Positions 1 to 64,000 of a DNA stretch of 64,000 nt are shown one piece after another (position 1 is the first letter of the stretch; every line of letters starts with the position of its first letter). The notes below the pieces were generated by a model. The model saw nothing but the letters and a program-made list of their open reading frames with translations, had not been told where the DNA came from and searched no databases. The stretch is from assembly GCA_022652735.1 (NCBI GenBank), contig JALCRP010000003.1, forward strand, positions 62,001-126,000. The letters run 5' to 3'. The DNA comes from Faecalibacterium sp. (GTDB lineage: Bacteria; Bacillota; Clostridia; Oscillospirales; Ruminococcaceae). The translations under genes were made by a program, and so were the position numbers.

Positions 1-1106
1 TGAAATATACCGAGGGGCGCTTTTTGCCGTACTTTTTCCCGGATACGTTCCATCCGGGCGGAGACCCTGTGCGCGAAGCCAAGGAAAACTGGGTTACGGC
101 GCGGCGCGCCATCCTGCGCAAGCCGATCGACCGCATTGGCTACGGTGGCTACTTAAAGCTGGCGCTCGAATTTCCGGAGTTCGTCAGCTATATTGAAAGC
201 GTCTGCAAGGAGTTCCGCCAGCTTTACGATAATATCAAAGGCACAACGCCGTTTTGCTTTAAGCGCGTTGCCGTGCTGAACTGCTGGGGCAAAATGCGCG
301 CGTGGGGCTGCCACATGGTCCATCACGCCCTGTATTATAAGCAAAATTACAGCTATGCCGGCGCGATCGAGATGCTGGCGGGCGCGCCGTTCGATGTAAA
401 GTTTATCAGCTTTGAGGACATCAAGGCCGATCCCGCCATCCTGAACGACGTGGACGTGGTGCTGAATATCGGCGATGCCGATACCGCACATACCGGCGGC
501 GCTTATTGGGAGGACCCTGTCATCTCGGCGGCGATCAAGCGCTTTGTGCATGAGGGCGGCGGCTTTATCGGCGTAGGCGAGCCTTCGGGCCATCCGTATC
601 AGGGCCGTATTTTGCAGCTGGCGGGTGTGCTTGGCGTCGAGGAAGAAAACGGCTTTACGCTGAACTACGATAAGTACAACTGGGAAGAGCACCCGGATCA
701 CTTTATTCTGGCCGATACCACAAAGCCTGTGGATTTTGGCGAGGGCAAAAAGAACATGTATGCGCTGCCGGGCGCCGAGGTGCTTGTGCAGCGGGATAAG
801 GGCGTACAGCTTGCCGCCAATAGCTTTGGCAAAGGGCGCGCCGTATATCTCAGCGGCGTACCGTACAGTTTTGAAAACAGCCGCCTTTTGTATCGCGCCC
901 TGCTTTGGAGCGCGCACGGTGAGGAGCTGCTGCACACATGGTTCTCTTCCAATTTCAACGTGGAAGTACACGCTTATGTGAAAAACGGCAAATACTGCGT
1001 CGTCAACAATACCTATGCGCCGCAGGATACCACCGTGTATACCACAAACGGAAAATCTTTCCCGCTGCATCTGGAAGCCGACGAAATCCGCTGGTATGAA
1101 ATCTAA
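1..1106 (+). CDS. lnpA: 1,3-beta-galactosyl-N-acetylhexosamine phosphorylase (GH112), 3' part
   Basis: This is the C-terminal half of a GH112 phosphorylase, which splits lacto-N-biose or galacto-N-biose with phosphate to give galactose 1-phosphate and GlcNAc or GalNAc in the cytoplasm. The frame is open from base 3 with no start codon, so the gene begins left of the window. About 367 of the usual 700-odd residues are present. The family is recognised from the FFPDTFHPGGDP stretch, the glutamine-amidotransferase-like middle domain (GEPSGHP near 580-597) and the C-terminal beta domain. It is followed after 99 bp by a nucleotidyltransferase and then a hexosamine kinase, the standard partners of this pathway, which supports the call. 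The substrate preference (LNB or GNB) cannot be read from this half. Confidence 0.85.
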   Translation, partial: KYTEGRFLPYFFPDTFHPGGDPVREAKENWVTARRAILRKPIDRIGYGGYLKLALEFPEFVSYIESVCKEFRQLYDNIKGTTPFCFKRVAVLNCWGKMRAWGCHMVHHALYYKQNYSYAGAIEMLAGAPFDVKFISFEDIKADPAILNDVDVVLNIGDADTAHTGGAYWEDPVISAAIKRFVHEGGGFIGVGEPSGHPYQGRILQLAGVLGVEEENGFTLNYDKYNWEEHPDHFILADTTKPVDFGEGKKNMYALPGAEVLVQRDKGVQLAANSFGKGRAVYLSGVPYSFENSRLLYRALLWSAHGEELLHTWFSSNFNVEVHAYVKNGKYCVVNNTYAPQDTTVYTTNGKSFPLHLEADEIRWYEI

Positions 1107-1205
1107 ACCCGAAAAGGGGCCGCACCCTTCGCGCTGCGCGAAGCATGCGGCAAAAGCCCTGCGGCGCGCCGAGCGCGCGCGGCGGCACGGTAAGGAGAGT
1201 TCGCT

Positions 1206-2135
1206 ATGAAAAAACCGATTCTTGTTGTGATGGCGGCCGGCATGGGCAGCCGTTACGGCGGCTTGAAGCAGATCGACCCTGTCGGCCCGCACCGCCAGCT
1301 TATCATTGATTACTCGATCTTTGACGCACGGAGCGCCGGGTTTGAGACGGTGGTGTTTGTCATCAAGCACGGCATCGAGGCCGAGTTTCGCGCCGCCATC
1401 GGCGACCGTATGGCCCGCTGCATGAACGTGCGCTATGCTTTTCAGGAGCTGGATGAGCTGCCTGCCGGGTTCTCCGTGCCGGAAGGCCGCACCAAGCCTT
1501 GGGGCACCTGCCACGCCGTATGGGCCGCCAAAAACGAGATCGACGGGCCGTTTGCCGTCATCAATGCCGACGACTACTATGGGCCGGAGGCGTTCCGCGT
1601 AATCTATGATTTCTTGGCCCGCCAGCAGGATGGCGCACAATATCAGTACGCGATGGTAAGCTACCTCTTGCGTAACACCGTCTCTGACCACGGCAGCGTG
1701 GCCCGCGGCGTGTGTGTGCCCCGCCCGGACGGCACCCTTGCCAGCGTAACCGAGCGCACCCGCATTGAAAAATATCCCGGCGGCATCCACTATACTGAGG
1801 ACGGCGGCGCCAGCTGGGTGGATGTGCCCGGCAATACGCCCGTCAGCATGAACCTGTGGGGCTTCGGCGAGAGCTTTGTGCGCGAGGCCGAGGCGCGTTT
1901 TGCGGGCTATCTGCGCGAAAACTTGCCGAAAAACCCGCTTAAGTGCGAATATTTCCTGCCGCTGGTTGTCAGCCAGCTGATCGACGAGCAAAAAGCGACG
2001 GTGCATATCCTGCACAGCAACGATACCTGGTACGGCATGACCTATCAGGAGGATAAACCAATCGTTATGGCGGCCATCGCGCAAAAAACGGCCGATGGGG
2101 TGTACCCGGAAAATCTTTGGGAGGCAGCGCAATGA
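1206..2135 (+). CDS. NTP-transferase family nucleotidyltransferase (probable N-acetylhexosamine-1-phosphate uridylyltransferase)
   Basis: A 309-residue sugar-phosphate nucleotidyltransferase. The N-terminal Rossmann-like loop AAGMGSRYGGLKQ (residues 10-22) binds the nucleotide, and NADDYYG (about 120-126) supplies the metal-binding aspartates. It lies between the GH112 phosphorylase and the hexosamine 1-kinase, and its stop overlaps the next start (ATGA). This suggests it activates the GlcNAc/GalNAc 1-phosphate made by the kinase to the UDP-sugar. That substrate is inferred from context; glucose 1-phosphate uridylyltransferases share the fold. The start is supported by TAAGGAGAG about 6 bases upstream. 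A small palindrome (CTTCGCG/CGCGAAG, 1127-1143) sits in the gap before the gene. Confidence 0.8.
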   Translation: MKKPILVVMAAGMGSRYGGLKQIDPVGPHRQLIIDYSIFDARSAGFETVVFVIKHGIEAEFRAAIGDRMARCMNVRYAFQELDELPAGFSVPEGRTKPWGTCHAVWAAKNEIDGPFAVINADDYYGPEAFRVIYDFLARQQDGAQYQYAMVSYLLRNTVSDHGSVARGVCVPRPDGTLASVTERTRIEKYPGGIHYTEDGGASWVDVPGNTPVSMNLWGFGESFVREAEARFAGYLRENLPKNPLKCEYFLPLVVSQLIDEQKATVHILHSNDTWYGMTYQEDKPIVMAAIAQKTADGVYPENLWEAAQ

Positions 2136-3238
2136 AAGCAGCGACGCAGCAGGTTTTGCGCGAAGCAGAGCAGGCGTTTGATTTTGGCGGGGCTGTGTGC
2201 GCCGCCGAGCATTACGGCGCCGGGCATATCAACGATACGTATGCGGTGCGCCGCGCCGATGGCACAAAACGCTTTATTTTGCAGCGCATCAATACCGATA
2301 CCTTTACCGATCCGGCGGGCCTGATGGAAAACATCTGCGGCGTGACGGCCTACCTGCGCCGTGCGATTATTGCCGCCGGCGGAGACCCTGAGCGTGAGAC
2401 GCTGAACGTGATCGCCGCAAAAACGGGGGCACCCTTTTTTACCGACAGCGAGGGCGGCGCTTGGCGCGCGTATGCGTTTGTCGAGGATACCATCTGCCTG
2501 CAAAAAGTGGAAAACGAGCAGCAGTTTGATACCGCTGCGCGTACGTTCGGCCATTTTCAGCGCCAGCTGGCCGGCTATCCGGCGGCCAGCCTGCACGAGA
2601 CGATCGCGCACTTCCACGATACGCCCGCCCGCTATGCCAACTTGGAGCGGGCCGTGAAAGCCGACCCGCTGGGCCGCGCCGCCGGTGTCGCGGCAGAGCT
2701 CGCCTTTGTGCGCGCGCGGGAAAAGGATTGCCGCGTTTTAACCGATTTGCTGGCCGCTGGCGAGCTGCCCCTGCGCGTGACGCACAATGATACCAAATTG
2801 AATAACGTCCTGATTGACCGCGCCACGGGGCGCGGCATCTGCGTGATCGATCTCGATACTGTGATGCCGGGGCTATCCCTTTATGATTTTGGCGATTCTA
2901 TCCGCTTTGGCGCTAACGATTGCGCCGAGGATGAGCCGGACCAGAGCAAGGTGCATTTCAGCCTGCATTTGTATCAGGTGTTTGCGCGCGGCTTCTTGGC
3001 CGCGGCGGGCGATGCCCTCACGCAAGCGGAAAAGACATATCTGCCTTGGGGCGCAAAGCTCATGACGCTCGAATGCGGCATGCGCTTTTTGACGGATTAC
3101 CTCGAAGGAGATCACTATTTCAAGATCAGCCGCCCTGAACAAAACCTTGACCGTGCCCGTACCCAGTTCACGCTGGTAAAGGGCATGGAGGATGTATGGG
3201 CAGCGATGCAGGAACAAAGCGCAGCGCCGATGGCGTAA
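2132..3238 (+). CDS. nahK: N-acetylhexosamine 1-kinase (phosphotransferase family)
   Basis: A 368-residue aminoglycoside-phosphotransferase-fold kinase that phosphorylates GlcNAc or GalNAc at C1, the step after lacto-N-biose phosphorolysis. The Brenner-type catalytic loop HNDTKLNNVL starts at residue 228 and the metal-binding DLD lies at 250-252. The N terminus (GAGHINDTYAV, LQRINTDTF) matches NahK/LnpB proteins. I chose ATG 2132, which overlaps the preceding TGA and has GGGAGG about 9 bases upstream; an in-frame TTG at 2117 is less likely. It is the last gene of the operon, with a terminator just behind it. GlcNAc against GalNAc preference is not visible. Confidence 0.85.
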   Translation: MKAATQQVLREAEQAFDFGGAVCAAEHYGAGHINDTYAVRRADGTKRFILQRINTDTFTDPAGLMENICGVTAYLRRAIIAAGGDPERETLNVIAAKTGAPFFTDSEGGAWRAYAFVEDTICLQKVENEQQFDTAARTFGHFQRQLAGYPAASLHETIAHFHDTPARYANLERAVKADPLGRAAGVAAELAFVRAREKDCRVLTDLLAAGELPLRVTHNDTKLNNVLIDRATGRGICVIDLDTVMPGLSLYDFGDSIRFGANDCAEDEPDQSKVHFSLHLYQVFARGFLAAAGDALTQAEKTYLPWGAKLMTLECGMRFLTDYLEGDHYFKISRPEQNLDRARTQFTLVKGMEDVWAAMQEQSAAPMA

Positions 3239-3253
3239 CGCTTTCGAGAAAAA

Positions 3254-3290
3254 CAGCGCCGCGGCAAAATTGCCTGCGGCGCTGTTTTTT
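3254..3290 (+). terminator. Rho-independent terminator after the LNB operon
   Basis: The arms CAGCGCCGC-GGCA and TGCCTGCGGCGCTG pair with one bulged base and are followed by TTTTTT. The next gene is on the other strand and ends at 3298, so the hairpin may serve both. Confidence 0.8.
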
Positions 3291-3297
3291 CTGCGCC

Positions 3298-4077
3298 TTA
3301 CAGCGCCAGCAGCACGATCCCGGCGAGGATCGACAGATGTACAGGGTAAAATGCATAAAAGGCGTATTGCTCGGCCCGGGTGCAGCGCCCGCGTGTATCG
3401 TTATAAAAATGCAGCAGAATAAATGCAAAGATCGATGCAGGCTCCCAGCACATAACGATGGCCCCCGCTGCCAGCTGCCATACGCCCTTGTACCGCATCA
3501 GATACAAAACAGCGATCAGCGCCACGCCCGCAAAGCCGTAATCGCTCTGGAAAAGCTCGGCCGCCGCGCCGCAAAGCAGGATGCCTGCGATGCCAAGCAG
3601 CCGAGATTTTATGCCCGGCTGTTTTTCTGCCTGCTGCAGCCACAAAAGGCAGGCCAACCCAAGCAGCAGCGTAAAAAATACGTTTTGGTATTGCGGGTAA
3701 AAAGGGCTTTCGAAAAAGGCCAGATCAAACGGCACCTCGCTAAGCGCCGCGAAGGCGGCAAGGCGCAGCAGATACCTTTTGACATCGTGCGTGTGTAAAA
3801 AGCCCTCGACCAGCAAAAAACAGTAGATGGGGAAAGCCAGCCTCCCAAGCTGGCGCAAAACAATATCTGTATAGTAGGGCACGTAAAGGGCGGGCTGTAC
3901 GGCCAAAAGCGAACCCCAGGTATCGCTGGGCGCCGCGGCCAGCGCGGCCAGCGGCCCTTGTTCGAGGCACGAGGCCCCGATATGATCGAGCAACATAGAA
4001 AGGCAGGCGATATATTTCAGCGCCGTGCCCGAAAGGCTGCGCTTTGGCCGCTGCGCGGCGGGCTGGGTTTCTTCCAT
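3298..4077 (-). CDS. TraX-family integral membrane protein
   Basis: A 259-residue polytopic membrane protein of the TraX family. The N-terminal signature LKYIACLSMLLDHIGA (around residue 20, with D31-H32) and several later hydrophobic segments identify it. TraX of F plasmid acetylates pilin; chromosomal Firmicutes homologues are of unknown role and are presumed acyltransferase-like. ATG 4077 is chosen because AAGGAGGAT lies directly upstream; the frame stays open further but without a ribosome site. It stands alone, divergent from a LysR gene. A 14-bp perfect hairpin with a T run lies 86 bp in front of it and could attenuate its transcript. Confidence 0.75.
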   Translation of the reverse strand: MEETQPAAQRPKRSLSGTALKYIACLSMLLDHIGASCLEQGPLAALAAAPSDTWGSLLAVQPALYVPYYTDIVLRQLGRLAFPIYCFLLVEGFLHTHDVKRYLLRLAAFAALSEVPFDLAFFESPFYPQYQNVFFTLLLGLACLLWLQQAEKQPGIKSRLLGIAGILLCGAAAELFQSDYGFAGVALIAVLYLMRYKGVWQLAAGAIVMCWEPASIFAFILLHFYNDTRGRCTRAEQYAFYAFYPVHLSILAGIVLLAL

Positions 4078-4162
4078 AACAATCCTCCTTGCCGATGTAC
4101 TACGTTTATATGACGAGGCAGCCCCGCCGATTCTTTCCGAAGTCTCTGGATTTTCAAATAAC

Positions 4163-4213
4163 AAAAAGGCGGGCCTTATCGCTGTTTGTGCGCAACAGCA
4201 GGCCCGCCTTTTT
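4163..4213. terminator. Strong hairpin between divergent genes
   Basis: The 14-bp arms (AAAAAGGCGGGCCT and its exact complement) enclose an inner GCTGTT/AACAGC stem, with a T run at the 3' end on either strand. It looks like a bidirectional intrinsic terminator. It lies between two divergent genes, where no long transcript should end. Confidence 0.65.
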
Positions 4214-4267
4214 ATGGGAAAGGATAAACGGAAAAGATCAGTTTTCCGTGAAGATGGCATATCAAAC

Positions 4268-4311
4268 AACTGTCAAAGACCTTGACAGTTCACGATGTAT
4301 CATAGTACACT
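4268..4311 (+). promoter_or_regulatory. Sigma-A-like promoter with overlapping palindromic operator for the LysR gene
   Basis: TTGACA (4282-4287) and TACACT (4306-4311) are 18 bp apart. The -35 is the right half of a perfect 9+9 palindrome, AACTGTCAA-N5-TTGACAGTT (4268-4290). This is a natural place for a repressor or an autoregulating LysR protein. Confidence 0.6.
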
Positions 4312-4384
4312 TTGCATAAAAAGTAAAACTCAATCTTCTCATGAATAACATGAAAATAATTCATACCAGAAAGAGGCACCGGCC

Positions 4385-5266
4385 ATGACGTTGTTCTCCT
4401 ATACGATCTTCGATACTGTCGCGCATCAGGGCAGCTTTAACCGTGCGGCACAGCAGCTACATCTGACGCCCTCTGCCATCAGCCATGCCGTGGCCGCGAT
4501 GGAGCAGGAGCTGGGCTTTGCCCTGTTCCACCGCAGCAAAAGCGGTGTTGCGCTGACGCGCAACGGCGAAACGCTGTATCCGGCCGTGCGCGCCGTTTTG
4601 AACAGCGACGAAACCTTACAGCAAATGGTGGCCCAGCTGAACGGCATGCAAAAGGGGCGTGTGCGCATCGGCACGTTCAACTCGGCCTGTACCTGCCTTC
4701 TGCCCGGCATTTTGAAGGAGTTTTCGGCGCAGTATCCGCAGATCGATGTGGAAGTGATGCAGGGGACATACTCTGATATTCTCGAATGGCTGCGCAGCGG
4801 CGTAGTCGACCTCGGCTTTCTTTCGACAAGCAGCGCGGGCGGCTATCCGATCGAGCCGCTTTTGAAAGACCCGCTGTGTTGTGTGGTGCCAAAGGGCTGG
4901 CCTGTGCCGCCCGAAGGCGTGATGACGCCCGAGCAGATGCGCGGCCAGCGCTTTGTCATTCAGGGCGAAGCCACCGATGCCGACATCCAAAACTTCTTGC
5001 AGAAATACAAAATCGAGACGCTTTCGCGCTGCCGCGTCGTGGACGATATGTCAAACCTCGCAATGGTCGAGGCCGGTATCGGCATTGCCATCATGCCGAA
5101 GCTGATTTTGCAGGATTGCCGTGCGGCCGTGGATATTTATCCGATCGTGCCGCAGGAATACCGTGTGATCGGCCTTGCCGTACAGGATGCATCTGCCACA
5201 GCGCCGGCCGTATGCCAGATGCAGGCGCATATTTTGCGTTACTGCCGCGGGAAAGAGCAGCTCTGA
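4385..5266 (+). CDS. LysR-family transcriptional regulator
   Basis: A 293-residue LysR-type regulator. The winged helix-turn-helix occupies residues 1-65 (GSFNRAAQQLHLTPSAISHAV, then the EQELGFALFHRSK wing). The rest is a periplasmic-binding-protein-like effector domain. The ligand is not evident. GAAAGAGG lies upstream of the ATG. The gene is divergent from traX-like and 109 bp upstream of the acidic lipoprotein gene, either of which may be a target. Its own promoter overlaps a perfect palindrome, which suggests autoregulation. Confidence 0.8.
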   Translation: MTLFSYTIFDTVAHQGSFNRAAQQLHLTPSAISHAVAAMEQELGFALFHRSKSGVALTRNGETLYPAVRAVLNSDETLQQMVAQLNGMQKGRVRIGTFNSACTCLLPGILKEFSAQYPQIDVEVMQGTYSDILEWLRSGVVDLGFLSTSSAGGYPIEPLLKDPLCCVVPKGWPVPPEGVMTPEQMRGQRFVIQGEATDADIQNFLQKYKIETLSRCRVVDDMSNLAMVEAGIGIAIMPKLILQDCRAAVDIYPIVPQEYRVIGLAVQDASATAPAVCQMQAHILRYCRGKEQL

Positions 5267-5375
5267 CGCACTTTCACAAATTCCACAAAGCTTTATCATA
5301 CTTCTTTTGTACCCCGGCGCTAGAGTAAAAGCAACGGGGCCGCTGGCGGCATGCGGCAGCGAAAGGAAGAATGTT

Positions 5376-7202
5376 ATGAAACACCATTTAAGGGCGGCGG
5401 CTGCGCTGGCAGCGGCGGTTTTTAGCGTGTCTGTGCTGGCGGCATGCGGCAGCACGGCGGCATCTTCGGCCAAACAGGAGACACTGTTGGGCAAGGTTAC
5501 GGCGGTAAATGATACCAGCCTGACCATTGCGCTTGTCGAAGAATCAGCGCAGGCTGCGCCGGGCGACGGAAAAGCCCCGGAAAAGCCGGATGCTGTAAGC
5601 GGTGCAACCTCGGAAGCCGTTGATGGCACGGCGGGCGCGACATCCGAGCAAAAGGGTGCCGACGGTAAAGACGACGACGATAAAGAAGACAACGAAAAGG
5701 CCGACGACGAGAAGGACGACCTCGACGAAGACCACGAAAAGCCGGATACGGTCTCCGGCGCCATGCCGGACAGCGGCGCCGTTACGGAGGCAAACCCGCC
5801 GCAGCAGGGCGGTGCGCCCGGCATGGGCGACTATAGCGAAACCGGCGAATCCCGCACATTGACGCTCTCCGCGAAAACGACAGTTTCTGCACAGGGCAGC
5901 GCCGAAAGCGCCGCCGCGTCGGAGCTGACGGTGGGCAGCATTGTGGAAGTGACGGCGCAGGGCGATACGGCGACGGCAATCGTCATCCGCGGCAATGCCA
6001 CGGGCGCGGCACAGCCGGGCGGCGAAAGCACAACGCAGGATAACGGCACGGCGGCCACGACGTATGACAGCGACGCTTCGCTTTCGGGCGAAAGCTACCA
6101 TTCCGATGCCGCCGACGAAAATGCCGTGCGCGCCACAGGCGGCGCCAATGTTACATTGACAAAGGCGACCGTCCGCAAAACGGGCGATACCTCGAGCCAA
6201 GATCGCTCGAACTTTTACGGCATGAACGCCGGGGCGCTCGCCGAAGAGGGGGCCACGCTCAACCTTTCCGGCGCGGATGTCACAACAAACGCCTCGGGCG
6301 CCAACGGCGTTTTTGCCTATGGCACCGGCGTCGTCAATGTCTCCGATACAAAAATCCGCACCACAAAGGATAACAGCGGCGGCATTGAGGTTGCCGGGGG
6401 CGGCACCCTATATGCCACAAATTTGGATGTGCAGACGGAAGGCAAAAGCGCCGCGGCCATCCGCAGCGACCGTGGCGGCGGCACGGAAACGGTCGAAGAC
6501 GGTATATATATTACAAATGGTACAGGAAGCCCTTCCGTGTACAGCACGGCAAACGTCAGCGTGAGCAACGCCACCTTGACGGCAAACCACAGCGAAGCGG
6601 TTGTTGTGGAGGGCAAAAACAGCGTAAGCCTGCAAAACTGCACGGTCAGCGGCGCGATGGACGGCACGTATGGCACCGACAGCGAAAATATCCACGGCGT
6701 AATGCTGTACCAAAGCATGAGCGGCGACGCCGACGAGGGGCAGGCCCAATTTTCGATGGAAAAGGGTAGCCTGACAGCCGAAAACGGCGATCTCTTTTAT
6801 ATAACGAACACCAACTGCGTCATCAACCTTAACGCCGTGGCGCTGCATTATGATACAACTTGCAACCTGCTTACCGTCGCGGGCAACGACGGCGCAAACG
6901 GTTGGGGCACCGCAGGCAAAAACGGCGGGCAGGCGCAGGTAAACTGCACGGCCCAGACGCTGGCCGGCAAGCTTGCGGTAGACGAAGCCAGCACCCTGAA
7001 TTTGACGCTTTCCGGCGCCAGCAGCCTGACGGGCAGCGTCAACAGCGAAAACTCTGGCGCTTCGGCAGTAGCCGTTACGCTGGATGACACCAGCACTTGG
7101 ACGCTTACCGACGATTGCTATTTGACCGAGTTTAACGGTAGCACGGCATGCATTACGGCAAACGGCCATCATGTTTATGTAAACGGCAGTGCGATTGTTT
7201 GA
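5376..7202 (+). CDS. Large acidic lipoprotein with beta-helix-like repeats
   Basis: A 608-residue exported lipoprotein of unknown function. A lipobox VLAAC puts the lipidated cysteine at residue 24. A short beta domain (LLGKVTAVNDTSLTIAL) is followed by a very acidic Asp/Glu/Lys tract (about residues 90-125) flanked by two related KPD-VSGA copies. From about residue 240 onwards there are Ser/Thr/Gly/Asn-rich strands with a repeating pattern (GANVTLTKATV, GATLNLSGADV, GTLYATNLDV, NSVSLQNCTV) typical of right-handed parallel beta-helices. A cell-surface carbohydrate-related or adhesive role is possible but unproven. The start ATG 5376 has GAAAGGAAG upstream. A 19-bp stretch in the 5' leader repeats the lipobox codons. 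Confidence 0.6.
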   Translation: MKHHLRAAAALAAAVFSVSVLAACGSTAASSAKQETLLGKVTAVNDTSLTIALVEESAQAAPGDGKAPEKPDAVSGATSEAVDGTAGATSEQKGADGKDDDDKEDNEKADDEKDDLDEDHEKPDTVSGAMPDSGAVTEANPPQQGGAPGMGDYSETGESRTLTLSAKTTVSAQGSAESAAASELTVGSIVEVTAQGDTATAIVIRGNATGAAQPGGESTTQDNGTAATTYDSDASLSGESYHSDAADENAVRATGGANVTLTKATVRKTGDTSSQDRSNFYGMNAGALAEEGATLNLSGADVTTNASGANGVFAYGTGVVNVSDTKIRTTKDNSGGIEVAGGGTLYATNLDVQTEGKSAAAIRSDRGGGTETVEDGIYITNGTGSPSVYSTANVSVSNATLTANHSEAVVVEGKNSVSLQNCTVSGAMDGTYGTDSENIHGVMLYQSMSGDADEGQAQFSMEKGSLTAENGDLFYITNTNCVINLNAVALHYDTTCNLLTVAGNDGANGWGTAGKNGGQAQVNCTAQTLAGKLAVDEASTLNLTLSGASSLTGSVNSENSGASAVAVTLDDTSTWTLTDDCYLTEFNGSTACITANGHHVYVNGSAIV

Positions 7203-7231
7203 AAATACCCCGCGAAGCTGCAAAAAAATAA

Positions 7232-7274
7232 AAGCCTGTCGGCCGGAGTTTGTTTCCGGGCGGTGGGCTTTTTT
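7232..7274 (+). terminator. Rho-independent terminator
   Basis: A long stem with G-U pairs (AAGCCTGTCGGCCGG against CCGGGCGGTGGGCTT) is followed by TTTTT. It lies between the convergent lipoprotein and dCMP deaminase genes. Confidence 0.7.
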
Positions 7275-7350
7275 GATAAAAATAGAGCTGCATGGCGGGC
7301 AAGGGAAAGCGGGGCACGGCATCCCGCCTCAGCACCGGCCGCGCGGGCGG

Positions 7351-7830
7351 TTACAGTTCAAACGCGATTTCGCGCCCGGTGGGCCGATAATGTGTCACCT
7401 TGATGCCGCACTTGGAAAACAAAAGCCGCGCGGCTTTGCTCGAAGGGCTTTCGGGATATTTGTCGCAGCCGAAAACTACCTCGCGGATGCCGCTTTGGAT
7501 GATGGCCTTGGCGCACTCGTTGCAGGGGGCCATCGTCACGTAGATGCGCGCGCCCTTCAGATTGTTGTGCGCGCTGTTCAGGATGGCATTTAGCTCGGCA
7601 TGGCAGACATACATATATTTAGTATCCAGCGGGTCGCCTTCTCGGTCCCACGGCATCTCATCGTCGCTGCAGCCGATCGGCATACCGTTGTAGCCCAGCG
7701 AAAGAATCTTGTTCTCCGGGCTGACGATACAGGCGCCCACTTGGCTGTTCGGGTCCTTCGAGCGCATCGCCGTCAGCGTGGCGATGCCCATAAAGTATTC
7801 GTCCCAGTTGAGGTAGTCTTTTCGTTTCAA
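7351..7830 (-). CDS. dCMP deaminase family protein (cytidine/deoxycytidylate deaminase fold)
   Basis: A 159-residue zinc deaminase. The motif CHAELNAIL gives the zinc ligand H77 and proton-shuttle E79, and APCNECAKAI gives zinc ligands C103 and C106. Length and layout match deoxycytidylate deaminase/ComEB-like proteins, which convert dCMP to dUMP for dTMP synthesis. The start codon is TTG (complement of 7828-7830), with AAAAAGGGGAA upstream; no ATG fits. The gene stands alone, convergent with the lipoprotein gene and divergent from the EF-G paralogue. Confidence 0.85.
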   Translation of the reverse strand: MKRKDYLNWDEYFMGIATLTAMRSKDPNSQVGACIVSPENKILSLGYNGMPIGCSDDEMPWDREGDPLDTKYMYVCHAELNAILNSAHNNLKGARIYVTMAPCNECAKAIIQSGIREVVFGCDKYPESPSSKAARLLFSKCGIKVTHYRPTGREIAFEL

Positions 7831-8085
7831 GCCAAATTCCCCTTTTTGCCGGCGCGCGGCGCCCGGCAGATGTTTGCTTCATTTTATCATACAGCTGTGC
7901 AAAAAAACAGAGACACAGCCATTTTTTCAAAACGCAATCTGCACAAAACCGCTGCGGAAAGTTTGGAGGCTCACAATAGAAAACTATAGCGCATTATATT
8001 TAATTTTTGCATGAAATGTGATATTATCTTTGTATGAAATGCCACAAAACGGACGAAAATCCGCTGGCGGAAAGAGGGACTCCAG

Positions 8086-10173
8086 ATGAAATACGCAAGC
8101 AATAATCTCCGCAATATTCTTGTCGCGGGCCATGCCGGCTGCGGCAAAACCACTTTGACGGAAGCGCTGCTGTTTTTTGCCGGGAAGCTGGAGCGCATGG
8201 GCCGTGTAGAGGACGGTACAACGGTTTCTGATTTTGACCCCGAGGAAGCCAAGCGTCATGCCAGCCTCTCCGCCTCTGTCGTGCCCGTAGAATACGACGG
8301 CATTAAGTACAACCTGATCGATGCGCCGGGCCTGTTTGATTTTGCGGCCGGCGAGATGGAATCCATCCCTGCGGCGGAAAGCGTTTTAATTTGCGTTTCC
8401 GGCCGCAGCGGGGTGAGCGTCGGCGCGGAAAAGGCTTTCCGGCTGGCGTGTAAAAATCATAAGGCCACGATGGTGTTCGTCACCAAAACAGATCTGGAAA
8501 ATGCCGATTTCTTTAAGATCTTGGAGGATATGAAGATCAAATTTGGCACGTCCGTCTGCCCGTGTGTCGTGCCCGCCCGGATGGACGACGGCACGGTTTG
8601 CTACATCAACCTGTTCAGCCAGAAGGCCTTCAAATATGAGGGCGGCAAGCAGATGCAGGTCGATCTGCCGGACATCGGCCATCGTTTCAAGGGCCTGATC
8701 GAGGCCATGAGCGAGGCAATCGCCGAGACGGACGACGCTTTGATGGAAAAGTTTTTCGGCGGCGAACCGTTTACCACGGATGAGATCGTCGAGGGCATGC
8801 GTAAAGGCGTCAAGGACGGCAAGATTACGCCTGTGCTTTGCGGCAGCGCCGTCAATTTGCAGGCGCTGGATATGCTGCTGTTCAATATGCGCAAGCTGCT
8901 GCCCAGCCCGGCGCACAGCGAAGAGGGCGTCCTCGCGCAAGACGCCGCCGGCAAAGCGGTATCGCTGCATTGCGACGAAGCCGAGCCAACAGCCGCCTAT
9001 GTGTTTAAGACGGTAGCCGACCCATTTGTGGGCAAGCTGAGCTATTTCCGTGTTGTCAGCGGCAAGCTGACGGCCGGGCTGAGCCTTGTTAACGCCCGCA
9101 CGGGCGAAGCCGAAAAACTCGGCAAGCCGCTGTTCATGTGCGGCAAAAAGCAGGCGGATGCCTCGGAAATCGGCGCCGGCGACATCGGCGCGGTGGCAAA
9201 GCTTGTTACGGCGAAAACCGGCGATACGCTTTGCGATGCGGCGCGCGTAGTTTCTCTGCCGAAGCCCCATTTCCCGCGGCCAAGCCTGTTTATGGCCGTT
9301 ACCGTCAGCAAAAAGGGCGATGAAGGCAAAATTGGCAGCGCGCTGGCCCGCCTGATGGAAGAGGACCCGACGCTTGCCTATACGACGAACGCTGAAACCA
9401 AACAGCAGATTATCGGCGGCCTTGGCGAGCAGCATTTGGATGTTATCACAGCCGAGCTGAAAAGCAAGTTCGGCGTAGAGGTTGGGCTGGCCGTGCCGCG
9501 CATTGCCTACCGCGAATCTATCCGCAAAGCCTGCCAAAAGCAGGGCCGCCATAAAAAGCAGACCGGCGGCCACGGCCAGTTCGGCGATGTGGTTATCAAT
9601 TTTGAGCCGACAGACGGCGACGCCGTGGTGTTTGAAGAAAAGGTGTTTGGCGGAAGCGTACCGAAAAACTACTTTCCGGCCGTCGAAAAGGGTGTGCGGC
9701 TTGCGGCTGAAAAGGGTGTGCTGGCCGGCTATCCCGTCGTCGGGCTGAAAGCAACGTTGCTGGACGGCAGCTATCACCCCGTCGACAGCTCCGAAATGGC
9801 CTTCATTCAGGCCGCAAAGCTCGCTTACCGTGCCGCTTTGCCGGAGGCTGACCCTGTTTTGCTCGAGCCCATTGATACACTGAAAGCCCATGTGCCCGCC
9901 GACAATACCGGCGATGTGATGGGCGATGTGACGAAGCGCCGCGGCCGGGTGCTTGGCATGGAGCCGGACGCAGACGGCCTGCAGACCGTTGTGGCGGAAG
10001 TTCCGCACAGCGAGATGCAAAACTTTACCACCGTCATCCGCCAGATGACGCAGGGGCGTGGCTGGTTTTCGCTGGAGCCGGCGCGCTATGAGATTGTGCC
10101 CGCCAACCTTGTGCCCGCAATCGTCGAGCAGGCGAAAAAGCTGGGCAATCTCCCGGATGACAGCGAAGACTGA
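8086..10173 (+). CDS. Elongation factor G-like GTPase (EF-G paralogue)
   Basis: A 695-residue translational GTPase with all EF-G domains. The P loop GHAGCGKT is at 15-22. G3 reads DAPG (79-82) and G4 reads TKTD (133-136) instead of the usual DTPG and NKxD. Domain IV includes the GGHGQFGDV stretch. Such paralogues are common in Clostridia and lack a settled role; ribosome recycling, rescue or protection are possibilities. It is not next to rpsL/rpsG/tuf, so it is not the main fusA. An extended -10 (TG-A-TATTAT, 8019-8027) lies upstream and GAAAGAGGGA is the ribosome site. A perfect terminator follows. Confidence 0.85.
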   Translation: MKYASNNLRNILVAGHAGCGKTTLTEALLFFAGKLERMGRVEDGTTVSDFDPEEAKRHASLSASVVPVEYDGIKYNLIDAPGLFDFAAGEMESIPAAESVLICVSGRSGVSVGAEKAFRLACKNHKATMVFVTKTDLENADFFKILEDMKIKFGTSVCPCVVPARMDDGTVCYINLFSQKAFKYEGGKQMQVDLPDIGHRFKGLIEAMSEAIAETDDALMEKFFGGEPFTTDEIVEGMRKGVKDGKITPVLCGSAVNLQALDMLLFNMRKLLPSPAHSEEGVLAQDAAGKAVSLHCDEAEPTAAYVFKTVADPFVGKLSYFRVVSGKLTAGLSLVNARTGEAEKLGKPLFMCGKKQADASEIGAGDIGAVAKLVTAKTGDTLCDAARVVSLPKPHFPRPSLFMAVTVSKKGDEGKIGSALARLMEEDPTLAYTTNAETKQQIIGGLGEQHLDVITAELKSKFGVEVGLAVPRIAYRESIRKACQKQGRHKKQTGGHGQFGDVVINFEPTDGDAVVFEEKVFGGSVPKNYFPAVEKGVRLAAEKGVLAGYPVVGLKATLLDGSYHPVDSSEMAFIQAAKLAYRAALPEADPVLLEPIDTLKAHVPADNTGDVMGDVTKRRGRVLGMEPDADGLQTVVAEVPHSEMQNFTTVIRQMTQGRGWFSLEPARYEIVPANLVPAIVEQAKKLGNLPDDSED

Positions 10174-10190
10174 TCGACAAGACATTTTCC

Positions 10191-10229
10191 GTTCCGCCGG
10201 CATTCCCTCTGCCGGCGGAACCTCTTTTT
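10191..10229 (+). terminator. Rho-independent terminator after the EF-G paralogue
   Basis: A perfect 12-bp stem (GTTCCGCCGGCA and complement), 7-nt loop and CTCTTTTT tail. Confidence 0.9.
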
Positions 10230-10244
10230 GTCTTGCGGAACTGG

Positions 10245-10273
10245 TTGACACCGCCCCGGCGGATGGATATAAT
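10245..10273 (+). promoter_or_regulatory. Consensus sigma-A promoter for greA-lysS
   Basis: TTGACA (10245-10250) and TATAAT (10268-10273) are separated by 17 bp: both hexamers are perfect. It lies 75 bp before the greA start. Confidence 0.9.
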
Positions 10274-10347
10274 AGATAAGTCTAATCATACACTTGTAGA
10301 AAAAGCGAGACCTGAAAAAATCTTTTCTGAAAAGGGGATTTTCGTAT

Positions 10348-10830
10348 ATGGCATCCAATGAAGTCGTTATGTCCGCTGCCGGCCTGAAGGCCGCGCAGGA
10401 TGAGCTGGAATATCTCAAGACGGTTCGCCGCAAGGAGCTGGCTGAAGAGATCAAGGAAGCGCGCAGCCACGGCGACCTCTCCGAGAACAGCGAGTATGAT
10501 GAGGCCAAGAACACACAGGGCCTTGTCGAAAACCGTATCAGCGAGCTGGAGCAGATGCTGAAAAACGTGAAGGTCATCGACGAATCCGAGCTGAACATGG
10601 ACAGCATCGCCGTCGGTATGCACGTTACCATTCAGGAGAAGGGCGCTTCGGCCGAGGAATATGATGTTGTCGGCCGCACAGAAGCCGACCCGCTGAACGG
10701 CAAAATCAGCGACGAAAGCCCGGTTGGCTCGGCGCTGCTGGGCAAGGGCGTGGGCGATGCCGCTGAGGTGTTGCTCCCGAACGGCCGCACCGTCACCTAT
10801 AAGATCGTCAAGATCGAGCGCAGCAAGTAA
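10348..10830 (+). CDS. greA: Transcription elongation factor GreA
   Basis: A 160-residue Gre factor that stimulates RNA cleavage by backtracked RNA polymerase. The coiled coil carries the tip signature ARSHGDLSENSEYDEAKN, with acidic tip residues D43 and E46. The C-terminal domain ends in the FKBP-like KIVKIE. Length is normal. It follows a consensus promoter, and a small hairpin separates it from lysS, so the two are probably co-transcribed with partial termination. Confidence 0.95.
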   Translation: MASNEVVMSAAGLKAAQDELEYLKTVRRKELAEEIKEARSHGDLSENSEYDEAKNTQGLVENRISELEQMLKNVKVIDESELNMDSIAVGMHVTIQEKGASAEEYDVVGRTEADPLNGKISDESPVGSALLGKGVGDAAEVLLPNGRTVTYKIVKIERSK

Positions 10831-10843
10831 AAGGATGCATTCG

Positions 10844-10868
10844 GCAGGCGCCCCGGCGCCTGCTTTTA
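10844..10868 (+). terminator. Short GC hairpin between greA and lysS
   Basis: GCAGGCGCC pairs with GGCGCCTGC (inner pairs open at the 2-nt loop), followed by TTTTA. It is probably a weak terminator that lowers lysS relative to greA. Confidence 0.5.
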
Positions 10869-10903
10869 TATTCACCGTTCAACAGGGAAGGATGTAGCAC
10901 CAA

Positions 10904-12424
10904 ATGGCAGAACAGCAGAAGAACGAAGCCCGCCCGCAAAATGCCGGCCCGAGCGAAAGCGAACAGGTTCAGGTTCGCCGCCAAAAACTGGCCGAACTTG
11001 CCGCCGCGGGCAACGACCCGTTTACGATCACGAAATATCCGCAGGATGCCTATTCCGAGCAGCTGAAACGCGATTTTGCCGCACTGGAGCCGGAAGCCGA
11101 AAGCGGAAAGACCGTCCACGTCGCGGGCCGCATGATGTCCAAGCGTGTGATGGGCAAGGCGAGCTTTGCCCATTTGCGCGATAATGAAGGCGATTTACAG
11201 CTGTTCGTGCGCCGCGATGTGCTGGGCGACGAGCCGTATGCCGCGTTCAAAAAGATGGACATCGGCGACATCATCGGCGTTGAGGGCGAAGTGTACCGCA
11301 CGAAGGCCGGCGAGTTGAGCGTCCGCGCTAACTCGATCACGCTGCTGGCGAAGGCCCTGCGCCCCCTGCCGGAAAAATTTCACGGCCTGACCGATCAGGA
11401 AACGCGCTATCGCCAGCGCTATGTCGATCTGATCGTCAACCCGGAAGTAAAGCAGACTTTTATCAAGCGCAGCCAGATTTTGCGCGAGATTCGCGCATAT
11501 CTCGACGACAAGGGCTTCTTGGAAGTGGATACGCCGATCCTGACGCCGTTTGAGATCGGCGCTTCGGCGCGGCCGTTCTTTACGCACCACAATACCCTCA
11601 ATATGGATATGGTGCTGCGCATCGAAACCGAATTGTATTTGAAACGCCTGATCGTCGGTGGCATGGATCGTGTGTACGAGGTGGGCCGTATCTTCCGCAA
11701 TGAAGGCATGGACCCGAAGCATAACCCTGAGTTCACCACAATCGAACTGTATCAGGCGTTTACCGATTTCCACGGCATGATGGATTTGGTCGAGGAGCTG
11801 TACAAGCGCCTTGCCGAGCGCGTCTGCGGCAGTTTGGTCATCCCGTATCAGGGCAAGCAGATCGACATGGGCCACTGGGAGCGCCTGACGATGATCGAGG
11901 CTGTGAAAAAGTATTCCGGCGTCGATTTTGCCGATTGGAAAACGGACGAAGATGCTGTTGCCGCCGCGAAGGAGCATCACGTCGAGCTGCCCGAGGTGCC
12001 CACGAAGGGCGCGATCCTGGCCGAATTCTTCGATGCCTTTGTGGAAGATAAGCTGATCCAGCCGACCTTCATCTATGATTATCCCGTCGAGATCAGCCCG
12101 CTTGCCAAGCGCAAGCCGAGCGACCCGGCCTTTACCGAGCGTTTTGAGTATTTTATCGACGCCACCGAGTACGGCAACGCTTTCAGCGAGCTGAACGATC
12201 CGATCGATCAGAAGGCCCGTTTTGAGCGTCAGGTTGCCGAGCGCAAGGCGCTTGACCCGACCAGCAAAGCCCAGGTGGATTACGATTACGTGAACGCGCT
12301 TGAGTACGGCCTCGCGCCGACGGGCGGCCTCGGCTTCGGCATCGACCGCCTCGTGATGCTGCTGACGGATTCGGCCTCCATCCGCGATGTGCTGCTTTTC
12401 CCCACAATGAAGCCGATTGACTGA
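10904..12424 (+). CDS. lysS: Lysyl-tRNA synthetase, class II
   Basis: A 506-residue class IIb lysyl-tRNA synthetase. An N-terminal OB-fold anticodon-binding domain (about residues 75-165) precedes the catalytic domain with motif 2 (FRNEGMDPKHNPEFT) and motif 3 (GLGFGIDRLVML, about 475-486). The first 25 residues are a charged, Gln-rich extension seen in many homologues. GGGAAGG lies upstream of the ATG. Confidence 0.96.
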   Translation: MAEQQKNEARPQNAGPSESEQVQVRRQKLAELAAAGNDPFTITKYPQDAYSEQLKRDFAALEPEAESGKTVHVAGRMMSKRVMGKASFAHLRDNEGDLQLFVRRDVLGDEPYAAFKKMDIGDIIGVEGEVYRTKAGELSVRANSITLLAKALRPLPEKFHGLTDQETRYRQRYVDLIVNPEVKQTFIKRSQILREIRAYLDDKGFLEVDTPILTPFEIGASARPFFTHHNTLNMDMVLRIETELYLKRLIVGGMDRVYEVGRIFRNEGMDPKHNPEFTTIELYQAFTDFHGMMDLVEELYKRLAERVCGSLVIPYQGKQIDMGHWERLTMIEAVKKYSGVDFADWKTDEDAVAAAKEHHVELPEVPTKGAILAEFFDAFVEDKLIQPTFIYDYPVEISPLAKRKPSDPAFTERFEYFIDATEYGNAFSELNDPIDQKARFERQVAERKALDPTSKAQVDYDYVNALEYGLAPTGGLGFGIDRLVMLLTDSASIRDVLLFPTMKPID

Positions 12425-12516
12425 AAGCAAACGAAGTTAAATAACTTTTGGAAACGAATTGACTGATTTCACACCCGTTTGACACCAAACACCGCAAGAA
12501 AAAGCCTTACAAAAAG

Positions 12517-12560
12517 CAAGAGCCAGAGGATTGTTAGATAGCAATCCTCTGGCTCTTGTT
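12517..12560 (+). terminator. Long perfect hairpin after lysS
   Basis: A 17-bp perfect stem (CAAGAGCCAGAGGATTG and complement) has an 8-nt loop. The tail is only TTGGTTTGG. It is a probable terminator for lysS and may act on both strands. Confidence 0.65.
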
Positions 12561-12683
12561 GGTTTGGGCCGTTACAAAGCCTTTTGTCGATGCATTTTTA
12601 ATGGCGATAAGGGCATTTATTGCCAAAGATAGTGGCTGACTAGCATCCTATATGACCCCCATAAGGTAAAGTTCTCTCGTTGT

Positions 12684-12727
12684 GCGCCCACACAGCGGAG
12701 AAAATGCCCTTGTGGGGGCCTTTTTTT
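12684..12727 (+). terminator. Rho-independent terminator of an unknown plus-strand transcript
   Basis: GCGCCCACA pairs with TGTGGGGGC (one mismatch) across a 17-nt loop and is followed by seven T residues. No gene on the plus strand lies directly in front of it, so it may end lysS read-through or a small RNA. Confidence 0.5.
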
Positions 12728-12907
12728 CATGCTGCAAAGTAAGCGCCTCGGTGCCGTTTGCCACCGCCATTTGCCAAGCTGCTGCAGGGCCACTTGTTTG
12801 TTGCACAGATTCTCTATGTAGACTTGCACAGCGTACGTTTTGAATTCTAAAGAATACATGGCCTATTCCACAATCTCTTGGCTCAGGGTTTTATCCGTAC
12901 CTCAAGC

Positions 12908-13954
12908 TTAATCCTCTGCACGATATTTTTTGGGCGTTACGCCATAGCGCTTTTCAAAAATTTTATAGAAGTACCCCTGATTGCTGTAACCAACCGCTTC
13001 GGCTATGTCGCTGATGTTCAGATTGCTGGATTTAAGCAGATTGGCGGCTTTGGCAAGGCGAATCTCCTGTAAATAGGCGGAATAAGTTTTTCCTGTTTTT
13101 TCCTTTATAAGCCGATTGAAGTAGTCCAAGTTATAATTGAAATGGCCGACTAACTGTTCGATACTCGCGTCCTGATAATGAGAAAACAAGTAGTTCTGTA
13201 CATCCTGAAAGACGATCTGGCGCAGCTGGCGTTTTTCTATCGCAGAAATCGAAAAAGTATAATCTTCCGTCAAAAGGCCTAGCATGCGCGCCACGTAGCC
13301 CTTAATCAGGTAGCTAAACCCTACCTGACGCCCGATCATCTCCTGTACGATGCCGGAAAGCAGCATCTGTACCTTTTCGTCAGAGCCGCGCGGGTGAAAA
13401 ACCAGATAATCGTATTTCTTTTTGTGCTCAAAGATCGTCGAACTTAAAAACTGCTTTGCCTGAGTATCATGCTCGGAAGAAAGCATGGTCTCGGTGAAAA
13501 AGTTATTCGAGATTCCGATAAAGATGACCTTGCTGTCCTCGACCAATAACTGCTCCCGGTACATACTGCGCGAATCAATGATATAAAGATCACCGGCATG
13601 AAATTCCACTTCTTTTCCTTCGATCTGCTGGCGAATGCGCCCCTCCAGCACATATGTGATCTCGATATAGTTGTGCTTGTGCAGTGAGTTTACCTGTAAA
13701 TGCGTGTAGGGGGCCTGCGCCCGCTTGCATATATTCCCTTTCGAATAATCCACTCGCCACGACAAAATTCCGCGGCGGTCGGTTTTCCATGTCGTCAGGA
13801 TAATCTGATCCCGAATGTCCCACGAAGCGTCCGCGTTATCCAGCTGTTGGGCGGTATTATCTTCAAAAAGATAGGCATATCCGGCATCCACGCTGCTTTT
13901 CCGGCAGTTCGGATCATCCCGCAAAATGTCTTCCAGCAACTGCGATAAGGACAT
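12908..13954 (-). CDS. AraC-family transcriptional regulator
   Basis: A 348-residue AraC regulator. A cupin-like effector domain (HKHNYIEITYVLEGRI, FHAGDLYIID) is followed by two C-terminal helix-turn-helix units (NISDIAEAVGYSNQGYFYKIFEKRYGVTPKKYR). ATG 13954 is chosen because GGAGG lies 9 bases upstream; the frame is open to 14056 without a ribosome site. It is divergent from the sugar-binding lipoprotein and probably regulates that operon, as AraC sensors beside sugar ABC systems usually do. The effector is presumably a galactoside, by inference. Confidence 0.8.
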   Translation of the reverse strand: MSLSQLLEDILRDDPNCRKSSVDAGYAYLFEDNTAQQLDNADASWDIRDQIILTTWKTDRRGILSWRVDYSKGNICKRAQAPYTHLQVNSLHKHNYIEITYVLEGRIRQQIEGKEVEFHAGDLYIIDSRSMYREQLLVEDSKVIFIGISNNFFTETMLSSEHDTQAKQFLSSTIFEHKKKYDYLVFHPRGSDEKVQMLLSGIVQEMIGRQVGFSYLIKGYVARMLGLLTEDYTFSISAIEKRQLRQIVFQDVQNYLFSHYQDASIEQLVGHFNYNLDYFNRLIKEKTGKTYSAYLQEIRLAKAANLLKSSNLNISDIAEAVGYSNQGYFYKIFEKRYGVTPKKYRAED

Positions 13955-14390
13955 GCCACATAACCTCCAATGCAGATTCGGTTGAAAATTTCCTTTTTGC
14001 CAGTTTACAGGATACTGCGCGGTATTGCAAGCGCGGGTATAATGCAAAAATACCATAAAATAGGAGATTCCTGTAAATCTTCTGTTACTAAATCCAAAAG
14101 AAAAAGCAATTCAAGTCGGAATAGGTAAGTTTCTTGCCGGGAACAAGGCGGAGTAGAGAATTGCCTTGTCTACTGTTCTTCAGTACAATAGGCTCACAAG
14201 CTACAAAAAAACAATTATTTGTAGTAAACAATTCGTTAAAAACGTCACATATTTCTGATTTTCCGGGAAAGCCCTGCAAAAAGCTATAGCGCCTGTCGTT
14301 ATTTGACAGTATTTCGTATCCGACCGCGGAAAGAAACACACGTTTGCCCGCGGAAAACATAAATTGACCATTTTGAAGGAGGAAAACCAA
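13955..14390. promoter_or_regulatory. Divergent control region between araC-like gene and sugar-binding lipoprotein
   Basis: This 436-bp A+T-richer stretch has no credible gene. It contains a TATAAT (14038-14043) without a good -35, an inverted pair TTTACAGG (14004-14011) and CCTGTAAA (14070-14077) flanking it, and a TTGACA (14303-14308) without a good -10. The arrangement fits an activator-dependent promoter under the adjacent AraC protein. Confidence 0.4.
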
Positions 14391-15524
14391 ATGAAAACTC
14401 GCATTACACGCCGTGACTTCATGAAGGTTTTGGGCGCTTCTGCCGCTGCCCTGAGCCTGTCCGCCTGCGGCGGTGCCGCATCGTCTGCCGCGGCCGGTAC
14501 CGCTTCTTCCGCTGCATCCGGCAGCACGGCCGCTGCCGGTGATCTGCCGGTTCTGGGCGCGGCCATCTACTCGGCCAGCGACAACTTCAACACCTATCTC
14601 GCTACCGCCATTGAAAAAAATGCAGCCGGCGCATTCCAGTGCACCGTCGAGGAAGCGCAGAACGATCAGGGCAAGATGAACAACGAAGTGGACGCTATGA
14701 TCGCCAAAGGGGCAAAGGCCATTGCCCTTTCGCTGGTAGACGTTTCTGCCGCACAGACGATCATCCAGAAGGCCAAAGATGCCGGCAATCTGCCTGTCAT
14801 CTTCTTTAATAAGGAAGTTACCGATACTTCCGTGCTGGCCGGCTACGATAACGTGTATCAGGTTCTGTCCACGGCCGGCGGCTATGGCGCCGACATCGAA
14901 GCACAGGAAATTGCCGACGCCTTTAAGGGCGAAGATGGCACCGGTGTGAAGGTGGACAAGAACGGCGACGGCACCTTGCAGTTTGTTATGCTCATGGGCT
15001 CTGCCGATCACACGGCAACCATCCCCCGTGCACAGGCCATCTACGACGGCCTCGACGCCGCCGGCATCCCGTATAAGGAGCTTGCCTGCGATTATGGCGA
15101 TTGGGACACCGCAACGGCCAAGGAAAAGATGGATGCTTGGGTTTCTAAGTACGGCGACGAGATCGAGTTCGTCGTCTGCGCAAACGACGCAATGGCAATC
15201 GGCGCGCTGCAGTCCATCGAGGCGGCCGGCTTCAACGATAAGGGCTATGATTCTGAAAAGTACATCCCGGTTGTCGGCATCGACGCGCTGCCCGATACGC
15301 TGAACTACATTGATTCCGGCGAAATCTACTGCTCTGTGCTGCAGGATTCTTCTACGCAGGGTGAGCTGGTCGTTAAGGTTGCCAGCAACCTTGTCAACGG
15401 CAAGGACCCGCTGGATGGCCTCGACGGCTACGAGGTCGAAGCTGACACTAAGGCGATCCGTGTACCTTATAAGGCAATCAATCAGGGCAATACCGCCGAG
15501 GCAGCCGCGGGCTACGCTTCCTGA
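14391..15524 (+). CDS. Sugar ABC transporter substrate-binding lipoprotein (MglB-like)
   Basis: A 377-residue periplasmic-binding protein of the galactose/ribose class. The signal has twin arginines (R7-R8, RRDFMK) and a lipobox LSAC with the lipidated C26. The mature protein carries a Peripla_BP_4-like core ([31 protein letters not shown]) and the calcium-site-like DKNGDG loop. GAAGGAGG lies before ATG 14391. It is followed by a hairpin and then by the truncated ATPase/GH42 chimera, so its own ATPase and permease are missing from this locus. The presumed ligand is a galactose-type sugar, from family and context. Confidence 0.85.
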
Positions 15525-15547
15525 TTAGAGTTTCCGGCATTTGCTGT

Positions 15548-15581
15548 GCGGGGAGAGAAGCTGCTTCTCTTCCCGCTTTTT
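15548..15581 (+). terminator. Intergenic hairpin after the binding protein
   Basis: A 13-bp stem (GCGGGGAGAGAAG with one G-U) has a CTG loop and a TTTTT tail. Such hairpins between binding-protein and ATPase genes let the binding protein be made in excess. Confidence 0.75.
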
Positions 15582-15604
15582 CAAAAATCAAGAAGGATGA
15601 GAAA

Positions 15605-17146
15605 ATGGCTAACGAATATCTATTGGAAATGAACCACATTTCAAAGTCGTTTGGCCGCGTTCAGGCGTTATCGGACGGCAACCTTCGGGTACGCCGCGGT
15701 ACGGTGCATGCCCTAATGGGCGAAAACGGCGCGGGCAAATCCACTTTGATGAAATGTCTGTTCGGCATTTACCACAAGGATGCCGGGGAGATTCTTCTGG
15801 ATGGCGCCAGCGTGGCGTTTTCTGATTCATCCGATGCGCTGGCGCATAACGTGGCGATGGTGCATCAGGAGCTGAATCAGGTGTTGTTCCAGAATGTCAT
15901 GGAGAACGTGTGGCTCGGGCGATACCCCTTAAAGCATGGCCTGATTGACGAAGCCGCCATGTATCGCCAGACGAAAGAAATCTTCGACCGTTTGGATATT
16001 GAGGTAGACCCGCGCGCTAAAGTAGGCACATTGCAGGTTGCACAAAAGCCCTATTGGGTGATGGAGCAGCAGGCCGGCGCCTGTGGCTGGAGCAAGATGG
16101 GCCCGACGCCAACGCCCGGCAAACTGCGCCTTTGGACGTATGACGCCGTGGCAAACGGTGCGGACACCGTGGTGTATTTCCGCTGGCGCACGGCGCTGTT
16201 CGGGCTGGAGCAATACTGGCACGGCATCCTCGACCATGATGGCAAGCCCGGCCGCCGCTATCAGGAGATTGCGCAGATCGGCGCCGAGATGGAGCATTTG
16301 AGCCAAACCTATAAGGCCCTGATGCCGCATAGCAAGGTTGCTATCCTGAAATCTTTCGACAGCGAGTGGAGCCATTCCATTCATCGCCATGTAGAGGGTT
16401 TTCAGTACGACCGTTACCAGCTGGATTTCTACCGTGCCTTTTATAAGCTGGGCATCTCTGTCGATTTTGTTTCTCCCGACGAGCAGCTTTCGGGCTATGA
16501 TCTCGTGCTGGCTCCGGCATTTTTGCTGGTTTCCAACAAGCAAAAGGATAACCTTGCCAACTACGCCCGCAACGGCGGTACCTTGCTGCTTACGCTGCGC
16601 AGCGGCATCAAGGATGAATACAATGCGATGCTGCCGCAGGCTGCGCCCGGCGTATTTTCGGAAATGGCGGGTGTCGTGACCGAAGATTATGACCCGCAGA
16701 TGGAAAAGCAGACGGACGTTTCCGGCGTGTTTGGCAAAAGCACGGCTACGCTTTGGTGCGATATTTTGAAGCCCACCTCTGCCAAGCCGCTGGGCGTATA
16801 TCTCGGCGATTTTTATGCGGGCAAGCCTTGCATGACTGTCAACGATTACGGCGAAGGGCACGTGTATTATCTCGGCTGTGACCTCGGCGAAACCGCGATG
16901 GAAAAACTGGCACGCTATCTGGCCGGGCAGGTGGGCCTGCCGCTGCCGCTGTACAGTATCCCCGGCGTAGAGATCGTCCACGCCGACGATGGCGCGATTT
17001 CGGCTATGTTTGTGTTGAACCATAACAGCTATCCGGTGCTGTTGCCGCTGGGGAAAAACTATCAGGAGATGATTGATGACAGCCCGGCTTCGCGTACGCT
17101 AAAACTCGAAGCCTATGGGGTTGCTATCCTAAAGCCTGCCCCCTAA
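15605..17146 (+). CDS. Chimeric ORF: N-terminal sugar-ABC ATPase (MglA/RbsA) joined to C-terminal GH42 beta-galactosidase
   Basis: A 513-residue ORF made of two unrelated parts. Residues 1-147 are the front of a sugar-type ABC ATPase with Walker [10 protein letters not shown] (39-47) and a Q-loop (MVHQELN). They stop at the start of the ABC signature (GTLQVAQ). From about residue 148 (base 16046) the sequence becomes a GH42 beta-galactosidase, starting at the strand with the nucleophile (WVMEQQ, E154 by family alignment) and running through the trimerisation and C-terminal domains. Missing are Walker B, the second ATPase half, a permease and the first half of GH42 with its acid/base Glu, so neither activity is expected. 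The join keeps the frame. It may be a real deletion of at least 3 kb or an assembly collapse. Confidence 0.85.
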
Positions 17147-17165
17147 AAGGCGGCAGAAAAAACAT

Positions 17166-17232
17166 GCAAAATACTCCCTCTGCGGGAAACAGGGAAGAAC
17201 TCCACTGTTTCTTACAGGGGGAGTGTTTTTGC
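17166..17232 (+). terminator. Rho-independent terminator after the chimeric ORF
   Basis: The outer stem GCAAAATACTCCCTCTG pairs with CAGGGGGAGTGTTTTTGC, with an inner GAAACAG/CTGTTTC stem. The T run is part of the right arm. Confidence 0.65.
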
Positions 17233-17391
17233 GAGAAAAGGAAACGGATAACCGCGAAAATCAACATCCTGACAGACAGTGCGGGCAATATTTCCGGTTT
17301 GGATTTCTCGGAAGCGCCGTGCGCTGGGGCAGGGTAAAGCATAGCCGTGTGCAAAAGTAAAAAAGCTGTAAATGCATATGCCGCTGCGCGG

Positions 17392-18699
17392 TTATTGCGC
17401 AAAGGCCTGCTGGAGATCGGCGAGAATATCCTCGATGTTTTCCAGCCCGATCGAAAGGCGTATCGTGTTGGGGTAAATCCCTTGTTCGCGCTGCTCGGCG
17501 GCGCTCAGCTCGGAATGTGTCGTGCTGGCGGGGTGGATTACAAGGCTCTTGGCATCGGCCACGTTGGCCAGCAGGCTGAACAGCTGCAGCTTGTCAATAA
17601 AAGCCTGCGCTTGTTTTTCGCCGCCGCGGATGCGGAAGGTGAAGATGCTGCCCGCGCCCTTCGGGAAATAGGTTTGATACAGGCGCCGCTGCTCGGGGTC
17701 GGTGCTGACGCTGGGGTGGCTGATGCTTTCTACCTGCGGCACCGTCTTCAGGTAATCGATCACTTTTAGGGTGTTTTCTACGTGGCGGTCTACGCGCAGC
17801 GAAAGCGTCTCCAGCCCTTGCAGGAAAATCCAGCTGCTAAAGGGCGAAAGCGTTGCGCCGGTATCGCGCAGCAGGATGGCGCGGATGCGCGTTACAAATG
17901 CGGCCGGGCCGGCGGCCTGCACAAAGCTGATGCCGTGATAGCTGGGGTTGGGCTGCGTCAGCTGGGGAAACTTTTCGGGATAAGCGGCCCAGTCAAAGGT
18001 GCCGCCGTCTACGATTGCGCCGCCAATGGTGGTGCCGTGGCCGCCGATAAACTTTGTGGCCGATTCCACAACAATATCCGCGCCGTGCTCGATGGGGCGG
18101 ATCAAATAGGGCGTACCGAAAGTGTTGTCGATGATAAGGGGCACACCATGCTTATGCGCGATGGCGGCAATGCCGTCAATATCCGTCACTTCGCTGTTGG
18201 GGTTGCCCAGCGTTTCAATGTAAATGGCCTTGGTGTTGGGGCGGATCGCTGCTTCAAAATTTTCGACTTTCAGCGGCTCTACAAAGGTGGTTTCCACGCC
18301 GTAATCCACGAGCGTATGCGCCAACAGATTGTAGGTGCCGCCGTAGATGTTTTGCGCCGCCACGATATGGTCGCCCTTAAGGGCCACGTTTTCGATGGCG
18401 TAGGTGACGGCCGCCGCGCCAGAAGCAACGGCTAAGCCGGCAACGCCGCCCTCCAAATCTGCGATGCGCTGTTCAAATACGTCTTCGGTGGGGTTGGTCA
18501 GGCGGCCATAGATGTTGCCGGCATCCCGCAAGGCGAAGCGGTCGGCCGCATGCTGGCTGTTGCGGAATACAAACGAGGAAGTTTGATAAATAGGGACGGC
18601 GCGGGAATCGGTGGTATGGTCGTAATCTTCTTGGCCGATATGAAGCTGGCGCGTTTCAAATTTCCAGGCGCTGCGGGTTTCTTTCGTAATTTGTGCCAT
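17392..18699 (-). CDS. metY: O-acetylhomoserine sulfhydrylase (Cys/Met PLP enzyme)
   Basis: A 435-residue PLP enzyme of the Cys/Met metabolism family. The SATKFIGGHGTTIGG motif places the PLP lysine at K216. The length and the insert after it (GGTFDWAAYPEKFPQ) are typical of O-acetylhomoserine sulfhydrylases, which make homocysteine from O-acetylhomoserine and sulfide. AAGAGG lies before the ATG. It is the last gene of the minus-strand sulfur cluster but has its own 290-bp leader after a terminator, so it is probably a separate unit. Cystathionine gamma-synthase/lyase activity is a less likely alternative. Confidence 0.88.
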   Translation of the reverse strand: MAQITKETRSAWKFETRQLHIGQEDYDHTTDSRAVPIYQTSSFVFRNSQHAADRFALRDAGNIYGRLTNPTEDVFEQRIADLEGGVAGLAVASGAAAVTYAIENVALKGDHIVAAQNIYGGTYNLLAHTLVDYGVETTFVEPLKVENFEAAIRPNTKAIYIETLGNPNSEVTDIDGIAAIAHKHGVPLIIDNTFGTPYLIRPIEHGADIVVESATKFIGGHGTTIGGAIVDGGTFDWAAYPEKFPQLTQPNPSYHGISFVQAAGPAAFVTRIRAILLRDTGATLSPFSSWIFLQGLETLSLRVDRHVENTLKVIDYLKTVPQVESISHPSVSTDPEQRRLYQTYFPKGAGSIFTFRIRGGEKQAQAFIDKLQLFSLLANVADAKSLVIHPASTTHSELSAAEQREQGIYPNTIRLSIGLENIEDILADLQQAFAQ

Positions 18700-18941
18700 A
18701 ATGTTTACCTCTTTATCGTCAGGCTGCGGGCAGCAGCGGTGTATTGTACAGGGCGTTTTTGCGGTACATCACATTCGCGCTTGGCACATTCGCTTGCGGG
18801 GCTTTTTTTGCCATTGGATTTTTGTAAAATGCACAATTTTCATATCCGGCAGTTCCTTTCTGTTTCTATACCCATTATTTTACTATGTTTTTCAAAAGAG
18901 TGTTAATATCAAAAGCAAATTGCCCGTTATCGAAAAAAGCG
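18700..18941 (-). promoter_or_regulatory. Leader region of metY
   Basis: About 240 bp without a protein gene. It includes a possible 24-codon ORF (18769-18843, minus) with AAGGAAC before its ATG and one cysteine near its end. I do not see a SAM riboswitch or T-box core. A weak -35/-10 lies near 18870-18900. Confidence 0.3.
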
Positions 18942-18985
18942 ATCGCAAAAGGCCCGCCACAAAACCGTGACGGGCCTTTTGCGAT
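18942..18985 (-). terminator. Rho-independent terminator after the rhodanese/PP-loop gene
   Basis: A 15-bp perfect stem (ATCGCAAAAGGCCCG and complement) is extended by CAC/GTG. On the minus strand it is followed by a GCTTTTTTCG tail. It starts 3 bp after the stop codon. Confidence 0.9.
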
Positions 18986-18988
18986 TTT

Positions 18989-20137
18989 TCAATATTCCTC
19001 GAGAAAGTGGTGGGTCTTGCCGCCTTTGCGATAGGAGATCACCGTGTCGAGATTGACATTTTCCATGCTTTTGAACAGATTGCTTTCTACCTGCGGGTTA
19101 TCCTGCTTCATGCGCCGGATCAAATTTTTGATTTCCAGCCGTTTCGAGCTGGTCGTTCCGTCGGTATGGCAGGTGGTGCAGCTATCCGTGAATTTGCAGG
19201 CGCACTGGATAAAGTGCAGATGATGATAATCCCGCCAGCGCTTGATGTCGTCCTCCCGTATCAGGTAAAGGGGGCGAATCAATTCCATGCCGGCAAAATT
19301 TTGGCTGTGAAGCTTGGGCATCATGGTGCGCACCTCGGCGCCGTAAAGCATGCTCATCAGCGTGGTTTCAATCACATCGTCATAATGATGCCCCAGCGCA
19401 ATTTTGTTGCAGCCCAGTTGCTGCGCCTGATGGTATAAATGGCCGCGGCGCATCCGGGCACAGAGATAGCAGGGGGATTTTTCCACGTGAAAAACAGATT
19501 CAAAAATGTCTGTTTCAAATATTTGGATGGGAACCCCCAGCAGCTTGGCGTTGCTTTCAATCACAGCCCGGTTCACCGGGCTATAACCGGGGTCCATGAC
19601 AAGAAATACCAGCTCAAACGGAAACTTGTTGTGCCGCTTCAGCTCCTGAAACAGTTTTGCCATCAGCATGGAATCCTTACCGCCGGAAATGCACACCGCA
19701 ATTTTGTCGCCCGGCTCCACCAGATTATAGCGGCAAACCGCCTGCGCAAACGGCGTGAAAAGCTCCTTGTGAAATTTCCGGCGGAGGCTTTCCTCTATTT
19801 TATCGCGCCGTTCGGTATCTTCGGCTTCGTGCGCAAGCTCCCTGCGCAGCCATTGTGCATAGCCGCCCTTTAAGCTGTATGCGCATACGCCTTTGCTGCA
19901 TAAATGGTCTGCTGCCTCTTTGCTCAACACGCCCCACATGCAAAAGCAGATAACGGTTTTCCCGGCGGGAAGCGTGACGGCATCGGCCAAAATCGTATCC
20001 CGATCGAGACAAACGGCGCCCGGAAGCGAGCCGTGCTGATATGCGATTTCATCGCGCACATCCACCAATATGATCGAAGCGGGATCACGCGCCGACACTT
20101 CTTCCCACGTGATTTCAGGTGCTTCTTGTTTTGGCAT
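18989..20137 (-). CDS. Rhodanese domain fused to TtcA-like PP-loop tRNA thiolase
   Basis: A 382-residue two-domain protein. Residues 1-100 form a rhodanese domain (ILVDVRDEIAYQHGSLPGA) with active loop CMWGVLS, persulfide cysteine C66. The rest is an N-type PP-loop ATPase with SGGKDS (151-156), CxxC at C223/C226 and a later Cys cluster near 312-323, the pattern of TtcA-type tRNA 2-thiocytidine synthetases that hold an Fe-S cluster. The fused rhodanese probably hands over sulfane sulfur. The start ATG 20137 overlaps the stop of the upstream LysR gene (TGATG) and has GGAGG 10 bases before it, so the two are coupled. The exact substrate is uncertain; tRNA or a small thio-compound are both possible. 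Confidence 0.8.
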   Translation of the reverse strand: MPKQEAPEITWEEVSARDPASIILVDVRDEIAYQHGSLPGAVCLDRDTILADAVTLPAGKTVICFCMWGVLSKEAADHLCSKGVCAYSLKGGYAQWLRRELAHEAEDTERRDKIEESLRRKFHKELFTPFAQAVCRYNLVEPGDKIAVCISGGKDSMLMAKLFQELKRHNKFPFELVFLVMDPGYSPVNRAVIESNAKLLGVPIQIFETDIFESVFHVEKSPCYLCARMRRGHLYHQAQQLGCNKIALGHHYDDVIETTLMSMLYGAEVRTMMPKLHSQNFAGMELIRPLYLIREDDIKRWRDYHHLHFIQCACKFTDSCTTCHTDGTTSSKRLEIKNLIRRMKQDNPQVESNLFKSMENVNLDTVISYRKGGKTHHFLEEY

Positions 20138-21063
20138 CACAGCGCGCCTCCTTCCGGCAAAATGTGTACGTTGCATTTTTGCAGTTCTTCCAGATAGATT
20201 TCGCCCAGCTTGCTCAGTATGCTGCCCTGCCGGCGGATATAGCCGATGTGCATAATTTTATCCGATTGCAGCGGGATGACTCGGTAATCGGTGCCGTTCA
20301 AATCTTCGCACAAAATTCCGCTGCACAGGGTATAGCCGTTTAGGCCGATCATCAAATTCAGCAGCGTGGCACGGTCGCTCGCCTTGATAACCTGCCGATA
20401 GTGCCAGGTGCTGTACACTTCCTCCGCGAGATAAAAAGATTGATTTTCGCCCTGATCGAAGCAAAGGCAGGGATAAGGCTGCAAATCCTCCAGCGAAAGG
20501 CTTGCCCGGCGCGCAAGCGGATGCGCCGCCGCCAAAAACACGTAGGTTTTGCAGGGGAAAAGCTCGGTAAAAGTCAAGCCGTTATCCGCAAAAAGCCGCT
20601 GTAAGATTTCTTCGTTGAAATCATCTACATATAAAACGCCCAACTCGCTTTTATAGCTGCGGACATTCTCGATGATCTCGCCGGTTTTGCATTCGTAGAT
20701 GCCGAAGGCGTACTGCTCGGGCTGAAACCGGCGCGCCATCTCAATAAAGGCTTTGACGGCAAAGGTATAGTGCTGTGCGGAAACGCTAAAGCTTTTCTTG
20801 CTCTCTTTTTTCAGGATGAACTTTTCTTCGGTCAGGCGGTATTGGTTTACGATCTGCCGCGCGTAGATCAAAAACTCGCTGCCTTCCGGCGTAACGCTTA
20901 CGCCCCGGTTGGTGCGGCGGAACAACGAAAAGCCAAGTTCCTTTTCCAAGTTCAGGATACTGGCCGAAAGGCTGGACTGCGATAAAAACAGGGCCTGCGC
21001 CGCTTTGTTCATCGAGGCCGTTTCGGCGATTGTAACGGCATAGGTCAGCTGTTGTAAAGTCAT
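20137..21063 (-). CDS. LysR-family regulator of the sulfur/cystine cluster
   Basis: A 308-residue LysR-type regulator with N-terminal HTH (ASMNKAAQALFLSQSSLSASI, then KELGFSLFRRTNRG) and a substrate-binding-like effector domain. ATG 21063 has AAGGAGCC upstream. Gene order (cystine-type ABC transporter, LysR, rhodanese/PP-loop, MetY) suggests a CysB/CysL-like role, sensing cysteine, O-acetylserine or a related compound. Its promoter (TTGCCA-N17-TATACT) is followed at about +3 by CCTAC-N7-GTAGG, a palindrome that also occurs at the same place in the transporter promoter. Confidence 0.8.
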   Translation of the reverse strand: MTLQQLTYAVTIAETASMNKAAQALFLSQSSLSASILNLEKELGFSLFRRTNRGVSVTPEGSEFLIYARQIVNQYRLTEEKFILKKESKKSFSVSAQHYTFAVKAFIEMARRFQPEQYAFGIYECKTGEIIENVRSYKSELGVLYVDDFNEEILQRLFADNGLTFTELFPCKTYVFLAAAHPLARRASLSLEDLQPYPCLCFDQGENQSFYLAEEVYSTWHYRQVIKASDRATLLNLMIGLNGYTLCSGILCEDLNGTDYRVIPLQSDKIMHIGYIRRQGSILSKLGEIYLEELQKCNVHILPEGGAL

Positions 21064-21118
21064 ATCGGCTCCTTCGGTTTTTGCGCGGCTGCAGGCGAAA
21101 TGCCGCAACACGGAATTC

Positions 21119-21173
21119 CCTACCCGATTAGTAGGCTGCTAAAAAGTATAGCATGAAATACGCCCCGTGGCAA
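21119..21173 (-). promoter_or_regulatory. Promoter of the sulfur LysR gene with downstream palindrome
   Basis: On the minus strand TTGCCA (21168-21173) and TATACT (21145-21150) are 17 bp apart. Nine bases after the -10 comes CCTAC-N7-GTAGG (21119-21135), covering about +3 to +19. The same palindrome lies 8 bases after the -10 of the ABC transporter promoter. Confidence 0.75.
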
Positions 21174-21187
21174 CGATGCAGCGGCAA

Positions 21188-21220
21188 TGAAAAAGCCTGC
21201 CTTGGCGGCAGGCTTTTTCA
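21188..21220 (-). terminator. Rho-independent terminator after the binding protein
   Basis: A 14-bp perfect stem (TGAAAAAGCCTGCC and complement) has a 5-nt loop and T runs on both sides. It closes the ABC transporter operon before the LysR promoter. Confidence 0.9.
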
Positions 21221-21233
21221 AAAGGCTTTGCGC

Positions 21234-22154
21234 TTATTCCACTACGCCGCCCTCGACAACCAGAGAATCCGGGTCGGCGGCTTGCCCATAAACGGGCGCC
21301 AGCGTTTCGGTATAGTCGGCATGGAAGAAGTTTTCCTTGCCAAGCGCCACGATCTCGGCATTCAGCCAATCCAGCAGGGTGCTGTTGCCCTTGGTTACGG
21401 CGGGCGCGATGGTGTCCAGATCGCCCAGAGAATCGATGCCAACCGTGAACCCGGGGTTTGCAATCGCCCAAGCAAGCACTTCGGTGTTGTCGGTGGAGAA
21501 GGCGTCGCCGCGGCCGTCCAGCAGGGCGTTGTAGGCATCCGCGTACTGATCGTATTTTTGCAGGGTCACGTTGGGGTAATTCTTTTCAAAATAAGTTTCA
21601 GCCGTGGTGCCCTTGGCCACGATCAGCGTTTTGCCGTCCAACTCGCTTACATCCTGAATCACGGCGCTGTCGGGCGAGACAACGCCCAGCGCAACCTTCA
21701 TGTAGGGCAGCGCAAAATCTACTTTTTCGGCGCGCTCTTCGGTTACGGTAAAGTTGGCCAGAACAATATCCACCTTACCGGTTTCCAAAAACTCTACTCG
21801 GCTGGCGGGGTCGAGAGAAACATATTCCACTTCTGCGCCCAGATCTTTTCCGATCCGATCCGCAAAATAGACATCGTAGCCCTGGTAGGCGCCGTTTTCA
21901 TCCACATAGCCAAAGGGCGCTTTGTCGCTGAATACGCCAATCGTGATTTTGCCGCTGGATTGGATCTCGTCCAAAGTGCGGAAGCTGCCCGCCGCGGCGC
22001 TGCCTGCTGCGGCAGAAGAACCTGTGGCCGTGCTGTCGGCGCTGCTTTGCGCGGCGGAAGCGGCGGCCGCTGCACCGCAGCCTGTCAAAGAAGTGCCCAA
22101 AGTCAAGGCGGCGCTTAACACCGCTGCTTTCCGAATAAATTCTCTGCGTTTCAT
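21234..22154 (-). CDS. Polar amino-acid (probably cystine) ABC transporter binding lipoprotein
   Basis: A 306-residue family-3 solute-binding protein. The signal has RREF and a lipobox LTGC with C26, then an Ala/Ser-rich linker. The mature domain carries the typical DKAPFGYVDENGAYQGYDV and LDPASRVEFLETGKVDIVLANFTVTEERA segments. The substrate cannot be read directly. Cystine or cysteine is inferred from the Cys-run leader peptide in front of the operon and the sulfur genes behind it. It follows the ATPase gene by 36 bp with AAAGAGGGA as ribosome site. Confidence 0.85.
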   Translation of the reverse strand: MKRREFIRKAAVLSAALTLGTSLTGCGAAAAASAAQSSADSTATGSSAAAGSAAAGSFRTLDEIQSSGKITIGVFSDKAPFGYVDENGAYQGYDVYFADRIGKDLGAEVEYVSLDPASRVEFLETGKVDIVLANFTVTEERAEKVDFALPYMKVALGVVSPDSAVIQDVSELDGKTLIVAKGTTAETYFEKNYPNVTLQKYDQYADAYNALLDGRGDAFSTDNTEVLAWAIANPGFTVGIDSLGDLDTIAPAVTKGNSTLLDWLNAEIVALGKENFFHADYTETLAPVYGQAADPDSLVVEGGVVE

Positions 22155-22190
22155 GTAAAAATCCCTCTTTCTGTTTTGTTTCGTGTTGTG

Positions 22191-22967
22191 TTATATGACG
22201 ACCGAGTTTTCCTCGGTGGCGCGCTTGGTAAACGTTAAGGTATGCAAAAACTCCTGTGCCCGCTGGGTTTGTGGCGCGGTAAAAAATGATTCCGGCGTGG
22301 CCTGCTCTACAATCTTTCCGCCGTCCAGAAAAAGCACACGGTCGGCGATGGCGCGGGCAAACGGCATCTCGTGGGTGACAATTAGCATCGTCAAGCCCTG
22401 TTCGGCAAGCTCCAGCATCACGTCCAGCACTTCCCGCACCATTTCCGGGTCGAGCGCGGCAGTCACTTCATCAAACAGCATAACCTCGGGATGCATGCAC
22501 AGAGCGCGCACAATGGCAACGCGCTGCTTTTGCCCGCCGGAAAGCTGTCGCGGATAGGCGTTTCGCTTTTCCCACAGGCCGACGCGCTTAAGCAAGGTTT
22601 CTGCTTCGGCTTCTGCCTCGGCCTTTGTGCGGTGCTGCACCTTCATCGGCGCCAAAGTAACGTTGCTCAAAATAGTTTTGTGCGGGAAAAGATCGTAGCT
22701 TTGAAACACCATGCCAATTTTTTGCCGTATGCGCGTCATGTTTTTGGCGCCCGCCGCAATCGGCTCGCCGTCCAGCTCGATTTGCCCGGCATCCATGATT
22801 TCCAACCCGTTCAGGCAGCGCAGGAGGGTGCTTTTACCGCAGCCCGAAGGCCCTACAATCACCACAACTTCGCCGCGATGCACTTCCAGATCAATGCCGT
22901 CCAATACGGTTTCGCCGCCGAAACGCTTTGTCAGCCCGGCGGCCTTTAGCTGAATCTCCTGTTCCAT
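22191..22967 (-). CDS. Polar amino-acid ABC transporter ATP-binding protein
   Basis: A 258-residue ATPase of the GlnQ/TcyN type: Walker [11 protein letters not shown]-loop [10 protein letters not shown], signature [15 protein letters not shown] and Walker [16 protein letters not shown] 22967 has AAGGAG upstream and lies 4 bases after the stop of the permease gene. The frame runs further upstream, but that part overlaps the permease. It energises import with the two permeases encoded before it. Confidence 0.93.
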
Positions 22968-22971
22968 TGCG

Positions 22972-23652
22972 TCAGGCTCCTTTCCAGTTGCGTTCCAGCC
23001 GTTTTGCCGCCAGCGAAATCGGCCAGCAAACGAGGAAGTAAAGCAAAAACACTGTGCCGTACACCCAAAGCGCCGCCGTGGGATAGGCAAAGCGGTTGGC
23101 GTCGATCACCTGCTGGCCGACCTTTAGCACTTCCACAATGCCGATCAACACCACCAAGCTCGTGGTTTTAATGATGCGCGTCGTCAGGTTGATGGCCGGC
23201 GGCAGCAAATGCCGCAGCGTCTGGGGCAAAATTACGTACCAAAAGGTTTGCAGCGGAGACATCCCCAGCGCCTCGGCGCTTTCATACTGGTGCTTTGGGA
23301 TGCTGATAAGCGCCCCGCGCACCAAATCGCCCATTTCCGCCGTGCCCCATAAAGTAAATACAAGAACGGCGCTGGCCCATGCGGAAAGATTTAGCCCAAA
23401 GGCTCGCGTTACGCCGAAATACACCAAAAACAGCAGCACCAGCTGGGGCATGATGCGGATGAAATCTAGGTACAAGCGGCTGATGGCTTTTGCAAGGGGA
23501 TGTGGCACCATCATAAAAAGCCCGAACGCAACCCCCAGCGGGAGCGAAAGCGCAACGGAAAGTAGGCTGATACGCACCGTCACCCAAAGCCCGCCCAACA
23601 GGCGCAAAAAGTTGCTGCCCTCGAACAGGACATTAATTCCCAAAGCCTGCAT
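22972..23652 (-). CDS. Polar amino-acid ABC transporter permease
   Basis: A 226-residue His/Glu/Gln/Arg-type (HisMQ) permease with about five membrane segments. The EAA loop ([39 protein letters not shown] region) contacts the ATPase. Its start overlaps the other permease gene by 20 bp, with GGAGGC upstream of ATG 23652. The two permeases probably form a heterodimer. Confidence 0.92.
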
Positions 23653-24295
23653 GACGAAGCCTCCTTTCCAAAAATGCGGCGAGAACCGAAATGGGCAAAA
23701 GCAATATCAGATAAGCGGCTACCAGCATGCCCAGCGCCTCATCCGTCTTGTAGTAAAGCCCGATCAAATCTTTCGCCACATACATCAGATCGGCCAGCGC
23801 GATGGCGCTGACAACCGAGGTTTCTTTAATAAGAAAGATTACATTGGCGCACAGCGCCGGGATACTGACGGCCAGCGCCTGCGGGAAAACAATGTAACAC
23901 AAGCTCTGCGCCGGCGAAAAGCCAAGGCTTTGGGCGGCTTCGCGCTGGCTTTTTTCCACGGCTTCCAGCCCGCTGCGAAACGCCTCCGCCATATAGCTGC
24001 CGCCTAAAAAGGTAAGCCCTAAAATGGCGCAGCCTTCCGCGGAAATGCGGATGCCCAACTTCGGCAGGCCAAAATAAAGAAAAAATAGCTGCACCAGCAG
24101 CGGCGTGTTGCGGCTTAGCTCGATGTAAAGCGCCGTTATCTGCCGCAAGCCCGGGATGTGTGCATACTGGATGAAGCTGCACACGGCCCCCAACAGCAGG
24201 GCAAAACAAATGCCCCAAAAGGCGATCCGTGCCGTCAGCCCGGCAGCCTGCACGTACATCGGCGCATAGCTTGCTATAAAACCCCAATCCGGCAA
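23633..24295 (-). CDS. Polar amino-acid ABC transporter permease
   Basis: A HisMQ-family permease of 220 residues, with an EAA loop (AEAFRSGLEAVEKSQREAAQSLGFSPAQSL region) and about five membrane segments. No ATG is available. TTG at 24295 is preferred because GGAGG lies 6 bases before it; TTG at 24301 would sit only one base from the same GGAGG. It is the first structural gene after the Cys-rich leader ORF and hairpin, so it is the one directly exposed to the proposed attenuator. Confidence 0.9.
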   Translation of the reverse strand: MPDWGFIASYAPMYVQAAGLTARIAFWGICFALLLGAVCSFIQYAHIPGLRQITALYIELSRNTPLLVQLFFLYFGLPKLGIRISAEGCAILGLTFLGGSYMAEAFRSGLEAVEKSQREAAQSLGFSPAQSLCYIVFPQALAVSIPALCANVIFLIKETSVVSAIALADLMYVAKDLIGLYYKTDEALGMLVAAYLILLLPISVLAAFLERRLRHAGFGN

Positions 24296-24318
24296 ATTCA
24301 ATCCTCCTATCCAAACCC

Positions 24319-24358
24319 AAAAGGGAGCAGGACCGCATACGCGCTCCCGCTCCCTTTT
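24319..24358 (-). terminator. Leader hairpin (candidate attenuator) of the cystine ABC operon
   Basis: Reading the minus strand, AAAAGGGAGC pairs with GCTCCCTTTT (10 bp) with further GG/CC pairs inside. The tail is TTTTGGGTTTGG, so the U run is interrupted. It lies 18 bp behind the stop of the Cys-rich leader ORF and 24 bp before the first permease. Confidence 0.6.
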
Positions 24359-24376
24359 GCCATCCGCAAAACGGTG

Positions 24377-24466
24377 CTAAGGCAAACTGCACGCATGACG
24401 AATCCCTGCCGCAGGCATCTGCATACAGCGACAGCACATCATCCCGCGGACAATGGAATACTGCAT
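24377..24466 (-). CDS. Cysteine-rich leader peptide (29 aa)
   Basis: A short ORF in the 5' leader of the ABC transporter operon encodes 29 residues. Codons 9-14 read MMCCRC, with a fourth Cys at residue 26, giving four cysteines and five methionines in all. The ribosome site GAGGAGGAA lies 6 bases before ATG 24466, better than that of the following permease. It is preceded by a sigma-A promoter and followed by a GC hairpin. The layout matches transcription attenuators in which ribosomes stall at codons of the end-product amino acid. Cysteine control through Cys-run upstream ORFs is known in mycobacteria; I do not recall this particular peptide. Function is inferred. Confidence 0.7.
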   Translation of the reverse strand: MQYSIVRGMMCCRCMQMPAAGIRHACSLP

Positions 24467-24493
24467 GGTGCGTTCCTCCTCAAAACCTCTATT

Positions 24494-24547
24494 CCTACTA
24501 TGTAAGTAGGTTGATAACAAGATAACACGCCAAACCCAGCATGTCAA
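24494..24547 (-). promoter_or_regulatory. Promoter of the cystine ABC operon with downstream palindrome
   Basis: On the minus strand TTGACA (24542-24547) and TATCTT (24519-24524) are 17 bp apart. Eight bases after the -10 comes CCTAC-N7-GTAGG (24494-24510). The leader-peptide start follows at 24466. Confidence 0.75.
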
Positions 24548-24950
24548 TATGTTTTACCAAATTTTTGAAGGATTTTAAAAAGACGGGCAAATTATATTCT
24601 TACATGATTTTTTCGCTTACGGATAAAACCGATGCGTTATATTGTTTCTTAACGTACCCTAAAGCAGAGGGCAGGCCTGCCGCTATGCGCGGAATCGCCG
24701 CCTTGGCCCCCTTTATAATGGTCGCTGTACCTTGTGGACGTAGCGGTTGCCGACGGGCTGCATGCCCAAAAGCAAAACGCGATCAGAAAAGGCGGCAGCA
24801 GCGGGAAAGAGAAAAGACGCTCTGGGGCTTTATGGCAATGCAATGGCTTTTTGTGCTATAATATGGACATACATACACGGCAAAAAAGAAAAATGCAGAA
24901 GAAAAGAGATTATAGGCCCCGCGGGGCTGCCGTGTGAGAAAAGGACGAAT
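24548..24950. other. Intergenic region before the WecG-type gene
   Basis: About 400 bp without a credible gene. The only clear signal is an extended -10, TG-C-TATAAT (24854-24862), on the plus strand, 88 bp before the glycosyltransferase start. A 106-codon ORF here has no recognisable content. Confidence 0.5.
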
Positions 24951-25733
24951 ATGGAGAAAGAAAACAACACTTTTGCCGGGAAAGTGGATAAAAGCCAAAT
25001 CCCTGTCTGCAATATTATGGGAGTGAATATTGCAGCGATTGATATGGATTGGCTGCTCCGTTTTACACAGGAAAACATACAGGCTTTGGCGGGCGATTAT
25101 ATGTGTGTGGCCAATGTGCACACAACGGTTTGTGCTTACGAGGATGCGGCGTATTGTGCGGTTCAGAACGGCGGTATCATGGCAATCCCGGATGGAGGCC
25201 CGCTCTCGGCAATCGGGCGCAAACGGGGATATTCTGCTATGCGCCGAACCACCGGGCCTTCCTATTTAGAGGAGATCTTGAAAATCTCCGCACAAAAAGG
25301 CTATCGCCATTATTTCTATGGCTCCACGCCGGAAACCTTGGAAAAGCTTGAGCAGGTTCTGCATGAAAAATATCCGGGCATTTCGCTTGCGGGGATGTAC
25401 AGCCCGCCGTTTCGGCCGGCCACGCCGGAAGAAGATGCGGCGATCATCCGGCGCATCAACGATACGAAGCCGGATTTTGTATGGGTTGGCCTTGGCGCAC
25501 CGAAACAGGAGCAATGGATGGCAGCGCATCAGGGTAAAATCAACGGCTTTATGGTAGGGGTCGGCGCCGGGTTTGACTATTTGGCGGGAAACATCCAACG
25601 CGCCCCGGAATGGATGCAAAAGTGCAGCATGGAATGGTTTTATCGGTTTATGCAAGATCCCAAGAGGCTGTTTTACCGCTATTTCCATACCAACACGAAA
25701 TTTATCTGGAATGCCTATCTGAGAGGAAAATGA
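24951..25733 (+). CDS. WecG/TagA/CpsF family glycosyltransferase
   Basis: A 260-residue GT26 glycosyltransferase. The family signatures are the N-terminal ANVHTTVCAYED stretch, IPDGGPL, and the C-terminal VWVGLGAPKQEQWM followed by GAGFDYLAGNIQRAPEWMQ. Relatives transfer N-acetylmannosamine(uronic acid) to lipid-linked GlcNAc in teichoic acid, enterobacterial common antigen or capsule synthesis. ATG 24951 is chosen with AAGGA 6 bases before it. It stands apart from the GDP-fucose genes but may serve the same envelope polymer. The acceptor and donor are not evident. Confidence 0.88.
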   Translation: MEKENNTFAGKVDKSQIPVCNIMGVNIAAIDMDWLLRFTQENIQALAGDYMCVANVHTTVCAYEDAAYCAVQNGGIMAIPDGGPLSAIGRKRGYSAMRRTTGPSYLEEILKISAQKGYRHYFYGSTPETLEKLEQVLHEKYPGISLAGMYSPPFRPATPEEDAAIIRRINDTKPDFVWVGLGAPKQEQWMAAHQGKINGFMVGVGAGFDYLAGNIQRAPEWMQKCSMEWFYRFMQDPKRLFYRYFHTNTKFIWNAYLRGK

Positions 25734-25742
25734 AAAACTGAC

Positions 25743-25779
25743 AAGCCGGCAGCCAAAAAGTTTGCTGCGTGGGCTTTAT
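25743..25779. terminator. Probable terminator between convergent genes
   Basis: AGCC-GCAGC pairs with GCTGC-GGCT with a small internal bulge, followed by TTATTT on the plus strand. Confidence 0.4.
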
Positions 25780-26636
25780 TTCCAAGCTTTGCGGTAGGCC
25801 ACTGGCGTTATGCCTTCAATTTGCGAAAACTGACGAGAGAAAAAGTTTTGGTCGGAGTAACCGCACACGGCGGATACTTCGGCTATTGTTTTTTCTGTTT
25901 CCCGTAGTAGCTGCTTGGCGAAAGTAATCCGCTGGCTGATGATATATTCCATTACTGTCATGTCATAAGCAGCCTTAAACTGCCTCGCCAAATAAAATTT
26001 GCTCATCAAAAACTGCTGCGCCAACTGATCCAGCGTAAGATGCTCCACAAAGTGTTCGGTGAGATAATGCCGCACAGATTCGATATGTGCGTCGGCGCTG
26101 CCGGCGGCCGCTTGGCCGGCCGCCGTGATGCTTTGCGTTAAAAGGCTTGTGATGTGGCAGGATTGCAAAAGCTCGGTCTGGCTGCAGGATTCTCCGTCAT
26201 CACGAAAAAGCTGCTCCAGCAAAACGGAGTACGGCGCAAGGTTCTCGGGATGAAACACACAGGGGTTTTGCTCCCGAAAAGCCTGATAAAAAGCCGGTGC
26301 GTTCAGCCCGTTAAAATGTACCCACCGCAGCTCCCAAGGGGCATCGTTGCTGCTGTGGTAGCAGTGGTCGTGCCGGCAGTCGATCCAAAAACAATCGCCG
26401 GTTGCCAGAGGATAATGCGCCTTCTCATATATCAGCTCGCCTCTTCCGGCGCATACGGCTACGAATAAATAGGAGTTCAGGGCGCTGCGCTGCCGCTCGT
26501 GGTTTCCGTTCAAGCGCCAGATGTGGCCGATTTCCTGCACATAAAACAGATGCTCCCGGGCAAAATTGCCGGGAGTACAGATGGCGCGGTGAGAGCCTTT
26601 TCCATACCATTTGGAAAACATCTCAATATTTTGCAT
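25776..26636 (-). CDS. AraC-family transcriptional regulator
   Basis: A 286-residue AraC regulator with an N-terminal cupin (YEKAHYPLATGDCFWIDCRHDHCYH) and the two-HTH C terminus (KTIAEVSAVCGYSDQNFFSRQFSQIEGITPVAYR). AAAGGAAGGA precedes ATG 26636. It is divergent from gmd, which suggests control of the GDP-fucose operon or of a sugar-related gene elsewhere. Confidence 0.82.
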   Translation of the reverse strand: MQNIEMFSKWYGKGSHRAICTPGNFAREHLFYVQEIGHIWRLNGNHERQRSALNSYLFVAVCAGRGELIYEKAHYPLATGDCFWIDCRHDHCYHSSNDAPWELRWVHFNGLNAPAFYQAFREQNPCVFHPENLAPYSVLLEQLFRDDGESCSQTELLQSCHITSLLTQSITAAGQAAAGSADAHIESVRHYLTEHFVEHLTLDQLAQQFLMSKFYLARQFKAAYDMTVMEYIISQRITFAKQLLRETEKTIAEVSAVCGYSDQNFFSRQFSQIEGITPVAYRKAWK

Positions 26637-26698
26637 AAGCGTTCCTTCCTTTGTATGGAATAAAGCAAGATAATGCTAACCAATGACAAGCCAGTGCA

Positions 26699-26727
26699 TT
26701 GCCAGCGGAATGCTCTTTTATTATACT
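26699..26727 (+). promoter_or_regulatory. Sigma-A-like promoter upstream of gmd
   Basis: TTGCCA (26699-26704) and TATACT (26722-26727) are 17 bp apart. This leaves an untranslated leader of about 140 nt before gmd, long enough for regulation, though I see no known element in it. Confidence 0.7.
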
Positions 26728-26870
26728 GCAAAATAGTACTTTGTAAATGTATGGGCATCATGAGCGGCATAAGTCAAGATAATGCGTTTTTTCAAAGGCG
26801 CTAAGATACGTCCGCTTCTTATAAAAGGCTTTGCATAGAGCCTTATCGTCAAAACGGAGGAGAAACCACC

Positions 26871-27923
26871 ATGAAGAAAGCACTTATTACGGGCATTACA
26901 GGCCAAGACGGCAGCTATCTGGCAGAGTTTTTGCTGGAAAAGGGTTATGAGGTGCACGGCATTACCCGCCGCGCTTCCGTTTCCAATACAGCTCGTATTG
27001 ACCATTTGATCGCGGCGCATTCGATTACGCTGCACGACGGAGATTTGTCGGATTCCTCTAGCCTGATGCGCATTATCGGCGCAGTAAAGCCGGACGAAAT
27101 TTACAACTTGGCCGCACAAAGCCATGTGCAGGTCAGCTTCGATGTGCCCGAATATTCGGGGGATGTCGACGCCTTGGGGGTTTTGCGTATCCTCGAGGCT
27201 GTCCACATTCTCGGCCTGACGAAAACCTGCCGCGTATATCAGGCTTCCACCTCCGAATTGTTCGGCAAAGCGGAAGAAGTGCCGCAGCGCGAGACGACGC
27301 CGTTCCACCCTTATAGCCCTTATGCCGTAGCCAAGCAGTACGGCTTTTGGATGATCCGGGAATATCGTGAGGCTTATGGCATTTTTGCCGTGAACGGCAT
27401 CCTGTTCAATCACGAATCGGAACGCCGCGGAGAAAATTTTGTTACCCGTAAAATTACTTTGGCCGCCGGCCGGATCGCCTGTGGCCTTCAGGATCATCTG
27501 GAGCTGGGCAACTTGGATTCCCTGCGCGATTGGGGCTATGCCAAAGATTATGTGGAATGCATGTGGCTGATGATGCAGCAGGAAAAGCCGGAAGACTTTG
27601 TAATTGCGACAGGTGTGCAGCATAGCGTCCGCGATTTTACCGAAAAGGCTTTCCGTGCGGTGGGAATCGAGCTTGCATGGAAGGGCAGCGGCCTGGAAGA
27701 AAAGGGATACGATACGGCCACCGGGAAAATGCGGGTATGTGTAAACCCGGCATGGTTCCGTCCTACGGATGTGGACAACCTTTGGGGAGACCCTACCAAG
27801 GCCAAGACGGTTTTGGGCTGGAATCCGCAGAAAACCGGGTATGAGGATTTGATAAAAATCATGGCACAGCATGATCTCAAATTAGCAAAGAAAGAAGCTG
27901 CCGTGCTGTCGGCGCAAGGCTAA
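26871..27923 (+). CDS. gmd: GDP-mannose 4,6-dehydratase
   Basis: A 350-residue extended short-chain dehydrogenase. GITGQDG (8-14) binds NADP, T127/E129 and Y151xxxK155 form the active site, and [17 protein letters not shown] is the family stretch (usually NHESPRRGE). It makes GDP-4-keto-6-deoxymannose, the first committed step to GDP-L-fucose. AACGGAGGAGAAA precedes the ATG. It is followed by fcl and manC in one operon. Confidence 0.95.
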
Positions 27924-28015
27924 ACGCTGCTTTGTGCAGGGCACTGCAGCAAAAGAAACTTTTAGAATAAAAAGAGTCAGTTCCCCTGCGGGGGATACGA
28001 GAGGAGCTTTTCAGA

Positions 28016-28960
28016 ATGATGGAAAAGAATGCGAAAATTTATGTGGCGGGCCATCGTGGAATGGTCGGTTCTGCGATCGTGCGCGAATTGGCGCGCCAAG
28101 GCTATACAAACCTGATTACCCGCACACATCAGGAGCTGAACCTGTGCCGTCAGGCGGATGTGGAAGATTTTTTTGCAAAGGAAAAGCCGGACTATGTATT
28201 TCTGGCGGCGGCAAAAGTGGGCGGCATCCTTGCCAATCAGGAAGCGCTTGCCGATTTCATGTATGACAATATGACGCTGGAAATGAACGTGATCCATTCT
28301 GCATGGCAAAATGGCTGCAAGAAGCTGGAGTTTCTCGGTTCTTCCTGCATTTATCCGCGCATGGCGCCGCAGCCGATGCACGAAAGCTGCCTGCTGACGA
28401 GCGAACTCGAAAAGACAAACGAGGCATATGCGCTGGCCAAAATTTCGGGATTGAAGTACTGCGAGTTTCTGAACCGCCAATACGGCGCAGATTACATCAG
28501 CGTAATGCCGACAAATTTGTATGGGCCGAACGATAATTATCACCCGACACACAGCCATGTGATGCCGGCTTTGATCCGCCGTTTCCATGAGGCAAAGGAG
28601 CAGAACCTGCCGTATGTTACCTGCTGGGGCGACGGCAGCCCGCTGCGGGAGTTTCTGTATGTGGACGATCTGGCCAACCTATGTGTATTCTTGATGAACC
28701 ACTATTCCGGCAACGAAACCGTCAACGCCGGCACGGGTAAAGAGCTGACGATCAAGCAGCTAACCGAGCTTGTGGCGAAGGTTGTTGGCTATGCGGGGGA
28801 AATTCGCTGGGATGCCAGCAAACCGAACGGTACGCCGCGTAAGCTGTTGGATGTATCCAAGAGCGCGGCGATGGGCTGGCACTATAAAACGGAACTTGAG
28901 GAAGGCATCCGGCTTTCCTATGAGGATTTTTTGCATAATACAATGCGCGCGGAGCGCTGA
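28016..28960 (+). CDS. fcl: GDP-L-fucose synthase
   Basis: A 314-residue epimerase/reductase. GHRGMVGSA (12-20) is the NADP loop, SSCIYP (109-114) and Y138xxxK142 are active-site motifs. It converts the Gmd product to GDP-L-fucose. The start is a double ATG with GAGAGGAG upstream. It lies 92 bp after gmd and 42 bp before manC. Confidence 0.95.
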   Translation: MMEKNAKIYVAGHRGMVGSAIVRELARQGYTNLITRTHQELNLCRQADVEDFFAKEKPDYVFLAAAKVGGILANQEALADFMYDNMTLEMNVIHSAWQNGCKKLEFLGSSCIYPRMAPQPMHESCLLTSELEKTNEAYALAKISGLKYCEFLNRQYGADYISVMPTNLYGPNDNYHPTHSHVMPALIRRFHEAKEQNLPYVTCWGDGSPLREFLYVDDLANLCVFLMNHYSGNETVNAGTGKELTIKQLTELVAKVVGYAGEIRWDASKPNGTPRKLLDVSKSAAMGWHYKTELEEGIRLSYEDFLHNTMRAER

Positions 28961-29002
28961 AAGCACAGGCCGTACGCGGCCTTTTGGGCGGGAGACTGAA
29001 AA

Positions 29003-30322
29003 ATGAATGTGGTTTTACTTTCCGGGGGAAGCGGAAAACGCCTTTGGCCCCTTTCCAACGATGTGCGCTCTAAGCAGTTTATTAAAATGTTCCGCAACGA
29101 AAACGGCGGCTATGATTCTATGGTACAGCGCGTATACAGGCAAATCACGCGCGTAGATTCGGAGGCCTCTGTGACGATCGCCACCAGCAAAAAGCAGGTG
29201 AGCGCCATCAAAAATCAGCTCGGTGATAAAGTGTCCATCTGCGTGGAGCCGGAGCGTCGGGATACTTTTCCGGCCATTGCGCTGGCGGCGGCTTTTCTGC
29301 ATGACCAAAAGGGCGTGGGCGAAGATGAAGCCATCGTGGTTTGCCCGGTGGACCCTTATGTGGATGACAGCTACTTTTCGGCGCTGAAATCCCTTTGTGC
29401 GCTGGCGGAGGCCGGCACGTCAAATTTGACCCTTATGGGGATCGAGCCGACATATCCCAGCGAAAAGTACGGATACATTCTCCCGGAGGGCACGGGCGAA
29501 GTAAGCAAAGTGAAAACTTTTAAGGAAAAGCCGGATGTGGAAACCGCCAAGCGCTATCTGGCACAGGGCGCCGTGTGGAACGGCGGCGTATTTGCTTTTC
29601 GGCTGGGTTACTTGCTGAAATGTGCCCACGAGCAGATTCACTTCACAGATTACCAAGACCTTTTTCTGCATTATGGCGAACAGAAGAAGATCAGCTTTGA
29701 CTATGCGGTCGTCGAGCACGAACCCAATGTCCAAATGATGCGCTACACAGGCCGTTGGAAGGATCTTGGCACATGGAATACCTTTGCCGAGGCAATGGAT
29801 GCGCCTGTGATCGGCAATGCCGTATTGAACGAAACCTGCCACAATACGAATGTTATCAACGAGCTGAACCTTCCGATTCTCTGCATGGGCTGCAAAGATA
29901 TGGTGATTGCCGCAAGCAACGATGGAATCCTTGTGAGCGAAAAAGAGCAAAGCAGCTATATCAAACCATTTGTCGACCAAATGGAGCAGCAGGTGATGTA
30001 TGCTGAGAAATCATGGGGAAGCTTTACGGTTCTGGATATTCAGGATGGCAGCATGACGATTAAAATCGTGCTTCAGCCGGGGCATCGGCTGAATTATCAC
30101 AGCCATGACCATCGGGATGAAGTATGGACGGTGATGTCCGGGGCAGGGACGGCCGTTTTGGATGGCGTAGAGCAGGCCGTAAAGCCGGGCGATGTTGTCC
30201 GGATGGCGGCTGCCTGCAAGCATACGGTAATTGCCGGAAAAGAGGGCATGCAGATTCTCGAAGTGCAGCTGGGCAAAGAGATCAGCGTACACGATAAGCA
30301 TAAATATCCGTTCCCTCGGTGA
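29003..30322 (+). CDS. manC: Mannose-1-phosphate guanylyltransferase / mannose-6-phosphate isomerase
   Basis: A 439-residue bifunctional ManC/AlgA-type protein. The N-terminal nucleotidyltransferase has LLSGGSGKRLWPLS (5-18) and FKEKP near 173. The C-terminal cupin (HRLNYHSHDHRDEVWTVMSG, GDVVRMAAACKHTV) is the isomerase-type domain. It supplies GDP-mannose for Gmd. At about 440 residues it is slightly shorter than most, but both domains are complete. GGGAG precedes the ATG. Confidence 0.93.
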   Translation: MNVVLLSGGSGKRLWPLSNDVRSKQFIKMFRNENGGYDSMVQRVYRQITRVDSEASVTIATSKKQVSAIKNQLGDKVSICVEPERRDTFPAIALAAAFLHDQKGVGEDEAIVVCPVDPYVDDSYFSALKSLCALAEAGTSNLTLMGIEPTYPSEKYGYILPEGTGEVSKVKTFKEKPDVETAKRYLAQGAVWNGGVFAFRLGYLLKCAHEQIHFTDYQDLFLHYGEQKKISFDYAVVEHEPNVQMMRYTGRWKDLGTWNTFAEAMDAPVIGNAVLNETCHNTNVINELNLPILCMGCKDMVIAASNDGILVSEKEQSSYIKPFVDQMEQQVMYAEKSWGSFTVLDIQDGSMTIKIVLQPGHRLNYHSHDHRDEVWTVMSGAGTAVLDGVEQAVKPGDVVRMAAACKHTVIAGKEGMQILEVQLGKEISVHDKHKYPFPR

Positions 30323-30363
30323 TCAAAAAAATATCGGACCAATAGAAAAAACTCTCGATTTTC

Positions 30364-30391
30364 TTGAAAAAGAAACCAATGCGAGTATAAT
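30364..30391 (+). promoter_or_regulatory. Sigma-A promoter for the LRR surface-protein gene
   Basis: TTGAAA (30364-30369) and TATAAT (30386-30391) with a 16-bp spacer, 60 bp before the start codon. Confidence 0.75.
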
Positions 30392-30450
30392 TCGGAATTG
30401 TACAGCTAAAATTTCGGTTGGAATCACAATGAAAATCGAGGGCTTTTCGT

Positions 30451-32562
30451 ATGAAAAGGAAAATTGCGGCGCTTTTGCTGGGCATGGGAATATTCTCCTT
30501 TGTTCTTGCCCCGCTCCCGGTATTTGCGGGCACGGCGCCGGCAGAAGAAAGTATTGCGCTGGACGCTGCCCATTTTCCCGATGCGGCTTTCCGCGGTTAT
30601 GTGGGGAAAAAGTATGATAAAAACGGGGACGGTACGCTTTCGCCCGAAGAGCGCAGCGCTGTCACGGCGCTTTCGCTTCCAAACCGGTTTCGGGGCGAAA
30701 CTGTTGCCAGCCTGCAGGGGATCCAGTATTTTACGGCGCTGAAAAAGCTGGAGTGCAGCTCGAACCGAATTGCTGAGCTGCCCGTGGCTGGTATGACGGC
30801 ACTGCAAAGCGTGAACTGCGGCTCGAACTGCCTTGTAAAGCTGGATCTGACGGGCTGTACCGCGCTAACTCGGCTGAGCTGCGGCTATAACCCGCTCACA
30901 GAGCTGGACGTCCGCGGCTTGCCCGCGCTGGAGACACTTTTTTGCCCGGCCACGCAGCTCAACGCGCTGGATGTTTCGCAGATGGCGCATCTTACCCAGC
31001 TGACATGCGGCGGGGATGCGCTTTCCGCGCTGAATGTGGAGGGCTGCGGCGCGCTGACTACGCTGGAATGCAGCGCAAAAGCGCTGAAAAATCTGGATGT
31101 CAGGGGTGCGCCGGCGCTCGAAGCGCTAAACTGCGCGGATTGCTCGCTGGAGACACTGGAGGTAGCCGGCCTGCCCAGCCTTACCACTTTGGTGTGTGAC
31201 CGAAACTGCTTGACGGCGCTGGACGCTTCCGGCCTGCCGAGCTTGTCTGTCCTGCAATGTGAAGAAAACGCGCTGACAAAACTGGACGTGGAAGGCGATA
31301 CCGCCTTGACGGAACTTCGGTGCAGCGGCAATGCCCTGACGGCCCTGCCGCTGGGCGGATGTACAAATCTGACGATGCTGTATTGCAGCGGCAATGCGCT
31401 GGTCACGCTGGATCTTTCGGGATGCCAGAACCTGAATCAGGCGGAATGTCAGGAGAATTTGCTTGGCACGCTGTGCCTGCGGGGCTGCGGCGCGCTTGCG
31501 GTGCTGCACTGCCAGAAAAACGCCCTCACGGAACTGGACGTTTCCACGTGTGCTGTGTTAAGCGATCTGGCTTGTCAGGAAAACTGCCTGACGAAGCTGA
31601 CGCTGGATGCCGCGTATGACGGCCACCTGATGCAGTTAGATTGCGGCGGAAACTGCCTCGCACAGCTTCCGGCGGAATCGTCGGCCCACCGGGCGAGGGA
31701 AGAACAGGAGCCGGGCGCGACGGTATGGAACGTTTCTGCGCAAAAAACGCCGCCTGCCACGCCGACGCCGACAATCGCAGCGACACCAAAAGCGACACTA
31801 ACGCCAACGAAAACAGCCACGCCGACGTCGGTTGCTACGGCTATGCCGACGCCCGTCAAAACATCAACGCCGACACCAAAAGCAACATCAACGCCAACGA
31901 AAACAGCTTCGCCGACGCCGATTACCACGGCTATGCCGACGCCTGTGAAAACGGCTGTACCAACGCCGATTACCACGCCGACGCCAATGCCAACGAAAAC
32001 AGCCACGCCGCCGGCTGCCACGGCTATGCCGACGCCTGTCAAAACATCAACGCCAACGAAAACAGCTTCGCCGACGTATATGGCCACGTCGCCGGCCACG
32101 CCATCGTCACAGGCATTGGCGCCTGTACAATCGACGCCTGAACAATCGTCATCTGCACAAAAAACGCCTCGGCCGATGGCGGCCATGCCGAGCCAAACCG
32201 CGGCCCCGTTGGCCGCCGGCCCAGTATCGGGCGATGCTTCCGGCGCGGCCCCGGCAGGGCAGCAGACGGCCGAATTTGCGGCGGAAGATTTGGATACGCC
32301 CACCGGTGCCGCCCCGGCGGATGCCACTGTAGCGTCCTCGCGGCGGGCTGCTGACTTCATGCAAGCAGATACGTGTGGCATAATATTGCTTGCCGCGGCC
32401 TGCTTTGCCGCTGCTTTCGGGGTGTATCTGTACGCCGCGGCGAAACGCGGTGGGCAGCACTGCCACGTGGGCCTGCGCCAAAACGAAGCCGACGGGCCGA
32501 CGGCCCCTGCGGCAAACTATACGCCGCGCCATTACTCGCCTGCTAAAAAGAAGCGCTTCTGA
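30451..32562 (+). CDS. Surface protein with Cys-containing leucine-rich repeats, Thr/Pro stalk and C-terminal membrane anchor
   Basis: A 703-residue secreted, membrane-anchored protein. The signal peptide is about residues 1-26. A calcium-loop-like [12 protein letters not shown] follows at 56-67. About 14 leucine-rich repeats of 21-22 residues (pattern L..L.C..N.L..LDV.G) cover residues 90-410. A Thr/Pro/Lys-rich stalk spans about 431-567, built from near-identical DNA repeats. A Ser/Ala-rich linker leads to one membrane helix at about 642-664 and a 39-residue basic tail. There is no LPXTG motif. Similar Clostridial LRR proteins are presumed adhesins or protein-binding; the role here is unknown. 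Its position after the GDP-fucose genes is compatible with glycosylation of the stalk, but that is a guess. Confidence 0.8.
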   Translation: MKRKIAALLLGMGIFSFVLAPLPVFAGTAPAEESIALDAAHFPDAAFRGYVGKKYDKNGDGTLSPEERSAVTALSLPNRFRGETVASLQGIQYFTALKKLECSSNRIAELPVAGMTALQSVNCGSNCLVKLDLTGCTALTRLSCGYNPLTELDVRGLPALETLFCPATQLNALDVSQMAHLTQLTCGGDALSALNVEGCGALTTLECSAKALKNLDVRGAPALEALNCADCSLETLEVAGLPSLTTLVCDRNCLTALDASGLPSLSVLQCEENALTKLDVEGDTALTELRCSGNALTALPLGGCTNLTMLYCSGNALVTLDLSGCQNLNQAECQENLLGTLCLRGCGALAVLHCQKNALTELDVSTCAVLSDLACQENCLTKLTLDAAYDGHLMQLDCGGNCLAQLPAESSAHRAREEQEPGATVWNVSAQKTPPATPTPTIAATPKATLTPTKTATPTSVATAMPTPVKTSTPTPKATSTPTKTASPTPITTAMPTPVKTAVPTPITTPTPMPTKTATPPAATAMPTPVKTSTPTKTASPTYMATSPATPSSQALAPVQSTPEQSSSAQKTPRPMAAMPSQTAAPLAAGPVSGDASGAAPAGQQTAEFAAEDLDTPTGAAPADATVASSRRAADFMQADTCGIILLAAACFAAAFGVYLYAAAKRGGQHCHVGLRQNEADGPTAPAANYTPRHYSPAKKKRF
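31795..32090 (+). repeat. In-frame imperfect DNA repeats encoding the Thr/Pro stalk
   Basis: Two alternating units recur: ACGCCAACGAAAACAGC (near 31810, 31891, 31990, 32050) and GGCTATGCCGACGCC (near 31841, 31931, 32022). Near identity at DNA level suggests recent expansion and likely length variation between strains. Confidence 0.85.
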
Positions 32563-32593
32563 GCATGTTTTCTCCAACACCCAAAACTTTGCC

Positions 32594-32622
32594 TTTACGC
32601 AAACCGCAAAAACCGTTATACT
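32594..32622 (+). promoter_or_regulatory. Promoter of ruvX
   Basis: TTTACG (32594-32599) and TATACT (32617-32622) with a 17-bp spacer, 76 bp before the start. Confidence 0.65.
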
Positions 32623-32697
32623 GGCCACAAATAGAAACTAGCGGCCTGTGCGGTAAAACACGGGCGCCGTAAGCCGCGGCAGAGAGGAAACGCTGAC

Positions 32698-33129
32698 ATG
32701 AAGATTCTGGCAGTAGATTACGGCGATAGCCGCACGGGCCTTGCCGTCTGCGATGCAAGCGAGCTGATTGCCACGCCCGTCACCCCGCAGATCGAGGAGC
32801 GCAGCATGGGCAAAGTAGCCAACTGCGTATGCGCGGCGGCGGCGGCGCAGGGCGCACAGAAAATCGTGCTCGGCTTGCCGCGCAATATGGACGGCACAGA
32901 AGGCCCGCGCGCGCAAAAAAGCCGCAAGCTGGGCGATATGATCGCCGAAAAAAGCGGCCTGCCCGTTTGCATGTGGGACGAGCGCCGCACCACCGTTACG
33001 GCGGCTGGCATTTTGACAGAAAACGGAACCTTCGGAAAAAAGCGAAAGGCTGTGCTGGATTCTGTCAGCGCAAGCGTCATCTTAGAAGCCTATCTTGATT
33101 GGCGCAGGCATCATCCCGACGAAGCGTAA
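32698..33129 (+). CDS. ruvX: Holliday-junction resolvase-like RuvX/YqgF
   Basis: A 143-residue YqgF-family RNase H-fold nuclease. The N-terminal ILAVDYGDSRTGLA carries the first catalytic aspartate; VLGLPRNMDGTEGPRA and WDERRTT are the other conserved motifs. The family is linked to pre-16S rRNA 5' processing and resolvase activity. It is followed by a terminator; a DUF1292 gene, its frequent partner in Firmicutes, lies about 1 kb further on. Confidence 0.92.
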   Translation: MKILAVDYGDSRTGLAVCDASELIATPVTPQIEERSMGKVANCVCAAAAAQGAQKIVLGLPRNMDGTEGPRAQKSRKLGDMIAEKSGLPVCMWDERRTTVTAAGILTENGTFGKKRKAVLDSVSASVILEAYLDWRRHHPDEA

Positions 33130-33153
33130 GCCGGTCAAACGCAAAACGCAACC

Positions 33154-33196
33154 AAAAGGCGCCCTCCCCGCAAAAAACGGGAAGAGCGCCTTTTTT
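33154..33196. terminator. Bidirectional terminator between ruvX and the cyclophilin gene
   Basis: AAAAGGCGC...CCCCG pairs with CGGG...GCGCCTTTTTT. The genes on either side converge. Confidence 0.8.
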
Positions 33197-33271
33197 GAAA
33201 GCTGAATATTCTGCTACCGGCATAAGGCCGGTAAAATCGGCTGTGACACACCATTTTTGCCGTGCGGCGGT

Positions 33272-33991
33272 TTAGTATGTGCTGATCGTAACGCTGTTAA
33301 TGAGAATATCGCTGGCGGGCTTGCCGTTGCTGTCGGCTTGGGTTTGCGCGATATTATCCACGATGTCCATGCCGCTGTATACCTGCCCGAACACAGTATC
33401 GGTATAATCGAGATAAGGCGCGCCGCCGGCTGCCTGATAGGTGCTGATTACCTCGCTGCGATAGCCTGCATCCGTGATTTTGCCGATCAGCTCGTCGTCC
33501 GGAGATTCGGGCAGCGTCTGCATAAAATAGAATACGCTGCTGCACTGGCCGGAGCCATCGGCGGCGGCGCACAGCGCGCCGGAGTAATGATGCAGCGCAT
33601 CCGTTGTTTCGGGGGCAAAGGCGCTTCCGCCCCAGATCGTGCTGGCCGCACCGTCGGCCGAAAGGCCGCCCTCTACGCAAAAGCCGGACAGGATCTTGGA
33701 AAAGCTGGTGTTGTTGAAAAATCCCTGCTGCGCAAGCCCGGTAAAGTTTTCGCAGGCCTGCGGGGCATACTGCGGGTACAGCACGGCACGAATCTCCCCG
33801 GCCGAAGTATCAAAAACAGCGATGGTATCGCCGCCGGCGGGGCCGGTAAACTGCACCTCGGCGGAATCTACTTTGCTGCGTTTGATCCCGCTGGCCTCGG
33901 CATCCTGGCCCTTGCCGGAGCTGCCCCCGCACCCTGCCAAAGCTGCGGCCAAAACGGCACACGCCAACAGTGCGGCAAAAAATTTGCGCAT
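33272..33991 (-). CDS. Cyclophilin-type peptidyl-prolyl isomerase lipoprotein
   Basis: A 239-residue exported lipoprotein with lipobox LAGC (C21) and a cyclophilin-like domain: a strand with FDTSAGEIRAVLYPQYAPQACENFTGLAQQG, then TSFSKILSGFCVEGG and a C-terminal VFGQVYSGMDIVDNI. The usual FHRVI.GFM.QGGD and SQFFI stretches are altered (FSKILSGFCVEGGL, SSVFYFMQ), so catalysis may be weak. It probably assists folding at the outer membrane face. AAAGGGGCAG precedes the ATG. Confidence 0.82.
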   Translation of the reverse strand: MRKFFAALLACAVLAAALAGCGGSSGKGQDAEASGIKRSKVDSAEVQFTGPAGGDTIAVFDTSAGEIRAVLYPQYAPQACENFTGLAQQGFFNNTSFSKILSGFCVEGGLSADGAASTIWGGSAFAPETTDALHHYSGALCAAADGSGQCSSVFYFMQTLPESPDDELIGKITDAGYRSEVISTYQAAGGAPYLDYTDTVFGQVYSGMDIVDNIAQTQADSNGKPASDILINSVTISTY

Positions 33992-34093
33992 AATACTGCC
34001 CCTTTCTTCATATCCTGTAGTATAGCATATTATACCCGCTCTGACGAGAGCAAAAACGATTTTTCACGAACGGTACAAGCCGCATGATCCGGC

Positions 34094-34122
34094 TTGACGC
34101 AGAGCAAAAAAAACGGTACACT
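34094..34122 (+). promoter_or_regulatory. Promoter of the DUF1292 gene
   Basis: TTGACG (34094-34099) and TACACT (34117-34122) with a 17-bp spacer. It may also serve the 6S-like RNA downstream. Confidence 0.7.
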
Positions 34123-34168
34123 GGCACCAGAACGAAATACCCCGAAGGGCCGCTTTGGCGGAGACAGG

Positions 34169-34504
34169 ATGAATATGGAAGAAAAGAAAGAAAACGGCGC
34201 GGCACCTGCGCAGGAGCCGGAAGAAGAGCAAACCGACTTTATTACGCTGAGCGACGATGCCGGCAACGAAGTGACCTTTGAAAAGATCGACGAACTCGAT
34301 CATGACGGCACACATTACATTGCCGTAGTGGAAGCGGCCGACGCAGAAAAACCGGCCGAGGATGAGGACGTGATGGTGATCCTTTCCGTAGGCAAGGATG
34401 ACGACGGCGAATTTTTCGAGATCGTGGACGACGACGAACAGCTGCTTACTTTGGGCAAGCTTTTTGAAAAGCATCTGGGCGATGCCTACGAGATCACGCA
34501 GTAA
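34169..34504 (+). CDS. DUF1292 domain protein
   Basis: An acidic 111-residue protein. An N-terminal Glu-rich tail is followed by the DUF1292 domain (ITLSDDAGNEVTFEKIDELDHDGTHYIAVV, then ILSVGKDDDGEFFEIVDDDE). The family (YrzB-like) is widespread in Firmicutes, usually near ruvX, and its function is unknown. ATG 34169 is chosen with GGCGGAG upstream; ATG 34175 is a close alternative. A structured RNA follows directly. Confidence 0.85.
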   Translation: MNMEEKKENGAAPAQEPEEEQTDFITLSDDAGNEVTFEKIDELDHDGTHYIAVVEAADAEKPAEDEDVMVILSVGKDDDGEFFEIVDDDEQLLTLGKLFEKHLGDAYEITQ

Positions 34505-34517
34505 CCCTGAAAGGACC

Positions 34518-34728
34518 GATCCTGCCCGGCACGATTTGTTGTGGCTTTGCATGGAATCCTACTAAATTTCTATCGGGAGCCCGTGAAGTTCGCCGGCGGA
34601 ATGCAGACCGCCCCGCTATGGTTCACCATAGAGGCTCGATGCGGGAGCGCGAAACCGGAGACAGGGCACCCACCTATTCGCAAGAGTAGGTTTAACCGAG
34701 CCACAGACGACCGGGCAGGATCATTTTT
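34518..34728 (+). ncRNA. ssrS: Probable 6S RNA
   Basis: A non-coding segment of about 205 nt is closed by a perfect 12-bp stem (GATCCTGCCCGG at 34518-34529 with its complement at 34711-34722) and followed by TTTTTT. Inside, TGTGGCT (34540-34546) pairs with AGCCACA (34699-34705). The 3' side of the open middle carries a small hairpin (ACCTATT/AGTAGGT), and the distal arm ends in CTATGG-TTCA-CCATAG. A long rod with a central bubble and a small 3'-side hairpin, with this length, is the 6S RNA design, which mimics an open promoter and binds sigma-A RNA polymerase. The identity rests on structure, not on a database match. Confidence 0.65.
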
Positions 34729-34796
34729 TGTCTTTTTGCCCCCTTTTGGGGGCTTGTTATTTTGGGATCAAAAGCGAAAAAGGAAGTGTGCACATC

Positions 34797-35612
34797 TTGA
34801 AGCAAGAGGACTTGACCGGCGCGACGATCGACCGGTTTTGTTATGATACGCCGACTTGCCCACAGCAGGATTTTTATGCATTGTGCGAGGATGATCGCCC
34901 GCTGATGCTGGTGTTTTTGCCAAACTACGGGCACCCGATCAGCCGTGTGTACCTTTCGCGCTATGCCGATACGCTCGGCTCACTCCGCAGCGGGCGCTTG
35001 GCCTGCGTGGTACATAGCGATCCGCAGGTGATTGCGCACAGCCTGAACGGCGAGTATCCCTTTACGCTGATCTGCGATGCGGGCGGCGTATTGTATGATT
35101 ACTTTAATGTGGAATCAACGACAAGCCGCTTTTCTTGGTCGATCGAGGCGGCAAAAATTTTCCACGCGGCAGAAAAACAGGGCTTTCAGCTTGAAAAAAA
35201 TGCACCACAGCAGCTTCCGCTGACGCTGGCGGTAGGGCGCGGGGGGCAGGTTTTGTTTTCGCATTACGGCCAGAGCCTGACCGATATGCCGGATGATTGC
35301 AGCGCCATCGAGCGCGTGTGCGCGGGCCTGATGAAAAACATTTGCCTCGCCGAGGAAGACGACGCGGCACAAGAGCCGCCGGAAGAAACTGAGATCGAAG
35401 CGGAACCCGAAGAAATGTGTTTTGCCGAGGATGCGCCGGAACAAGCAGAACCCGAAGCAGAACCTGAAACAGAGCAGACTTCTGCCGAAGCCGCCGCGCC
35501 GGTGGATGTGGTTTTGCCGGATACGGCCCAAACGCCCGCCCATACCGATACGCCGGAAAGCCCGGCGAACTGGGATAAGCTGATCGGCCTGTTTGCAGAG
35601 CAAAACCGCTGA
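34797..35612 (+). CDS. Thioredoxin-fold (AhpC/TSA-like) protein with acidic C-terminal tail
   Basis: A 271-residue protein. Residues 1-165 resemble an AhpC/TSA redoxin fold (LVFLPNYGHPISRVYLSRY, later PFTLICDAGGVLYDYFNV). Where redoxins carry the peroxidatic cysteine (FxxxxCPxC) this one has NYGHPIS, so normal peroxidase chemistry is not expected. Residues 190-260 are Glu/Ala/Pro-rich and acidic. TTG 34797 is the preferred start (AAGGAAG 10 bases before); GTG 34788 is too close to that site. It follows the 6S-like RNA. Function unknown. Confidence 0.6.
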   Translation: MKQEDLTGATIDRFCYDTPTCPQQDFYALCEDDRPLMLVFLPNYGHPISRVYLSRYADTLGSLRSGRLACVVHSDPQVIAHSLNGEYPFTLICDAGGVLYDYFNVESTTSRFSWSIEAAKIFHAAEKQGFQLEKNAPQQLPLTLAVGRGGQVLFSHYGQSLTDMPDDCSAIERVCAGLMKNICLAEEDDAAQEPPEETEIEAEPEEMCFAEDAPEQAEPEAEPETEQTSAEAAAPVDVVLPDTAQTPAHTDTPESPANWDKLIGLFAEQNR

Positions 35613-35660
35613 AACGTGCCCGAAAAGGGCGGCGCCGTATGGCCCGAAAAGCATAACATA

Positions 35661-35699
35661 AAAAGAGGAGCTTTCTCGGTGGAGAAGGCTCCTCTTTTT
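35661..35699. terminator. Bidirectional Rho-independent terminator
   Basis: AAAAGAGGAGC and GCTCCTCTTTT form an 11-bp stem with inner CTTTCTC/GAGAAGG pairing. The flanking genes converge. Confidence 0.88.
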
Positions 35700-35717
35700 G
35701 CACGTTGCCGTGCGGCG

Positions 35718-35915
35718 TTAATCGTCGGAGGAAAACAGCGACGGGATCGCGCACAGGCCGGCAATGCCGACAATGACAAAAATGATGCGGGAGAGGATGG
35801 ATGCGCTGCCGCCAAACAGCCAGCCTACCAGATCGAACTGGAACAGGCCAACCAGACCCCAGTTGATGCCGCCGATAATCAGCAGCACCAAACAGACTTT
35901 GTAAAATGCCTGCAC
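35718..35915 (-). CDS. DUF378 small membrane protein
   Basis: A 65-residue protein with two membrane segments and the family signature LLIIGGINWGLVGLFQFDLVGWLFG (DUF378, YuzA-like). Function unknown. The start is GTG 35915, with AAGGAGG 8 bases before it; the open frame continues upstream but without a ribosome site. Confidence 0.85.
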   Translation of the reverse strand: MQAFYKVCLVLLIIGGINWGLVGLFQFDLVGWLFGGSASILSRIIFVIVGIAGLCAIPSLFSSDD

Positions 35916-36113
35916 AAGAAAAACCTCCTTCCTGAAAACAGACACAAAGCGTTTGCTTCGTTTACCGCTAGTCTGCCCTTTCAAAAGGAGGTTTATACCA
36001 AATCTGTGATTTTGGCCGGCGATTCGGTGCTTTTGTGGCTTGATACCTTAGATATGCGGCACTTTGCGGGCATCTGTTTCGCCGCAAAGCCTGCCGCAGG
36101 GTACGGCCGCTTG

Positions 36114-37481
36114 TTAGTTTTTCAGCGCCTGCATCGGGGCCGGCAGGCGGCCGCCGCGGTCGATGAAAACCTTCGGGCTGCGCGTATTTACCGCCATGAT
36201 CGGCGCATAGCCGAACAACCCGCCAAAGTTCAGCGTTTCGCCGGCCTTGCGCCCGATCGCAGGGATCACGCGCACCGCCGTGGTTTTCGTGTTTACCATG
36301 CCGATCGCCGCTTCGTCCGCAATCATGGCGCTGATCGTCTCGGCCGGCGTATCGCCCGGGATTACCACCATATCAATGCCCACGCTGCACACGGCCGTCA
36401 TGGCCTCGAGCTTTTCAATCGTGAGGCAGCCGCTTTCGGCCGCATGGATCATGCCGTCGTCCTCGCTGACGGGGATAAATGCACCCGAAAGCCCGCCGAC
36501 ATGGTTTGAGGCCATCACGCCGCCTTTTTTCACGGCGTCATTTAACAGCGCGAGGCAGGCGGTTGTGCCGCAGCAGCCGCACTGCTCAAGGCCCATCTCT
36601 TCCAGCACATTGGCAACGCTGTCGCCAATGGCCGGCGTCGGGGCCAGCGAAAGGTCGATAATGCCGGCGGGTACGCCCAGCTCTTTCGAGGCAAGGTTTG
36701 CCACCAGCTGGCCCACGCGCGTGATCTTGAAGGCGGTGCGCTTTACAAGCTCGGCCACCTGATCGATCGGGGCATCCTTCGGCAGCTTTGCCAGCGCGGC
36801 ACGCACGGCGCCGGGGCCGGAAACGCCGACGTGGATTTCACAATCAGGCTCGCCGGGGCCGTGGAACGCGCCGGCCATAAAGGGGTTGTCCTCCGGCGCG
36901 TTGCAGAAAACAACGAGCTTCGATGCGCCCAAGCACTGGTTTTCTTTTGTCAGCTCGGCCGCTTCGCGCACAACGGGCCCCATCATCTTGATGGCGTCCA
37001 TATTTAAGCCCGATTTTGTCGAGCCGATGTTGATGGAGCTGCACACGATGTCTGTTTCGGCCACGGCGCGCGGGATGGCTTCGATCAGGCGTTTATCGCC
37101 CGCCGAAAAGCCTTTGTGCACCAGCGCGGAAAAGCCGCCCAGCAAATTGACGCCCACTTTTTTGCCTGCAGCGTCCAGCGTCTTGGCAAACTGCACAGGG
37201 TCGGCTTCGGGGCAGGCGCCCAACAGCATCGCCACGGGCGTTACGCTCAGGCGCTTATTTACGATGGGAATGCCGTATTCGCTGCTGATATGGTCAACGA
37301 CGGGCACAAGGCGGGCCGCCTTTGTGGTGATCTTATCGTAGATTTTCTGGCAGGCACGGTCCGGGTCCGGGTCGATACAATCCAAAAGGCTGATGCCCAT
37401 CGTCACGGTGCGGACGTCCAGATTTTCCTCGGTAAACATCTCGATCGTCTCGAGGATGTCGCCGGTATTGAACATGCTCAT
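36114..37481 (-). CDS. UPF0210 (PFL) family protein
   Basis: A 455-residue UPF0210/PFL family protein, related to the pyruvate-formate-lyase-like fold but without known activity. Conserved stretches include [39 protein letters not shown] and [28 protein letters not shown] precedes ATG 37481. It is 13 bp after an ACT-domain gene, a pairing conserved across Firmicutes and archaea that suggests an amino-acid-regulated enzyme. Confidence 0.9.
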
Positions 37482-37494
37482 GGCCGCCCTCCGT

Positions 37495-37764
37495 TCAAAC
37501 CGTATGCATCGCGTCAAAAACTTCTTGGCGCGTTACATTGATCTGCATGCCCATCTCTTTGCCCAGCGCGGCAAAGCGGGCATGCATTTCATCGTGGCTG
37601 ACTTTGCAGCCGGAAATATCCACGAGCATAATCATTGCGAACATGCCCTGCAAAATGCTTTGCGTTACGTCCTCGACATTGATGCCGATCTCGGCGCACA
37701 AGCCGGATACCTTGGCGATAACGCCCACGGTATCCTTACCGATAACAGTAATAAATGCTTTCAT
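37495..37764 (-). CDS. ACT domain protein (UPF0237)
   Basis: An 89-residue stand-alone ACT domain ([34 protein letters not shown]). ACT domains bind amino acids, and this one is the constant partner of UPF0210. GGGGGA precedes ATG 37764. An extended -10, TG-T-TATAAT (37814-37822 on the minus strand), is a likely promoter for the pair. Confidence 0.9.
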
Positions 37765-37813
37765 AATCGGTTCCCCCTTTGTTCCCATTCCGCGGTAAAA
37801 ATGCAACATCTTC

Positions 37814-37891
37814 ATTATAACAGAATCCGCGGGCTTTACTATCCGTTTTTTCACGGTTTTAGTTTACTTTACAAAAGATTTTTTCTATAAT
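37814..37891. promoter_or_regulatory. Divergent promoters for the ACT/UPF0210 and Lrp/aminotransferase operons
   Basis: Minus strand: extended -10 TGT-TATAAT at 37814-37822. Plus strand: TTTACT (37863-37868), 17-bp spacer, TATAAT (37886-37891). The starts are about 75 bp apart, so the adjacent Lrp protein could affect both. Confidence 0.65.
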
Positions 37892-37961
37892 AGTACCAAT
37901 CGCACGAAGCAGAGAATGACTTTGTGCCGCAGAAGCCTGCGGCGGACAGGAGAGATAGGAA

Positions 37962-38441
37962 ATGGAAGAACTGCTAAAGGTCCTTGAAAACAACGCGCGG
38001 CTGCCGCTGGAAGATCTGGCCGCCATGCTCGGGAAAACGCCCGCCGAGGTTTCGGGCATGATGGATAAAGCCCGGGCCGATGGCCTTATCAAGGGCTATA
38101 AAACGCTGATTGATTGGGAGAAGGCCGGCGCCGAGCGCGTCGAGGCCGTCATCGAGCTGCGCGTCAGCCCGAAGAAATCCCGCGGCTTTGACGAGATTGC
38201 TTCTACCATTGCCTCTTTCGATGAAGTGGAAAGCGTCCTTTTGATGAGCGGCGGCTATGATCTGCAGGTTATCATCAAGGGCAAAACCTTTCAGGAGATT
38301 GCCCTGTTTGTGGCCAAACGCCTTTCGCCGCTGGATGATGTGCTGAGCACGACGACGCATTTTGTGCTGCACACCTATAAAAAGGAAGGCCGCGATTATA
38401 CGGCGGATGAAACCGACGAGAGAGAGTGCACGGTGCTGTGA
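37962..38441 (+). CDS. Lrp/AsnC-family transcriptional regulator
   Basis: A 159-residue Lrp-type regulator: N-terminal winged HTH (RLPLEDLAAMLGKTPAEVSGMMDKARADGLIKGY) and C-terminal RAM domain (VEAVIELRVSPK, VESVLLMSGGYDLQVIIKGK). It is translationally coupled to the aminotransferase gene (TGATG) and divergent from the ACT gene. It probably responds to the amino acid handled by its neighbour. Confidence 0.9.
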   Translation: MEELLKVLENNARLPLEDLAAMLGKTPAEVSGMMDKARADGLIKGYKTLIDWEKAGAERVEAVIELRVSPKKSRGFDEIASTIASFDEVESVLLMSGGYDLQVIIKGKTFQEIALFVAKRLSPLDDVLSTTTHFVLHTYKKEGRDYTADETDERECTVL

Positions 38442-39619
38442 TGGAGTATGATAAGCTGCTTGCGCCCGCGGCCGTCGCTATGCGGCCGTCCGGTATTCGC
38501 AAGTTTTTTGATCTGGCTGCCGATATGCCGGATTGTATTTCGCTCGGCGTGGGCGAGCCGGATTTCAAAACCCCTTGGGCCATCCGCGAGGCCGGCATCG
38601 ACAGCCTTGAGCACGGCCGTACCCGTTATACCGCAAATGCCGGCCTGAAGGAGCTGCGCGCCGAGATCGCTCGCTATATGGAGCGCCGGATGCACCTTAC
38701 CTACGACCCGGCCAAGGAAATCCTTGTTACCGTCGGCGGCAGCGAAGCCATCGATATGTGTGTGCGCACCCTGATCGAGCCGGGCGACGAAGTGATCCTG
38801 CCCGAGCCGTGCTTTGTTTGTTACGAGCCGATCACGACGCTTTCCGGCGGTGTGCCGGTACATGTGGCATGCAAAGCCGAAAATGAATTCCGCCTGACAG
38901 CGGAAGATTTGAAGGCCGCGATCACGCCGAAAACAAAGCTCTTGATCCTGCCTTTCCCGAACAACCCTACGGGCGCCGTGATGGAGCAGGAAGATCTGGA
39001 AACGATCGCCGAAGTGCTGCGCGGCACGAATATCATGGTGCTTTCGGATGAAATTTACGCCGAATTGAACTATGGCCTGCACCCGCATGTTTCGATCGCC
39101 ACGCTGCCCGGCATGCAGGAGCGCACGATTGTGGTAAACGGCTTCTCGAAAGCCTACGCCATGACGGGCTGGCGCCTCGGCTATGCCTGTGGGCCTGCGC
39201 CGATTGTGAAAGTGATGACGAAAATCCACCAAAGCGCGATCATGAGCGCCCCGACGACAAGCCAGTATGCGGCCATCGTCGCCATGCAGGAGTGTGACAG
39301 CGAGATCGAGCGCATGCGCGATGAGTACAATCACCGCCGCCGCTTTGTGGTAAAAGAGCTGAACGATATGGGCCTGACCTGCTTTGAGCCGCGGGGCGCG
39401 TTTTATACGTTCCCGTGCATCCGCGCAAGCGGGATGTCGAGCCAGGATTTCTGCACGGCGCTGCTGGAAAAAAAGCATGTTGCCATTGTGCCGGGCGATG
39501 CGTTCGGCGCTTCGGGCGATGGATACGCCCGCATCAGCTATGCGTATTCCGTCGAGCATTTGCAGGAGGCGCTGAAGCGCATCCGCGCGTTTTTAACCGA
39601 ACTGAAAGAAAAAGCCTGA
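38441..39619 (+). CDS. Class I/II PLP aminotransferase
   Basis: A 392-residue fold-type I aminotransferase. Family motifs are FPNNPTGA (about 170), SDEIYAEL and the PLP lysine in GFSKAYAMTGWRLGY. It resembles the aspartate/aromatic/alanine group, but specificity is not readable. The start overlaps the stop of the Lrp gene, implying joint expression. Confidence 0.92.
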   Translation: MEYDKLLAPAAVAMRPSGIRKFFDLAADMPDCISLGVGEPDFKTPWAIREAGIDSLEHGRTRYTANAGLKELRAEIARYMERRMHLTYDPAKEILVTVGGSEAIDMCVRTLIEPGDEVILPEPCFVCYEPITTLSGGVPVHVACKAENEFRLTAEDLKAAITPKTKLLILPFPNNPTGAVMEQEDLETIAEVLRGTNIMVLSDEIYAELNYGLHPHVSIATLPGMQERTIVVNGFSKAYAMTGWRLGYACGPAPIVKVMTKIHQSAIMSAPTTSQYAAIVAMQECDSEIERMRDEYNHRRRFVVKELNDMGLTCFEPRGAFYTFPCIRASGMSSQDFCTALLEKKHVAIVPGDAFGASGDGYARISYAYSVEHLQEALKRIRAFLTELKEKA

Positions 39620-39627
39620 ATCTGCGG

Positions 39628-39665
39628 CGGCCCGCGCATCCTTTTGCGGTGCGGCGGGCCGTTTT
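39628..39665 (+). terminator. Terminator after the aminotransferase gene
   Basis: CGGCCCGC pairs with GCGGGCCG, followed by TTTT. A downstream gene starts only 22 bp later, so some read-through is likely. Confidence 0.6.
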
Positions 39666-39686
39666 GCGCCGGAAAGGAATGTTAAC

Positions 39687-40871
39687 ATGGAAACCGCAAA
39701 ATCCGCTGTGATCCTTTCGCCTGCCATCAGCTATGCGCAAACTGTCTGCGACAATGCTGTCGAGGCGATTTTTGCCGCGCTGCCCGCGGCGCAAAAGATC
39801 GGCCCCGAAACAAAGATTCTGCTGAAGCCGAACCTGCTGGCCAAACACCCGCCCGAGGCCGCCGTGACGACGCACCCCGCGGTGGTAGCGGCGGTCATCC
39901 GCGCATGCTTGGCGCGTGGGGCCAAAGCCGAGCATATCACCGTGGCCGATTCGGCGGGCGGGGTGTACAATCCGGGCCAAATGAAAGCCTTGTATAAGGT
40001 GTCCGGGCTGGCCGATGCCTGTGCACCGTTCGGCGTGGCATGCTACACCGCCTGTGAGACGGGGCCGCGGAAAACGGCCGGCGGCAAAGTTGTGTCCGAA
40101 TTCGAGCTGATTCGCCCGGTGCTGGAGGCGGATTTTATCATCGATCTGCCGAAATTCAAAACGCACGTGATGACAGGCATGACGGCTGCCTGCAAAAATT
40201 TGTTCGGCACGATCCCGGGCCTCAAAAAAGCAGAATGGCACATGCGCTTCCCGGAAAAGGAACGCTTTGGCGAGATGCTGATTGATCTGCTGGAAACCGT
40301 GCGGCCCGATATGGCGATCGTGGACGCGGTGGTGGGCCTTGAGGGCGACGGCCCGGCCGGCGGCGAGGCACACCCGGTGGGGCTTTTGCTTGGCAGCGAA
40401 AACTTGCCGAATCTCGACCTTGCCTGTGCCGCGCTGATGGGCCTTGACCCAATGCGGGTGCCATACTTGGCGGCGGCGCAGGCGCGCGGCCTTTGTGCCG
40501 CCGCGTTTGACCCTGCCGACCTGCGGGGCGAGCCGGCGCTGTTTGTGCCGGTTAAGGGCTGGAAGCTGCCCGCAAGCTATACGGGCGGCGCGGGCGCAAA
40601 TACCGATTTTGCCCACAGCGATAGGGTGCCGAAGCTTTTCCGCCCTGCTGTGGCATGGGGCGAAAAGCGCCTTGCGCCGCACCCGGTTGTCAACCGTGCT
40701 TTGTGCATCGGCTGCGGCAAGTGCGCCGAAATCTGCCCGCAGCAGACGATTACCATAAAAAACGGCAAATCCCATATTGGCCCGAAAAAGTGCATCCGCT
40801 GCTTTTGCTGCCATGAAATGTGCCCGGTAAAGGCTATCGACGTGAAGCAGCTCCGTCTGTTCCGGCTGTGA
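39687..40871 (+). CDS. DUF362 protein with two 4Fe-4S clusters
   Basis: A 394-residue DUF362 protein followed by a ferredoxin domain. The first 320 residues carry the family motifs LLKPNLLAKHPPEAAVTTHP and DLPKFKTHVMTGMTAACKNLFG. The end has two 4Fe-4S motifs, CIGCGKCAEICP (from C340) and CIRCFCCHEMCP. Function is unknown; a cytoplasmic redox or iron-sulfur related role is likely. GGAAAGGAAT precedes the ATG. Confidence 0.9.
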   Translation: METAKSAVILSPAISYAQTVCDNAVEAIFAALPAAQKIGPETKILLKPNLLAKHPPEAAVTTHPAVVAAVIRACLARGAKAEHITVADSAGGVYNPGQMKALYKVSGLADACAPFGVACYTACETGPRKTAGGKVVSEFELIRPVLEADFIIDLPKFKTHVMTGMTAACKNLFGTIPGLKKAEWHMRFPEKERFGEMLIDLLETVRPDMAIVDAVVGLEGDGPAGGEAHPVGLLLGSENLPNLDLACAALMGLDPMRVPYLAAAQARGLCAAAFDPADLRGEPALFVPVKGWKLPASYTGGAGANTDFAHSDRVPKLFRPAVAWGEKRLAPHPVVNRALCIGCGKCAEICPQQTITIKNGKSHIGPKKCIRCFCCHEMCPVKAIDVKQLRLFRL

Positions 40872-40960
40872 GAAAAAGCGGCGCGATACCTTCATGAGCG
40901 CTAAAGCTCTGCGCGCCACGCGAAATGCCCTTGCGGCAAACCCCAAAAGGAGAACCCTTT

Positions 40961-41836
40961 ATGGAAAAAGTTACAATACTCGCCCCGGCAAAAATCAACC
41001 TTGCGCTGGATGTGACAGGCCGCCTGCCCAACGGATACCATGCGCTGGATATGGTGATGCAGGCGCTGACGCTTTGCGAGCGTATCACGCTGCAAAAAGC
41101 GGATACGCTTTCGCTGGCCCTGCCCGGCAGCGATCTGCCCGGCGACGCACATAATATTGCATGGAAAGCCGCCGAGGCATTTTTGCGCTATACAAAACTT
41201 TCCACGGCCGCCGCGCTTACGGTGGAAAAGCACACGCCCGTGCAGGCGGGCATGGGCGGCGGCAGCGCAGATGCGGCGGGCGTACTTGTGGGCATGAATG
41301 AGCTGTACGCCGACATTTTGCCGCGCAAGCTGTCGCAAAGCGAGCTGCTGGCGCTGGGCGCAGATTTGGGCGCGGATGTACCTTTTGCGCTGATGGGCGG
41401 CACCTGCCGCGTACAGGGTGTGGGCGATTTGCTGTGCCCGCTGCCGCCCCTGCCGGATTGCGGCATCGTCATCGTGATGCCGGAGTACGGCGTTTCCACC
41501 CCGGCGGCGTTTGCCGCGTTTGACAAAGTGGAAAAGCCGTACCACCCGGATGTGCCCGCGCTGGATGCTGCTTTGCGCGCCGGCGATTTTGCGGGCGTGT
41601 GCCGCGCGGCGGGCAACGCTTTGGAGGCCGTGGGCAGCGGCAGCGAAACGCAGGCGATCAAGCAAAGCCTGAAACAGGCGGGCGCACGGGCCGCTTTGAT
41701 GACAGGCAGCGGCGCGGCCGTGTTCGGCCTGTATGATACCAAGGCCGCCGCAGAGCATGCGGCCGAAACCCTGCGCCGCATTTATCGGCGGGTTTATGTT
41801 ACCGCGCCCGCGCGCGGCGGGCCTGTGCGCACATAA
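40961..41836 (+). CDS. ispE: 4-diphosphocytidyl-2-C-methyl-D-erythritol kinase
   Basis: A 291-residue GHMP kinase of the non-mevalonate isoprenoid pathway. The N-terminal APAKINLALDV and ATP loop PVQAGMGGGSADAAG (93-107) with GADVPFALMGG downstream identify it. AAAAGGAGAA precedes ATG 40961. spoIIR follows after 67 bp, with its own promoter and hairpin. Confidence 0.93.
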   Translation: MEKVTILAPAKINLALDVTGRLPNGYHALDMVMQALTLCERITLQKADTLSLALPGSDLPGDAHNIAWKAAEAFLRYTKLSTAAALTVEKHTPVQAGMGGGSADAAGVLVGMNELYADILPRKLSQSELLALGADLGADVPFALMGGTCRVQGVGDLLCPLPPLPDCGIVIVMPEYGVSTPAAFAAFDKVEKPYHPDVPALDAALRAGDFAGVCRAAGNALEAVGSGSETQAIKQSLKQAGARAALMTGSGAAVFGLYDTKAAAEHAAETLRRIYRRVYVTAPARGGPVRT

Positions 41837-41845
41837 AATTTTTGG

Positions 41846-41899
41846 TATAATTTTCCACAGATGCACCCACACTGTTGGTATCAAAACAGGAGGGTGCAT
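41846..41899 (+). promoter_or_regulatory. spoIIR promoter and leader hairpin that covers the ribosome site
   Basis: An extended -10, TG-G-TATAAT (41843-41851), precedes a strong hairpin: ATGCACCC (41861-41868) pairs with GGGTGCAT (41892-41899), and CTGTT (41872-41876) pairs with AACAG (41885-41889). The spoIIR ribosome site AGGAGGG (41888-41894) lies inside the 3' arm. TTTTT follows, so it could also act as a terminator for ispE. Confidence 0.6.
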
Positions 41900-41903
41900 T
41901 TTT

Positions 41904-42518
41904 ATGTCTTTGACCTTTTGGACAAAAACCCGTACATGGTATTTGAGCTTGGCGCTGGGGTTTGTGCTTGCGTTTGCCCTGACGGCGGCGGGCTTTTCCG
42001 ATTTCAGCCGTACCTGCGGCGCGATCCGGGCGGATACGCTGCGGCTGCATATCGTGGCGGCGAGCGATTCGGTAGCCGATCAAACGCTGAAATTGCAGGT
42101 ACGCAACGCCATCGTGGCGGCGGCGGGCCGCATTTGCGCCGCAGCGCCCGATCAAGAAAGCGCCAAGGCAGCGCTGCGCCAAAACCTGCCGCTTTTGGTG
42201 CATACCGCACAGTATGCGATGGCGCAAAGGGGCCGCCCGCAGCAGGCCACGGCCCAGATCGAGCACAGCTATTTTGCCACGGCCCATTATGGGGACGATA
42301 CGCTGCCTGCGGGGCAGTACGATGCCGTGCGCATCCGCCTTGGGGCGGGCAAAGGGCACAACTGGTGGTGCTGCCTGTATCCGGCGCTTTGCCTTTCGGC
42401 CAGCGGCGCACATTATGAAAAGCCTGCCGAGGATGCCATTGTTACGGGCGATTACGAGATTCGCTTTGCCTGCGTGGAATGGTGGGAGCAGCAAAAACAA
42501 AAATCCGCCAAAGCCTAA
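41904..42518 (+). CDS. spoIIR: Stage II sporulation protein R
   Basis: A 204-residue SpoIIR protein, the forespore signal that activates the SpoIIGA protease and so sigma-E in the mother cell. An N-terminal signal/membrane segment (about 10-30) is followed by RLHIVAASDSVADQTLKLQVRNAI and HNWWCCLYPALC, the family landmarks. ATG 41904 lies 9 bases after AGGAGGG, which is buried in a hairpin. Its presence suggests a sporulating ancestor or organism. Confidence 0.9.
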   Translation: MSLTFWTKTRTWYLSLALGFVLAFALTAAGFSDFSRTCGAIRADTLRLHIVAASDSVADQTLKLQVRNAIVAAAGRICAAAPDQESAKAALRQNLPLLVHTAQYAMAQRGRPQQATAQIEHSYFATAHYGDDTLPAGQYDAVRIRLGAGKGHNWWCCLYPALCLSASGAHYEKPAEDAIVTGDYEIRFACVEWWEQQKQKSAKA

Positions 42519-42549
42519 ACGAAAAATACAGGCCGCATTTTCTGCATGC

Positions 42550-42577
42550 ACCTTTGCCCCGCCCCTGGCATAGAGTA
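42550..42577 (+). promoter_or_regulatory. Possible sigma-K-type promoter
   Basis: AC (42550-42551), 17 bp, then CATAGAGTA (42569-42577) matches the B. subtilis sigma-K pattern AC-N16/17-CATAnnnTA. The start point would fall almost on the ribosome site (42584-42590), which weakens the case. Confidence 0.3.
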
Positions 42578-42602
42578 GGGCATAAGGAGGTGCACAGCAC
42601 TT

Positions 42603-43076
42603 ATGGCAAAACCTGCATATTATTCGCTGAACCAGTATGGTTCTTCCGGGCCGGACGTCGGCCTCATCCAGAAATGGATCAATGGGGTCCGTACCAAATG
42701 GACCAGCATCATTCCCCTTACGGTAGACGGCAAATTCGGCACCAACACCCAGAAGGCCGTCAAACAGTTCCAGACCATCGTCGGGCTGACGGTGGACGGC
42801 AAGGTCGGCAACAACACCTGGAATGCCCTGTATGATAACTACGCGGCGATCATCGCTCCTGGTGAGCAGTATCCCGGCGTGTACATCAAAAACGGCACCA
42901 AGGGCGCAACCGTGAAGAGCGCGCAGGCCCGCCTGACAGTCAAAGGTTATCCGCTGACGGCGGATGGCATTTTCGGCTCGAAGACGCTGGCGGCCACGAA
43001 AGCTTTCCAAGCGGCGAACGGCCTTTCTGTGGATGGCATCATCGGCAACAACACTTGGACCAAACTGTATGCGTAA
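42603..43076 (+). CDS. Protein with two peptidoglycan-binding domains
   Basis: A 157-residue protein made of two PG_binding_1 modules (about 10-78: LTVDGKFGTNTQKAVKQFQ, LTVDGKVGNNTWNALYDNY; about 90-157: LTADGIFGSKTLAATKAFQ, LSVDGIIGNNTWTKLYA). No signal peptide or catalytic domain is present. Position next to spoIIR and a sigma-K-like sequence suggests a spore envelope role in the mother cell, which is inference. AAGGAGG precedes the ATG. Confidence 0.85.
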   Translation: MAKPAYYSLNQYGSSGPDVGLIQKWINGVRTKWTSIIPLTVDGKFGTNTQKAVKQFQTIVGLTVDGKVGNNTWNALYDNYAAIIAPGEQYPGVYIKNGTKGATVKSAQARLTVKGYPLTADGIFGSKTLAATKAFQAANGLSVDGIIGNNTWTKLYA

Positions 43077-43177
43077 ATCCTGATGCGGCACAGTGCCGCG
43101 CACAGGGCATAGCCCAGTAAACCCATGCGCCGCGGCGGCGCGTTGACTCGGCGGCAAAAAAAGCCGCCTGAATCCAA

Positions 43178-43215
43178 ATGGCGTCCCATTTTTGGGGCGC
43201 CATTTGTGTTATAAT
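43178..43215 (+). other. Hairpin and TATAAT before addB
   Basis: AAATGGCG-TCCC pairs with GGGG-CGCCATTT (43176-43205) and ends the preceding transcript. GTGTTATAATAACAC follows, a palindrome that contains TATAAT (43210-43215) without a clear -35. Confidence 0.45.
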
Positions 43216-43263
43216 AACACAAAACAAAACGATACTTCTCCAAAAAGAAAGGCGGAAACGGCG

Positions 43264-46200
43264 ATGCTGCAATGGATCGAAGGCCCTTCCGGGAGCGGGA
43301 AAACCACGCTCCTTTATCAAAAAGTGCAGACGCTGGCGGCAGCCGGGCGAAAGAGCATTCTGCTTGTGCCCGAGCAGTTTACAAGCAGCACGGAAAATCG
43401 CATCTACCGCACCCTCGGCGAGCAGGGCGCCGGCATGGTCGAAAGCCTTTCGTTTACTTCGCTGTCAGAGCGTATCCTTGATACGCTGGGCGGCGCGGCC
43501 GTTAAAACGCTGACGGATGCAGGCCGTGCCGTGCTGGTGCGCCGCGCGCTGGCCGGCCTTACGGATGAGATTCAGTATTACCGCCGCCACCGCCGCAGCG
43601 CGGCTTTCTGCACGATGGCTGCCGAGACGATCGACGAGCTGAAAAGCGCGGGGATTTCGGCCGCCGCGCTGCGCGCCCTTGCGCCGGGGTGCGGCGCGGA
43701 AAAGGATAAGCTTGCCGAGCTGGCGCTGATCTACGAGGGCTATGAGGCGCTTTTGGCGCAGACGGGCATGGACCCGGCCGACCGCCTTACTTTGGCGGCC
43801 GATCGCCTTGAAGGGGCCGTGGCAGAGGGCAGCCTGCCCGCGTTTTTGGCCGGGCGGGAAGTGTTTGTGGATGAATTCGATACCTTTAACGCGCCGAAAA
43901 AGCGCCTGATGGCCGCGCTGATGGCGGCCGCACCAAACGTAACGGTTGCGCTTTGCGCCGATGGGCGGCCCGCCGAAGCCGGCGATGTGAGCCTGTTTTC
44001 GGGCGGGCGCAAGTTGGCGCTGGCGCTCGAACGCCTTGCACGGGAAAATGGGGTGCGCGTGGCTGCGCCGATCGTTTTGCGTGAGGACGTGCGCCACAAA
44101 GAGGCCCCAGGCCTTGCCGCGCTGGCCGAATATCTGATTAAAGAGGGCGCCTCGGCGGGCGATTCTGCACCTTTCTCGGAAGATGCCGCCCCACAGGCGC
44201 CCGAGGCAATCCGCCTATATGCGGCGCCGGGCCGTGAGGAAGAGGCCCGTGCCGCCGCGGCCGCTATCCGCCATTTGGTGCGCGCCGGCACACGCTATCA
44301 AAAAATCGCCGTCGTCTGCCGTGATGCCGCGCAGTACCGCGCCGCGGTGCGGTATGAGTTCCGCTTGGCGGGCATTCCGCTTTTCTGCGATGAGGCGACG
44401 ACGCCGGAATTTTCGGCCCCGGCCAATGCGGTCAAGGCGCTTTTGGGCCTTGTGCGCGGGGCGGATTACGGCGAAAATATGGTGGCGCTGGCCAAAACGG
44501 GCCTATGCGGCCTGACGGAGGCCGAAACCTGCGCGCTGGATAACTATGTGTATACGTGGACGCCGCGCCGTGCAGATTGGGCGCTGCCCTTTGCCCGCAG
44601 CCCGCAGGGCTTTGGCGAGGCAAGCCGCGTAACGCAGGAGGAACAGCAGAGCGTGGCCGAAGCCGAGGCCGCGCGCCAAAAGCTTGTGCCGCCCGTGGAA
44701 AAGCTGCGCGCCAAATGCCAAAAGGCCGATACCGCGGCCGTCAGCAAGGCACTCTATTTTTGCTTGAAAGAGCTTGGCGCCGAGGAAAGCCAAGCCGCGC
44801 TGGTGGCCGCGCTGCGCGCAGGGCAGGGCATCCCGGCCGCTGAGGAGGCTGCGCGCGAATGGAACGTCGTTATGGAGCTTTTGAACCAGATGACGCTTTT
44901 GCTGGGCAGCGATGCGCTTGACCCGGCGGAATACCTCGAGCTGTTCACGCTGCTGCTGCGCACATCCGATTTGGGTCATATCCCCGAGACGCTCGACGCT
45001 GTGATCTTTACTTCGGCGGGCAAAATGCGTCTTGCCGACCCAGATTATGTGTTTATGCTGGGCCTTGCGGAAGGAGAGTTCCCCGCCGCGCCCGGCGAAA
45101 CGGGCCTTTTAAGCCATGCCGACCGCGACGCGCTGATGGCGCAGGATGTCGAGCTGCCCGATTGCTTTGAAAACCGCGTCGTGCGCGAGCAAATTTGCTT
45201 TTATAAGGCCATGACGGCCCCAAAGCGCGGCCTGTGGCTCAGCTGGCCGGAGGGCGCGGGCCTGCCGCTGACAAGCGCGCTGGCGCCGGCCGCCAAGGTG
45301 TTCTCGTTTCTTGCGCCGCAGCTGGAGGCGGCGGATTATGCCGCGACGCCCGCCGCCGCGCTTGACCGTCTGGGCAGCGTATGGAACTTGGATAACGCCG
45401 AGACGGCCAGCTTGTATGCCGCTTTGCAGCGCCGCGGCGAAACGCGGGATACGCTTTCACTGCTGCGCACGGCCGCGGCCGATGCCCCCCGGAAAGTAAC
45501 CGATCTTTCCGCGATGGAGCGTGTGCTGGGGCCGAAGATGCACCTTTCGCCCAGCCAGATGGAAAAATACTACTCCTGCCGGTACGGCTACTTTTTACAG
45601 TATGTGCTGGGCCTGCGCCCGCGCCAGAAGGCCAAGCTCACCCCAAACCAAAGCGGCAGCCTGATGCACTGGGTGCTCCAGATGGCGCTTGACCCAAACC
45701 CTGCGAACCCTTATGCTGCTCTGCGCAGCGCACCGTTCGAGCAGATGGACGACGCGCAGCTTGCCACGCTGGCTTCGCAGCTAACGGACGCCTATGTGGC
45801 GCTTTATATGCCCGACGATACGGCACGCTTTGCCTATCTGATCCGGCGCGTAAAGCGTAGTTTGGCGGGCCTTTTGTGCTATTTGCGCGATGAACAGCGC
45901 CAAAGCAGCTTTCGCCCGGCGGCCTGCGAGGCGCGTATCGGCGATGAGCCGGGCTGCCTGCCGCCGCAGGTATATCGCCTTCCGGATGGGCATGCCGTCG
46001 AGATCATCGGCACGATCGACCGCGTGGATACCTGGACGGACAGCGCCGCCCGGCGCTGGGTGCGCGTGGTGGATTACAAAACCGGCGCAAAGGCATTCGA
46101 TTTGAAGGAAGTTTACTGCGGGCTGGATTGCCAGATGCTTTTATATCTGTTTACGCTGACGCGCGATGCAAGCGGCCGCTTTACGGGCGCGCAGCCCGCG

Positions 46201-46731
46201 GGCGTTTTGTACCTTCTGGCCGACCCCGCCCCTGTGGAAACGACGCGCGACGCCTCGGCGCCGGCACCCTACAAGCTGGATGGCGTCGTGCAGGAAAACG
46301 CCGCCGTATACGAAGCGATGGACGCCGACGAAACGGGCATGTATCTGCCGTTCAACTTTCAAAACGGAAAACCGAACCCGCGCCAAAAGAAAAAGCTGGC
46401 CGACCCCGAAAAGCTCGGCCGCATCGAGCGTCACCTCGACGGGCTTGTACAGGAGATGGCCTGTGAGCTGTACGCCGGCGAGATCGACGCCACGCCGCTT
46501 TGTACTTCTGCGCGCGATGCCTGTGCGTATTGCGATTTCGCGGCGATTTGCTGCCACGAGCCGGGCAAAAACGAGCGGGCATTGAACGCGCCCGATGACC
46601 CCTTTGGCGAGGAAGAAGCTGCCCCGGAGCAGGGAGAATTGCCGGGTGCGGCTGCGCCCGACGAAAAGCGGGATGACGCCCCGAAAAAAGCAAACACTTC
46701 GGCCGAAAAGGAGGAACCGAACCATGCCTGA
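43264..46731 (+). CDS. addB: ATP-dependent helicase/deoxyribonuclease subunit B
   Basis: A 1155-residue AddB subunit of the AddAB double-strand-break repair nuclease. Walker A GPSGSGKTT (8-15, K13) lies at the N terminus. The C-terminal nuclease has the DYKTGAKAFDLKEVY motif (about 938), and four cysteines hold the 4Fe-4S cluster: C772 in YYSCRYGY and C1087/C1090/C1096 in CAYCDFAAIC. After the cluster there is a 50-residue acidic Ala/Glu/Lys tail. ATG 43264 is chosen; the frame is open to 43192 without a ribosome site. The stop overlaps addA by 8 bp. Confidence 0.95.
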   Translation: MLQWIEGPSGSGKTTLLYQKVQTLAAAGRKSILLVPEQFTSSTENRIYRTLGEQGAGMVESLSFTSLSERILDTLGGAAVKTLTDAGRAVLVRRALAGLTDEIQYYRRHRRSAAFCTMAAETIDELKSAGISAAALRALAPGCGAEKDKLAELALIYEGYEALLAQTGMDPADRLTLAADRLEGAVAEGSLPAFLAGREVFVDEFDTFNAPKKRLMAALMAAAPNVTVALCADGRPAEAGDVSLFSGGRKLALALERLARENGVRVAAPIVLREDVRHKEAPGLAALAEYLIKEGASAGDSAPFSEDAAPQAPEAIRLYAAPGREEEARAAAAAIRHLVRAGTRYQKIAVVCRDAAQYRAAVRYEFRLAGIPLFCDEATTPEFSAPANAVKALLGLVRGADYGENMVALAKTGLCGLTEAETCALDNYVYTWTPRRADWALPFARSPQGFGEASRVTQEEQQSVAEAEAARQKLVPPVEKLRAKCQKADTAAVSKALYFCLKELGAEESQAALVAALRAGQGIPAAEEAAREWNVVMELLNQMTLLLGSDALDPAEYLELFTLLLRTSDLGHIPETLDAVIFTSAGKMRLADPDYVFMLGLAEGEFPAAPGETGLLSHADRDALMAQDVELPDCFENRVVREQICFYKAMTAPKRGLWLSWPEGAGLPLTSALAPAAKVFSFLAPQLEAADYAATPAAALDRLGSVWNLDNAETASLYAALQRRGETRDTLSLLRTAAADAPRKVTDLSAMERVLGPKMHLSPSQMEKYYSCRYGYFLQYVLGLRPRQKAKLTPNQSGSLMHWVLQMALDPNPANPYAALRSAPFEQMDDAQLATLASQLTDAYVALYMPDDTARFAYLIRRVKRSLAGLLCYLRDEQRQSSFRPAACEARIGDEPGCLPPQVYRLPDGHAVEIIGTIDRVDTWTDSAARRWVRVVDYKTGAKAFDLKEVYCGLDCQMLLYLFTLTRDASGRFTGAQPAGVLYLLADPAPVETTRDASAPAPYKLDGVVQENAAVYEAMDADETGMYLPFNFQNGKPNPRQKKKLADPEKLGRIERHLDGLVQEMACELYAGEIDATPLCTSARDACAYCDFAAICCHEPGKNERALNAPDDPFGEEEAAPEQGELPGAAAPDEKRDDAPKKANTSAEKEEPNHA

Positions 46732-49700
46732 CACAAAATGGACGCCCGCGCAGGCAGCCGCGATCGAAGACCGCGGCGGTACGCTTTTGGTCAGCGCGGC
46801 GGCGGGCAGCGGCAAAACGGCCGTGCTTGTCGAGCGCGCGGTTGGGCTGATCCTCGACGAGCAAGCGCCTGTGGAGGCCGACCGCCTTTTGATTTTGACC
46901 TTTACCAAAGCCGCCGCCGCCGAGCTGCGCGCCCGCATCGCCGGCCGCCTGACGGAAGAAGTACAGAAGGACCCGCGCAATGCCCGCCTGCGCCGCCAAA
47001 AGATGCTTTTGCAGCGCGCGCCGATCGGCACGATTGACTCTTTTTGCCTCGATTTGCTGCGGCGGAACTTTGCCGCGCTGGAGATTCCGCCCGATTTTTC
47101 CCCCGCGGAGGAGGGCGGCTTACAGCAGCTGCGCGATGAGGCCTTGAACGAGACAATGGAGCAGGCTGTGCAAAGCCCGGATTTTTGCGCCTTTGCCGAT
47201 CTTTACGGCCGCGGCCGAACGGATGCCGCCGCGGGCAATACAATTTTGCAGGTGTACGAGTTTTTACAGGCCTTGCCAAACCCGGAGGCTACGCTTGCGG
47301 TGTGGCTGTCTTCGTGGCAGACGCCGGGCAGCTTTGCGGCCTCGGGCTGGGCAAAGCTGCTTTGCGGCGATGCCGCCCGCCTTTGCCGCGAAAGTGCCGC
47401 GCTGGCCCAAAAGGCGCTGCCGCTTTTGCGGGAGGATCTCGAGCAGGCGCGCGCAGAGGCCGAGGCCGCCAAAAAGACGCCTGCCGCCAAGGCGAGCGCC
47501 GTGGCAAAAGAAAACGAACGCTTTGCTGAGCCGCTTTCCCGCATGGAGCGCGCGGACGAAACCTGCCAAGCCGCTGCTGCGGCCGCCGCGGCGGGCTGGC
47601 AGCCGCTGTATGAATTTTTTGCGCCGTGGCGCGGCGAAACGCCGCAGCCTTTGCCCGGGCTGAAGGGGATGCCTAAGCGCCTTGCGGGCGAGCATAAAGC
47701 TGTAATCAAAGCGCTGGCCGACCGCTTGGCCGATAACTTTGCCAAAGCCGCGGCGCTTGTGCCCTGCAGCGAGGCCGAGGCCGAACAGGATCGCGTTACC
47801 GCGGCCCCGATGCTTGCCGCGCTGGGCGACGCCGTGCGGGATTTTTCCGCGCGCTATTATGCAAAAAAGATAGAGCATAAGGTGCTGGATTTTTCGGATT
47901 TTGAGCATTTGGCCCTGAAGCTGCTGCAAAACCCGGATGGCACCCGCACGGCCCTTTGCGCTACGATCTGCGCCGGGTTCGACGCCGTGATGGTGGACGA
48001 ATATCAGGACACAAACGCCTTACAGGATGCGCTGTACCGCAGCCTTGCCAAGCCCTCGGGCGATAATCTGTTTTTTGTGGGCGATTTGAAACAAAGCATC
48101 TATCGTTTCCGGCAGGCCGACCCTGCCGTTTTCTGCGAAAAGCAGGAGAGCTTCCCACCTTTGCCGGGGCAAAAGGCGCGCCCGCGCCCCGAAAGCGCCG
48201 GCCAAAGCGCCGCCTTGGCGCTGGATGCCAACTTCCGCTCGGCGCCCGCCGTTGTGGATGGCATCAACTTTTTGTTTGAAGCGTTGATGCGCCCGACGCT
48301 GGGCGGCGTGGCGTACGGCCCGGGGCAGGCGCTTGTCTGCGGCGTACCGGGCACCTATCCGGGCAAAGCGGAGGCACATGTGCTGCGCACGGCCGAAAGG
48401 CCCGGCGATGCGGCGTGGATTGCCCAGCGCATTCGCCGGATGCTCGACGAGGCCTATCCGGTACGCGAGGGCACCGGCACACGCCCCCTGCGCTGTGAGG
48501 ATTGCTGCATTTTGCTGACGACGCGCGGCTGGTTCGGCGCCTACGAAAAGGCGCTTGAAGCCGTGGGCATCCCTGTCTATGCCGATACGGCAGATGATTT
48601 GCTCTCGGCGCCGCAGATGCGCCCGCTGATCGCGCTGCTGCGCACGATCGATAACCCGAGCCAGAATATCGAGCTTGCGGCCGCAATGCGCAGTGCGCTG
48701 TTCGGCTTTTCGGATGATGACCTTCTGCGCCTGCGCGCGGCACAAAAACAGCGCAGCCTGTACGGCGCGCTCGTGGCCGCGGCACAAAGCGATGCGCAGG
48801 ACGCCTTTTGGGAAAAATGCCGTGCTTTTTCCGCGCGGCTGGGCGCGCTGCGGCGGCTTTCTCGCTCGATCCCGGTGGACGAGCTGCTGGAGGAAATTTT
48901 TGCCTCGACGGGTTACCTTGCCGCTGTCGGCGCGGGGCCAAACGGCGCGCGCCGGCGCGATGAAGTACGGCGCTTTTCCGCTTGGGCGGCCACGGCGGGC
49001 GCGGGCGGCCTTTCTGCGCTCATCCGCGCCATCGATGCGACAGAGGCCGCGGGCGGCCGTATGGATGCAGCCCCGGGCAAAAGCAAGCCGGGCTGTGTCT
49101 CAATCATGACAATCCACCGCTCGAAGGGCTTACAGTTCCCGGTGGTGTTTTTGGCGGATACGGCGCATGCCTTTAACCTCGAGGACAGCAAAAATGCCGT
49201 GCTGCTGCACCGTACGCTGGGGATCGGCCTTTCGCTGCGTACGCCGGCCGGCTGGTATCCTACGGCCGCGCGGCTGGCTTTGCGCCGCCAAGCCGAGCAG
49301 GAAACGCGCAGCGAAGAAATGCGCCTTTTGTATGTGGCGGCTACACGCGCGCAGGATTATCTGATCCTTACCATCCCGCTGGAAAAGCCTGAAAATGCGC
49401 TGGCCCGGCTGGCGCCGTGCCTGTACGCGGGCGCGGCGGAAGGCGCGCTTGCCTCGGCCGGGCAGTTTTCCACATGGCTTTTGGCGGCGCTTTTGCAGCA
49501 TCCGGCCGGCGGCGCCCTGCGGGAGGCGGCCGGCTTGCGTGAGCTGCCCTGCCGCGCTACCGAAAGCGCATGGGAGATTACGCTTGAGGATGCGCCGGAA
49601 ACCGCCGAAACCGCCGAGCGCCGCCCGGAACAGCCTGCCAGCCCGCCGGATACGGCAATGGTGGAAACCATCGAGGATTCCTTCGCGTGGCAGTACCCGG

Positions 49701-50503
49701 CCGCGGCCGAAACGGAAATCCCTGCCAAAGTCAGCGTGACGGCGGTGGTGCATAAATCCGAGGCGACGACGCTGGAGCGGCCGGGCTTTCTGTCGGCCGC
49801 GGGCATGACGGCGGCCGAAAAGGGCACGGCGCTGCATACCTTTTTGGAACATGCCGATTTTGCGGCGCTTGCCGCGGCAAAGCGGCAGGGCGAAGCGGCG
49901 CTGGAGGCTGCCCTTAGCGCCGAGGCCGCGCGCCAGCTTGCACAAAAGCTGACAGACCCCGAAACGGCCCAACAGCTGGATTTCGCCCGGCTGCGGGCCT
50001 TTGTGGAAAGCGAAGCGTTTGCGCGTATTACGGCCGCCGAGCAGGTGCTGCGGGAATACGATTTCATCACGGGCCTGCCCGCCTCGGCCGTGCTGGCCGC
50101 ACAGCAATATGCGCAGGCCACGGGGCAGGCACCGGCGGATGATATGTCACAAGACGAAAACGCCGGGCCGCAGGCCGATTCCGCCGCGGCCGATGTGCCG
50201 CGTGAAGCCCATGCCGGGCCGCAGGACAAAAACGCCGAGCTTTCTTGCGCCGCGGCGCAAAGCCCTGCCGCAGAGCCGACGGTTTTGGTACAGGGCATCG
50301 CCGATGTGGTGCTTGTTTTTGCCGATCACGTCGAAATCCTTGATTACAAAACCGACCGCCGCAAAACGGAGGCGGAGCTGCTTGCGGCCTACCGCCCGCA
50401 GTTAAATTTGTATGCCCGCGCCGTGGCCCGGCGTTTTGATCCGAAGCCCGTTACCTATAAGGGCATTTATTCCTTTTCGCTTGGCCGGCTGATCGAGGCC
50501 TAG
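46724..50503 (+). CDS. addA: ATP-dependent helicase/nuclease subunit A
   Basis: A 1259-residue UvrD-like helicase with C-terminal RecB nuclease. Walker A SAAAGSGKTA (24-33, K31), motif II VMVDEYQDTN, motif III FVGDLKQSIYRFR and motif V/VI (MTIHRSKGLQFPVV, LLYVAATRAQDYL) are intact. In the nuclease, GIADVV (D1194) and DYKTDR (D1207, K1209) are present. About 50 low-complexity residues (roughly 1135-1186, with two AGPQ copies) are inserted just before these motifs. AAAAGGAGG precedes ATG 46724. Confidence 0.95.
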   Translation: MPDTKWTPAQAAAIEDRGGTLLVSAAAGSGKTAVLVERAVGLILDEQAPVEADRLLILTFTKAAAAELRARIAGRLTEEVQKDPRNARLRRQKMLLQRAPIGTIDSFCLDLLRRNFAALEIPPDFSPAEEGGLQQLRDEALNETMEQAVQSPDFCAFADLYGRGRTDAAAGNTILQVYEFLQALPNPEATLAVWLSSWQTPGSFAASGWAKLLCGDAARLCRESAALAQKALPLLREDLEQARAEAEAAKKTPAAKASAVAKENERFAEPLSRMERADETCQAAAAAAAAGWQPLYEFFAPWRGETPQPLPGLKGMPKRLAGEHKAVIKALADRLADNFAKAAALVPCSEAEAEQDRVTAAPMLAALGDAVRDFSARYYAKKIEHKVLDFSDFEHLALKLLQNPDGTRTALCATICAGFDAVMVDEYQDTNALQDALYRSLAKPSGDNLFFVGDLKQSIYRFRQADPAVFCEKQESFPPLPGQKARPRPESAGQSAALALDANFRSAPAVVDGINFLFEALMRPTLGGVAYGPGQALVCGVPGTYPGKAEAHVLRTAERPGDAAWIAQRIRRMLDEAYPVREGTGTRPLRCEDCCILLTTRGWFGAYEKALEAVGIPVYADTADDLLSAPQMRPLIALLRTIDNPSQNIELAAAMRSALFGFSDDDLLRLRAAQKQRSLYGALVAAAQSDAQDAFWEKCRAFSARLGALRRLSRSIPVDELLEEIFASTGYLAAVGAGPNGARRRDEVRRFSAWAATAGAGGLSALIRAIDATEAAGGRMDAAPGKSKPGCVSIMTIHRSKGLQFPVVFLADTAHAFNLEDSKNAVLLHRTLGIGLSLRTPAGWYPTAARLALRRQAEQETRSEEMRLLYVAATRAQDYLILTIPLEKPENALARLAPCLYAGAAEGALASAGQFSTWLLAALLQHPAGGALREAAGLRELPCRATESAWEITLEDAPETAETAERRPEQPASPPDTAMVETIEDSFAWQYPAAAETEIPAKVSVTAVVHKSEATTLERPGFLSAAGMTAAEKGTALHTFLEHADFAALAAAKRQGEAALEAALSAEAARQLAQKLTDPETAQQLDFARLRAFVESEAFARITAAEQVLREYDFITGLPASAVLAAQQYAQATGQAPADDMSQDENAGPQADSAAADVPREAHAGPQDKNAELSCAAAQSPAAEPTVLVQGIADVVLVFADHVEILDYKTDRRKTEAELLAAYRPQLNLYARAVARRFDPKPVTYKGIYSFSLGRLIEA

Positions 50504-50580
50504 CCCGCCGCAAAAGGCCCGGTGGCCTACGCAAATGTCGGCCGATTGCATGCAACACTGAAAATTGTGCGGCGCCGCCC

Positions 50581-50609
50581 TTGACAATACGCCCGGGGTG
50601 CGGTACAAT
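50581..50609 (+). promoter_or_regulatory. Promoter of the infC-rpmI-rplT operon
   Basis: TTGACA (50581-50586), 17-bp spacer, TACAAT (50604-50609), about 195 bp before the infC start. Confidence 0.85.
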
Positions 50610-50615
50610 AACTCG

Positions 50616-50802
50616 GTAAAGAAAGCAGCTTCCGGCCTTTTCGATCGCCGCGCTCGCCTCGTGGGCATCTTGTGCCCCGGGCCAACATTACACTTTTTCG
50701 GCAGAAATGCCGGGTAATTTGTATGCGCGCGGCTGTCTTTCGGGGCGGCCGCGTTTTTGCTTTTGTAAGTGGATTAACAGTTGTTATGGGAGGTGTGTTC
50801 GA
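50616..50802 (+). promoter_or_regulatory. infC leader with attenuator (L20-leader type)
   Basis: The 185-nt leader contains a small CGGCA/TGCCG hairpin (about 50699-50713) and then a terminator: CGCGGCTG (50728-50735) with CGGCCGCG (50746-50753), followed by TTTTT. A leader terminator before infC-rpmI-rplT is the arrangement of the Firmicutes L20 autoregulatory leader, where L20 binding promotes termination. I infer the same here; the L20-binding core was not verified. Confidence 0.6.
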
Positions 50803-51345
50803 ATCGCTACCGCAGGAAAATCGAAAGAAACGGAGATCAATGAGGCCATCCGCGATCGGGAGATCCGCTTGATTGGCGCCGACGGCGCTCAGTTGGGTGT
50901 GATGTCTGCCCGTGAAGCGCTGGCTGCCGCCGAGGCGGCCGGTCTGGATCTGGTCAAAATTGCACCGCAGGCAAAGCCGCCGGTGTGCAAGATTCTGGAT
51001 TACGGCAAATATCGCTTTGAACAGCAAAAGAAGGATAAGGAAGCCAAGAAGAACCAAAAGGTGGTCGACATCAAGGAAGTTCGCCTTTCGCTCAATATTG
51101 ACACCAATGACTTCAACACCAAATTGAATCAGGCGACGAAGTTTCTCGCCGCCGGCCATAAGGTGAAAGCATCGATCCGTTTCCGCGGCCGCGAGATGGC
51201 GCATACCAGCCTTGGCGCCGATGTCTTAAAGGATTTTGCAAAGGCTTTGCCCAATGCGACATCCGATAAGCCGCCGGTGCTCGAAGGCCGCACGATGACG
51301 ATACTGTTTACCCCGGTTGCCGGCAAGCCTGCCGTCAACAAGTAA
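50803..51345 (+). CDS. infC: Translation initiation factor IF-3
   Basis: A 180-residue IF-3 with N-domain (INEAIRDREIRLIGADGAQLGVMSAREAL), linker and C-domain (KEVRLSLNIDTNDFNTKLNQATKFLAAGHKVKASIRFRGREM region). No ATG/GTG/TTG lies in a suitable place. ATC at 50803 is the likely start: GGGAGG is 9 bases before it, and rare ATT/ATC/ATA starts are the rule for infC, allowing IF-3 to repress its own translation. It heads the infC-rpmI-rplT operon. Confidence 0.93.
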   Translation: MATAGKSKETEINEAIRDREIRLIGADGAQLGVMSAREALAAAEAAGLDLVKIAPQAKPPVCKILDYGKYRFEQQKKDKEAKKNQKVVDIKEVRLSLNIDTNDFNTKLNQATKFLAAGHKVKASIRFRGREMAHTSLGADVLKDFAKALPNATSDKPPVLEGRTMTILFTPVAGKPAVNK

Positions 51346-51367
51346 AACATTTAGGAGGATACTCAAA

Positions 51368-51571
51368 ATGGCTAAGATGAAGCTCAAGACGCTGTCGGGC
51401 GCTAAAAAGCGCTTCAAACTCACCAAGAACGGAAAGATCAAGCGTGGCCACGCATTCCGCAGCCACATCCTGACCAAGAAGGATACCAAAACCACCCGCG
51501 GTTACCGCCAGCCCAATTACGTGGACGACACCAACGCCGCCGCTGTCAAGAAAATGATGCCTTACGGCTAA
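51368..51571 (+). CDS. rpmI: 50S ribosomal protein L35
   Basis: A 67-residue basic L35 protein (MKLKTLSGAKKRFKLTKNGK, HAFRSHIL). AGGAGGA precedes ATG 51368. It lies 22 bp after infC. Confidence 0.96.
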   Translation: MAKMKLKTLSGAKKRFKLTKNGKIKRGHAFRSHILTKKDTKTTRGYRQPNYVDDTNAAAVKKMMPYG

Positions 51572-51627
51572 TCGTTTTCCCGGCACTGAAAGTTGATATT
51601 ACCTGACGATAAAGGAGATAGATTACA

Positions 51628-51978
51628 ATGGCACGTATTAAAGGCGCAACGATGACCCATAAACGTCGCAGAAAGATGCTGAAGCTCGCAAAGGGCTTCT
51701 ATGGCTGCAAGAGCAAGCATTTTAAGATGGCTAAGCAGCAGGTCATGAAGAGCGGCAACTACGCTCTGGCCGGCCGCCGCATGAAGAAGCGCCAGTTCCG
51801 CAATCTGTGGATCATGCGCATCAACAACGCTGTTCGCCCCTTGGGGATGAACTACTCCACCTTTATGGCCGGCCTGAAAAAGGCAGGTATCGAGCTGAAC
51901 CGCAAGATGCTCAGCGAGATGGCGATTAACGACCCGAAGAGCTTTGAGGCTCTGGTCGCTTCCGTCAAAAAGGCATAA
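51628..51978 (+). CDS. rplT: 50S ribosomal protein L20
   Basis: A 116-residue L20 protein ([39 protein letters not shown]). It is needed early in 50S assembly and is the usual feedback repressor of this operon. AAAGGAGA precedes the ATG, and a GC hairpin follows the gene. Confidence 0.97.
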
Positions 51979-52024
51979 GTTACATTCCTTGACGCACAAA
52001 CCCAAAGAGAACACAGTAAAGGCC

Positions 52025-52054
52025 GACGCCCGCGCACACGCGGGCGTCACTTTT
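52025..52054 (+). terminator. Probable terminator after rplT
   Basis: A 10-bp perfect stem (GACGCCCGCG and complement), CACA loop and ACTTTTGC tail. Confidence 0.6.
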
Positions 52055-52119
52055 GCATTATAGGACAAGTTGCGGCAGCTTTTGCCGCTGCCCTGTGCGA
52101 CGAAGGAGCGCATCGCCGC

Positions 52120-52902
52120 GTGGAAGAAACGATCACCAGCCGGGAAAACGCAAAAATTAAATACGCCTGCCGCCTTTCGGGCAGCGCCGCCTTCCGCCAA
52201 GCTGAAAATGCTTTTTTGGCGGAGGGCTTAAAGTTGTGCCCGGCACTTGCCAAAGGGGCCCTTATAAAGGTAATATTCTATACGGACCGTGCGCTGGAAA
52301 AGGCGCCCGAGCTGCAAAGCCTGCCCGGCGAGCACTACCGCATCCCTGAGCATGTGGCCGAAAAGCTGGCCGACGTCGGCACAAATCAGGGCGTGTTTGC
52401 CATTTTTGAGATGCCGCATGCCGAAGAAAGCACCTTCCGGGCCGGTGGGCGCTATCTTGCGCTGGAGGCTGTGCAGGACCCCGGCAATGTGGGCACCCTT
52501 CTGCGCAGCGCGGCGGCGTTTGGGTTTGACGGCGTGATTTTGGACAAGGCCTGCGCCAGCCCGTGGGCGCCGAAAACGCTGCGCGCCTCGATGGGTGCGG
52601 CGGTAGAAGTGCCCGTGTGGGAAACAGAGGATTTGCCGGCGACGCTTTTGCGCCTCGGTGGGCTGGGCGTTACCTGTCTTGCGGCGGCGCTGTACCACAG
52701 CGAGCCGCTGGATACCGCCGCGCCCGTGTATCCCGGCGGGGTTTGTGTCGTGATCGGCAGCGAGGGGCAGGGCCTGACGGAGGCTGCCGTCGCGGCCTGT
52801 GGCAAAACCGTACGCATCCCTATGACGGATAAGGTGGAAAGCCTGAACGCCGGCATCGCCGGCAGCATTCTGCTATGGCATTTCCGGGGCGTCGGGCGAT
52901 GA
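52120..52902 (+). CDS. SpoU/TrmH-family RNA 2'-O-methyltransferase
   Basis: A 260-residue SPOUT methyltransferase. A SpoU-substrate-binding N domain (SRENAKIKYACRLSGSAAFR) is followed by the knotted domain with LEAVQDPGNVGTLLRSAAAFG, VVIGSEGQGL and IPMTDKVESLNAGIAGSIL. It probably methylates a ribose in 23S rRNA or a tRNA. The start is GTG 52120 with AAGGAG upstream. Its stop overlaps the dprA start (ATGA). Its place after rplT is conserved in Firmicutes. Confidence 0.9.
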   Translation: MEETITSRENAKIKYACRLSGSAAFRQAENAFLAEGLKLCPALAKGALIKVIFYTDRALEKAPELQSLPGEHYRIPEHVAEKLADVGTNQGVFAIFEMPHAEESTFRAGGRYLALEAVQDPGNVGTLLRSAAAFGFDGVILDKACASPWAPKTLRASMGAAVEVPVWETEDLPATLLRLGGLGVTCLAAALYHSEPLDTAAPVYPGGVCVVIGSEGQGLTEAAVAACGKTVRIPMTDKVESLNAGIAGSILLWHFRGVGR

Positions 52903-54059
52903 ACGAAAACGTTACGCCGCTGGAAACGCTGGCCCAAACGGGCGCACTGCCCGGGCCGGAGCCGGAAAGCCCGCCGGAAGCCTACTGGATGTGGCTAGCG
53001 GTGCTTTTGGGCACGGCAAATCTGCATGCGGGCCGCCTGATTGATCGCTACGGCACGGCCCGCGCCGCGTGGGAGGCACGGGATACCGCCGAGTTCCACG
53101 CGCTGGCCGGGCCAACGGCGGTGCATAACCTGAAAAAAGGCGAGACGCCTGCGGCATATCTGCCAGTTTTGGCATGGTGCGCGCGGCATAGCGTCTGGGT
53201 GCTGCCCTTTGACGACCCATCCTTTCCCTTGGCGCTTTCCCGCATTCCGGACCCACCTTTGGTGCTGTACTGCACAGGCGACGTCACAGTTTTGGGCCTG
53301 CCGCATACGGTAGGGATGGTGGGCGCGCGCAAGCCGACACAGTATGGCGCTTCGGCTGCGGCCGTGCTCGGCGATGCGCTGGCGCAAAGCGGCGCGGTGA
53401 TTGTCAGCGGCATGGCCGACGGGCTGGACAGCGAGGCCCACAAGGCTGCCGTCCGGGCGCATGCGCCTACCGTGGCGGTGCTGGGCGTACCAATCTCTGT
53501 GACATATCCGGCGGCAAACGCCGCCCTACGCGCCAACATCGAGCGGCGCGGCGCCGTTATCAGCGAGTATGCGCCGGGCGCGCCGTGTGATTATCATGTG
53601 ACATTTTTACAGCGCAATCGTATCATCGCGGCGCTTTCCGGGGCGCTTGTCGTCGTAGAAGCACGGCTGAAAAGCGGCACGATGAGCACGGTGGCCCACG
53701 CCGAGCGTTATGGCCGGCCGATTTTTGCCGTGCCGGGCAGCATCTTTTCGCCGCTTTCCGAGGGCACAAACACCCTTTTGCGCGAAAAGCGCGCCGCTGC
53801 GGCCGTCGAGCCGTCGGACATCCTTGCGGCGGTAGGGCTGCGCGGCGCCGCAATAGCCCCGGCCGAGCCGAAACCCGCGCCCGAGCTGCCTGAAACGGCG
53901 CGCCGCGTGCTGGCCTGCATCGGGGCGCGGCCCGTAGGGCTTGGGATGCTCTGCGAGCAGACGGGCCTGCCGATGAACACGCTGCTTACGGCGATCTCCC
54001 GCTTGCAGATCGCGGGGATGATCGCGGCGCAGCCCGGCCAAAAATACATCCTGAAATAG
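52899..54059 (+). CDS. dprA: DNA-processing protein DprA
   Basis: A 386-residue DprA/Smf protein, which loads RecA on incoming single-stranded DNA. The Rossmann domain has VGARKPTQYGASAA, IVSGMADGLDSEAHKAA and the later FLQRNRIIAALSGALVVVEA. The N terminus is helical (SAM-like) and the C terminus is a winged-helix DprA_WH domain (TARRVLACIGARPVGLGMLCEQTGLP). Translationally coupled to the SpoU gene. Confidence 0.93.
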   Translation: MNENVTPLETLAQTGALPGPEPESPPEAYWMWLAVLLGTANLHAGRLIDRYGTARAAWEARDTAEFHALAGPTAVHNLKKGETPAAYLPVLAWCARHSVWVLPFDDPSFPLALSRIPDPPLVLYCTGDVTVLGLPHTVGMVGARKPTQYGASAAAVLGDALAQSGAVIVSGMADGLDSEAHKAAVRAHAPTVAVLGVPISVTYPAANAALRANIERRGAVISEYAPGAPCDYHVTFLQRNRIIAALSGALVVVEARLKSGTMSTVAHAERYGRPIFAVPGSIFSPLSEGTNTLLREKRAAAAVEPSDILAAVGLRGAAIAPAEPKPAPELPETARRVLACIGARPVGLGMLCEQTGLPMNTLLTAISRLQIAGMIAAQPGQKYILK

Positions 54060-54121
54060 AGATACCCGGCCGTTTGGCCGCTTTTGAAAATACAGCAAAA
54101 ACCTTGAAGCGAGGTATGAGC

Positions 54122-56236
54122 ATGGCAAAACTGGTAATAGTGGAATCGCCTGCTAAGGCGAAAACGATCGGGAAGTATTTGGGCAAGGATTACGAGGTTA
54201 CGGCCAGCATGGGCCATATCCGCGATTTGCCCGCCTCCCAGCTGGGCATTGATGTGGAGCATGATTATGCCCCGCAGTATATCAGCATCAAGGGCAAGGA
54301 AAAGCTGATTAAGGAGCTGAAAGCCGAGGCTAAAAAGGCCGACGGCGTCCTCCTCGCAACTGACCCGGACCGTGAAGGCGAAGCCATCAGCTGGCATCTG
54401 GCCAATATCCTTGGGCTTGACCCAAAGCAGCCGAACCGCGTGACCTTTGACGAGATCACGAAAAAGGGCGTACAGGAGGGCATGGCCCATCCCCGCGCCA
54501 TCGACGAAGATTTGTTCAATGCCCAGCAGGCGCGCCGTGTGCTCGACCGCCTTGTGGGCTATAAGCTCAGCCCGTTTTTGTGGCGCAAGGTACGCCGCGG
54601 GCTTTCGGCCGGCCGCGTACAAAGCGTGGCTGTGCGCCTGATCGACGACCGCGAAAAGGAGATCGAGGCGTTCAAGCCGGATGAATACTGGAACGTGGAT
54701 GCGCTGCTTGCGGCGGGCGGCAAGCCCTTTGCCGCGCGGCTGGCCACGGATGCGGCCGGCAAAAAGCTGCTGCCGCAAAACCGGCAGGAGGCCGACGCCG
54801 TTGTGCGCGCGCTGGATGGCGCTACCTATACGGTAACGGAACTGAAAAAAGGCAAACGCACCAAGGCCCCGACGCCGCCGTTTATCACGAGCACGATGCA
54901 GCAGGAGGCCTCACGCAGGCTTGGCTTTACCGCCACCCGCACGATGCGCGCCGCCCAGACGCTTTATGAAGGCGTCGAGATTGCAGGGCGCGGCATGATG
55001 GGCCTTATCACCTATATGCGTACCGATTCGCTGCGCGTCTCCGACGAGGCAGTGGCCGCGGCGAAAGGCTTTATCACGGAAAATTATGGCCCGCAGTATG
55101 TCAACGGCACAAAGCGCGTATGGAAAACGAAAAGCGCCACGGCTGCGCAGGATGCGCATGAAGCTGTGCGCCCCTCGGTGCCCGCGCTGACGCCGGACGA
55201 GGTGGATAAAAATATCACGGGCGATACTGCGAAGCTCTACCGCATGATCTGGAGCCGCTTTATCGCCAGCCAGATGTCTGACTGCGAGATGGACACCGTC
55301 TCCGTCACGGTGACGGGCGCGAACCCGGCCGGCCCTGTGCCGGAGGGCTATCGCTTTAAGGCCAGCGGCTTTACCGTCACCTTTGATGGCTTTACCACCC
55401 TGTATGAAGAAGCCACCGACGATAAGGAAAAGAAAGAAACCAGCCTACCCCCGCTTGCCGAGGGCCAAGAGCTGGCGCTGAAAGAGCTGAAGAGCGAGCA
55501 GAAGTTTACCCAGCCGCCCGCCCGCTATACCGAAGCCACGCTGATCCGCGCGCTGGAAGAAAACGGCATCGGCCGCCCCTCCACTTACGCGCCGATTATC
55601 ACAACGATCATTGACCGCGGCTATGTCGAGCGCGATGCCAAAAAGCTGAAGCCGACGCTGCTGGGCCGCACCGTCGATGGGCTGATGCTCGATCAGTTCC
55701 CGCATATTGTGGATGTGGATTTCTCGGCCCAGATGGAAAAGAACCTGGATAAAGTGGAAAGCGGCACGGCCGATTGGCGCAAGACTGTGGACGATTTTTA
55801 TCAGGAGTTTGCACAAAGCCTTTCCACGGCCGAAAAGAACATGGAAGGCAAAAAGATCAAGGTGCCCGACGAGCCTTCGGGCGAGATCTGCGAGCTTTGC
55901 GGCAAGCCGATGGTTATCAAATCGGGCCGCTACGGCAAGTTTTTGGCCTGCTCGGGCTTCCCTGAGTGCCGCAATACCAAGCGCCTTGTGAAAGATACGG
56001 GCGGCCTTTGCCCGAAGTGCGGCGGCCGTATGCTCCAGCGCAAGAGCGCTAAGGGCCGTATCTATTACGGCTGCGAAAAATATCCTGCCTGCGATTTTAT
56101 GACATGGGATGAGCCTGTGCCGACCAAATGCGAAAAGTGCGGCGCAACCCTGTTCCGCAAGGGACAAAAACTTTACTGCGCGAAGGACGGCTGCGACTTC
56201 ACCATGCCTGTGCCGAAAGGCGGTAGCGCCCAATGA
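54122..56236 (+). CDS. topA: DNA topoisomerase I
   Basis: A 704-residue type IA topoisomerase. The TOPRIM domain has VIVESPAKAKTIGKYLG and DPDREGEAI. The catalytic tyrosine is Y298 in GLITYMRTDS. Three C-terminal zinc fingers (CELCGKPM, CPKCGGRM, CEKCGATL units) end the protein. ATG 54122 is preferred, with GAGG 7 bases before it; ATG 54116 in frame is too close. The dprA-topA-trmFO order is typical of Firmicutes. Confidence 0.96.
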   Translation: MAKLVIVESPAKAKTIGKYLGKDYEVTASMGHIRDLPASQLGIDVEHDYAPQYISIKGKEKLIKELKAEAKKADGVLLATDPDREGEAISWHLANILGLDPKQPNRVTFDEITKKGVQEGMAHPRAIDEDLFNAQQARRVLDRLVGYKLSPFLWRKVRRGLSAGRVQSVAVRLIDDREKEIEAFKPDEYWNVDALLAAGGKPFAARLATDAAGKKLLPQNRQEADAVVRALDGATYTVTELKKGKRTKAPTPPFITSTMQQEASRRLGFTATRTMRAAQTLYEGVEIAGRGMMGLITYMRTDSLRVSDEAVAAAKGFITENYGPQYVNGTKRVWKTKSATAAQDAHEAVRPSVPALTPDEVDKNITGDTAKLYRMIWSRFIASQMSDCEMDTVSVTVTGANPAGPVPEGYRFKASGFTVTFDGFTTLYEEATDDKEKKETSLPPLAEGQELALKELKSEQKFTQPPARYTEATLIRALEENGIGRPSTYAPIITTIIDRGYVERDAKKLKPTLLGRTVDGLMLDQFPHIVDVDFSAQMEKNLDKVESGTADWRKTVDDFYQEFAQSLSTAEKNMEGKKIKVPDEPSGEICELCGKPMVIKSGRYGKFLACSGFPECRNTKRLVKDTGGLCPKCGGRMLQRKSAKGRIYYGCEKYPACDFMTWDEPVPTKCEKCGATLFRKGQKLYCAKDGCDFTMPVPKGGSAQ

Positions 56237-57615
56237 GCGAGCTGCATGTAACGGTTCTGGGCGCGGGGCTGGCCGGGTGCGAAGCGGCGCTTTGGCTGGC
56301 GGGGCACGGCGTAAAAGTAACGCTGTATGAGCAAAAGCCTGTCCGCTTTTCGCCGGCGCATAAATCTGCGAATTTCGCCGAGCTGATCTGCTCGAACTCG
56401 CTGAAAGCCGAGCGGCTGGATTCGGCCTCGGGCCTTTTGAAGGCCGAGATGCGCCAAATGGGCAGCAGCCTGCTGCCTGCCGCCGAGGTGGCCCGCGTGG
56501 CCGCGGGCGGCGCGCTGGCCGTCGATCGCGACGTGTTCAGCGCCGAGGTGACGCGCCGTGTCGAGGCCGAGCCAAATATCACCGTCCGGCGCGAGGAAGT
56601 TTGCACAATCGACGAGGCTTCGCCAATTTTGGTGGCGACGGGGCCGCTGACCGAGGGTGCCCTTGCCGAAAAGATCGCGGCCCTGACGGGCAGCGCGGAA
56701 ATGCACTTTTACGACGCTGTTGCGCCGATTGTGACGGCGGAAAGCCTCGACTATGAAAAAGTGTTCGCCGCCTCGCGCTACGGCCGCGGCGACGACGATT
56801 ATCTCAACTGCCCGTTCAATAAGGCCGAGTACGAGGCCTTTTATCAGGCGCTTGCCACAGCCGAGCGCGCGCCCCTGCATGATTTTGATAAGGGCGCCGA
56901 GAACCCCTCTGTGGCCGAGAGCGCTTCTGCGCCCGCCAAACCGGCGAAGGACGGCGGCCTGACTGTTTACGAAGGCTGCATGCCGATCGAAGTGATGGCA
57001 GGGCGCGGCGCGGATACGATGCGCTATGGCCCGCTGCGCCCCGTCGGCCTGACCGACCCGCGCACCGGCCACCGCCCGTGGGCCAACATCCAGCTGCGCG
57101 CCGAAAATAAGGAGCGCACCCTTTACAATATCGTCGGCTTTCAGACAAACCTAAAATGGGGCGAGCAAAAGCGTGTGTTCTCTATGATCCCGGGGCTGGA
57201 ACACGCCGAGTTTGTACGGTATGGCGTAATGCACCGCAATACGTTTCTCGACAGCCCGAAGGTGCTGACGCAGGCGCTTTGCCTCGCGGCACACCCGAAC
57301 GTATTTTTTGCCGGGCAGATCACAGGCTTTGAGGGCTATATGGAAAGCGCAGCCTGTGGCCTTTTGGCGGCACGAAACATTTATGCCCGCCTGATGGGCG
57401 TAACGCTGCCGCCGCCGCCGGCCGATACCATGTGTGGCGCGCTGGTGCGCTATATCACGGCGGAAAACAAAAATTTCCAGCCGATGGGCGCTAATATGGG
57501 CATCCTGCCCTCGCTGGAAAACCGCCCGCGCGATAAACGTGAGCGCTATCAGGCTGTGGCCGAGCGCGCTGTTTCCAGTTTTTCCGCGTGGGTGGCGGCA
57601 CAGGCCGAACCCTAA
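56233..57615 (+). CDS. trmFO: Folate-dependent tRNA (m5U54) methyltransferase TrmFO
   Basis: A 460-residue flavoprotein that methylates U54 of the tRNA T loop using methylenetetrahydrofolate. FAD loop VLGAGLAGCEAALWLA (8-23), NFAELICSNSLKAE with C53, and EGCMPIEVMA with C249 are conserved. Before EGC there is a Pro/Ala-rich insertion of about 20 residues (around 219-242) not usual for the family. The start overlaps the topA stop (ATGA). Confidence 0.95.
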   Translation: MSELHVTVLGAGLAGCEAALWLAGHGVKVTLYEQKPVRFSPAHKSANFAELICSNSLKAERLDSASGLLKAEMRQMGSSLLPAAEVARVAAGGALAVDRDVFSAEVTRRVEAEPNITVRREEVCTIDEASPILVATGPLTEGALAEKIAALTGSAEMHFYDAVAPIVTAESLDYEKVFAASRYGRGDDDYLNCPFNKAEYEAFYQALATAERAPLHDFDKGAENPSVAESASAPAKPAKDGGLTVYEGCMPIEVMAGRGADTMRYGPLRPVGLTDPRTGHRPWANIQLRAENKERTLYNIVGFQTNLKWGEQKRVFSMIPGLEHAEFVRYGVMHRNTFLDSPKVLTQALCLAAHPNVFFAGQITGFEGYMESAACGLLAARNIYARLMGVTLPPPPADTMCGALVRYITAENKNFQPMGANMGILPSLENRPRDKRERYQAVAERAVSSFSAWVAAQAEP

Positions 57616-57689
57616 CAGCAACTTTGTTTGCAAAATCGGAACAGGGGCACACCCCACGCCCCGATCAGACGACGAAAGGTGGCAACAGC

Positions 57690-58724
57690 ATGAAAATTCT
57701 GCTTGATATGATGGGCGGCGACAACGCGCCGCTGGCCCCGCTTGCGGGCGCGGCCGCGGCCGTAAAAGCCTATGGCGTACAAGTTGTAGGCCTGGGCGAC
57801 GAGGCCCTTTTGAAAAAGACGGCCGCCGAGCACGACATCCCGCTGGACGGCATCGAGTTTGTCAACTGCACCGAGACGATCGATATGTGTGACGAGCCGG
57901 CGCTGGCCATCCGCCGCAAAAAGGATTCAACCATCGTTGTAGGCCTCAATATGCTGAAGGATGGCGGCGGCGACGCATTTGTTTCTGCGGGCAGCACAGG
58001 CGCGCTGCATGTGGGCACAAGCCTTTTGGTGCGCACGCTGGCGGGCGTAAAACGCCCCGCGCTGGCCACGGTTGTGCCGGCGAAAAAGCACCCGTACCTT
58101 TTGATGGATTGTGGCGCCAATGTCGAGTGCCGCCCCGAAATGCTGGCCGCTTTCGGCGTGATGGGCACCTGCTATATGCAGCAGGTGATGCATATCGAAA
58201 GCCCGGCCGTGGCGCTGGCAAATAACGGCGCAGAGGAATCTAAGGGCACCCCGATGCTGAAAGAGGCCCACCAGCTTTTGAAGAAAACGCCGGGCATTCG
58301 CTTTACGGGCAATATCGAGCCGCGGGACGTGCCGAACGGCGACGCGGATGTAGTGGTGTGCGACGGCTTTACCGGCAACGTGATCTTGAAGCTGAGCGAG
58401 GGCATGGCGAAAATGCTGCTTGGGATGCTGAAAGAAATTTTTCTCGCCAATCTGGGTGGGAAAATGGCCTACTTGCTGGTGAAAAAAGGCCTTGGCGGCT
58501 TGAAAAAGCAGATGGACGCCGACGAGTACGGCGGCGCGCCGCTGCTGGGCGCAAAACAGCCTGTCATCAAGGCGCACGGCTCCTCAAAGCCGAAAGCCAT
58601 CCAGAACGCAATCCGTCAGGCAAAGCTCTGCGTCGACAACGACCTATGCGGGAAAATGCAGCAGGCGCTCGACACGCTGGAAGCCGAACGGGAAAAGACG
58701 GCATCGCAGAGCGATGCCCAATAA
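57690..58724 (+). CDS. plsX: Phosphate acyltransferase PlsX
   Basis: A 344-residue PlsX, which converts acyl-ACP to acyl-phosphate for phospholipid synthesis. LDMMGGDNAPLA at the start, SAGSTGALHVGTSLLVRTL and VVCDGFTGNVILKLSEGMA are conserved. AAGGTGG precedes ATG 57690. It is followed directly by rnc, without the acpP gene often found there. Confidence 0.95.
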   Translation: MKILLDMMGGDNAPLAPLAGAAAAVKAYGVQVVGLGDEALLKKTAAEHDIPLDGIEFVNCTETIDMCDEPALAIRRKKDSTIVVGLNMLKDGGGDAFVSAGSTGALHVGTSLLVRTLAGVKRPALATVVPAKKHPYLLMDCGANVECRPEMLAAFGVMGTCYMQQVMHIESPAVALANNGAEESKGTPMLKEAHQLLKKTPGIRFTGNIEPRDVPNGDADVVVCDGFTGNVILKLSEGMAKMLLGMLKEIFLANLGGKMAYLLVKKGLGGLKKQMDADEYGGAPLLGAKQPVIKAHGSSKPKAIQNAIRQAKLCVDNDLCGKMQQALDTLEAEREKTASQSDAQ

Positions 58725-58745
58725 AAAAGGGGATACGCAGGACAC

Positions 58746-59417
58746 ATGAGCCATCCATTGGAAGAAATCATCGGATACCATTTCAAAGATCCGCAGCTGC
58801 TGCTGACGGCGCTGACACATACCAGCTTCGCCAACGAAAGCCGTGAGACGGCACAGCATAACGAGCGTTTGGAGTTTTTGGGCGACAGCGTTTTACAGAT
58901 CGTCTCGGCGGATTATCTGTTCCACGCCTATGCCGATCGCCCGGAGGGCGATTTAACCCGCATCCGTGCCAGCCTTGTCAGCGAGGATGCACTGTTTCAG
59001 TTTGCGCAGGAAATCCACTTGGGCGAGTATCTGCGCCTCGGAAAAGGCGAAGAGCGCTGCGGCGGGCGAAACCGCCCAAGCGTTGTGTCGGATGCCTTTG
59101 AGGCGCTGATCGCGGCACAATACCTTGACGGCGGCATGGAGGCGGCCAAAACCTTTATTCTGCCGTTTATCACCGAGGGCAAGTATGCCGAGGCCGACTA
59201 CAAGACAAAATTGCAGGAGGTTGTACAGGCAAACCCCGAAGAAAAACTGAGCTATGTCGTCGAAAGCGAAAACGGCCCCGACCACGATAAGCACTATGTT
59301 GTGGCCGTGCACCTGAACTCGAACTGTGTGGCCCGGGGCGAAGGCCGCAGCAAAAAAACGGCGGAACAGCATGCCGCGCGCGAGGCGCTGCGGCTGATGG
59401 GCCTCGTGGAGGAATAA
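58746..59417 (+). CDS. rnc: Ribonuclease III
   Basis: A 223-residue RNase III. The catalytic signature NERLEFLGDSVL (39-50), DAFEALIAAQYLDGG with the second metal ligands, and a C-terminal double-stranded-RNA-binding domain (DYKTKLQEVVQANPEE, SKKTAEQHAAREAL) are complete. It processes rRNA and mRNA. The smc gene follows after 41 bp. Confidence 0.96.
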   Translation: MSHPLEEIIGYHFKDPQLLLTALTHTSFANESRETAQHNERLEFLGDSVLQIVSADYLFHAYADRPEGDLTRIRASLVSEDALFQFAQEIHLGEYLRLGKGEERCGGRNRPSVVSDAFEALIAAQYLDGGMEAAKTFILPFITEGKYAEADYKTKLQEVVQANPEEKLSYVVESENGPDHDKHYVVAVHLNSNCVARGEGRSKKTAEQHAAREALRLMGLVEE

Positions 59418-59458
59418 CAGGCGGCGCGCCGCCTTTGTGTGAAGTGTAAGGGGAACCT

Positions 59459-62400
59459 ATGGTATTAAAAGAGCTTGAGATTCAGGGATTTAAGAGTTTC
59501 CCGGATAAAATCAAGGTCACGATCGGGCGCGGCATCACGGGCGTGGTAGGCCCGAACGGAAGCGGCAAAAGCAACATCTCCGATGCCATCCGCTGGGTGC
59601 TGGGCGAGACAAGCTCCAAGCAACTGCGCGGCTCCGGCAAGATGGAGGACGTCATTTTCGGCGGCACCCAAATTCGCGGCGCAATGGGCTTTGCCTCGGT
59701 GCGCCTGACGCTGGATAATACCGACCGTGCCTTGGATATGGACGCTGACGAGGTTGTTGTGGGGCGCAAATACTACCGCAGCGGCGAGAGCGAATATACC
59801 CTGAACGGGCAGGTTTGCCGCCTGAAAGACGTGTACGAGCTGTTTTTGGATACGGGCCTCGGGCGCGATGGCTACTCTATCATCGGGCAGGGCCGTATTG
59901 CAGAGATCGTCGGCGCAAAAAGCAACGAGCGCCGCGAAATTTTCGAGGAAGCCTCGGGCATTGCCAAATACCGCTACCGCAAAACGGAAGCCGAGCATCG
60001 CCTTGCTAGTGCCGAAGAAAACCTCGAGCGTCTGCGCGATATTCTCGGCGAGCTGGAAAGCCGCGTTGGCCCGCTGGCGAAAGACAGCGCCAAGGCGCAA
60101 AAGTTTTTGGAGCTTTCCGAACAGCGCAAAAGCCTTGAGGTAACGCTTTGGGTTGATAACGTGCGCCGCGCCAAGGATACCGTGCGTGAGCAGCAGCATA
60201 AATACGAAACCGCCGAAGCCGATTACAACCGCTTGGATGAGGCCGAAAAATCGGCCGAGCAGGAGGCTGAGGAAATTCGCGCCGAGGCGCAGCGCATGAC
60301 GATTGAGATCGAGCGCTTAAATGGGGACATCCGCACGATCACGGAACAGATGAATTCCACCACGAGCCGTATCGCCGTGCTGGAAAACGACATTGCGCAC
60401 AACGAGCAGAATATCCAAAACCTTGAGGCCGAGATCGCCGAGGGCGAGCACAGCCGCGAGAACATCAACGGTGAGATCGCGGGCCACGAGCAGGCCATCA
60501 CGGAGATCGAGGCCGCCGAAAAAGAGATCGAAGCCGCGATCGCCGCGGTGAATGCGACGCTTGAAAAAATCCAAGCCGACAGCCTCGCTTCCGGCGAGCG
60601 GCGCGGCGCGGTTACGGCCGCCCTCGCCCAAATGACGGAGCAGCAGACGGCCTGTCGCGTCAGCGCGGCGGGGGCCGATTCGGCCGCTGCGACGGCGGCC
60701 CAGCGTTTGGAAGAAGCCCGTGCCGAAGGCGCCACGGACAAGGAAAGCGTCGAAAAGCTTGCACAGGAGCAGGCGGATACCGCCGCCTATCTCGAAAAAA
60801 TCAACGAAAATGTCACGCGCCTGACCAATATCCGCAGCGGCCTGACGTTAAAGCTGGCTGCCCGCAGAAAAAGCCTCGATGAGGCCGACGCTGCCGAGCA
60901 GCAGATCGACCGCCAGATTGACGCGGCCGAGCAGCGCGTACAGGTTTTGCGTGAGCTGGAAAAAAACATGGAAGGCTATACGCAGTCCGTCAAAAGCGTG
61001 ATGCGCGCGGCCGAGGCACACCGTCTCGGCGGCGTGATCGGGCCGGTATCCAGCATCCTTTCCGTCGAAAAAGGCTATGAGACGGCCATCGAGACGGCGC
61101 TGGGCGGCGCGCTGCAAAATATCGTTGTGGATAGCGAGGCCGCGGCCAAGGCTGCCATCGCCTTTTTGCGCGATGCACACGCGGGCCGTGCAACCTTTTT
61201 GCCGCTGGATACCATCCAGCCCGGCGTATTCCACGGCGAGCTGACCGGCTCGGCCCAGCTTGCGAGCGGTCTTGTCCACTGCGACGCCAAATATGAGGGC
61301 GTCGTGCGCTATCTTTTAGGGCGCATCGTGGTCGTGGATGAAATCAACGAGGCCTCGGGCGTAGCCCGGCGGCTGGGGTATCATAATAAAATCGTGACGG
61401 CCGACGGCCAAGTAATCAACGCGGGCGGCAGCTTTACGGGCGGCAGTGTCTCGCGCTCGGCGGGGCTTTTTACCCGCAAGCAGGAAATCGCTGATCTGCG
61501 AGAAAAAATTACAAAGTTGCAGGCAAGCCAACAACAGGCACAAACCGATACTGACCGCTGGAAGGCGCAGGTGGATGCCCTTTCCGCCGAGCTGACCGCC
61601 ACGGAAAGCGAGGCCATCACCGCCGGCAACGATAAAGTGCGCGCCGAAACTGAGGCCGGCCGTATCGCCACGGCGCTGAGCCAAGCCCGCGGCGCGGCCG
61701 AAATCCACGCCGGCGAGATCGAGCAGCTGGAAGGGCGCATTGCTGAAAGCCGCGCCACGGCCGAACGGCAAAAAGCCGAGGAAGCGCGCCTTACCGCAGA
61801 GATCGAAAAGCTTTCGGCCGAGCTGCATAATATCAGCGCCGGCGACGACAGCTTCTTGGCGACGCGCACCCGCCTTTCCGAGGAGCTGAGCCAGAAAAAG
61901 CTTGAAAAGCTCGAGAAGGAAAAGGATGCCGAGGCGCACCGCACCGCGATTGAAAACCTGCAAAGCCGCACGGAGGAAACCTCCGGCCGCCGCGCCGAGC
62001 AGGAGCGCAGCATTGCCGCTTTGCGCGGCATGAACGAGCAAAATCGTGCGCATATCGCGGAGATCGAAAACGAAAAATCCGGCCGCGATACTGAGATCAA
62101 GGCCAAAGAGGCTGCGATCCAGCAGGCGACGCAACAGCGTTTGGCCCGCCAGCAGGGCGAGACAGAGGCAAACGCCCGCGCCCGTCAGGCTGCCGAGGAC
62201 CGCGAAAAAATGAGCCAGGAGATGGCCCGCCTCGCTGAGCGCAAAACCAACGCCGAGACGGAATACGATCAGACAATCTCCAAGCTGTGGGAGGAATATC
62301 AGCTTTCGCTGACGGAGGCGGAAAAGCTTTGCATCCCGTTTGAAAGCCTCGCCCAGCTGCGCGCCGATGTGCAGGATCTGCGCAATCAGATTCGTAGCTT

Positions 62401-63016
62401 GGGCAATGTTAACGTGGGCGCCATCGAGGAATTCAAAGAGGTCAAGGCGCGGTACGATACCCTGCATGAGCAGGTGACAGACGTGGAAAAGAGCAAGGCC
62501 GAGCTGACCCGCATGATTACCGAGCTGGCCGGCCAGATGAAAACCATCTTTACCGATAACTTCCGCACCATCAACGAAAACTTTGGCCGCATCTTTGCCG
62601 AGCTGTTCGGCGGCGGCACGGCCAGCCTCTATTTGGATGACGAAAACGACGTGCTGGAAACGGGCATCGAGATCCGCGTGGCGCCCCCGGGCAAGGTGAT
62701 CAAAAACCTGTCGGCGCTTTCCGGCGGCGAGCAGGCGCTTGTGGCAATCAGCATCTATTTCGCCATTTTGGCTGTCAACCCGGCGCCGTTCTGTATTTTG
62801 GATGAGATCGAGGCCGCGCTGGACGACGCGAACGTGATACGCTATGCGCAGTACTTACGCCGCATTACCGATAAAACGCAGTTCATCGTGATTACGCACC
62901 GGCGCGGCACGATGGAAGCGGCGGATATTTTGTATGGTGTGACGATGCAGGAGGACGGCGTCTCGAAGCTGCTGCGGCTCGACCTCGAGAATGTGGACGC
63001 GACACTGATCTCCTGA
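59459..63016 (+). CDS. smc: Chromosome segregation protein SMC
   Basis: A 1185-residue SMC ATPase. Walker A GPNGSGKSN (31-39), long coiled coils, a hinge near 515-640 (GVIGPVSSILSVEKGYETAIETALGG region) and the C-terminal head with LSGGEQALV and FCILDEIEAALDDANV are all present. It organises and segregates chromosomes with ScpAB. AAGGGGAA precedes ATG 59459. The rnc-smc-ftsY order is classical for Firmicutes. Confidence 0.97.
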   Translation: MVLKELEIQGFKSFPDKIKVTIGRGITGVVGPNGSGKSNISDAIRWVLGETSSKQLRGSGKMEDVIFGGTQIRGAMGFASVRLTLDNTDRALDMDADEVVVGRKYYRSGESEYTLNGQVCRLKDVYELFLDTGLGRDGYSIIGQGRIAEIVGAKSNERREIFEEASGIAKYRYRKTEAEHRLASAEENLERLRDILGELESRVGPLAKDSAKAQKFLELSEQRKSLEVTLWVDNVRRAKDTVREQQHKYETAEADYNRLDEAEKSAEQEAEEIRAEAQRMTIEIERLNGDIRTITEQMNSTTSRIAVLENDIAHNEQNIQNLEAEIAEGEHSRENINGEIAGHEQAITEIEAAEKEIEAAIAAVNATLEKIQADSLASGERRGAVTAALAQMTEQQTACRVSAAGADSAAATAAQRLEEARAEGATDKESVEKLAQEQADTAAYLEKINENVTRLTNIRSGLTLKLAARRKSLDEADAAEQQIDRQIDAAEQRVQVLRELEKNMEGYTQSVKSVMRAAEAHRLGGVIGPVSSILSVEKGYETAIETALGGALQNIVVDSEAAAKAAIAFLRDAHAGRATFLPLDTIQPGVFHGELTGSAQLASGLVHCDAKYEGVVRYLLGRIVVVDEINEASGVARRLGYHNKIVTADGQVINAGGSFTGGSVSRSAGLFTRKQEIADLREKITKLQASQQQAQTDTDRWKAQVDALSAELTATESEAITAGNDKVRAETEAGRIATALSQARGAAEIHAGEIEQLEGRIAESRATAERQKAEEARLTAEIEKLSAELHNISAGDDSFLATRTRLSEELSQKKLEKLEKEKDAEAHRTAIENLQSRTEETSGRRAEQERSIAALRGMNEQNRAHIAEIENEKSGRDTEIKAKEAAIQQATQQRLARQQGETEANARARQAAEDREKMSQEMARLAERKTNAETEYDQTISKLWEEYQLSLTEAEKLCIPFESLAQLRADVQDLRNQIRSLGNVNVGAIEEFKEVKARYDTLHEQVTDVEKSKAELTRMITELAGQMKTIFTDNFRTINENFGRIFAELFGGGTASLYLDDENDVLETGIEIRVAPPGKVIKNLSALSGGEQALVAISIYFAILAVNPAPFCILDEIEAALDDANVIRYAQYLRRITDKTQFIVITHRRGTMEAADILYGVTMQEDGVSKLLRLDLENVDATLIS

Positions 63017-63042
63017 TTTTCGCCAGCCAAAGGAGGCCCTAT

Positions 63043-63972
63043 ATGGGATTGTTCGGCAAAAAGAACAAACAAAAGATGGACGACGGCCTTTCTAAAACGC
63101 GGACAGGCTTTTGGGGCAATATTGTCAACACGCTGCGCGGCAGCGAGATTGACGACGCGCTTTACGAGCAGCTGGAAGAGCAGCTTGTGCTGGCCGATAC
63201 CGGCGCAGATGTGGCCGGCGAGCTTGTAGAGGAGCTGCACGCCCGTGTGCGGCGCGATCATCTGAAAACAGGCGCCGAGGCGCTGGATGCCCTTAAGGCC
63301 ATTGTTGCCGAGGAGCTGACGCCGGAGGCGGAGATGGACCTTTCGGGCCACCCCGCTGTGGTTCTGATCATCGGCGTAAACGGCGTGGGCAAAACGACGA
63401 GCATCGCCAAGCTTGCGAACTTTTATAAGGCCGCGGGCAAAAGTGTGCTGCTGGCCGCGGGGGATACCTTCCGCGCCGCCGCGGGCGAACAGCTGGACAT
63501 CTGGGCCGAGCGCGCGGGCGTCTCAATCCTTAAAAGCGCAGATGGCGCCGACCCTGCCGCCGTCATCTTTGATGCAGTGCATTCCGCCGCGGCCAAGGGC
63601 GTTGATGTCGTGCTTTGCGATACGGCCGGCCGCCTGCATAATAAAAAGAATCTCATGGATGAGCTTTCCAAGATCAGCCGCAGCGTGAAAAAGGCCGCGC
63701 CGGAGGCCAGCGTCGAAACGCTGCTTGTGCTGGATGCGATCACCGGCCAAAACGCCATCCGGCAAGCGCAGGAGTTTGTGGCCGCCGCGGGCGCCACAGG
63801 CGTGATCTTAACCAAGCTCGACGGCACGGCCAAGGGCGGCTGCGTCGTCAGCGTAAGGCGCAAGCTGGGGCTGCCCGTGCGCTTTGTGGGCGTCGGCGAA
63901 AAGCTGGACGATCTCATTCCGTTCTCGGCCGAAGATTTCGCCGCGGCGCTGCTGGGCAAAAGCGAAACGTAA
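63043..63972 (+). CDS. ftsY: Signal recognition particle receptor FtsY
   Basis: A 309-residue SRP-type GTPase. An N domain (about 20-100) precedes the G domain with GVNGVGKTTSIAKLA (from residue 111), GDTFRAAAGEQLDIWA, DTAGRLHNKKNLMDEL and TKLDGTAKGG. The acidic A domain of Gram-negatives is absent, as in other Firmicutes. AAAGGAGG precedes the ATG. It delivers ribosome-nascent-chain complexes to the membrane translocon. Confidence 0.96.
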   Translation: MGLFGKKNKQKMDDGLSKTRTGFWGNIVNTLRGSEIDDALYEQLEEQLVLADTGADVAGELVEELHARVRRDHLKTGAEALDALKAIVAEELTPEAEMDLSGHPAVVLIIGVNGVGKTTSIAKLANFYKAAGKSVLLAAGDTFRAAAGEQLDIWAERAGVSILKSADGADPAAVIFDAVHSAAAKGVDVVLCDTAGRLHNKKNLMDELSKISRSVKKAAPEASVETLLVLDAITGQNAIRQAQEFVAAAGATGVILTKLDGTAKGGCVVSVRRKLGLPVRFVGVGEKLDDLIPFSAEDFAAALLGKSET

Positions 63973-64000
63973 GCTTCGTCCTGCCGCCGTGCTCGGCGCG

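Follow-up and report, generated by a model that had tools for sequence, protein, structure and literature searches.

Attenuators of the trp, his and leu type place a leader ORF with codons for the end product, competing hairpins and a terminator before the first gene. In Firmicutes, most amino-acid gene control of this sort is exerted by T-boxes. Leader peptides with cysteine codons have been described in other bacteria: the mycobacterial poly-cysteine short ORFs are leaderless according to the title of the report (Canestrari 2020, cited in PMC13236596), and the accessible part of PMC1262725 predicts Actinobacterial cysteine leaders with Cys codons near the stop, for which it found no terminator hairpin. 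In Rhodobacterales, uORFC-8-2 precedes cysS and combines tandem Cys codons with a terminator, and ribosome-mediated attenuation was proposed for it (PMC8632094, accessible part). Histidine leader peptides before hisS and hisZ in bacilli were proposed to act by attenuation in place of T-boxes, and the same excerpt states, as of 2010, that no leader-peptide system was previously known outside Proteobacteria and Actinobacteria (PMC2965389).

We compared with these systems a locus in a window of 64,000 nucleotides (the whole stretch of DNA that was analysed) from a relative of the gut bacterium Gemmiger. The first-pass annotation had placed a promoter, a strong ribosome site and a 29-codon ORF with an MMCCRC run upstream of an importer on the minus strand, and all of these were confirmed. 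The sigma-70-type promoter TTGACA-N17-TATCTT (24519-24547, minus strand) resembles a block before orthologous operons, since TTGACAT-NN-T(G/A)GG is repeated upstream of all six same-genus orthologues; as a class, promoter-like matches at the window leader were not above chance (13 found, 10.4 expected). A Shine-Dalgarno sequence, GAGGAGG (24475-24481, minus strand), precedes the leader peptide ORF MQYSIVRGMMCCRCMQMPAAGIRHACSLP, which has 29 codons and a stop (24377-24466, minus strand; ATG at 24466, stop at 24379-24377). The MMCCRC run occupies codons 9-14, with Cys at codons 11, 12 and 14 and a further Cys at codon 26. The Cys-Cys-Arg-Cys run of codons 11-14 (24425-24436, minus strand), which is kept in the closest relative found, is the proposed stall site. 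The peptide matched no NCBIfam or Pfam family up to E 0.1.

The locus resembles the classical attenuators in its leader ORF with end-product codons, in its predicted competing hairpins and in its terminator-like hairpin, and differs from them in the amino acid (cysteine), in the genes (an importer and sulfur-transfer genes) and in the host (Clostridia). With the mycobacterial and Actinobacterial leaders, as described in the accessible text, it shares a Cys run in a short ORF upstream of cysteine operons. Unlike the mycobacterial leaderless ORFs, as titled, it has a ribosome site, an early Cys run (codons 11-14 of 29) and a hairpin, and 52 nt separate the end of its putative -10 box from the ATG, which is unlike a leaderless start. 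Compared by its description, uORFC-8-2 is similar in its tandem Cys codons and, as far as the window hairpin is terminator-like, in its terminator, but it belongs to another phylum and, in that description, to cysS only, whereas the genes concerned here are importers, metY and metQ-like and mccB-like/cysK genes. The histidine leaders of bacilli, as excerpted, are also a case of leader-peptide attenuation proposed in Firmicutes, but they differ in the amino acid (histidine), in their tRNA-synthetase-type genes and in their class, Bacilli. T-box riboswitches share the role in amino-acid genes of Firmicutes but are absent from the window leader and the related loci examined. No T-box motif was found in the 450 nt upstream of 114 loci, and no Rfam T-box or riboswitch family (e.g. 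SAM) matched the whole window, leader included, at the gathering cut-off; up to E 1, no Rfam family matched in 20 loci (18 of the 19 loci of the covariance model R1 described below, the window's and the closest relative's). The same genome gave nine T-box matches at E up to 1, four of them over the cut-off.

A terminator-like hairpin lies at 24318-24359 (minus strand), starts 17-18 nt past the leader stop and has as many as 18 pairs, including 11 G-C pairs. A 10-bp GC hairpin with an interrupted U-run had been annotated here; its presence, its distance from the stop and the interruption (UUUU GGG UUU) were borne out, but the stem is longer than was claimed. The piece 24359-24318 folds with about -35 kcal/mol, and the 226-nt leader folds better than its shuffles (z -4.0, 0 of 200). 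The hairpin is missing from the list of the terminator scan, which requires 5 T in 8. Two segments of the leader are predicted to form an antiterminator: GUCAUGCGUGC, the proposed 5' arm (24389-24399, minus strand), and GCGCGUAUGC, the proposed 3' arm (24335-24344, minus strand), which lies within the 5' arm and loop of the terminator.

We consider it highly probable, judging from the sequence, that this element is a cysteine-sensing, ribosome-mediated transcription attenuator before a cysteine-type ABC importer operon. This agrees with the leader-peptide attenuation proposed in the first-pass annotation, which the kept Cys run and the co-occurrence of leader and hairpin among relatives support. 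When charged tRNA-Cys is scarce, the ribosome would stall at Cys codons 11-12 of the leader; the stall would free 24399-24389 for pairing with 24344-24335, in the terminator's 5' arm and loop, so that the terminator could not form and the importer would be transcribed. When cysteine is plentiful, the ribosome would run on and cover 24399-24389, and the hairpin 24359-24318 would end transcription. We infer that the leader is translated, that ribosomes stall on it and that transcription terminates, as well as the exact form of the window antiterminator.

The competing structures were folded with the ribosome masked: the A site was set at successive codons, the ribosome footprint was masked and antiterminator pairs were counted. 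With footprint 17/12, the expected number of antiterminator pairs was 8.6 for a ribosome at codon 11 or 12, 0.14 when no ribosome was placed and 0 at codon 23 and beyond. With two further footprints the values at codons 11 and 12 were 5.8-9.0, but the smallest (14 nt behind, 9 ahead) gave only 2.2 and 0.3, respectively. At the third Cys (codon 14), 0.01 pairs were obtained under all four footprints, and codons 4, 7, 8 and 16-19 scored as high as codons 11-12. The same masking in the closest relative (L169, below) did not free the segment and did not reproduce the window's switch, and a Cys-rich leader of the same genus (L028) showed no clear antiterminator. The folding check suggested by the first-pass annotation thus predicts a switch in the window, but one that depends on the footprint and was not reproduced in L169; the window antiterminator is a footprint-dependent prediction, and a switch there is plausible.

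Downstream of the leader, all on the minus strand, lie genes for an amino-acid ABC importer permease 1 (longest ORF 23633-24301, family matches), permease 2 (22972-23652, NCBIfam/Pfam), an ABC ATPase (longest ORF 22191-23090) and a substrate-binding protein (21234-22154). The true start of the ATPase is probably further in than its longest ORF, because the family match begins at residue 52. By NCBIfam, the operon proteins fall among polar amino-acid importers, below every listed equivalog cut-off. The closest PDB sequences to the binding protein are 1XT8 (8e-79) and 2YJP (3e-77), with the third match at 1e-34. According to the accessible parts of the respective reports, 1XT8 is a cysteine-binding protein of Campylobacter jejuni (PMC4757695) and 2YJP is the L-cysteine receptor NGO2014 of Neisseria gonorrhoeae (PMC7170509). 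Because these best matches are L-cysteine receptors, the operon is likely, on sequence likeness, to take up cysteine. The first-pass annotation had proposed cystine import; the likeness is to cysteine-type receptors, and it does not settle cysteine against cystine.

The sulfur-related genes that had been annotated behind the importer are also present on the minus strand: a LysR-type regulator (longest ORF 20137-21111, NCBIfam/Pfam), a rhodanese and PP-loop (TtcA-like) protein (18989-20176, NCBIfam/Pfam) and a metY-type O-acetylhomoserine/serine sulfhydrylase (17392-18699, family match). The last of these does not appear to belong to the same transcript, since it lies behind a strong terminator (18985-18942) and is probably transcribed separately. 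No Cys-run leader of its own was found before the window metY. A short ORF upstream of it, MKIVHFTKIQWQKKPRKRMCQARM (18843-18770, minus strand), contains one Cys and a repeated GCGAATGTG. Elsewhere in the window, an N-terminal portion of an ABC ATPase (residues 23-139) is fused with the final portion of a GH42 beta-galactosidase (145-510) in one frame on the plus strand (15605-17146), which is either a deletion chimera or an assembly fault.

A search of 31 genomes of the same genus yielded six permease 1 orthologues with 60-61% identity. Four of them (L028, L030, L031 and L032) carry a different leader, MMCCCAMCCC(T/S)ANASRTG..., with its own hairpin and T-run; the other two (L029 and L033) lack both leader and hairpin and retain the promoter block. 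The family search matched 18 of 396 genomes, the window's own included, and a Cys leader was present at five of the 17 other family loci (L057, L060, L061, L062 and L074), while two more, L063 and L064, had no leader ORF and no hairpin. Orthologues without the ORF, which the first-pass annotation had named as a point against its reading, are thus found in four cases, and all four also lack the hairpin. In the order, 17 of 394 genomes matched, and six of the ten new loci read had a Cys leader (L164-L167, L169 and L172), the partial L174 being left out. Among the best 80 of 561 confirmed matches in a scan of named genomes, two Gemmiger formicilis strains had leaders (L084 and L087). Strain ATCC 27749 (L087) has about 290 bases more between leader and permease than strain MCC627 (L084), and its leader's hairpin and T-run are kept despite the extra bases. 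Where MetY comes first, the leader lies upstream of MetY (L086, L093, L121, L102, L111, L136 and L143); where the binding protein comes first, it lies upstream of that gene (L124, L129, L112, L140, L141 and L147); and L091 and L157, in which the permeases also come after MetY or the binding protein, likewise have a leader. Within the stretch examined, many of the 114 loci had none.

The closest relative found was L169 from genome G633, which belongs to another family of the same order. Its permease is 81% identical and its leader reads MSKLVRKMMCCRCMSMDTALVCHACISS. Two synonymous changes fall inside the CCRC run, the kept stretch being ATGATGTG(C/T)TGTCG(C/T)TGTATG, and much of the rest differs; CATGCGTGCA and AAAAGGGAG are both retained. 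No further leader of the window type was found in the family of G633, where L169 was the one case in 87 genomes at the same threshold. In other genera, the leader peptides are quite different, with Cys runs present. The alignment of orthologous leaders proposed in the first-pass annotation shows a Cys run that persists while much else drifts. A search of 41 genomes with the 29-residue peptide returned 25 further places at E 0.048 or worse, and these were rejected because none was leader-like. Within the window's own genome, no Cys leader was found upstream of cysS, and a short ORF containing CC, without a T-run hairpin, preceded one of three cysK-family genes. This ORF, MKSYTFLPNSRRCCTKVRGGRKAAA (L194), lies about 147 nt before cysK and has two Cys; the 30 places read in the genus yielded a single vaguely similar case, L202.

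The alternative that survives best is that the Cys leader senses cysteine but the hairpin is an inefficient intrinsic terminator, so that stalling acts through Rho-dependent termination or mRNA stability. The interrupted U-run and the absence of the hairpin from the terminator scan are in its favor, as are the similarly broken tail of the L169 hairpin (UUUGCUGUUUUU, broken like the window's) and the Actinobacterial cysteine leaders without terminator hairpins, for which the accessible part of PMC1262725 proposed Rho. However, the window hairpin is very stable and ends in UUUU, and several relatives have a hairpin with a long T-run at the same place. We regard this explanation as improbable.

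It is considerably less probable still that the leader controls translation of the permease, either through sequestration of its ribosome site or through coupling and re-initiation, which the first-pass annotation had offered as an alternative. The weak U-run would fit such control, as would the lack of any permease start other than TTG close to its ribosome site; the likelier start is the in-frame TTG at 24295, 7 nt after AGGAGG (24308-24303). The hairpin, however, ends at 24318 and does not include that ribosome site; the likely permease start follows the leader stop at a distance of about 80 nt; and terminator-like hairpins are seen in relatives. Because the permease ribosome site lies outside the hairpin, transcription termination is better supported than translational control.

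A related RNA class, class B, was defined from seventeen leaders, which mostly share UGUUGUCGAAUG, then CUCCCGGGCA, AUGGC, and GCCAUUUGCCCGGGAG before the terminator. In these leaders, the antiterminator formed by pairing of two halves was 93.3% complete, compared with at most 49.4% for slid versions, and a hairpin that competes for the first antiterminator half had 11 double-change cells where shuffles gave 4.0. The pair count of the class-B terminator did not exceed that of shuffles (80.7% and 80.2%; slid versions at most 61.3%). We built a covariance model, R1, from the 17 leaders and gave it the antiterminator as structure. When R1 was run on the window and on the best 80 of 561 named loci, it matched 26 loci at E<=0.001, all on the importer strand: 11 had served to build the model, another, L133, is identical in sequence to L062, itself among those used, and 14 were new (L084, L087, L096, L102, L111, L112, L119, L136, L140, L141, L143, L147, L157 and L159; L157 is identical to L147). 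These 14 and the weak match L103 all had in-frame Cys codons at the expected place, although in some the Cys content was minimal, with a single Cys in the core of L159 and Met-Cys-Met in L140. In L146 and L096, the R1 element lies downstream of the importer permease. A second R1 search of 51 sources gave 50 matches with 47 distinct sequences, in which 92.9% of antiterminator cells were paired (slid controls, at most 49.5%), 10 of 15 pairs had changes on both sides, and double-change cells numbered 27 against 6.0 in shuffles; this alignment was fitted to R1 and so leans towards the structure, but the margin over the controls is wide. The conservation of the class-B antiterminator is thus supported by covariation, and it is in this related class only that sequence comparison revealed a conserved antiterminator. 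R1 matched neither the window (E up to 1) nor the window's own genome (strict filters).

Masked folding of seven class-B leaders gave a more uniform picture than in the window. In L061, L114, L093, L121 and L124, no fewer than 86% of the antiterminator pairs persisted across the entire Cys run under all four footprints; the same held for L060 and L104 with the smallest footprint, and the other footprints lost the last one or two Cys there. In all seven, the antiterminator was at half or less within four codons past the Cys run. In the same folding, the class-B antiterminator was also the default without a ribosome, in which the class differs from the classical attenuators, and it re-formed after the ribosome had passed. 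Because the antiterminator forms without a ribosome and returns after passage, the class-B switch must depend on timing: a ribosome held up at the Cys codons would leave it open, and a moving one would cover it while the terminator is being synthesized. On this modelling, a stalled-ribosome switch in class B is well supported. Met codons crowd the Cys run in class-B leaders and in codons 9-17 of the window (MMCCRCMQM, MMCMRM and MMCCDMCCEMHM), as if methionine were sensed too.

These leaders also bear on the possibility that the window ORF encodes a functional small Cys-rich protein, such as a metal-binding peptide, and no regulator. The ORF is well formed and its ribosome site is strong, but the peptide is poorly conserved outside the Cys run, a two-base deletion in class B changes the reading frame but leaves the RNA motif intact (L114 compared with L061), and the leaders L178 and L129 stop right after the Cys run, making such a protein a very remote prospect.

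The genes behind class-B leaders were examined by searching R1 against 391 genomes of the class Clostridia, which gave 19 matches in 13 genomes at E<=0.01 (strict filters). An importer permease followed in two, both from genomes that had given model sequences; MetY followed in three, MetQ-like lipoproteins in six (L183 among these) and MetN-MetI in one. Four preceded a cystathionine gamma-lyase-like (mccB-like) gene and then the start of a cysteine synthase, one a cystathionine gamma-lyase-like gene and then a PatB-type lyase, and one a partial cysK together with a gene resembling glutamate-cysteine ligase. The remaining match, L187 (E 0.007), was rejected as probably due to chance. Ten proteins from six R1 loci were scanned: MetY (TIGR01326) and MetI passed the curated cut-off, and the remainder are best matches below it, some of them fragments at locus ends, such as the cysK ORF of L177, which spans just the last third of the family. 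Other R1 loci were assigned by likeness of their translations. At L096 (10250-10391), a class-B RNA lies upstream of a LanC-like gene; LanC-like proteins are linked to lanthionine peptides, which are made from cysteine. The 12.6-kb locus L146 has two Cys leaders (2373-2510 and 12479-12633), the first of which, a weak R1 match (E 0.008), stands before a long binding-protein-like gene and metN/metI-looking genes.

We also asked how often such leaders arise by chance, using 109 distinct 450-nt upstream regions (five of the 114 loci were dropped as duplicate or too short). At least three Cys in six codons with a ribosome site occurred in 16 of the 109 regions on the sense strand and in none on the antisense strand, and 60 shuffles gave a mean of 0.50 and a maximum of 2; the 16 include the window and three near-identical same-genus leaders, and because kinship among the genomes makes the regions non-independent, the true number of events is lower than these counts. 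At least two Cys in three codons gave 25 sense, one antisense and 3.4 shuffled cases (maximum 11) in the same 109 regions. The 93 regions below the three-Cys criterion include some with the leader further up or with fewer Cys. A hairpin with a T-run within 170 nt was present at 19 of 28 leader loci, the window included, and at 9 of 81 leaderless loci (odds ratio 16.9, p 2e-8, kinship uncorrected). Here leader loci were those with at least two Cys in three codons or on a typed list of model matches, and the hairpin rule was looser than that of the terminator scan; nine leader loci nevertheless fail it, among them L057, in which a hairpin with seven T is visible by eye. Leader and hairpin thus tend to go together across relatives, and it is by sequence comparison that this co-occurrence, like the leader, the Cys run, the hairpin and the sulfur context, was established. 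In peptides simulated at the Cys frequency of 11 neighboring genes (55 of 3496 residues), three Cys in four codons appeared in about 0.027% of 28-codon peptides. A loose scan of both window strands found six Cys-rich short ORFs with some ribosome-site-like motif, of which the leader alone has GGAGG; among the remaining five, two lie inside permease 1 (24204) and inside the ORF 15605-17146 (16554). That six short ORFs satisfy the loose criterion could suggest a chance Cys-rich intergenic ORF beside an unrelated hairpin, but the antisense and shuffle controls, the synonymous changes in the run kept by L169 and the hairpin co-occurrence make this scarcely credible.

A search by title and the start of the abstract found no published case of cysteine leaders in Firmicutes, Clostridia, Lachnospiraceae or gut bacteria; it covered the subscription literature thinly, and novelty is unproven. 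The accessible part of PMC7903761, on small proteins of gut communities, has nothing relevant on leader peptides, cysteine or attenuation. On evenly balanced evidence, the cysteine-sensing attenuator of the window may belong, as one branch, to a mobile and widespread set of attenuators for sulfur amino acids in Clostridia, which would serve at the level of the regulon as an alternative to Cys T-boxes and repressors. In this set, the end of the Cys run would fall no more than a few codons from the last stall position that leaves the antiterminator open, and Met codons (MMCCRCM, MMCMRM) would add methionine sensing. If true, the covariance model would offer a handle for annotation, and the set would allow a simple test of ribosome position setting an RNA switch. 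It would also name the signal for a sulfur gene set in bacteria such as Gemmiger formicilis, and would cover importers, metY and metQ-like, metNI-like and mccB-like/cysK genes in many Clostridia.
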